Of a stretch of 32,935 bases of DNA, positions 1-32,935 are shown in pieces (the stretch's first letter is position 1; each line of letters opens with the position of its first letter). The stretch spans positions 1 to 32,935 of the forward strand of contig JALSLX010000148.1 in the NCBI GenBank assembly GCA_026988095.1, written 5' to 3'. The position numbers and the translations under genes are program-made. This stretch comes from Thiotrichaceae bacterium (GTDB lineage Bacteria > Pseudomonadota > Gammaproteobacteria > Thiotrichales > Thiotrichaceae). Below the pieces are notes generated by a model, which ran no database searches, was not told the DNA's origin, and was given only the letters and a program-made list of their open reading frames with translations.

Positions 1-643
1 CATCCGTTGTATTATCTAAATCAAATGGGTCATCTACATCTTTATGTACATGTTGCACATTTTTGGCAGTATCAGCGGCGATAACTTTCTTGTGGAGTCT
101 GCGGTGTAAAAACCAATCCACACTAAAGAAACGACCTGCGCCCATAAAGAACAAGGTTAGTAACATTAAGAAATAAATCACTGCTTTACTGAATGCTGAG
201 CTACTCATATCTGTGTAGCCGTGTGTCATTAACATTTCTTTAAGTGTAGCAACAATGTCTTGACCATTTAAAGCCATAAGTGCAGTTAAGCCAATTAGTG
301 CTAACAATGGCAATGAGATCCAACGCACTGCAAAGCCAATTAATAATAATAAAGCACCAATTATCTCTAACCAACCGATTGATGTTGTTAACAATCCAGC
401 AAGAGAATCGCCGATGAAAGGAAGTTTAGCTAAACCAGCAGAGGTTGCTTGGTGTATTGGATTATCTAAATTAAACCAACTTAGTGGGTTCCATTTAGAA
501 TATTCACCTGTGAACATACCTAGTTTTTGACTACCAGAAACATAAAGTAGTGGTGCTAGGAAGAGGCGTAACAACAGTGGTGGTAAAAAATCTAATCCTC
601 TCAGCCATCCAAAGCTGAAAAAACCGAGTAAAAACTTAGTCAT
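1..643 (-). CDS. DoxX family membrane protein (C-terminus beyond window edge)
   Basis: Manual minus-strand translation from ATG at 643: MTKFLLGFFSFGWLRGLDFLPPLLLRLFLAPLLYVSGSQKLGMF...; DoxX-like hydrophobic protein, open to the window edge. Confidence 0.75.
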   Translation of the reverse strand, partial: MTKFLLGFFSFGWLRGLDFLPPLLLRLFLAPLLYVSGSQKLGMFTGEYSKWNPLSWFNLDNPIHQATSAGLAKLPFIGDSLAGLLTTSIGWLEIIGALLLLIGFAVRWISLPLLALIGLTALMALNGQDIVATLKEMLMTHGYTDMSSSAFSKAVIYFLMLLTLFFMGAGRFFSVDWFLHRRLHKKVIAADTAKNVQHVHKDVDDPFDLDNTTD

Positions 644-737
644 GGGGGTTATCTCCTTTTAGGGGTAACGCTATTTGACTGTTTTATTGATGATTTTGCA
701 AGTGAATTTTATGGGGAATTTATAAGCTTTTATTCGC

Positions 738-769
738 AAATCCCCAGCTAACGGGTTAGCTGGGGATTT
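738..769. terminator. Perfect inverted repeat, probable terminator of the DUF1127 gene
   Basis: AAATCCCCAGCTAAC-GG-GTTAGCTGGGGATTT, just downstream of the minus-strand DUF1127 ORF; no long T-tract. Confidence 0.55.
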
Positions 770-796
770 AAGTGGGCTAATCAGAGCTTCCAAAAG

Positions 797-1027
797 TTAT
801 TTCCAAAATGGTTTAGCAATTTCAGCCTTGGCCTGCTCAGCAGTTTTTCCAATATCTGCCAACATATACGCATCTAAACGTGCAAGTTGCTTTCTTTGTC
901 GTGAGCGATTTGCCCAAAATTTTATCTTAGCAATGATCTGCCCTGCAGAAAACCCTTTTGGAGCTTCACAAGCAGACAAGTACTGTGAAATATTATTATG
1001 ATGGTTGTTTTCGATATAAACTGGCAT
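797..1027 (-). CDS. DUF1127 domain protein
   Basis: C-terminal RSRQRKQLARLDAYMLADIGKTAEQAKAEIAKPFW matches the DUF1127 (YjiS-like) motif. Confidence 0.85.
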   Translation of the reverse strand: MPVYIENNHHNNISQYLSACEAPKGFSAGQIIAKIKFWANRSRQRKQLARLDAYMLADIGKTAEQAKAEIAKPFWK

Positions 1028-1054
1028 AACGTGCCTCCTAGCATTAATTTAGTG

Positions 1055-1102
1055 GGAAACCCTTGCAGGTTTCCCTATTTAGGTTACCCCCTACAGGTAT
1101 CC
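1055..1102. promoter_or_regulatory. Array of four GGNNNCC motifs, candidate operator
   Basis: GGAAACC (1055), GGTTTCC (1068), GGTTACC (1082), GGTATCC (1096) spaced 13/14/14 bp in the divergent DUF1127/LysR intergenic region; the first two form an 8-bp hairpin. Confidence 0.4.
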
Positions 1103-1210
1103 ATGAATCTATTAAGCGCTCGACATCAAAAACTATCCAATCGTATTATCAAAAGGGGGGTATCAGAATTCCCGATTGTTCATCATCAGCTTTAATGACA
1201 TGATTGCTTT

Positions 1211-2149
1211 ATGGAACTCTATCAACTACGTACTTTCGTTACTGTTGCAGAAACAGGCAATCTTACCCAAGCATCTGAGCGCTTATTCACCAGTCAACCT
1301 GCGGTTAGCGCACACATTAAAGCTTTAGAAGAAGAGCTTGAGATAAAGCTCTTTGAACGCACACCGAAAGGAATGAGCTTAACCACTGATGGAGAGGTTT
1401 TACGTGAAAAGGCACAGCTTGTTTTAAATGCTGGTAATGACCTCAAATTAAAAGCAAGAACCTTGCAAGGGGTATTAACAGGACAAGCCAAACTCGGGTT
1501 AAATGCCGATGCAGAATATTTGCGGCTAGCAAAATGGCACCATAATTTGATGTCACAGTTCTCAGGGCTAAAAATGCAGCTCACGCAAGATACCTCTGTG
1601 GAGTTATTAAAAAAGGTCGTGAAAGGTCGTTTAGATGTTACTTTTTTCTCAGGTGGGAAACTATTTGATGAAATAGAAAGAATAGAACTCTGCACTACCC
1701 ATGCAGTAATAGCAGCGTCGCCTAAATGGAAAGAAGAGCTAAAAAATGCCAGTCCAGAAGATCTTGCGCAGCTTCCTTGGATTTATCCAGAGCCTCTGTG
1801 TATTTATCACAAACTGATTCGCCATTTATTTTCGGATCACAACGATATTAAACAGCCAGATTGGATTACATCAAGTGCCACAGAAGACTCTACCAATGCA
1901 CTATTACGCGCAGGTGTCGGCTTAGCATTTATACGTGATGATGAAGCAGACACAATGCTTAAAAAAGGGGAGATTGTTGTTTGGCCAGGCGAGGCTTTTG
2001 CTCTCCCTCTTGGTTTAGGCTATTTGAAATCACGCAAAGATGATCCTGTTGTTAAAGCCTTAGTAGAAAATATTACTCAAGTATTTGGAGAGAACTGCAA
2101 TCGCCCCCCTCAAGCCTTATCCCATAAAGTGTGTACTTGTATAGATTAG
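1211..2149 (+). CDS. LysR family transcriptional regulator
   Basis: N-terminal MELYQLRTFVTVAETGNLTQASERLFTSQPAVSAHIKALEEELEIKLFERTPKG is a classic LTTR HTH. Confidence 0.95.
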   Translation: MELYQLRTFVTVAETGNLTQASERLFTSQPAVSAHIKALEEELEIKLFERTPKGMSLTTDGEVLREKAQLVLNAGNDLKLKARTLQGVLTGQAKLGLNADAEYLRLAKWHHNLMSQFSGLKMQLTQDTSVELLKKVVKGRLDVTFFSGGKLFDEIERIELCTTHAVIAASPKWKEELKNASPEDLAQLPWIYPEPLCIYHKLIRHLFSDHNDIKQPDWITSSATEDSTNALLRAGVGLAFIRDDEADTMLKKGEIVVWPGEAFALPLGLGYLKSRKDDPVVKALVENITQVFGENCNRPPQALSHKVCTCID

Positions 2150-2222
2150 TGCTATCTGTATTTTTTCTAACAGCTTCAGCTATGCTATATTTCTATATCC
2201 CATATTTTAGGTTCGCAAACAC

Positions 2223-3086
2223 ATGAAAATATCTTTTTTAGGTTTAGGCGCTATGGGTTACCCCATGGCAGGACATCTCTCCAATGCCGGTTATGATATT
2301 ACCGTATTCAACCGTACTACAGCTAAGGCCGAAAAATGGATAACGGAATATAATGGATCATTTGCACAAACTGTCGTAGAGGCAGTGAAAGATGCCGATA
2401 TAGTACTTACTAATGTCGGTAATGATAATGATGTACGAGAAATTTATAATAAAATTTTTAGTGTTTCAAAGGCTGGTGCTATTTTAATTGATCACACCAC
2501 CACTTCTGCCATCATTGCTCGTAAACTAAATACTGAAGCAATAGAAAAAGGGATGGCGTTTCTTGACGCGCCCGTCTCTGGTGGTCAAGCAGGTGCTGAA
2601 AACGGAGCGCTAACAATAATGGTTGGCGGTGACCAGAAATCCTTTGATAAAGTGCTCCCTATTCTTAATACCTACGCTAAAGCGGTGACATTAATAGGCG
2701 AATCAGGGCAAGGTCAGGTATTAAAAATGATTAACCAGATTTGTTTTGTAGGCACACTACAAACCTTATCAGAAGCAATTACGCTTGCAGAAGCAGAAGG
2801 TATTGATGCAAAAACCATGGTTGATGTATTACAACACGGCGCGGCAGGCTCATGGCAAATGGTTAATCGCACCGAAACCATGATGAATAATGATTTTGAC
2901 TTTGGATTTGCAGTCGACTGGGTTCGTAAAGACTTAGCAATATGCATGGAAGAGGCTAAAAAATTAGGTGTGGATTTACCCATCACAAAACAAATTGATG
3001 ATGAATATAAAAAATTGCAAGAACGAGGCTACGCACGCGCAGACACATCGGTTTTAATTAAGCAGTTTGACAAGGAAAGCAGATGA
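2223..3086 (+). CDS. NAD(P)-dependent oxidoreductase, 3-hydroxyisobutyrate dehydrogenase / tartronate semialdehyde reductase family
   Basis: GLGAMGYPMAGHL Rossmann motif, DAPVSGGQAGAENGALTIMVGG, K at GQVLKMINQ. Confidence 0.9.
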   Translation: MKISFLGLGAMGYPMAGHLSNAGYDITVFNRTTAKAEKWITEYNGSFAQTVVEAVKDADIVLTNVGNDNDVREIYNKIFSVSKAGAILIDHTTTSAIIARKLNTEAIEKGMAFLDAPVSGGQAGAENGALTIMVGGDQKSFDKVLPILNTYAKAVTLIGESGQGQVLKMINQICFVGTLQTLSEAITLAEAEGIDAKTMVDVLQHGAAGSWQMVNRTETMMNNDFDFGFAVDWVRKDLAICMEEAKKLGVDLPITKQIDDEYKKLQERGYARADTSVLIKQFDKESR

Positions 3087-3451
3087 ATACTGACATGAAA
3101 AGATATAACGGCAGTTGTCACTGTGGCAATGTGAAATTCTCTTTTGAACACGAAGAAATCAAATCTGGATTACGTTGCAACTGTTCAATCTGTATTCGCA
3201 AAGGCGCACTAATGACAAGCTTTGTCATACCTCCTGAAGATTTAACCATCACACTCAAAGAAGAAAATAGCCTAGGTCTTTATGAGTTTGACAGCAAAAT
3301 AGCACATTATTACTTTTGTAAGAAATGTGGCATTTATACGTTTAATCAAACATCACGATTTATTGATCAATACCGTGTGAACCTAGGCTGTGTGGACGGC
3401 ATAGATTCATTAGTATTAGAGGCTGAGGTATTTGATGGCAAGGCACTTTAA
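3083..3451 (+). CDS. GFA family (glutathione-dependent formaldehyde-activating-like) zinc protein
   Basis: GSCHCGNVKF...CNCSICIRKG...CKKCGIYTF cysteine pattern; ATGA overlap with the preceding gene. Confidence 0.85.
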   Translation: MNTDMKRYNGSCHCGNVKFSFEHEEIKSGLRCNCSICIRKGALMTSFVIPPEDLTITLKEENSLGLYEFDSKIAHYYFCKKCGIYTFNQTSRFIDQYRVNLGCVDGIDSLVLEAEVFDGKAL

Positions 3452-3513
3452 ATAACTTTAAACTGTTGCTACGCTCTACTCAGCTAAGTCACCCATTAAT
3501 GAAAGAAATCCTG

Positions 3514-4275
3514 CTAAAAACTATAAAGTGTTAACTCAAAAGTTACATTTTCAACAATCTGCTTACCCCGCTCCTCTAAGTCCATGGCATCTACAAAGCG
3601 AACTGAAAAACGTTGTTTACCTGCACTTATTTCAGGATAAACATTAGAATTATTTGGCAACTCTATGGAGAGTACTTGATAGTCTCTATCTGGACTCAAA
3701 CTTGATTGATAAAAACCACCTTCTGCAACAACTTCTTGTTTTTCTCCACCTTGGTAAATTAATTCCATTAGTAGTTCAATAGCCTCAAAAGCGATTCTAT
3801 AAGGTTTTGCCCAGCCTTGCAGATCCTCAACCCGTTTATCACTAGTTTTATTTAACCAATGATTAAATAAAGGCACATCTAAACTATTTATTCCTCCAGC
3901 AATAGAAGCACGTTGACGGAGTATATTTAAAAAATGGTGAGTTTTTAGGTGTTGACCAAGTTGTCCGCGAGAACTGTACAGCTGTTTACTTTTTTCTTCT
4001 AACTTTGCCAAAATGCGCGTTGCTCTCATTTCATCTACACCCTGCACACCTTTTGCTTGGCGAACAGCTTGTGTTTGAAAGTCCAGTACGTGTAACGCAG
4101 CATTTTTAACATCAAGCCGTGACGATAAATTATAAAGCTCTAAGAGGATTACAACTGCTGCTTGACAATTTTCAGGGCTTGGATCTTCAAGATGATAGTT
4201 GAAACGCTTCATCAAATAACTTAACCGCATAAAAAGACGGATTTTTTCATTCAATGGGTGCTCAAATACTGCCAT
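3514..4275 (-). CDS. zapD: Cell division protein ZapD
   Basis: FEHPLNEKIRLFMRLSYLMKRF and RQRASIAGGINSLDVPLFNHWL are ZapD (DUF1342) signatures; adjacent to coaE as usual. Confidence 0.92.
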   Translation of the reverse strand: MAVFEHPLNEKIRLFMRLSYLMKRFNYHLEDPSPENCQAAVVILLELYNLSSRLDVKNAALHVLDFQTQAVRQAKGVQGVDEMRATRILAKLEEKSKQLYSSRGQLGQHLKTHHFLNILRQRASIAGGINSLDVPLFNHWLNKTSDKRVEDLQGWAKPYRIAFEAIELLMELIYQGGEKQEVVAEGGFYQSSLSPDRDYQVLSIELPNNSNVYPEISAGKQRFSVRFVDAMDLEERGKQIVENVTFELTLYSF

Positions 4276-4312
4276 GCTATTTCTACTTAAAGGAAAGTTT
4301 ACGAAAAAGGGC

Positions 4313-4906
4313 TTATGATAATGCTACTAGCTCTTTGTGCAAACGATTAATTTGAGAAACTAGAAAATCTTTATCTTTAGTATTATTCAATATTTTTGTT
4401 GCCACTAAGTTTCGAGCAGCGCGAGTTGCCTGATTTTGCATTATTTTAATAATACTTGACTCACTTAACTCATCACGCAGTATTACCCGATTAATTTGTT
4501 GCTTTGGCAAACAATCTACCACAATAATTTGATCAAACATTCCTTGGTAATTTTTTTCAACCAACAAAGGGATATCGACAATTACATAAGGTTGGCTCTC
4601 GATCTGATTAATTTGAGCCTGAATTTCACTCTTGATGCGTGGATGCAGAATAGCTTCTAGATTTTCTAATGCCTGACTATTTGAAAAAATTTTTTCTTTT
4701 AATAACGGGCGATTTAACTCACCACTCTCTAACAACAAGTCTTCGCCAAAAAATTTAGCTATTTCATCTAAAGATTCACTGCCTTTTGCCACTATATTTT
4801 TCGAAATTATATCTGCATCAACTATTGGCACACCCAAAACACGAAAGGCATCAACTGCGGTACTTTTCCCGCAACCGATACCTCCAGTTAGACCTACTTT
4901 TAACAA
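4313..4906 (-). CDS. coaE: Dephospho-CoA kinase
   Basis: MLKVGLTGGIGCGKSTAVDAFRVLGVPIVDADIISK P-loop and CoaE motifs. Confidence 0.95.
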   Translation of the reverse strand: MLKVGLTGGIGCGKSTAVDAFRVLGVPIVDADIISKNIVAKGSESLDEIAKFFGEDLLLESGELNRPLLKEKIFSNSQALENLEAILHPRIKSEIQAQINQIESQPYVIVDIPLLVEKNYQGMFDQIIVVDCLPKQQINRVILRDELSESSIIKIMQNQATRAARNLVATKILNNTKDKDFLVSQINRLHKELVALS

Positions 4907-4936
4907 AGTTTTTACCTAGTAATGCCCAACTCTGTC

Positions 4937-5257
4937 TTATGCGTAAGCTGATTCTTTGCCAAACTTCTTAGTAAGCAGGTAATAGAATGTTATACGTCCT
5001 TTCATGCGCACATCTTTCATCGTCTCACACGTTTCTTTTACAGCAGCATCTAATTCAGGGCTATCATCCATTCCTAGTTTCTTCATTAAGAAATTTCTCT
5101 TAACTGTCGTTAACTCACTAGGGTCTGAACAACCCACCAACATTGCATCTTTATTTCCATGAACAGGTCGAAGGCTCTTAAAAATTGCTTCCACAAGCGC
5201 CTCATCTACACTACTGTCATATTTTTTCACATCTGCAATTGCAGTTGATAATTCCAT
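4937..5257 (-). CDS. DUF2853 family protein
   Basis: MELSTAIADVKKYDSSVDEALVEAIFKSL...CSDPSELTTVKRNFLMKKLG...RMKGRITFYYLLTKKFGK; RBS AAAGGAG upstream. Confidence 0.75.
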   Translation of the reverse strand: MELSTAIADVKKYDSSVDEALVEAIFKSLRPVHGNKDAMLVGCSDPSELTTVKRNFLMKKLGMDDSPELDAAVKETCETMKDVRMKGRITFYYLLTKKFGKESAYA

Positions 5258-5447
5258 GCCAATCTCCTTTCCTTTCTTTTTTTGAGGGGGGGGGGATATA
5301 TTTAAATATTATCCTTGTTTAACGGGCACTTTATATGTCCATATAACGTATCTGAGTTTAATGTGATATATAGTGTTAATCAAGTCACTAGCATTTCAAT
5401 ATAATCTCGGTAATACATTACCCCTCGCTACCAACTATCAGGAAAGC

Positions 5448-5490
5448 TTGCATTGTTCATTATTTGGGAATATTATCCCAAATAATGAAC
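5448..5490 (+). promoter_or_regulatory. Predicted sigma70-type promoter overlapped by a perfect 15-bp inverted repeat
   Basis: TTGCAT (5448-5453), 17-nt spacer, TATTAT (5471-5476); GTTCATTATTTGGGA-ATATTA-TCCCAAATAATGAAC (5455-5490) covers spacer, -10 and ATG. Confidence 0.6.
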
Positions 5491-6312
5491 ACCTATCTAT
5501 CTACAGCGCTCTATGCGATTTTAAAACCCTTGATTGGCTTAATGTATCGAAATGGCATGGCCTTTGGAGAGTTTTCTAAATTAGCAAAGTTAGCATACAT
5601 TGAGGTAATAGAAAAAGAACTTATTAAATCAAAACAAAAAGCAACCACTTCGCAAATTGCAATTAGTTCAGGTCTAACGCGTAAAGAGATTAGCGCATTT
5701 AGAAAAGAATCTACGCCTCTTCATGATAAGAAAGTAAATCAAAATAGAGCTACACGTGTAATCAGTGCTTGGATTAGTGACCCATTATTTTGTGATGAAA
5801 ATAACAAAGCAAAGATTCTTGATGCTCAAGGGGCAGATGGAACTTTTGAGCACTTGGTCAATCTGTATAGTGGTGATATGCCTTTTAGAGCAATGATGAA
5901 AGAGCTACTTCGCACCGGCGCCATTGAAGAAATAGATGGGAACAAGGTAGCACTTATTCGTGCGGCATATATTCCCTCTAATGATGAAAATGGAATGTAT
6001 GATTTACTGGGTGAAGACGTTTCTCTTCTTATATCAACAATAAAACACAATATTATTAACGAAAATAATAAACCCAGATATCAACGCAAAGTTAGCTACG
6101 ACAAGATTAATGTAAAAAATCTAGATGAATTTAGAGAATTGGTCGCCAAAGAAAATCAAATACTTCTCGTTAAACTCAATAAATGGCTTGCCCAACACGA
6201 CATGAATAAGCAAACAACGAAAAAAAATGAAAAATCAATGAAAGTTGGCGTGGGCATCTATTATTTTGAGACTGAAAGCGAAAAATTAAAAGGTACAAAT
6301 GATGAAAACTAG
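5485..6312 (+). CDS. DUF6502 family protein, HTH-like N-terminal region
   Basis: ATG at 5485 gives MNTYLSTALYAILKPLIGLMYRNGMAFGEFSKLAKLAYIEVIEKEL...ATTSQIAISSGLTRKEISAFRKE; preferred to the TTG start at 5464. Confidence 0.7.
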   Translation: MNTYLSTALYAILKPLIGLMYRNGMAFGEFSKLAKLAYIEVIEKELIKSKQKATTSQIAISSGLTRKEISAFRKESTPLHDKKVNQNRATRVISAWISDPLFCDENNKAKILDAQGADGTFEHLVNLYSGDMPFRAMMKELLRTGAIEEIDGNKVALIRAAYIPSNDENGMYDLLGEDVSLLISTIKHNIINENNKPRYQRKVSYDKINVKNLDEFRELVAKENQILLVKLNKWLAQHDMNKQTTKKNEKSMKVGVGIYYFETESEKLKGTNDEN

Positions 6313-7330
6313 TTTTAAAAGCATCACGGCAATCGTATTAAGTTTTGCTTTAAGTGCCTGTGGTGGCGGAGTATCCGTTGCCAGCAATGATGGAATAACT
6401 GGAACAGGTATCACGACCGCAGGAAGGGTAACGGGTTTTGGTAGCATTTGGGTCAATGGAATAAAGTTTAACGTAGATGAAGCAACCTTCAGCCGAGATG
6501 GAATCACATCATCTGGTCAAAGTGAATTTAGCATTGGAGAATATGTTGTTATTAAAGGTTTAGTTGATAAAACCACCCAATTAGGAATTGCCGAAGATGT
6601 TTCTTTTATAGACCTTATCGATGGCACTGTAACAACTGCTAGTACAGATAATTCAACAATAGAAATCCTAGGACAACTCGTTAAAACTGACACCAATACA
6701 ACACTCATTGATGATAGAGGTGGCTCTACAAACACCTTCGCAAATCTTACAGACTTAGTCATTGGGAATATTATCGAAGTATCAGGAATCAGGGATAGCA
6801 CTGGTTTGATTAGAGCAACTAGTATCAAACTCAAAGAAAGTATTGGCTCTAAAAATGAACTTAAAGGAACAATCAGCAATATAGACACGTCCACTAAAAC
6901 CTTCATGATTGAAAGTATTCTAATTGATTATGGCAATGCAAAATTAGAAGGCTTTAATACCGAGCCAAAGAATGGTCAGTTTGTAGAAGTTAACAGCTCT
7001 ACAGAATATGACGGGCACATATTAATAGCCAAAAAAGTTGAATTAGAAGATGAGTTCATGACTACAGTAAAAGGAACAGAACTTGAAGTAGAGGGTATTG
7101 TGACACGCTTTATTTCAATCTTAGACTTTGAAATTAACGGCATACCAGTCAGGACAACGACTAATACTAAATATAAAGACGGTATATCTACTGATATTAA
7201 ATTAAATACACAATTAGAGATTAATGGGGTTGTGGACAACAACGGTATATTAGTTGCTGAAAAAATTGAGCTTAAAAAAGACGATGACGACGATGATGAC
7301 GACGACGACGATGACGACGATGACGATTAA
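6299..7330 (+). CDS. DUF5666-type lipoprotein with C-terminal poly-aspartate tail
   Basis: Lipobox LSACGGG; repeated OB-like segments (GTVTTASTDNSTIEILGQLV, ELKGTISNIDTSTKTFMIES, EVEGIVTRFISILDFEINGIPV); ends KKD16. Overlaps the DUF6502 stop. Confidence 0.7.
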   Translation: MMKTSFKSITAIVLSFALSACGGGVSVASNDGITGTGITTAGRVTGFGSIWVNGIKFNVDEATFSRDGITSSGQSEFSIGEYVVIKGLVDKTTQLGIAEDVSFIDLIDGTVTTASTDNSTIEILGQLVKTDTNTTLIDDRGGSTNTFANLTDLVIGNIIEVSGIRDSTGLIRATSIKLKESIGSKNELKGTISNIDTSTKTFMIESILIDYGNAKLEGFNTEPKNGQFVEVNSSTEYDGHILIAKKVELEDEFMTTVKGTELEVEGIVTRFISILDFEINGIPVRTTTNTKYKDGISTDIKLNTQLEINGVVDNNGILVAEKIELKKDDDDDDDDDDDDDDDD

Positions 7331-7397
7331 AAAAGGTGACTCGGTACTGTAACACCGAGTCGATAAACTACTTACCGCAAGGTAAGCAACTTAGCAA

Positions 7398-8519
7398 GTG
7401 GAGTATAACATGAAAACTAAATATACCATTCCAGTAATGGTTTCTACGGCGGTCTTACTCGCCGCCTGTGGCGGAGGAAGCGATACTACTTCCACACCCA
7501 CAAAATCCAGTTTCAATTTAACAGGTACTGTTCCTGGTACTTTGATTGAAGCCTTCTGTGAAGACGGTTCTTATTACTCTGTAAATTCAGATAATAATGG
7601 AACTACTCAACACCCCTTTTCACTAAAAATACCGGTAGACCTATCTTGTCGCTTAGTGATGACAACTAATGAGGATGATATTGCAAAAAAAGTAGTTACT
7701 CCTATCAAGTTCACTAACAAAGATGGAGTGACCAGCATCGCCTTTATAGGCACCGAAGATACAGACTTAGGCTATGTTGACCTTGCCCTAAACAGGGATA
7801 ACATGACTTTAGATATTGAAGGTGATGGCGTAGAAGATGACCCCAAAGAGGTTTATATTGATGATTTTTCAATTGAAATAGTCGACAAAGCGGACAACGA
7901 CCCTTTAGATAAAAATAACGATGACATCATCGACATCTATGAAGATGATGACAATGACGGCATCAATAATCACGACGATGATGATGATGACAATGATGGT
8001 GTTAAAGATAAAGATGATAGGGACTTCGATAACGATCACGATGGTGATGGTATTGATGACCGAGATGACATCGATGATGACAACGATGGCTTAGAAGATA
8101 GACATGACGATGATGATGACAACGATGGCATTAAAGACAACGTCGACAATGATGATCGTGATGATGACGATAGATACGACGACGATGACGACCGAGATGA
8201 TGATGATGATCGATACGATGACGACGACGATAGATATGATAATGGAAACGGAAGCATCAACCCAACAGTCGTTACAACACCCTCTGCAGGAAGATTATTA
8301 GCATCGCAATGCGCCCAATGTCACCGCACTGATGCAAACCCAAATAAAGGCTTCGAAGATTTACTTGGAGAAGAAATTTATGGTGAACTTAATGAAATGA
8401 AAAGAGAAAATAAATGGGAGCTTATGCACTTTCAAGCAAAAGGATATTCTGATGCTCAAATACGTTTAATGGATGAATACTTCAACACCCTTTCAAGCAA
8501 TAATAATGGAGATGATTAA
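7398..8519 (+). CDS. Lipoprotein c-type cytochrome with Asp-rich, TSP3-like calcium-binding region; probable cytochrome partner of the downstream FccB-like protein
   Basis: Lipobox LLAACGGG; many DxDxDG-type repeats (DDDNDGINNHDDDDDDNDG); C-terminal CAQCH heme motif and LMHFQAKGYSDAQIRLMDEYF. Confidence 0.75.
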   Translation: MEYNMKTKYTIPVMVSTAVLLAACGGGSDTTSTPTKSSFNLTGTVPGTLIEAFCEDGSYYSVNSDNNGTTQHPFSLKIPVDLSCRLVMTTNEDDIAKKVVTPIKFTNKDGVTSIAFIGTEDTDLGYVDLALNRDNMTLDIEGDGVEDDPKEVYIDDFSIEIVDKADNDPLDKNNDDIIDIYEDDDNDGINNHDDDDDDNDGVKDKDDRDFDNDHDGDGIDDRDDIDDDNDGLEDRHDDDDDNDGIKDNVDNDDRDDDDRYDDDDDRDDDDDRYDDDDDRYDNGNGSINPTVVTTPSAGRLLASQCAQCHRTDANPNKGFEDLLGEEIYGELNEMKRENKWELMHFQAKGYSDAQIRLMDEYFNTLSSNNNGDD

Positions 8520-8521
8520 TC

Positions 8522-9775
8522 ATGAATACTTCATCACGTAGAAACTTTTTAAAATCACTCGGCGGTGCTACAGCATTAGCATCATTTCCAACACTTTTAC
8601 ATGCTGCGACTAATGGCTCAAGAGTTATAGTTATTGGCGGAGGTTTTGCTGGCGCAACAGCGGCCAAATACCTTAAGCATTGGTCACCAGACCTAAATGT
8701 AACTTTAGTTGAGCCGAATGCACAATACCGCTCTCCTATTTTAAGCAATCTGGTTCTAAATGGCCAAAGAGCATTAGGTGATATTTCTTTCAACTACAAT
8801 ACCTTAAACACAAAATACGGCGTAAATATCGTAACAAAGTGGGTTCAAGGCATTGATAGTGCCGCAAAAATGGTTGAATTAAGCGATGGAAGTAAGTTGG
8901 AATATGATCGATTGATCGTAGCGCCCGGCATTTCATTTAATCCTGTTGATGGATTAGATTTTGCCAAAGTACCACATGCTTGGCAATCAGGAGAACAGCT
9001 ACTACTGTTAAAGCAACAGCTTGATGCAATGCCTATCGGCGGAACTTTTGTCATGACCATTCCCCCTTCTCCTTATCGCTGCCCTCCTGGCCCTTATGAA
9101 AGAGCTTGCATCATCGCGGACTACTTAAAAACCAACAATCCTGGAGCAAAGGTTGTCGTACTTGATGCCAATCCAGATATTATCGTTGAAAAGGAAACAT
9201 TCAGCCATGCATTTGATGTTACTTACAAAGGTATCGTTGAATATCATAAGAGCGTGACATTAGAGTCTGTAGACTCAGATGCACGCACAGCATTTACCAG
9301 TGCAGGCGAGTTTAAATCTGACGTGTTAAATGTTATTCCTGTACATTCTGCAGGTAAAATCGTTCTTGATTCTGGCTTAGCCAACCATGCTACTGGTAGA
9401 TGGGCAGATGTAAACCCTATTAGTTACGAATCAACCGCCATTCCTGACATACACATAATCGGTGATTCTCAAGGCACTGGACAACCTAAAGCAGGGCATA
9501 TCGCAAATGCTGAAGCTAAAGTATGTGCTGACGCAGTCATTCGTTTATTAGCTGGTGGTTTACCGTATGCTGCACCAATGACTAACTCCGCTTGTTACAG
9601 CCCTATTTCAACAACGACTGCCTCATGGTTAACAGCCGTTTATGGTTACGATGCAGCGACAGACACCATGAAGAAAGTGGTAGGTTCTGGCGGAGCATCA
9701 ATCGGCGTTAGCAGAGAAAACCACAGGGATATGTTCACGTGGGCTAACAGCCTATTTGACGACACTTTTGCTTAA
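8522..9775 (+). CDS. FAD-dependent oxidoreductase, flavocytochrome c sulfide dehydrogenase (FccB)-like, Tat signal
   Basis: SSRRNFLKSLGGATALASF Tat motif; VIVIGGGFAGATAAKYL; YRCPPGPYERAC matches the FccB active-site region; directly follows a cytochrome gene. Confidence 0.85.
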   Translation: MNTSSRRNFLKSLGGATALASFPTLLHAATNGSRVIVIGGGFAGATAAKYLKHWSPDLNVTLVEPNAQYRSPILSNLVLNGQRALGDISFNYNTLNTKYGVNIVTKWVQGIDSAAKMVELSDGSKLEYDRLIVAPGISFNPVDGLDFAKVPHAWQSGEQLLLLKQQLDAMPIGGTFVMTIPPSPYRCPPGPYERACIIADYLKTNNPGAKVVVLDANPDIIVEKETFSHAFDVTYKGIVEYHKSVTLESVDSDARTAFTSAGEFKSDVLNVIPVHSAGKIVLDSGLANHATGRWADVNPISYESTAIPDIHIIGDSQGTGQPKAGHIANAEAKVCADAVIRLLAGGLPYAAPMTNSACYSPISTTTASWLTAVYGYDAATDTMKKVVGSGGASIGVSRENHRDMFTWANSLFDDTFA

Positions 9776-9793
9776 GGATGTTGCGAGGGAAAC

Positions 9794-9824
9794 TCTGATG
9801 CCTTTTTGCGAGGGAGGCATCAGA
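9794..9824 (+). terminator. Rho-independent terminator after the FccB-like gene
   Basis: TCTGATGCCT...AGGCATCAGA followed by TCTTTTTCTTT. Confidence 0.85.
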
Positions 9825-9850
9825 TCTTTTTCTTTAAGCAATTAACTAAC

Positions 9851-10015
9851 ACCTGAATCAGTGACTTCACTACGGCACAGTACGCAAGCTATTGATTCAT
9901 CACGAGTTTAAAAAAATACCCGCTTAACCTATGGGTGAAGCTAAGATTTTTTAAATTCTCGTGCTAAACCAATATCTTACGCCCTGTTATCCGCATTGAA
10001 GTCACGGATTCAGGT
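9851..10015. repeat. 165-bp imperfect fold-back (palindromic) element
   Basis: ACCTGAATCAGTGACTTCA (9851-9869) pairs with TGAAGTCACGGATTCAGGT (9997-10015) with 1 mismatch; the interior continues to pair, e.g. CACGAGTTTAAAAAAAT with ATTTTTTAAATTCTCGTG. Confidence 0.75.
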
Positions 10016-10021
10016 AACAAT

Positions 10022-10053
10022 AAAAAAGAGCCACTTTATGTGGCTCTTTTTTA
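10022..10053. terminator. Bidirectional-type terminator hairpin
   Basis: AAAAAAGAGCCAC-TTTAT-GTGGCTCTTTTTT downstream of minus-strand folE2. Confidence 0.9.
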
Positions 10054-10094
10054 TTGTTAGTTTTTATTTCTAAATGGTTATTTATAAACAATCA

Positions 10095-11069
10095 CTAATG
10101 TGGAAATTCCCGTGGATCATCACGATAACCCCCATCAACACCTTTAGTCACAATCGCAACCGCATCGTGCGGATGTAAACTCTCCATGTGGTTCACTCGA
10201 ATCCAAAAATCATCCAATGTATCGTCTTTATTTAATTCTGCCTGAACGCGTCTTGCTGCATCTTCACAAAACATTAAATTTGCAGCATTCAATCGTGCAA
10301 ACTCTTGCTCATCCGCACGCTTTACAGCAGCTTGAACAGGAGTAGGCAAAGCCGTTTCAATCTGATCAATTAAACGAGATATAGGCATATCATCAACTTT
10401 ATCAGATAACTTTACGCGAACTTGAGCAATTGAGCGTTGACTATGCGGTGTTGCAGAAATACCTTCTGGAGTACCTAGCCATTCATGTACTTTTTCAAGA
10501 TCAACTGAGCCTGATTTTCCAAATTCATCTTGAAAGCCTTGCTGAATAATATCGCGCGACAGTGCCGCGGAACATGGACAGGTTGATGAATACGGTACTT
10601 CAATACTAAGCTCAGTTGTGATTACCCCTTTTCTTAAAGAAGTAATAGGACGAACTTTATAAGCCTTCCAGCCTGTATTATCACTCTTCAATGATTTACG
10701 GCGTTCAAAAAATTCTAAACGGCATTCCAAGTAAGCGCTATCACTAATACCTTCGTGCGACTCAACAAAGTATTCAACAATTTCACGCAATAGCTTTGGC
10801 GTAATAACATTATCGCTAAGCATTTGATCAACCGCCAAATAGAGGCGCGACATATGAATGCCCTTGCTTTTTGGATCAGTAAGGTTAACGTAAGCTTGAA
10901 CGCGCGCAACGGTTTGAATCTGTGCACCATTCCCATTGAGCATATGCACGGGCAATTCAATTTCGCTCATGCCAACCCAGTTTAAGGGCGCATTTGGTCC
11001 CTTATGAGGTTCATTTGCGATATCGGGTAAATCACAACTATTATCTGTACAGCCTTCACTTGCACTCAT
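10095..11069 (-). CDS. folE2: GTP cyclohydrolase FolE2 (type IB)
   Basis: GMSEIELPVH, STCPCSAALSRDIIQQGF, TPHSQRSIAQVRV, NLMFCEDAARR are COG1469 motifs. Confidence 0.93.
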   Translation of the reverse strand: MSASEGCTDNSCDLPDIANEPHKGPNAPLNWVGMSEIELPVHMLNGNGAQIQTVARVQAYVNLTDPKSKGIHMSRLYLAVDQMLSDNVITPKLLREIVEYFVESHEGISDSAYLECRLEFFERRKSLKSDNTGWKAYKVRPITSLRKGVITTELSIEVPYSSTCPCSAALSRDIIQQGFQDEFGKSGSVDLEKVHEWLGTPEGISATPHSQRSIAQVRVKLSDKVDDMPISRLIDQIETALPTPVQAAVKRADEQEFARLNAANLMFCEDAARRVQAELNKDDTLDDFWIRVNHMESLHPHDAVAIVTKGVDGGYRDDPREFPH

Positions 11070-11159
11070 ATGGAAGAGTCCTGAAATTATAAGCAGACAG
11101 CGATTATATTAGTCATCATCACAATATGCACTTACTATTATTTTCTGTAAGGAAGTCTG

Positions 11160-11233
11160 CTTTTTCGATATTTTGTACGCTAATATTTAGTACAAATCAT
11201 CGAAAAAGGGGAGGGGTGGTCTATAAAAACACC
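11160..11233 (+). repeat. G-rich dispersed repeat, copy A (with inverted partner arm)
   Basis: CTTTTTCGATATTTTGTAC (11160-11178) pairs with GTACAAATCATCGAAAAAG (11190-11208), followed by GGGAGGGGTGGTCTATAAAAACACC. Confidence 0.7.
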
Positions 11234-11235
11234 TA

Positions 11236-11841
11236 TTAAAACTCTAAAGACCGTAGTTCAGCTGTTTCTAAATGCTTTAAGTCACGCTGGCATGATGCTG
11301 GGAGTTTGTTAAAGGCAGTTAGAAGCACTTGCAAGGTATCACCATGCGCTACAAGCAAGAAAGTTTGATCATCATAATAGCTTTCAAGTGACCAAACAAA
11401 TGCGCTTACACGTTGCATTACCGCATCGGCACTTTCAACATTATTACTGGTGTGAGAACTATCTAAAGCATCCTTGTCCCAAACAGTTTGATAATGTTCA
11501 TTACTCAATAATTCAAAGCTACCAAAGTCACGTTCACGTAATCTTGGCTCTGGCTCTATCAAGTATTCGGTACCCAATATTTCCCCAGCAATAACAGCAG
11601 ATTCGTAAGCACGTTTGAAGTCAGAACTAACAATGCGTGTTTTTGACCCCAGTAATTCATCAGCTTTTGCTTTCTTAATGGTTGTTTCGATTTGGGCGCG
11701 CCCCTCATCGCTTAAACCGTATTTATCTAAACCATTTTCTGGGGTACTAACAATGATGCCTTCTATATTTGCAAGGCTTTCACCATGGCGTAATATAAAA
11801 TATTTGTTATTTAATTCTGTAATGTCTATTAGCTGATTCAT
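11236..11841 (-). CDS. Histidine phosphatase family protein (phosphoglycerate mutase-like)
   Basis: YFILRHGESLANIEGII RHG motif; SSDFKRAYESAVIAGEIL; FLLVAHGDTLQVLL. Confidence 0.9.
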   Translation of the reverse strand: MNQLIDITELNNKYFILRHGESLANIEGIIVSTPENGLDKYGLSDEGRAQIETTIKKAKADELLGSKTRIVSSDFKRAYESAVIAGEILGTEYLIEPEPRLRERDFGSFELLSNEHYQTVWDKDALDSSHTSNNVESADAVMQRVSAFVWSLESYYDDQTFLLVAHGDTLQVLLTAFNKLPASCQRDLKHLETAELRSLEF

Positions 11842-11953
11842 GCGCGTAATGTAACAGAAATGATTTCAAAAAACTCTCAAAATTACACCCTGTTGCTTTT
11901 TCCTTATTTTTCAACTACTTTTTACACAGGACATATTTTAAAAGGAGAAGAAT

Positions 11954-13282
11954 ATGAGCAGACCAACCGCAGAGCAACTGCGCGACCCCGATTACACCCC
12001 ACCAATTCACGTAGCCATTCCGCTAGGTATTCAACACGTTTTAGCCATGTTTGTGAGTAACTTCACACCTGCCATTATTATTGGTTTAGCCGCAGGCTAT
12101 AGTTTTGGCTCACCCGATTAAGTCTATATGATTCAGGTTGCCATGTTATTTTCTGGCATTGCCACCCTATTTCAAACCATTGGTTTTGGCCCTGTAGGTG
12201 CGCGTTTACCCATAATGCAAGGCACGAGTTTTGCCTTTATTCCCGTTATGATTCCTGCCGTTAAAACCGTGGGTATGGCGGGTTTATTTGGTGGTATTTT
12301 AGTCGGTAGCATTATTCACACATTGCTCGGTTTCTTTATTGGGCGTATTCGCATTTGGCTACCTCCACTGGTTACTGGATTGATTGTTCTTACTATTGGC
12401 CTATCATTAATAGAAGTGGGTATTAAATATGCCGCTGGTGGCGTACCAATGATGGGCAAGCCTGAATTTGGATCAGGTCATCACTGGATGCTTGCTGGCA
12501 TTGTTATAGTAGTTACGTTACTTCTCAAATCATTTACCAAAGGCTTATTATCATCAGCCTCTGTTCTGATTGGCTTATTAGCAGGTTACGGTGTTGCTTA
12601 TATGATGGGCGATGTAAACCTAGGAAAAGTTGCTGGTGCTGCTTGGTTTATGATCCCTGAGCCTTTCAAATATGGGGTTACTTTTGACCCAGGTGTCATT
12701 ATTGGTATTACACTTATGGCATTTGTTAGTGCAATTGAAACCGTTGGCGATATTTCAGGTGTTACCAAAGGTGGCGCACAACGTGAAGCAACCGCAAAAG
12801 AAATATCAGGCGGTACATTTGCCGATGGTATTGGTTCATTTGTCGCTGGAATTTTTGGCGGGTTACCCAATACATCATTCAGCCAAAACGTAGGCCTCAT
12901 TGCGTTAACAGGCGTTATGAGCCGTACTGTTGTGACTATCGGTGCTTTATTATTAATCCTTTGTGGCTTAATTCCAAAAGTTGGCGCAGTTATCTCGACC
13001 ATGCCTATCTCAGTTTTGGGTGGTGGTGTTATCGTTATGTTTGGCATGGTTGCTTCTGCAGGCTTGAATATGCTGTCTGATGTAAAATGGAATAGTCGCA
13101 ATATGTTGATATTTGCCATAGCATTATCGGTTGGACTTGGTATAAAAGCAGTACCAGAAGCATTGCAACATTTATCAGGTACACCTGTATTGGATACCAT
13201 CAAAATGTTGCTATCAACAGGCTTATTACCTGTCGCGCTTATAGCCGTTATACTCAACGTGGTATTACCCGAAGAAGATTAA
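11954..13282 (+). pseudogene. NCS2 (uracil/xanthine permease) family transporter interrupted by an in-frame TAA
   Basis: MSRPTAEQLRDPDYTPPIHVAIPLGIQHVLAMFVSNFTPAIIIGLAAGYSFGSPD-stop(12119-12121)-VYMIQVAMLFSGIATLFQTIGFGPVGARLPIMQGTSF...; both parts are in the same frame. Confidence 0.8.
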
Positions 13283-13334
13283 TTTTGACTTCCTTTTTGT
13301 TTTTATAACGGATTGTCGTTTATAGCAACAAACT

Positions 13335-13363
13335 AAAACGGCGCATTATTTATGCGCCGTTTT
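13335..13363. terminator. Terminator after the permease gene
   Basis: AAAACGGCGCAT-TATTT-ATGCGCCGTTTT. Confidence 0.9.
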
Positions 13364-13416
13364 ACCGCCTATACTTTCCACCTATAATTAATTAAAAAAA
13401 ATTAACTAAAAATTTT

Positions 13417-14763
13417 ATGAAAATCTGGATAAAAAACCCACTATCAATATTAATAGATAACGACACAGATGCCCGTGGCGGCATTGTAATATCTAATAAC
13501 AAAATTACCGAAATACTGGCTTTAGGCGAAGTACCTTCTGAGCAAGTAGATCAAACCTTTGATGCCTCTGAGCACGTTGTCTTACCTGGCCTCATCAACA
13601 CGCATCATCATTTCTACCAGACACTGACACGTGCTTTTCCCGATGCGTTAAATAAAGAATTATTCCCGTGGCTCAAAAGCCTTTACCCTGTTTGGGCGGG
13701 CTTAACTGAAGATTTAATTCACGTTTCTACGCGCTTAGCATCGGTTGAGTTATTGCTGTCGGGCTGTACTACGGCGGCAGATCATCACTATATTTTCCCC
13801 GAGGCTGCTCGTGAGGCCTTAGATGTTCAAGTTGATGCGATTCAATCCGTCGGCATACGCGCAACACTCACCCGTGGTTCGATGAGCTTAGGTGAAGATA
13901 ATGGCGGACTGCCACCGCGCAACACGATTCAAACCGAAGACGCAATCTTGGCAGATTGTGATCGCGTGATTAATGAATATCACGATGCCAGCGAAGGTTC
14001 GATGATGCAGGTAGCGCTTGCGCCCTGCTCCCCTTTTAGTGTTACCGAAGATTTAATGAAAGAGAGTGCCATACTAGCGCGCGAAAAAAATGTACGTCTA
14101 CACACACATCTAGCAGAAACCTTTGACGAGAATGATTTCTGCATCAAAGTATTTGGCGTTCGCCCTGTCGATTATTTAGAGCGTGTCGGCTGGATGGCTG
14201 ACGATGTATGGCTGGCTCACGGTATCCATTTTAATGATGACGAAATTATTCGATTAGGTAAAGCAGGTGTAGGCGTAACCCACTGCCCTAGCTCCAATAT
14301 GGTTTTAGGTTCGGGGCAATGTAAAACCTTAGATTTAGAGAAAGCGGGTAGCCCTGTCGGTTTAGGTGTCGATGGTTCAGCATCGAGTGATTGCTCCAAC
14401 TTAATTCAAGAAACTCGCCAAGCCATGTTATTACAACGCTTACGTTATGGCTCAGCAGGCATTACGCATTTTGATGCTTTTCGTTGGGTAACAAAAGGCT
14501 CTGCACGATGTTTAGGGCGTGATGATATTGGAGAGATTGCCCTAGGCAAACAGGCAGATTTAGCCTTATTTAAACTTGATGAGATTCGCTTTTCTGGTTC
14601 TGGTGATCCCTTAGCGGCATTATTATTATGTGGCGCACACAAAGCAGACCATGTGATGGTTGCTGGTGAGTGGAAAGTTAAAAATGGTGAAGCGGTTGAT
14701 GTAGACATAGATGAATTAATGGCAGAACACCAAAAAGCAGCGAAAATATTGGCACAAACATGA
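13417..14763 (+). CDS. 8-oxoguanine deaminase / amidohydrolase (ATZ/TRZ family)
   Basis: GLINTHHHFYQTLTRAFPDALNKELFPWL, CTTAADHHYIFP, RLHTHLAETFDE, HCPSSNMVLGSG; located at a urate degradation locus. Confidence 0.85.
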   Translation: MKIWIKNPLSILIDNDTDARGGIVISNNKITEILALGEVPSEQVDQTFDASEHVVLPGLINTHHHFYQTLTRAFPDALNKELFPWLKSLYPVWAGLTEDLIHVSTRLASVELLLSGCTTAADHHYIFPEAAREALDVQVDAIQSVGIRATLTRGSMSLGEDNGGLPPRNTIQTEDAILADCDRVINEYHDASEGSMMQVALAPCSPFSVTEDLMKESAILAREKNVRLHTHLAETFDENDFCIKVFGVRPVDYLERVGWMADDVWLAHGIHFNDDEIIRLGKAGVGVTHCPSSNMVLGSGQCKTLDLEKAGSPVGLGVDGSASSDCSNLIQETRQAMLLQRLRYGSAGITHFDAFRWVTKGSARCLGRDDIGEIALGKQADLALFKLDEIRFSGSGDPLAALLLCGAHKADHVMVAGEWKVKNGEAVDVDIDELMAEHQKAAKILAQT

Positions 14764-15344
14764 CAAATAAAATACAAATCATCGAAAAAGAGGGGGGGTG
14801 GCCTATAAAAAACCTCTCAAAACTCAATAAATATAGTAAAAAAGAGGCTTTTGAAGCCTTTATGCAATGCAACACCAGTGAAAAATGGTGTGGAAGCATG
14901 GTTGATCGTCGTCCTTTCGCTGATTATCAATCTGTTCTCGATAATGCAGACAAATATTGGGCTGAATCTAAAGAAAAAGATTTGTTACAAGCTTTTGAAG
15001 GACACCCCGAAATTGGTGATGTATCAACGCTACGTGAAAAGTACCGCAATACTGCAAAATCAGCAGGGCATGAACAATCTGGCGTAAACACAGCATCCGA
15101 AAATACACTACAATCATTAGCGCAAGGCAATAGAGAATATAAAGACAAGTTTGGTTTTATCTTTATTGTTTGTGCCAGTGGAAAAAGTGCGGATGAGATG
15201 TTGGCTTTATTGTTAGCACGTTTGCCTAATTCACGTGAGCAGGAGTTGATAAATGCAAGCGAGGAACAACGTAAGATTACGCATTTACGATTGGATAAAC
15301 TCTTGGATTTCTCCCCCCTCCCTAACCCTCCCCCCGCTGGGTAG
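14760..15344 (+). CDS. uraD: OHCU decarboxylase, with repeat-derived N- and C-terminal extensions
   Basis: SKLNKYSKKEAFEAFMQCNTSEKWCGSMVDRRPF...GHPEIGDVSTL...ANK-like LLARLPNSREQELINASEEQRKITHLRLDKLL; ATGA overlap with the upstream gene. Confidence 0.9.
   Translation: MTNKIQIIEKEGGWPIKNLSKLNKYSKKEAFEAFMQCNTSEKWCGSMVDRRPFADYQSVLDNADKYWAESKEKDLLQAFEGHPEIGDVSTLREKYRNTAKSAGHEQSGVNTASENTLQSLAQGNREYKDKFGFIFIVCASGKSADEMLALLLARLPNSREQELINASEEQRKITHLRLDKLLDFSPLPNPPPAG
14763..14816 (+). repeat. G-rich dispersed repeat, copy B (within uraD 5' coding region)
   Basis: ACAAATAAAATACAAATCATCGAAAAAGAGGGGGGGTGGCCTATAAAAAACCTC. Confidence 0.8.
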
Positions 15345-15355
15345 AGGGGACTGGT
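15305..15355 (+). repeat. Left inverted arm of the DUF559 cassette
   Basis: GGATTTCTCCCCCCTCCCTAACCCTCCCCCCGCTGGGTAGAGGGGACTGGT. Confidence 0.95.
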
Positions 15356-15362
15356 CGTTTCT

Positions 15363-15743
15363 ATGAAAGATAAGGCTAGAGCTTTACGCAAGAACCAGAC
15401 AGATGCTGAGTTAGCGATTTGGCAGTTGCTTCGCGCAAAGAGAGTGAAAGGTTTAAAGTTTCGCAGGCAACATCCAATTCCACCGTATATCGTGGATTTT
15501 ATTTGCGCTGAGAGAAAACTAATTATTGAAGCAGACGGCGGACAACATACTGACGCTGTTAAATACGACCAAAAAAGAACAGCGTTTTTAGAGTCAAAAG
15601 GCTATACCGTCATACGATTCTGGAATAACGAAATCCTAACAAATATCGAAGATGTGTACGAAAACATCATCAAACATATAGAAAAACCAGTCCCCTCTAC
15701 CCAGCGGGGGAGGGCTAGGGAGGGGGGAGAAATCCCAATCTAG
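15363..15743 (+). CDS. DUF559 (PF04480) endonuclease-fold protein
   Basis: MKDKARALRKNQTDAELAIWQLLRAKRVKGLKFRRQHPIPPYIVDFICAERKLIIEADGGQHTDAVKYDQKRTAFLESKGYTVIRFWNNEILTNIEDVYENI is the diagnostic DUF559 pattern. Confidence 0.95.
   Translation: MKDKARALRKNQTDAELAIWQLLRAKRVKGLKFRRQHPIPPYIVDFICAERKLIIEADGGQHTDAVKYDQKRTAFLESKGYTVIRFWNNEILTNIEDVYENIIKHIEKPVPSTQRGRAREGGEIPI
15686..15735 (-). repeat. Right inverted arm of the DUF559 cassette
   Basis: ACCAGTCCCCTCTACCCAGCGGGGGAGGGCTAGGGAGGGGGGAGAAATCC. Confidence 0.95.
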
Positions 15744-15771
15744 CGAAAAAGCAAAGAAGGAGAACCAAAAA

Positions 15772-16113
15772 ATGAGCCAAATAACAACCCACGTCCTAGA
15801 CACAGCAATAGGAAAACCCGCAGAAGGTATCGACCTAACACTGTCACATCTTGTTAATGGTAAATGGGATCTACTCGGCGGTGGAACAACGGACAGAGAC
15901 GGTCGTGTAAGCGATTTATTACCCAATGAAGTTATTTTAAAAGAAGGGCGTTACAAAGTATTGTTCGTAACAGAAAGTTATTTTGATAAACAAAAAGTTG
16001 AAGCTTTTTACCCTTATGCAGAAGTTGTTTTTGACATCTCAGGCGATGGCGAGCATTACCATATCCCTCTTTTACTTTCGCCTTTTGGTTACTCTACCTA
16101 CAGAGGCTCCTAA
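15772..16113 (+). CDS. uraH: 5-hydroxyisourate hydrolase (transthyretin-like)
   Basis: THVLDTAIGKPAEGIDLTL and C-terminal HYHIPLLLSPFGYSTYRGS. Confidence 0.96.
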   Translation: MSQITTHVLDTAIGKPAEGIDLTLSHLVNGKWDLLGGGTTDRDGRVSDLLPNEVILKEGRYKVLFVTESYFDKQKVEAFYPYAEVVFDISGDGEHYHIPLLLSPFGYSTYRGS

Positions 16114-16116
16114 ATA

Positions 16117-17292
16117 ATGGAAGCACATATCGTAGAATGGCTAAACCTCCTCGTTCGCTGGATTCATTTTATTATCGGCGTTGCATGGATTGGCGCATCA
16201 TTTTATTTCAACTGGCTAGAAAACCACCTAAACCGTAAACCACCTCAAGATGAAGGCATCGCAGGAAATTTATGGGCAGTTCATGGTGGCGGTTTTTATC
16301 ATTTAAAAAAATTCACCAACGGCCCTGACAAACTCCCCGAAGTTTTACACTGGTTTAAATGGGAAGCGTATATGACATGGGTGAGCGGCATGACCTTGCT
16401 TGCCATTGTGTATTATTACAACGCCAAAGCGATGATGATTGATCCATCGGTTTATGATTTATCACCAACAGCCGCGATACTCATCGGTATTGGTAGTGGT
16501 GTTGTAAGCTGGTTTGTCTATGATCTTTTATGCAAATCACCGCTAAGAAAAAAACCGCTAATTCTTGGCATCTTTATCTTCATTTACATTTCAATACTTG
16601 CTTATGTGCTTACTCAATTTTTAAGCCCAAGAGCAGCTTATATTCATGTTGGTGCGGCAATCGGTACGATGATGGCGGCCAATGTTTTCTTTGTGATTAT
16701 CCCCGCTCAAAAAGAAATGGTAAAAGCGCTCACAGAAAACCGCATTCCAGATGCAAGCTACGGTGAAAATGGCTTGCTCCGTTCGCGTCACAATAACTAT
16801 CTAACTTTACCCGTGCTTTTCATTATGATTAGTAATCACTTCCCCAGCACCTATGGCAATCAATATAACTGGTTGGTGTTAATTGCTGTTGCGCTGGTGG
16901 GTGTATTGGCTCGTCATTATTTTAATATTAGACACATTAGCAAAGCTGTATGGATGCTACCCACAGCATTGTTTGGATTCATCATGATTGTGTTGGCAAC
17001 CATGCCCGCTAAACAAGGTGAGCTTGCAACAAGTGATAAGATCACGACAGCAGAAATCATGCCTATAATAGAGCAACGCTGCATGAGCTGTCACAGCACA
17101 AAACCCACACAAGCGGGGTTTGCAAGAGCACCTGCTGGACTTGCTTATGATATAGCAGGCTCATTAGAAAACAATGCAGATAAAGTAAATACTCAAGTCA
17201 TGCAAAAGATAATGCCGTTAGGAAATTTAACCCAAATGACTGCTGAAGAACGTGAAAAAGTGAATCGCTGGTACAGGACATTAAAACCATGA
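16117..17292 (+). CDS. puuD: Membrane-bound urate hydroxylase PuuD with C-terminal cytochrome c domain
   Basis: WLNLLVRWIHFIIGVAWIGASFYFNWLENHLNR; VHGGGFYHLKKF; terminal CMSCH heme motif. Confidence 0.95.
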   Translation: MEAHIVEWLNLLVRWIHFIIGVAWIGASFYFNWLENHLNRKPPQDEGIAGNLWAVHGGGFYHLKKFTNGPDKLPEVLHWFKWEAYMTWVSGMTLLAIVYYYNAKAMMIDPSVYDLSPTAAILIGIGSGVVSWFVYDLLCKSPLRKKPLILGIFIFIYISILAYVLTQFLSPRAAYIHVGAAIGTMMAANVFFVIIPAQKEMVKALTENRIPDASYGENGLLRSRHNNYLTLPVLFIMISNHFPSTYGNQYNWLVLIAVALVGVLARHYFNIRHISKAVWMLPTALFGFIMIVLATMPAKQGELATSDKITTAEIMPIIEQRCMSCHSTKPTQAGFARAPAGLAYDIAGSLENNADKVNTQVMQKIMPLGNLTQMTAEEREKVNRWYRTLKP

Positions 17293-18188
17293 AATACCCA
17301 CGCGATATGATCGGCTACGGTGCTAATCCACCGCATCCACAATGGCCAAATAAAGCCCGCATTGCGGTGCAGTTTGTGATTAATTATGAAGAAGGTGCAG
17401 AAAACTGTGTGCTACACGGTGACGATGCCTCTGAGCGATTTTTATCTGAAATAGTCGGTGCTGAAGCGATTCAAGGTCAGCGCCATGCCAATATGGAATC
17501 ACTTTACGAATACGGCTCGCGCGCTGGTTTTTGGCGTTTGCATAGAATGTTTACCGAGCGACATTTACCCGTCACCGTTTTTGGAGTGGCGATGGCATTG
17601 GAGCGCAATCCCGATGTTGTCGAGGCAATGCTAAAAGCAGATTGGGAAATCGCCAGCCATGGTTATCGCTGGATTGATTATCAGCATATGCACATTGATC
17701 AAGAGCGCGAATATCTACAAAAAGCGATTGATATTCACGAGGCAGTGACAGGCTCAAAACCACTTGGGTTTTATTTAGGACGCTCAAGCCCCAACACGCA
17801 CAAATTAGCCGCCGAGCAAGATTGCTTTAGCTATCAAGCAGACAGTTATGCTGATGATTTACCGTATTGGGCAACAATCGAGGATAAACAACAGCTGTTT
17901 GTGCCCTATACGCTAGATTCAAATGATATGCGTTTTGCCACACCACAAGGCTTTAACAGTGGAGATCAGTTTTTTAGCTACTTAAAAGACAGCTTTGATT
18001 TCCTTTATGATGAAGGCGCAACACAGCCTAAAATGTTATCGATTGGATTGCATTGTCGCTTAGTCGGTCGCCCTGGTCGTGCCATGGCTTTAGCACGTTT
18101 TTTAGACTACATTCAAACTAAAGAACACGTTTGGGTAACACGACGTATTGATATTGCTCATCACTGGAAAGAAAAATTCCCCCGTTAA
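17289..18188 (+). CDS. puuE: Allantoinase PuuE (polysaccharide deacetylase family)
   Basis: YPRDMIGYGANPPHPQWPNKARIAVQFVINYEEGAE; ATGA overlap with puuD. Confidence 0.95.
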   Translation: MKYPRDMIGYGANPPHPQWPNKARIAVQFVINYEEGAENCVLHGDDASERFLSEIVGAEAIQGQRHANMESLYEYGSRAGFWRLHRMFTERHLPVTVFGVAMALERNPDVVEAMLKADWEIASHGYRWIDYQHMHIDQEREYLQKAIDIHEAVTGSKPLGFYLGRSSPNTHKLAAEQDCFSYQADSYADDLPYWATIEDKQQLFVPYTLDSNDMRFATPQGFNSGDQFFSYLKDSFDFLYDEGATQPKMLSIGLHCRLVGRPGRAMALARFLDYIQTKEHVWVTRRIDIAHHWKEKFPR

Positions 18189-18250
18189 CTACGTCCCCTC
18201 TCCCTTCCCTCAAAGTTATCCGATAGATGAGAAAATTTAATGTTATTTAT

Positions 18251-18285
18251 TTGGCCACCCCCCCTCTTTTTCGCTGTTTTGTATT
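18251..18285 (-). repeat. G-rich dispersed repeat, copy C
   Basis: Reverse complement AATACAAAACAGCGAAAAAGAGGGGGGGTGGCCAA, between puuE and alc. Confidence 0.8.
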
Positions 18286-18320
18286 AGAAATGGCACGTAA
18301 GGCAATTGGACATACATAAA

Positions 18321-19301
18321 ATGATCGAAAAATTTAAAAAGAAATACATCAACCTAGCTTCCGACCGATTAGGCGCTAAAGCCATCTACGCAACTGATGA
18401 CTTTTTTGCCGACAAACAACGTATGCTACACGATACCGATCCCGTTTTCATCGACGGCAAGTTTGATGATCACGGCAAATGGATGGACGGCTGGGAGTCA
18501 CGCCGCAAGCGCACCGAAGGGCATGATTATTGCGATGTGAAATTAGCGCGCTCTGGCTTTATTCATGGTGTTGTTGTTGATACATCACATTTCACAGGAA
18601 ACTATCCCCCTGAAATATCATTAGAAGGTTGTAACAGCGATAACACGCCTGATGAAAATACACAGTGGACAACGCTCATCGAAAAGTCTGCCATTAACGG
18701 TAATGATCAGAAAACTTTCGAAATCTCTGATGACAAGCTCTATACGCACGTGCGTTTGCACATTTATCCCGACGGCGGTATCGCTCGCTTAAAGATTTAC
18801 GGCGAGCCACAATGCAATTGGGATAAGCTTGAAGCAGGCGAAATTAGAGATTTAGGTGAAGCCTTAAACGGCGGAAGAGCCATTGCCTGTAGCGATGAGC
18901 ATTTTGGACAAATGAGTAATTTATTACTGCCTGACAAAGGCATTAATATGGGAGATGGCTGGGAGACTGCGCGTCGCCGTGGACCAGGACATGATTGGGT
19001 GCTCATTGCTTTAGGTCATGCAGGCATACTGACAAAAATCACTGTGGACACCGCATTTTTTAAAGGTAATTATCCTGATCGATGCACTATTCAAGCTGCA
19101 AACCTAAATGAAATACCAGATGATATAGCCTCGGCAAGTGAACGCTGGCAAGAGCTATTGCCCGAGCAAAAACTAGAGATGGATGCAGAGCATCACTTCA
19201 CCGATCAAATCGTTGATTTAGGTACAGTGAGTCATATTCGTTTAAATATATTCCCTGATGGTGGCGTAAGCCGTTTAAGGCTTCACGGAATTATTCGCTA
19301 A
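18321..19301 (+). CDS. alc: Allantoicase
   Basis: Two repeats with DGWESRRKRTEGHDYCDVKLARSGFIHGVVVDTSHFTGNYPPE / DGWETARRRGPGHDWVLIALGHAGILTKITVDTAFFKGNYPD. ATG 18321 preferred over TTG 18306. Confidence 0.95.
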   Translation: MIEKFKKKYINLASDRLGAKAIYATDDFFADKQRMLHDTDPVFIDGKFDDHGKWMDGWESRRKRTEGHDYCDVKLARSGFIHGVVVDTSHFTGNYPPEISLEGCNSDNTPDENTQWTTLIEKSAINGNDQKTFEISDDKLYTHVRLHIYPDGGIARLKIYGEPQCNWDKLEAGEIRDLGEALNGGRAIACSDEHFGQMSNLLLPDKGINMGDGWETARRRGPGHDWVLIALGHAGILTKITVDTAFFKGNYPDRCTIQAANLNEIPDDIASASERWQELLPEQKLEMDAEHHFTDQIVDLGTVSHIRLNIFPDGGVSRLRLHGIIR

Positions 19302-19350
19302 TAACTTTTTTCTAAAATAGAGAGAACAAAGAGAATAGAGGCAACCAACA

Positions 19351-19845
19351 ATGATACTTACACCAAAACCATTAACCGCCGATGCATTCGCACCCTACGG
19401 AGAAGTCGTCAGCACCGATTCTGCAAAAAAAGAATTCTCAATGAACTACGGTTTAGCCACGCGCTATTTTGATCTTGCTAAAATAGATGTAGAAGAAAAA
19501 GGCGGTAAAACCTGCATTAGCCTCGTCCACTCTAATGCGATTAAATTCCCTTTCAGTGTTGAGAAAATGGAATACCATCCATTCGGCAGTCAACTCTTTT
19601 ATCCACTGGGTGAACTCCCTTTCTTAGTACTAGTTTCAACACCGTCCGAAACACTCAACACCGATAAGCTCGAACTCTTCATCACTGATGGCAAACAAGG
19701 CGTAAATTATCATAAAGGTGTTTGGCATCATTATTTAATGCCATTAAATGATAACAGCGGATTCATGGTAGTAGATCGAAATGGTAATGATGAAAACTGT
19801 ATTGAGACACAAATAAAAAAACAAATTCACATACAGTTATCATGA
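19351..19845 (+). CDS. allA: Ureidoglycolate lyase
   Basis: PLTADAFAPYGEVV, MEYHPFGSQLFYPL, GVNYHKGVWHHYLMPL. Confidence 0.93.
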   Translation: MILTPKPLTADAFAPYGEVVSTDSAKKEFSMNYGLATRYFDLAKIDVEEKGGKTCISLVHSNAIKFPFSVEKMEYHPFGSQLFYPLGELPFLVLVSTPSETLNTDKLELFITDGKQGVNYHKGVWHHYLMPLNDNSGFMVVDRNGNDENCIETQIKKQIHIQLS

Positions 19846-19917
19846 ATACTATGAAAAAAGAACACCTATATTCTTATTTAGAATACAACGCCTTGCTGAA
19901 AAACGTGTTATGCTTTT

Positions 19918-20445
19918 TTAAATTCTCGTAGCACTAATACTAAGATTGATTGTGGTAGGTCTTCTATCTTCAGTAGATGCGTCCTTACCATTCGTTTTAT
20001 CTCCTATCCATAACCTATTAGAACTAACACAGGCAATATCATATTCTGGATTTGACGTACCAATATCTGATAAAAATTGATTAAACTGCTGTGTATTTAA
20101 AGTTATATTATCTACTATAATTTTTGTGTAAGTGATATTAGTTTTTTCAGCGGCACATGTACTTGTTATTTGTTTTCCAACGTAATCTATATCTGCTGTT
20201 ATTACAACTTTATTTGAGGGAGACCCTGAGCAATCACTTGTATTGTAAACAGATGCATCACGTGAGTATGAACTTCCATTTATAGTAAAAATATTGAATT
20301 CTGCTAAATTTACACTTGCATCATAAACACAACCTGTAGTCCACTTACCATCTAGGGTATGCAAAGCAGTTGAAGAACTACTTCCTCCACATCCAGCAAT
20401 TAGAGCACTTGAAATAGTAATTAAAGAAATTAAGAGTTTGTTCAT
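19918..20445 (-). CDS. Small hypothetical lipoprotein
   Basis: Signal plus lipobox MNKLLISLITISSALIAGCGGSSSS; RBS AAGGAAA upstream. Confidence 0.65.
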   Translation of the reverse strand: MNKLLISLITISSALIAGCGGSSSSTALHTLDGKWTTGCVYDASVNLAEFNIFTINGSSYSRDASVYNTSDCSGSPSNKVVITADIDYVGKQITSTCAAEKTNITYTKIIVDNITLNTQQFNQFLSDIGTSNPEYDIACVSSNRLWIGDKTNGKDASTEDRRPTTINLSISATRI

Positions 20446-20660
20446 GTTTTTCCTTTTGATTAATTTTACTGATAATGATTATAGTATAGCATTTTTTGTT
20501 TTTTAATGGCGTAACAGTGTCACCTAGCTGACTAAAAAATAAGAAAAAGTTAAATTACGCTTGATAACTAACAAATAAAGCTTATATTTTTACCCTTAGT
20601 AACTTGCACTAAAGAGCATCTTTATAATAACTATATCCAACTATAACTTTGGGAAAGAGC

Positions 20661-21656
20661 ATGAGTACAGAACAAATAAATAATATTGAAAGTAGCCATA
20701 ATAGATTTTCTCAGGCACGTAAACACCTACAAACTAGAATCATTGGGCAGAATTTACTGGTAGACCGTCTACTCATTGCTTTATTAGCAGATGGTCATCT
20801 TTTGGTAGAAGGTGCACCTGGGCTTGCCAAAACCACCGCAATTAAAGAACTTTCTAGCGTGCTTGAAGGTGACTTTCATCGTTTGCAATTTACACCCGAC
20901 TTACTCCCCGGTGATTTAACAGGTAGTGATGTTTATCGCCCTGAAACGGGTGAGTTCGTATTCCAAAAAGGCCCGTTGTTTCACAACCTTATTTTAGCGG
21001 ATGAAATAAACCGTGCGCCTGCAAAAGTACAATCTGCTCTTTTAGAAGCGATGGGCGAGCATCAAATAACCGTTGGCAGTACAACCTACCCATTGCCACG
21101 ACCCTTTTTAGTAATGGCAACCCAAAATCCCATTGAGCAAGAAGGCACATATCCATTACCAGAAGCGCAGCTTGATCGTTTCTTAATGCATATTTGCATT
21201 GGCTACCCAACGGCAAAAGCAGAAAACCTGATTTTAGAATTGGCTCGTCAACAAGCGAAGCAATCATTCACTAAAGAAAGTGAGGCTGTTCCTCAACTCA
21301 CTAAGAATGATGTAGAGAACGCCCAACAAGAAGTGCTCAATATTCACATGGCAGAGCCTGTGCAAGAATATTTAGTGCAGCTCATACTCGCCAGCCGTAA
21401 TCCATCGGCTTATAGTGAAGACCTTGCGCGATGGATCAGCTATGGTGGAAGCCCTCGTGCTACCATCTCATTAGACCGTTGTGCCAAGGCACACGCATGG
21501 CTAAACGAGCGTGATTATGTATCACCCGAAGATGTGCAGGCGATTGCTTATGATGTTTTACGCCATCGTATTTTGATTTCTTATGAGGCCGAAGCCGAAG
21601 GCATTACGCCAGATAAAGTTATCGAAGAATTGATCAAATTGGTGCCGGTTTCTTAA
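20661..21656 (+). CDS. MoxR family AAA+ ATPase
   Basis: GHLLVEGAPGLAKTTAIKELS Walker A, LADEINRAPAKVQSALLEAM Walker B, RFLMHICIGYP. ATG 20661 within the provided ORF. Confidence 0.95.
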   Translation: MSTEQINNIESSHNRFSQARKHLQTRIIGQNLLVDRLLIALLADGHLLVEGAPGLAKTTAIKELSSVLEGDFHRLQFTPDLLPGDLTGSDVYRPETGEFVFQKGPLFHNLILADEINRAPAKVQSALLEAMGEHQITVGSTTYPLPRPFLVMATQNPIEQEGTYPLPEAQLDRFLMHICIGYPTAKAENLILELARQQAKQSFTKESEAVPQLTKNDVENAQQEVLNIHMAEPVQEYLVQLILASRNPSAYSEDLARWISYGGSPRATISLDRCAKAHAWLNERDYVSPEDVQAIAYDVLRHRILISYEAEAEGITPDKVIEELIKLVPVS

Positions 21657-21671
21657 GGCGGTATTGGTATT

Positions 21672-22724
21672 GTGAATTTTTTTACACGCTGGTTTAAGCC
21701 TTCAACAACAGAGTCGATAGAAGACTCTCAGGGTGCGCCTGAAAATCAGCCACCAAACTCTTCTTTACTCAATTCTGCTACTCACGTAACAGCGCATGAT
21801 CTTATCAGTCTACAGCAACAAGCACGCAAGCTAAATTTATACCAAGGCTCCTATGCCAGTGCTTCAACCACAGGCTCACATCGATCACGTTTTCGTGGCC
21901 GCGGAATGGATTACCAAGAATCACGGCTTTATCAAGCGGGTGATGACATTCGTAATATGGATTGGCGCGTCACGGCGCGAGCAGGTAAACCACACACCAA
22001 ACTCTATCAAGAAGAGCGTGAGCTTCCCGTTGTGTTACTGGTTGATTTTAACCTTGGAATGTTTTTTGGCTCAACCAATTCACTTAAATCAGTCGTTGCC
22101 GCTAAAACAGCCGCTTTAATTGCTTGGGCGGTTGCCTCTCGTGGTGATCGTATCGGCGCATTATTGATTACCGAAGGCGACGAAGCAGAGACCCACAAAG
22201 AGCTACCACCAAAAATGGGGAAGCGTGGTGCTTTGCAGCTTATTCGTGAATTAGTGACCCACTCCAACCCACAAAAAGCAATGCAAACCACGGGTAGCCA
22301 CACCAGTTTAAATGACCAACTCAAACGATTGAGACACCTAGCTCACCCTGGCACTTTAGTTTTTTTGATCAGTGATTTTTACAATATTGATGATGAGACT
22401 ACCCAACATTTACAACGTCTCTCACGCCATAATGATATTCAAGCTATTCAAATTATTGACCCGTTGGAAGTTACGCCACCACCACCTGCTCGTTATAATG
22501 TAACAGATGGTGAGCGTTCGGGAATACTCAATACACGGTCGAAGAAAGGACGCCAACATTATCAAAAGTTCTTTAATCAGCACCATAGAATGGTTGAAGA
22601 CTTAATGAGTAGCCACAATATTCCCTTATTACAAATATCTACCGCAGATGATGTTTTGCTTACGCTACAAAAAAACTTTGGTAACAGTAATAAACGAAGC
22701 TCCGTAGCATCACGAGCAGCTTAA
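21672..22724 (+). CDS. DUF58 domain protein
   Basis: GRGMDYQESRLYQAGDDIRNMDWRVTARAGKPHTKLYQEERE; GTG start. Confidence 0.93.
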   Translation: MNFFTRWFKPSTTESIEDSQGAPENQPPNSSLLNSATHVTAHDLISLQQQARKLNLYQGSYASASTTGSHRSRFRGRGMDYQESRLYQAGDDIRNMDWRVTARAGKPHTKLYQEERELPVVLLVDFNLGMFFGSTNSLKSVVAAKTAALIAWAVASRGDRIGALLITEGDEAETHKELPPKMGKRGALQLIRELVTHSNPQKAMQTTGSHTSLNDQLKRLRHLAHPGTLVFLISDFYNIDDETTQHLQRLSRHNDIQAIQIIDPLEVTPPPPARYNVTDGERSGILNTRSKKGRQHYQKFFNQHHRMVEDLMSSHNIPLLQISTADDVLLTLQKNFGNSNKRSSVASRAA

Positions 22725-22729
22725 ATATT

Positions 22730-23245
22730 ATGGAATCATTACAATTACAAGACATTCATTTACCCGAAAGCGCCAGTATTTGGCCGCTTGCCATTGGCTG
22801 GTGGATTTTACTTTTTCTCATTTTATTCGGTTCTTCTTGGTTGATTATTAAAGCAATCAAACGCGCGAAACAAAGAAAGCATCGACGAATGATTCTCTCA
22901 AAGTTTGAGGTATTAGAAACCAAACTTAAAACAAACCCCAGCAATGCCACTATCGCAGAAATAAACACTTTACTTCGTCAACTGGCAATCACTTATTATC
23001 CTCGAATAGAAATTGCCAGCCTTACAGGTAGTGATTGGCTACAGTTTTTAGATAAATCGGGTGATACTCATGAGTTTAGCCGTGGCGCTGGGCGTATTTT
23101 GATTGAAGCTCCCTATCAACTAGAAAAACAATTAGATAAACAAACAAACAAGCAGTCTGAACATAAAATTGAAAACTTGAATATTAATGAATTTACTCCT
23201 CTTATTAAAAACTGGGTTAAAAAAGTACTCAGGAGTAACCGATGA
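22730..23245 (+). CDS. DUF4381 domain membrane protein
   Basis: LQLQDIHLPESASIWPLAIGWWILLFLI, LLRQLAITYYPR...SLTGSDWLQFLDK; operon context. Confidence 0.88.
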   Translation: MESLQLQDIHLPESASIWPLAIGWWILLFLILFGSSWLIIKAIKRAKQRKHRRMILSKFEVLETKLKTNPSNATIAEINTLLRQLAITYYPRIEIASLTGSDWLQFLDKSGDTHEFSRGAGRILIEAPYQLEKQLDKQTNKQSEHKIENLNINEFTPLIKNWVKKVLRSNR

Positions 23246-24357
23246 TAGCCATGATCAATATGTTCTTTGATGTATTTTCATTTGCATCATTAACGCAATC
23301 AACATCGCTTGAATTTACTTTCGTCTGGGCATTCCTACTATTGCCTCTACCTTTTCTTGTTCGTTTATTACTCCCTGTAGCGCCAGAGAGTAACAAAGCG
23401 GCCTTACGCGTTCCCTTTTTTAGAGACATACAAACAGGCTTTACAAAAAACAAAAATACACGCTCATTATTGAGGCTAATTTTAGCGCTAATTGTTTGGG
23501 TATTATTAGTCACGGCAGCTGCGCGTCCACAATTTATCGGCGACACCATCACGCAACCTGTTACTGGCAGAAGCCTCATGATGGCGGTGGATATATCAGG
23601 CTCCATGCAAGCCGCTGATATGATAATTTCAGGTCGTCCTGTTACACGCTTAACCGCCGTTAAAGCTGTTGCCTCTGACTTTATAAGCAAACGTAAAGGC
23701 GATCGAATTGGACTTATCCTTTTTGGCACACAAGCCTATCTACAAGCACCGCTTACCTTTGACCGTAAAACAGTAAATATCTTATTAAAAGAATCAGCAC
23801 TAGGCTTAGCTGGACGTGAGACCGCAATTGGAGATGCCATAGGTTTAGCCGTAAAACGCCTACGCAAAGAGGATGAGAAAAACCGTGTACTCATACTACT
23901 CACCGATGGAGCAAATACAGCCGGCAATGTAGAACCTTTAAAAGCCGCCGATCTTGCGGCACAAGAAAAAGTGAGAATTTATACCATCGGTATTGGAGCA
24001 GATGCACGAATCATTCAAACCCCTTTTGGTAGGCAGCGAGTAGGCGGGGTAGATTTGGATGAGCCAACGCTTCAAGCTATTGCTGATAAAACAAAGGGGC
24101 GCTATTTTAGAGCGCATAATGTTAAGAGTTTATTGGAGATTTACGCAATACTCGATAAAGTAGAACCTGTTTCAGAAGATGAATTAAGCTATCGCCCTGT
24201 TAAAGAACTTTATTATTATCCGCTGGCACTTGCCTTGTTACTAAGCGCGTTAATCGCATTATTTAGTGTTGCTACCAACCTTTTTACCCCTTCCAACAAG
24301 GGAGAGAAACACAAAAATAAAATACAAAACGTCGAAAAAGAGGGGGGGTGGTCTTAA
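23242..24357 (+). CDS. BatA-like VWA domain protein; C-terminus runs into the dispersed repeat
   Basis: MMAVDISGSMQAADM MIDAS; LLTDGANTAGN; C-terminal GEKHKNKIQNVEKEGGWS is repeat-derived. Confidence 0.92.
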   Translation: MIAMINMFFDVFSFASLTQSTSLEFTFVWAFLLLPLPFLVRLLLPVAPESNKAALRVPFFRDIQTGFTKNKNTRSLLRLILALIVWVLLVTAAARPQFIGDTITQPVTGRSLMMAVDISGSMQAADMIISGRPVTRLTAVKAVASDFISKRKGDRIGLILFGTQAYLQAPLTFDRKTVNILLKESALGLAGRETAIGDAIGLAVKRLRKEDEKNRVLILLTDGANTAGNVEPLKAADLAAQEKVRIYTIGIGADARIIQTPFGRQRVGGVDLDEPTLQAIADKTKGRYFRAHNVKSLLEIYAILDKVEPVSEDELSYRPVKELYYYPLALALLLSALIALFSVATNLFTPSNKGEKHKNKIQNVEKEGGWS

Positions 24358-24360
24358 AAA
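24311..24360 (+). repeat. G-rich dispersed repeat, copy D (spans the BatA stop / BatB-like start)
   Basis: ACAAAAATAAAATACAAAACGTCGAAAAAGAGGGGGGGTGGTCTTAAAAA. Confidence 0.8.
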
Positions 24361-26324
24361 TGGATCAATTACACTTCCTACAGCCACTTTGGTTGCTTGC
24401 TTTAATCCCTTTAGCCATATTGTGGTGGCTTATTGTGCGCACAAAAACAGGCAACTCAAAAGCATGGGAGAAAGTCATCGACCCCAAGCTTTTACCGCTA
24501 TTACTACAAGGCTCTAACGAAAAGCATAGCTACTCAGAATCTATAGCCAAGTGGTTATTAGCATTTGCTTGGCTACTGGCAACCATTGCACTTGCCGACC
24601 CAGTGTGGGAGAAAATACCTCGCCCTGTCTTTCAAACAAACTCTGCACGTGTGATTGTTTTAGACCTATCAAACTCTATGCAGATTGATGACTTGAAGCC
24701 TTCTCGTCTAGCGCGGGCGCGTTTCAAAATTGAGGATATTTTATCTAATAATTTTGCTAAAAATGAAGAAGGGCAAATAGGTCTGGTATTATTTGCGGGC
24801 GATGCTTTTACCGCATCTCCCCTCACCCGTGATTCAGAAACAATCCGTGCCTTACTGCAAGTACTCACCCCTGATCTTATGCCATCACAAGGTAGCCGTG
24901 TGGATTTAGGCTTAATAAAAGCGCATGAATTACTCACCCAAGCGGGTATTACAAAGGGGCAAGTATTACTTATTTCAGATGGTGTCGAAGACCAAGGTGC
25001 TGCATTAAAGGCGGCGCAAAAATTAAAAGCTGATGGACACACCCTTTCTGTCTTAGCCGTAGGCACAGAGCTTGGTGGAAAATTACCCCAACTCAAATAT
25101 AGAAATGGCGACAGTATTACCGTAGCCCTTGATTCTGAATTCCTCCAAGAAATTGCATCAAATGGTGGCGGTAAATTTCACCTCATTAGCACAACAGATT
25201 CTGACTTAAAAGCCGTACTTACCGCATCAACTGCCACTGATATTGCTAAACCTGAAGATAAAGCAAAAACCAACGATGACCTAAATTCTGAAGAGTGGAA
25301 ATCATCAGGCCCCTTCATCATTTTACTGCTACTACCCTTAGCGGCTTTAGCATTTAGACGTGGTTGGTTATTTAATGTCTTGATTGTAGGCACTCTTATC
25401 AGTGTCATGCATCCACAGCCCGTACTTGCCTCTCCGATGACTGAGTCACTAAGTAGCACATGGCGTAATCTTTGGATTAACAAAGAACAACAAGCCGAAA
25501 AAGCATTAGAAGAACAGCAATACGATAAAGCAAGTTCGCTTTCGAAAAAACCCTCACTTCGTGGTAGTGCTTATTATAAAAATAAGAATTATGAAAAAGC
25601 ATTAGAAGAATTTAAACAAGCGAAAGGGGCTGATGCCCGTTATAACGAAGGCAATTCCTTAGCAAAGTTACAGAAATACCAAGAAGCAATAAAGGCTTAT
25701 GAGGAAGCACTCAAACTACAAACCAATATGGAAGATGCAAAAAAGAATAAGGCTGCTATGGAAGCGTTATTAAAAAAGAAACAAGAACAAGCATCAGGTG
25801 ATTCCAAAAAAGATAAACAAAAGTCTGATGATAAAAACAAAGATGGTAAGACAGGCAAGCAAGGAGATAAAACAGAAAAAAAGGAGGGTGAAAAAGGAGA
25901 ACAGGGTAAAGATGAAAACAACAAAAGTGGTAAAGACGATGACAAAAACCAGTTTTCTGAAGCCAATAAAAACCTAGATAAGCAAAAAGACGAGGATCAA
26001 CCAAAAGACCCATCTGCGGCAAAAAAGAAAGACGAAAAAGATAAAAAAGAAAACAAAAGCTCCCAAGAAAATGAGAGCAACGATAAACAATCGGAAAATG
26101 AATCAAAAAATAGCGAAGCAAAAAATAACGCTACTGAGGATGAAAAAATAAAAGAAAAAGGAACTAAAGCAAACGCAAAAGAACTAAGTAAAGAAGAAAA
26201 AATGGCGGCAGAGCAATGGTTGCGTCGAATCCCAGATGACCCTGGTGGATTATTACGCCGTAAGTTTGAAGCACAATACAAACAACGCAGACGCTCAATT
26301 AACGAGACAAAACAACCTTGGTAA
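24360..26324 (+). CDS. VWA plus TPR protein (BatB/BatC-like fusion) with Lys/Glu/Asp-rich linker
   Basis: VIVLDLSNSMQIDDLKPSRL; LLISDGVEDQG; TPR ARYNEGNSLAKLQKYQEAIKAYEEAL; low-complexity linker. ATG 24360 or GTG 24348. Confidence 0.9.
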   Translation: MDQLHFLQPLWLLALIPLAILWWLIVRTKTGNSKAWEKVIDPKLLPLLLQGSNEKHSYSESIAKWLLAFAWLLATIALADPVWEKIPRPVFQTNSARVIVLDLSNSMQIDDLKPSRLARARFKIEDILSNNFAKNEEGQIGLVLFAGDAFTASPLTRDSETIRALLQVLTPDLMPSQGSRVDLGLIKAHELLTQAGITKGQVLLISDGVEDQGAALKAAQKLKADGHTLSVLAVGTELGGKLPQLKYRNGDSITVALDSEFLQEIASNGGGKFHLISTTDSDLKAVLTASTATDIAKPEDKAKTNDDLNSEEWKSSGPFIILLLLPLAALAFRRGWLFNVLIVGTLISVMHPQPVLASPMTESLSSTWRNLWINKEQQAEKALEEQQYDKASSLSKKPSLRGSAYYKNKNYEKALEEFKQAKGADARYNEGNSLAKLQKYQEAIKAYEEALKLQTNMEDAKKNKAAMEALLKKKQEQASGDSKKDKQKSDDKNKDGKTGKQGDKTEKKEGEKGEQGKDENNKSGKDDDKNQFSEANKNLDKQKDEDQPKDPSAAKKKDEKDKKENKSSQENESNDKQSENESKNSEAKNNATEDEKIKEKGTKANAKELSKEEKMAAEQWLRRIPDDPGGLLRRKFEAQYKQRRRSINETKQPW

Positions 26325-28180
26325 ATGCAACTATCACGCAAAAAATGACTAACTTTATTCAAAAAATTTTATTATCGCTCATACTTTCATCATTAGCGAT
26401 GCACAGCGCATCAGCTGAGGTGAAAGCGTTTCTTAATAAATCCTCTTTTTTTGCCGGTGACCCTATAACTCTAAATATAGAAACAGATAAAAAAGATAAC
26501 GCACAACCAGATCTCAATCCTTTATTAAAAGATTTCACTATCATCGGTAATAGTACAAATTCTCAAATAAGAATAATGAATGGAAAAAGCTCTTTCAAAA
26601 AGAGTTGGGTAATAGAATTACAACCTAAATCAAAAGGAAATTTAACAATCCCCGCTATAACCGTAGGACAATTTAAAACTAATCCTGTTGATCTTTCGAT
26701 TACTAGTTTGCCCCCTGAGGTTGCAGCAGAAACCAGCAAACATGTTTTTATAGAATCAACCATAGGAACATCAGGTGATACTACATTTGTCCAACAACAG
26801 CTCCCTTACACGATAAAACTATTTTATGATTCCACCTTACAAACCGCGCAAGTTCAAACGCCTGAACTTGAGAATGCAATTATAGAAAAATTAGGGACTG
26901 ACAAGCGTTACGAAGTGATTCGAGCAGGAAAACGCTTTAATGTTGTTGAAAAGCGCTTTGTTATCTCACCTGAAAAAAGTGGTACTTTGTTTATTCCTCC
27001 TGCTACCGTTACAGGGCGTATTGCGTTATCCGGTGGCGATTCTCCGAAGCTACGTCAACGCATGGATGAAACGGATATGCTTAATCGCTTCTTTAATGAC
27101 TTTAGGAATGATCCGTTTTTTAAAGATACCTTTGGTGGTGGATTTCTATCCAGCCGTTCACGCGGGCCAAGTAGACCTTTTAGCCTTGATAGTGAAAAAA
27201 TCATAGTTGAGGTTATGCCGGTCCCTGATGCTTTTACAGGCTCAACATGGCTACCTGCAGAAGATCTAATCATCAAAGATAGTTGGGCAACAAATCCTCC
27301 TAATTTAAAAATGGGAGAGCCTGTTACTCGTTCGTTAACATTGCAAGCCAAAGGCTTGGCTGGCTCACAAATTCCTGATATTCAATACCCAAAACCTGAT
27401 CACATAAAAAGCTACCCAGAAAAGGCAAAATCAGAAACTCGTACAGACGGCAACACCGTGTACGGCATACAACAAACAGATATTAGCTATATTCCTGATA
27501 CCTCAGGAAAAGTAAGCTTCCCCAAAATAATGATTGATTGGTGGGATGTTAAAAATAAAAAACAACGTACATTTACATTGCCAGAATGGAATCTCAATGT
27601 TGCACCAGATTTAAGCTACAGCGCTGATAAAAACGTCTCCACTGAAGATAGCTCAAAAAAGATAGCCCCGGAAAATGCAAAACCAAGCGTAGATACGCTA
27701 AACGACAACACTGAACTGGCAAGTAATATTCAAGAAAAATACTGGGACTGGAAAACATTAATAGCCTTAGCTATTTTATTATTACTTTTTGCTTTCGCTA
27801 TCTATCGATTTAAAAACAGCTCAAAAAAATTAGCCTCGCCTAGTACTCCAATTAAAAACAAGGCGCAAAACTTATCCGTTTTACATTCTGACTGTTTACA
27901 AGCTTGTAAAAATAACGATAAGCAGTTGATTGCCACAAAGTTAATTAGCTATGCACAAGCTTATTGGGCTGACGATTCTATCCATAGCCTCGGCAATATT
28001 GCTTCTCGCTTAGAAACAGGAGCAGAAATTATTCAAGAACTAGATCAAAGCCTATACGGTGACGATACCAAAAATTGGAATGCTCAAGCACTTACAAAAC
28101 TGCTTGAAGATGGATTACAGAAAAAGCAAAAGAACGAACAAAAAAATACAGATGGGTTAACTCCCCTTTATCCTGCCTAG
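26318..28180 (+). CDS. BatD family protein
   Basis: Signal peptide, AFLNKSSFFAGDPITLNIET, FTIIGNSTNSQIRIMNGKSSFKKSWVIELQPKSKGNLTIPAI. Confidence 0.9.
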   Translation: MVNATITQKMTNFIQKILLSLILSSLAMHSASAEVKAFLNKSSFFAGDPITLNIETDKKDNAQPDLNPLLKDFTIIGNSTNSQIRIMNGKSSFKKSWVIELQPKSKGNLTIPAITVGQFKTNPVDLSITSLPPEVAAETSKHVFIESTIGTSGDTTFVQQQLPYTIKLFYDSTLQTAQVQTPELENAIIEKLGTDKRYEVIRAGKRFNVVEKRFVISPEKSGTLFIPPATVTGRIALSGGDSPKLRQRMDETDMLNRFFNDFRNDPFFKDTFGGGFLSSRSRGPSRPFSLDSEKIIVEVMPVPDAFTGSTWLPAEDLIIKDSWATNPPNLKMGEPVTRSLTLQAKGLAGSQIPDIQYPKPDHIKSYPEKAKSETRTDGNTVYGIQQTDISYIPDTSGKVSFPKIMIDWWDVKNKKQRTFTLPEWNLNVAPDLSYSADKNVSTEDSSKKIAPENAKPSVDTLNDNTELASNIQEKYWDWKTLIALAILLLLFAFAIYRFKNSSKKLASPSTPIKNKAQNLSVLHSDCLQACKNNDKQLIATKLISYAQAYWADDSIHSLGNIASRLETGAEIIQELDQSLYGDDTKNWNAQALTKLLEDGLQKKQKNEQKNTDGLTPLYPA

Positions 28181-28263
28181 TTTTCAATTTTCAGTTTTTT
28201 ACTAAGCAAGAAACACCATGTGCTAAAATCCAATCACAACCTTACCCAAACTGAGAGAACCCC

Positions 28264-29301
28264 ATGGGCGCAACCGCTAAAGTAATATCCATGTACAAAC
28301 CATCTACTTGGAAAGAAAAAGGATTAAAATGGACAATCACTATGTTCTTTTTTACCTTTGTTTTTCTCATGCTCCTTTTGATGTTTTTTTGGAGTAACGA
28401 GCCAGACCGCTTTGATGTAAATACCAATGCACAGACTGTAGCAGAAGAGATGGGTGTGAAAGTTGTCAATGGCTTTACCACCACGGCAACCTTATCTCGA
28501 TTGGTAGAAACCTTGCTCGATAAATCAGGCGGATTTCTTGAAAATGATAGAATGCCTCCCGGTGTTTTAATGGACAATATGCCAAACTGGGAGTTTGGCG
28601 TACTGGTTCAATCACGTGATATGGCACTGGCTTTACGTAATGATTTAAGCCGCTCTCAATCACAATCTGTCGAAGATAAAGATTTGGTTAACACGGCAAC
28701 AAAGTTTCATACCGATACAAACTTATGGATATTGCCACCTGCCGAAAGCCAATATCGTAACGGCGTAAAATCCCTAAATAGTTATCTAAAACGACTCGCT
28801 AGTCCTAGTGCATCAAATGCACAATTTTATTCTCGTGCTGACAATCTTGTGGATTGGTTAGGCTTAGTGAAAAGACGTTTAGGTTCACTCTCTCAACGCT
28901 TAAGCGCTAGTGTAGGTAAAGAGCAACTCAACACCGACCTTGCTGGTGATGCAGAAGCTAAGCAATCTACACCTAACGCAGCATCAAATTATATAAAAAC
29001 CAGTTGGTATGAAATTGATGATGTTTTTTACGAAGCACGTGGACAAACTTGGGCATTAATTCATCTCTTAAGAGCTGTCGAAAAAGACTTTGGCTCAGTG
29101 CTTGAGAAGAAAAATGCGCTCATCAGCTTGCGCCAAATTATTCGTGAGCTAGAAGGCACACAACAAGCCATGTGGAGCCCAATTATTCTTAATGGAAAAG
29201 GTTTTGGCTTTGTGACTAACCACTCTTTGGTTATGGCATCTTACATATCTCGTGCTAATGCCGCTTTAATTGACCTTGAACGCCTATTACAACAAGGCTA
29301 A
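28264..29301 (+). CDS. DUF2333 family protein
   Basis: N-terminal TM segment, FSWSNEPD-like FFWSNEPDRFDV, TTATLSRLVETLLDKSGGFLENDRMPPGVLMDNMPNWEFGVLVQSRD. Confidence 0.85.
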   Translation: MGATAKVISMYKPSTWKEKGLKWTITMFFFTFVFLMLLLMFFWSNEPDRFDVNTNAQTVAEEMGVKVVNGFTTTATLSRLVETLLDKSGGFLENDRMPPGVLMDNMPNWEFGVLVQSRDMALALRNDLSRSQSQSVEDKDLVNTATKFHTDTNLWILPPAESQYRNGVKSLNSYLKRLASPSASNAQFYSRADNLVDWLGLVKRRLGSLSQRLSASVGKEQLNTDLAGDAEAKQSTPNAASNYIKTSWYEIDDVFYEARGQTWALIHLLRAVEKDFGSVLEKKNALISLRQIIRELEGTQQAMWSPIILNGKGFGFVTNHSLVMASYISRANAALIDLERLLQQG

Positions 29302-29323
29302 TACATAAAAAGAGGCTTTTTAC

Positions 29324-29406
29324 ATACAAATCAACGAAAAAGAGGGGGGGTGGGTATAAAAACCTGATTTTCATGCCCACCCCCCCTCTTTTTCGTTGAT
29401 TTGTAT
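29324..29406. repeat. G-rich dispersed repeat, copy E: perfect 31-bp inverted pair with 21-nt loop
   Basis: ATACAAATCAACGAAAAAGAGGGGGGGTGGG (29324-29354) and CCCACCCCCCCTCTTTTTCGTTGATTTGTAT (29376-29406). Confidence 0.95.
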
Positions 29407-29417
29407 TGCTTTTCTAT

Positions 29418-30185
29418 ATGGAAAACGTATTCGAACTCAATAATTACTGGTTAATCGCCCTGACACTTGTTGCATTTTCAGCAGGTTATATTGATGCCGT
29501 CGCGGGCGGCGGCGGAATGTTAAACCTCCCTGCTTTATTGTTTGCTGGCGTACCTCCTGTTTCTGCATTAGCAGTCAATAAAATGACAGGCATCGCTGGC
29601 ACTACCCTTGCAGTGATCAAATATGCACTTGAACAACGCATACATTGGCGCACCGTTTTCTATGCAACTATACCTTGTTTGCTTGCCTCCTATATTGGCG
29701 GAAAAATGGCGCTCAATGCATCTGCTACTGTTCTCGCTTGGGCTATTTTAATTTGTATTCCTATCGCTCTTTTTATCGTATTGAACGATAAAGCATCACA
29801 AAATAAAAGCCAAACTGAAGTGAGTGCGTCCAAAACTATTCTTGCCATTACACCTTTAGGCTTTTATGACGGTATTTTAGGCCCTGGCACTGGAACCTAT
29901 ATGGCGATTGCCGTTAGACGTTTTTTAAAATTTGATTTATTAGCCGCCACTGCCACTATTAAACCTCTAAATCTACTGACCAATATCGGGGCAGGAGTCG
30001 CCTTTTTAATTGCTGGTAAGGTCGTTTGGTCAATCGCTATACCTATGCTAGTAGCAAGTTCTGCTGGCGGATGGCTGGGAAGTCACTCTGCCATAAAAGG
30101 CGGTGACAAATTTATTCGTCGTGTTTTAGTATCTGTATTAGTACTAATGTTACTAGCCAATGCTTATAAGATGTTGTTTTCATAG
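29418..30185 (+). CDS. TSUP (TauE/SafE) family transporter
   Basis: AGYIDAVAGGGGMLNLPALLFAGVPPVSALAVNKMTG; GFYDGILGPGTGTYMAI. ATG 29418 preferred over TTG 29406. Confidence 0.93.
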   Translation: MENVFELNNYWLIALTLVAFSAGYIDAVAGGGGMLNLPALLFAGVPPVSALAVNKMTGIAGTTLAVIKYALEQRIHWRTVFYATIPCLLASYIGGKMALNASATVLAWAILICIPIALFIVLNDKASQNKSQTEVSASKTILAITPLGFYDGILGPGTGTYMAIAVRRFLKFDLLAATATIKPLNLLTNIGAGVAFLIAGKVVWSIAIPMLVASSAGGWLGSHSAIKGGDKFIRRVLVSVLVLMLLANAYKMLFS

Positions 30186-30213
30186 ACTGCTCTCAATGTT
30201 AAAGTAAGCATCC

Positions 30214-31737
30214 ATGACAACAACCAAACCGACGACCTCCCAAGAACAACAACAAGAAACACTCCCAGAAATTATTGCCGCTATTGATCTTGGCTCTAAT
30301 AGCTTTCACATGATTGTTGCCCGCGTTGATGATTATGGAAATATTTCCATGATTGATCAAATGAAAGAAATGGTTCGTCTACGGGGTGGACTAGATGCCA
30401 ATAACAATATGGATGATAATGTTGCACAAAAGGCACTAGATTGTTTGCAACGCTTTGGAGATCGTATTCGGCACCTACCACATGAAGCGGTTCGCGCAGC
30501 GGGCACAAATACACTTCGCACCATGAAAGGCTCTGCCACATTTTTACGCAAAGCCAATAAAGCCTTAGGGCATCGTATTGAAATTATTCCAGGGCATGAA
30601 GAAGCACGTCTGGTGTATTTGGGTGTTTCACATACACTTTCTGATGATCAAGGCAAACAGCTAGTCATTGATATTGGTGGCGGTAGTACTGAATTCATTA
30701 TAGGCAAAAAATTTGAACCTAGGATATTGGAAAGCCTTAATATTGGATCTGTCAGCATTACCAAAAAATTCTTCCCTGATGGTGATCTCGGTGCTGATAA
30801 ATGGCAGTCAGCCGATACGGCCTTACGCCTCGAGATTATGCCCATCCAAAGAGCATTCTCATCTGCTAACTGGAAACGCGCAGTAGGCTCGTCTGGCTCA
30901 ATCAAAGCAACCCGAGCCATTATCATTGAACTTGGCCTAGAAAAATTTGGCATCACCTTAAAAAGCCTCTACAAACTACGTGATCATTTAATTGCATTTG
31001 GCAATATTGAGCATATCAATTTACCTGGGCTTAAAGATGATCGCGCCCCTGTATACGCAGGTGGTTTAGCAATCTTAATTGCTGTTTTTGAATCTCTAAA
31101 GATTGAAACGATGACTGTGTCTGATGGCGCTCTACGTGAAGGCTTGCTCTACGATATGCTAGGGCGCATCCAACACGAAGATGTACGTGATCGCAGTGTG
31201 CAAGACTTAATGGTGCGCTTTAATATTGATGCCAACCACGCAGAAAGTGTTAAAAAAACGGCGTTGCATTGTTTTAAACAGGTTAGAAAAGAATGGGGAA
31301 TCCGTAAAAAAAGACACCTTACACTGGCATGGGCAGCAGAATTGCACGAATTAGGCTTGAGCATTACCCATGATAAACATCATCTGCAAGGCTCGCACAT
31401 TCTCGAGTATGCTGACATCCCAGGTTTTTCGCGTCGCAGGCAATATTGGCTTGCTATTCTTGTGAATACCCATCGTAAGAAGCTACCTGCTGATATTTTT
31501 GAAACATTGCATGAAGATGAGAGACAAGATATTCGGTATCTCAGTATTTTATTGCGTTTAGCGGTACTGTTACACCGTGCGAGGCTTGATGAGGATATAT
31601 TACCCGAAGTAGAAGCTAGTACTGATAGCCTACATCTCAAATTACCTGAAGATATAAAAAACAGTGCGCTTTTAGAAGCTGACTTACAGCAAGAGAAGGC
31701 TTGGCTTAACAAAATTGGATTTAAGTTGTACGTTTAG
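30214..31737 (+). CDS. Ppx/GppA family exopolyphosphatase
   Basis: AAIDLGSNSFHMIVARV; VIDIGGGSTEFIIG; RAAGTNTLR. Confidence 0.94.
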   Translation: MTTTKPTTSQEQQQETLPEIIAAIDLGSNSFHMIVARVDDYGNISMIDQMKEMVRLRGGLDANNNMDDNVAQKALDCLQRFGDRIRHLPHEAVRAAGTNTLRTMKGSATFLRKANKALGHRIEIIPGHEEARLVYLGVSHTLSDDQGKQLVIDIGGGSTEFIIGKKFEPRILESLNIGSVSITKKFFPDGDLGADKWQSADTALRLEIMPIQRAFSSANWKRAVGSSGSIKATRAIIIELGLEKFGITLKSLYKLRDHLIAFGNIEHINLPGLKDDRAPVYAGGLAILIAVFESLKIETMTVSDGALREGLLYDMLGRIQHEDVRDRSVQDLMVRFNIDANHAESVKKTALHCFKQVRKEWGIRKKRHLTLAWAAELHELGLSITHDKHHLQGSHILEYADIPGFSRRRQYWLAILVNTHRKKLPADIFETLHEDERQDIRYLSILLRLAVLLHRARLDEDILPEVEASTDSLHLKLPEDIKNSALLEADLQQEKAWLNKIGFKLYV

Positions 31738-31747
31738 CTATGTTGCC

Positions 31748-31829
31748 CTGTCATTGTGGTGAATACAGCAATCCATACAGACAACATTACCGTATCAGAG
31801 GTGGATACTGCCATACGCCAGCATGACGG
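31748..31829. repeat. Degenerate palindromic REP-like doublet
   Basis: CTGTCATTGTGGTGAATACAGCAATCCATAC pairs imperfectly with GAGGTGGATACTGCCATACGCCAGCATGACGG. Confidence 0.5.
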
Positions 31830-31973
31830 TTTCGTTAGCGTATCACGTCCAACAATCTGCAAGAATCCTCAGCTTATCCAACTTTAATTCCCTCCGTCTT
31901 ATAAATTGATTAAAATTTAAGCAACCTCAACTATAAAAATAGTTAATTTTAAAACAATTGGGCAACACCAAAA

Positions 31974-32935
31974 ATGAAAAAAATAGCAATCGTCATTGCA
32001 GATCTTGACCTAGGTGGAGGGCAACGTGTCGCTATTAACCTTGCCAATGCCCTCGCAAAAAATAACGAAGTCAGCATTATTGTTTTTCAAGACGATGATA
32101 CTCACTATAAAGCACCCGGTAAGTTGATTCATTTAGACTGCCCTCAAAAGCCCAGCATTTTAGGAAAAGTCTTTAACGTCTTTAAACGCGCTTACAATTT
32201 ACGCAAAACAATCAAAAATGAACAGTTTGATTACGTTTATGGCTTTATGGAAACGGCCAACTTTCCTACTGCAATGGTTTTTAAAAATGCCGCTTTATCC
32301 GTACATTGCAACCCTAGGGAATTAAGCTTTTTTGAATCTGCCTTGGTTAAGCTAACTTATCATCGAGTAAAAAATATCATTGCCGTGTCAGAAGATGTAG
32401 CCAGTATTTTACGCAGTGATTACGGCTTAAAAAATGTATCTCGTATTTATAACCCAGTCGATGTTGAAGATATCACTGCTCAGGTCGATCAACCTTATCA
32501 ACACCCAAAACCTTATATCGTTGCGCTAGGTCGCTTTCATGAAGTAAAACGTTATGATCTTCTTATCAATGCTTATTCAAACAGTAAAATGCAGCAAGAT
32601 TGTGACTTAGTAATTGTCGGTGATGGTGAGTTACGTCCAGAATTAGAAGCGCAAGTTAAACAACTAAAACTAGAAAATAAAGTCCATTTTGTAGGCACGC
32701 AAAGCAATCCATTTCCTTATTTAGCAGGCGCAAGGTTCATTACGCTTAGTAGCAGAACAGAAGCTTTCCCAATGGTATTGATTGAAGCTCTGGCATTAAA
32801 ATGCCCAGTAGTAGCCACAGACTGCCCAACAGGGCCACGAGAAATTGTCGAGCATGGCGTGAATGGTTTATTGGTAGAAAATGAAAATACGGTAGAATTT
32901 AGTAAAGCGATAGATCAGCTTTTTTATGATGTGGA
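31974..32935 (+). CDS. Glycosyltransferase, GT4-like (C-terminus beyond window)
   Basis: MKKIAIVIADLDLGGGQRVAINLANAL...IVALGRFHEVKRYDLLINAY...LSSRTEAFPMVLIEALALKCPVVATDCPTGPREIV. Confidence 0.92.
   Translation, partial: MKKIAIVIADLDLGGGQRVAINLANALAKNNEVSIIVFQDDDTHYKAPGKLIHLDCPQKPSILGKVFNVFKRAYNLRKTIKNEQFDYVYGFMETANFPTAMVFKNAALSVHCNPRELSFFESALVKLTYHRVKNIIAVSEDVASILRSDYGLKNVSRIYNPVDVEDITAQVDQPYQHPKPYIVALGRFHEVKRYDLLINAYSNSKMQQDCDLVIVGDGELRPELEAQVKQLKLENKVHFVGTQSNPFPYLAGARFITLSSRTEAFPMVLIEALALKCPVVATDCPTGPREIVEHGVNGLLVENENTVEFSKAIDQLFYDV

Follow-up and report, generated by a model that had tools for sequence, protein, structure and literature searches.

A perfect intergenic hairpin in a Thiotrichaceae genome is a pair of sites from a genus-wide repeat with features of a DNA uptake signal

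Main

The gap that separates a DUF2333 gene from a TauE/SafE (TSUP) permease gene in a Thiotrichaceae bacterium holds a perfect inverted repeat with long, G-rich arms, and the question that this locus raises is whether such a hairpin is an RNA structure, a mobile element or something else. The original prediction considered it the possible full-length form of a MITE-like element, with decayed and half forms nearby. Here we follow the repeat from the 32,935-nt stretch of DNA that contains it (the window) through the rest of this MAG (G000; an incomplete 2.26-Mb assembly of 167 contigs), the other genomes of its genus and genomes of other genera.

Results and discussion

The hairpin is exactly as first described, a 31-bp perfect inverted repeat in the gap between the DUF2333 gene (28264-29301, forward strand; PF10095, E = 6.5 × 10−150) and the TSUP gene (29418-30185, forward strand; PF01925, E = 1.3 × 10−38). 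Its left arm (ATACAAATCAACGAAAAAGAGGGGGGGTGGG; 29324-29354, G-rich strand on the forward strand) and its right arm (29376-29406, G-rich strand on the reverse strand) are exact reverse complements, separated by a 21-nt loop (29355-29375) whose outer part imperfectly continues the stem (GTATAAAAA / TTTTCATGC), and the two arms match a 19-bp core without mismatches (29335-29353 and 29377-29395). As stated, the structure sits just upstream of TSUP: the right arm ends 11 bp before the likely start, the ATG at 29418, with no evident Shine-Dalgarno sequence between them. The very stable RNA hairpin that was foreseen is borne out by a predicted fold of −64.9 kcal/mol (z = −12.95; 0 of 200 shuffles equalled it). 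Either strand reads A5, a G7TGG/CCAC7 stem and T5, so that in sequence and fold a GC-rich stem is followed by a T tract, and the pair (29324-29406) looks like a candidate bidirectional terminator with a long loop. A terminator consensus scan for loops of 3-8 nt did not list it, because the 21-nt loop is long, and the window held no Rfam match. If the pair does terminate transcription, TSUP expression would require read-through. Elsewhere in the window, a perfect 20-bp inverted repeat with a 5-nt loop and a T run (10015-10059) has the look of an ordinary bidirectional terminator.

Each arm is one copy of a dispersed G-rich element, as had been proposed. Allowing up to three mismatches, the 19-bp core CGAAAAAGAGGGGGGGTGG has 362 matches in G000 (178 and 184 on the two strands; 0 for the reversed control), that is, ~360 copies genome-wide, and six in the window (0 in 100 shuffles), where units occupy five places (11.2, 14.8, 18.3, 24.3 and 29.3 kb). 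Apart from the hairpin, these are single units: one on the forward strand at 24321-24361 (core 24333-24351), which supplies the last codons of a VWA-domain gene (23242-24357) by overlapping its 3' end; an intergenic unit on the reverse strand at 18245-18285 (core 18255-18273); one on the forward strand just past an amidohydrolase gene at 14771-14810 (core 14783-14801); and a diverged intergenic unit on the forward strand at 11189-11228 (core 11201-11219, 2 mismatches). The stop of the VWA-domain gene is followed 2 bp later by the start of a VWA/TPR gene. A weight matrix applied to 842 kb of G000 found 230 sites with ~40 bits of total information, the lowest-scoring of which may be chance matches, and 125 of these sites sit in pairs less than 90 bp apart. 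Conservation extends from approximately −12 to +18 relative to the core, interrupted by four variable bases (−4 to −1) between ACAAA and CGAAAAA. The repeat unit is a single 31-bp site; it is not palindromic, and single units have no stable RNA fold. The repeat is also shared by a contig 99.5-99.8% identical to G000. Many units lie at contig ends, and in an alignment one contig stops inside a palindrome formed by two head-to-head units, so assembly probably breaks there.

The window holds other features of interest. A C-rich inverted repeat (15303-15355 / 15686-15738; TCTCCCCCCTCCCTAACCCTCCCCC, 97% over 30 bp) flanks a 126-amino-acid open reading frame, and because similar sequence occurs in other G000 gaps (L083 ~3900-4170 and L229 ~6200-6580) it represents a second, different dispersed repeat. 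At 7253-8245, two adjoining open reading frames, the second lacking a Pfam match, carry long Asp-rich GATGAC repeats, and their products are acidic and perhaps calcium binding.

Close pairs of units in G000 are nearly always inverted, in both possible arrangements, with same-orientation pairs rare; head-to-head pairs (TACAAA ends facing) are ~3.5 times commoner than tail-to-tail pairs, the form in the window (45 versus 13). Start-to-start spacings of head-to-head pairs (40-41, 48-52, 59-62, 72-73, 93, 124-125 and 135 bp) fit a 10.5-bp helical grid (R = 0.77, P ~ 4 × 10−14), as do those above 66 bp alone (R = 0.77, P = 0.003 at 10.5 bp), these P values being approximate because neighbouring pairs are not wholly independent events. 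Spacings of 14 tail-to-tail pairs (42-45, 55 and 105 bp; 42 bp in the window) gave R = 0.82, and pair spacings in G008, a second species (37-38 and 48 bp), gave R = 0.97. The perfect arms in the window had been contrasted with diverged copies elsewhere, and comparison of arm divergence within and between copies upheld this in part: variable-base identity was 0.78 within pairs and 0.65 for shuffled partners (P = 0.0005), but perfect arms are not exceptional, since 17 of the 58 pairs analysed in G000 are identical over a 28-bp core. The greater likeness within pairs fits either local palindrome homogenisation or selection for pairing.

The placement of units along the chromosome is also non-random. 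With pairs merged and internal sites alone counted, the spacing of sites in G000 had a coefficient of variation (CV) of 0.468, whereas random intergenic placement gave 0.83 ± 0.09 (none of 2,000 simulations was as even), and gaps shorter than 2.5 kb made up 2%, versus 25% at random. This evenness is not an artefact of contig ends, as it holds with internal sites on long contigs alone. Two further species (G002 and G003) were nominally more even than random (P ~ 0.03); evenness was not seen in G007, G008 or G010. Convergent gaps are favoured (26 of 83 sites versus 13% of intergenic base pairs) and divergent gaps avoided (4 of 83 versus 31%). As judged by GC skew, the G strand is more often on the leading strand (291:194, P = 1 × 10−5), and the G003 dialect is unequally distributed on long contigs (191 forward, 488 reverse), which suggests replication polarity.

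Could the repeat act only at the RNA level, as terminators or hairpins? The fold of the window pair, with its A5-stem-T5 layout, and the position of tail-to-tail pairs between convergent genes (5 of the 9 placed) are what such a role would lead one to expect. However, singles form no stable hairpin, the commoner head-to-head pairs have no T tract after the stem, and a 10.5-bp grid and chromosomal evenness are meaningless for RNA. Nor is the window pair a unique, locus-specific terminator, the finding named in advance as fatal to the dispersed-element idea, because paired copies exist elsewhere, as had been claimed. Terminators as the whole explanation are largely excluded, and we regard this account as very improbable.

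The repeat extends across the genus. In nine of its 12 genomes the repeat is present in about 100 to 1,000 copies, mostly as recognisably different dialects built on a common plan (an A-tract, 4-5 variable bases, an A-tract, two bases, G6-7 and TG). The G002 dialect is AAAAATATATAAAAAACAGGGGGGATGGGTA, with a close relative in G010; G003 and G008 share AAAAAnngCCtaAAAGTAGGGGGGTG; G011 has TCAAAAAGTGGGGGGGTGTCATTTT; and G007 has GAGAAAAnnncAAAAAGKKGGGGGGTGTACTTTTTA. Across the seven species sampled, the matrix gave a density of ~250-460 sites per Mb. Allowing one mismatch, AAGTAGGGGGGTG had 254-1071 matches in six genomes (G003, G004, G007, G008, G009 and G011) and 0-6, as for a control pattern, in 54 genomes of other genera; copies were few or none in three genomes of the same genus (G001, G005 and G006). 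These counts and spellings indicate a family that is genus-wide, patchy and species-specific in spelling. Sites turn over between species within conserved gene gaps, some gaps having units in 2-3 species and others in one, although automatic counts for these gaps miss some diverged copies that can be seen there. The G000 dialect also appeared on contigs from the same samples binned as Cyclobacteriaceae, Thiomicrorhabdus, Sulfurimonas, Micavibrio and Hyphomicrobiales (L089-L093 and L097-L100); two of these match Thiotrichaceae DNA, so mis-binning is likely. Carriage by phages was considered and rejected, as viral contigs had no exact match. No description of the repeat in Thiotrichaceae was found in the open literature searched.

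The window hairpin could instead be one composite form of a transposase-dependent mobile repeat (REP/BIME-like or MITE-like) with hundreds of sites. Copies are indeed intergenic and in the hundreds, conserved gene gaps differ between species in presence or absence, Y1_Tnp genes occur in 7 of the 12 genus genomes, and the orientation bias with respect to replication (291:194) is of the kind known for single-strand transposition. Against this, direct repeats at the edges of the unit showed no excess, leaving no signal of target-site duplication; variants at −4 to −1 and +7/+8 combine freely and the core has no linkage to its flanks, hence there are no clonal subfamilies (haplotypes) of the sort that serial copying leaves; and the even spacing of sites in G000 and the helical grid on which pairs fall also count against mobility. 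Y1_Tnp is absent from five genomes (G003, G004, G007, G009 and G011) despite hundreds of copies and present in the three where copies are few or none (G001, G005 and G006), and G000 has only fragments of a Y1 transposase, so a RAYT as mover was rejected. REP sequences resemble the repeat in being short, abundant, intergenic and paired in opposite orientations, but they are palindromes headed by GTAG-type tetranucleotides (PMC8266576), whereas the unit is not palindromic and lacks a GTAG/GGAG-headed hairpin. The predicted full-length MITE with decayed and half forms also fits poorly with two opposite pair arrangements whose spacings, ranging from 40 bp to 135 bp or more, follow the 10.5-bp grid. 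Given the missing duplications, the free variants and the mismatch with Y1 genes, a MITE or REP origin is unlikely, and we consider mobility of this kind improbable overall; an extinct mover is possible.

Candidate empty sites were also sought. At the window locus no clean one was available, since DUF2333 orthologues (71-81% identity) in readable relatives have no TSUP neighbour. At strain level, the genome to which a 95%-identical contig (L087) belongs had just 8 matches, and the single shared locus bears the same pair; the element was unchanged in a 99.5%-identical record (L094/L095). Separately, an element of ~150-180 bp with terminal inverted repeats (AATCAAGTCCAATTATTTTTAGCTTGCC ... GACTTAATCAG) occupies intergenic gaps of G000 and its sister species (for example, L060 ~13520-13690, L083 ~1230-1420 and L175 ~11380-11540), and it is a better MITE candidate than the window hairpin. 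In several G007 copies and one G000 copy, a REP-like hairpin (GGAGCnnAGCGACGACnnCCCG..GGGTG; for example, L173 ~6250 and L175 ~18260 in G007, and L063 ~17950) stands immediately before the unit, whose variable bases pair with it (for example, TGCGTTTATAAAACGCA).

The flanks of the unit provide further evidence. Around isolated copies in G000, flanks that are mutually unrelated show an A/T excess that recurs every 10.5 bp in register with the core, with a phasing power at +20 to +67 of 0.384, compared with 0.003 at intergenic A5-6 tracts elsewhere in the genome; as these controls are ~100-fold weaker, the phasing is not an artefact of general A-tract periodicity. It is also present in coding flanks, where the copies used were purged of partner units less strictly and may include some that went undetected. 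Under strict isolation (within 160 bp no second unit and no G4/C4 run), phasing persisted at −44 to −14 and +21 to +160 in G000 (n = 16-17) and at +21 to +160 in G007 (n = 25-29), the downstream signal having P values of 0.0002-0.004, so it does not come wholly from undetected partner units. Upstream phasing beyond −45 in G000 was gone under strict isolation, which indicates that the earlier symmetric profile was partly due to partner units; what survives lies mainly on the G-run (3') side. In G011 only the first tract is phased, phasing is weak in G003 and G008, and it is absent in G002 and G010.

Such flanks raise the possibility of a chromosome-architecture site, in which the unit and its phased flanks would wrap a protein (DNA gyrase or a nucleosome-like nucleoid protein) and form regular topological landmarks at gene ends. 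Tracts phase-locked around unrelated copies and into coding flanks, the helical grid of pairs, even spacing in G000, enrichment between convergent and depletion between divergent genes, and replication polarity would all suit this role. Yet gyrase is strongly conserved, which makes species dialects of a 40-bit core unexpected for a gyrase site; the wings of strictly isolated copies are mainly one-sided and extend past the 130-bp gyrase footprint; and the repeat occurs without phasing in G002 and G010 and is scarce or missing in G001, G005 and G006. The Escherichia coli gyrase motif has a 36-bp centre and 47-bp wings with 10.75-bp GC periodicity, and the enzyme also has sites in BIME-2 repeats (PMC6379681); other gyrases also have 10-11-bp periodicity (PMC12324340). 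Our unit and flanks share with these sites a central ~30-36 bp, flanks with a 10.5-10.75-bp period, and intergenic positions at gene ends (PMC6379681), so that period and core size agree. Wing symmetry, in contrast, does not agree in strict singles, and the gyrase motif is degenerate and symmetric, whereas the repeat core is near-invariant and species-specific with mainly one-sided wings. On balance, we hold an architectural site to be unlikely, if less so than a mobile repeat.

The known kind of element that fits best is, tentatively, a DNA uptake signal, and by this comparison the unit may plausibly be a chromosome-wide recognition sequence acting like the USS of Pasteurellaceae or the DUS of Neisseriaceae. 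USS and DUS are spaced more regularly than random, form close, oppositely oriented pairs, prefer non-coding DNA and have a strong consensus that differs by subclade, with AT segments spaced by single helical turns on the 3' side of the core (PMC1626085; see also PMC12616744); DUS dialects and dyad-symmetric DUS pairs have been described (PMC3630211). The repeat matches this list in copy number, dialects, consensus, non-coding preference, spacing, pairs and 3' AT tracts, which is why we favour this reading. Its near-identical copies are over-represented across the clade, at ~100-1,000 per carrier, its variants combine independently of one another, as they should if each site evolves one base at a time, and helically spaced AT tracts 3' of the core are found in G000, G007 and G011 (first tract), not in G002 and G010. 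Like the Hin and Apl types of USS, it has hundreds of strong-consensus copies with a subclade-specific consensus, regular spacing, opposite close pairs, a non-coding preference and helical AT tracts 3' of the core (PMC1626085); like the DUS, it has one dialect per species or clade, a common inner skeleton and dyad-symmetric pairs (PMC3630211).

The differences are also clear. USS and DUS show no orientation bias (PMC1626085), whereas the repeat has a leading-strand bias (291:194, and 191:488 in G003), a departure in a secondary rather than an essential feature. Many coding-sequence copies would be expected of an uptake signal, and here they are few (4 of 119; 3 of 55 among strong single copies). 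The core, unrelated to that of the USS, is 31 bp with a G6-7 run and occurs once per 3-7 kb, compared with 9-12 bp and approximately one per kb for USS/DUS; and neither phasing over 10 or more helical turns nor a helical grid of pair spacings is described for USS. The DUS, in turn, is 10-12 bp without flanking tracts and has ComP as its receptor, unlike a 31-bp unit with phased flanks. ComEC genes were detected in 11 of the 12 genus genomes, as were DprA genes, with DprA not found in the incomplete G000; because both genes are widespread in bacteria, this evidence is weak and permissive only.

If the unit is an uptake signal, the conserved core and the A/T tracts that follow it in helical phase on the 3' (G-run) side would together form the signal. 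A receptor on the cell surface, part of the type IV pilus/competence machinery, would recognise this signal in double-stranded form, with the unit perhaps bent or kinked for entry. Biased uptake and recombination would build and keep copies at fairly regular intervals and, in making them, would let species drift to their own dialects. Close inverted pairs, the window copy included, may be a by-product or an enhanced form of the signal, and some tail-to-tail pairs may double as intrinsic terminators. It is possible, though more doubtful than uptake as such, that this Thiotrichaceae repeat is a third, independently evolved self-DNA uptake family that has six or more species dialects, a recognition platform of many phased A/T helical turns, and DNA curvature or wrapping as part of the signal. 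Whatever probability is not taken up by uptake, architecture, mobility or termination lies with something else.

Conclusions

Whatever the mechanism, the hundreds of evenly spaced sites, their phase-locked flanks and the pair grid suggest that this genus has a protein-DNA system acting on the whole genome, and they carry a caution: perfect intergenic hairpins can be two DNA-level sites and not an RNA element. As of a 2006 review, uptake signals were known only from Pasteurellaceae and Neisseriaceae (PMC1626085). If our preferred reading is true, a third uptake-signal family, present in environmental sulfur oxidisers and divided into dialects of its own, would provide an independent comparison for the evolution of uptake signals.
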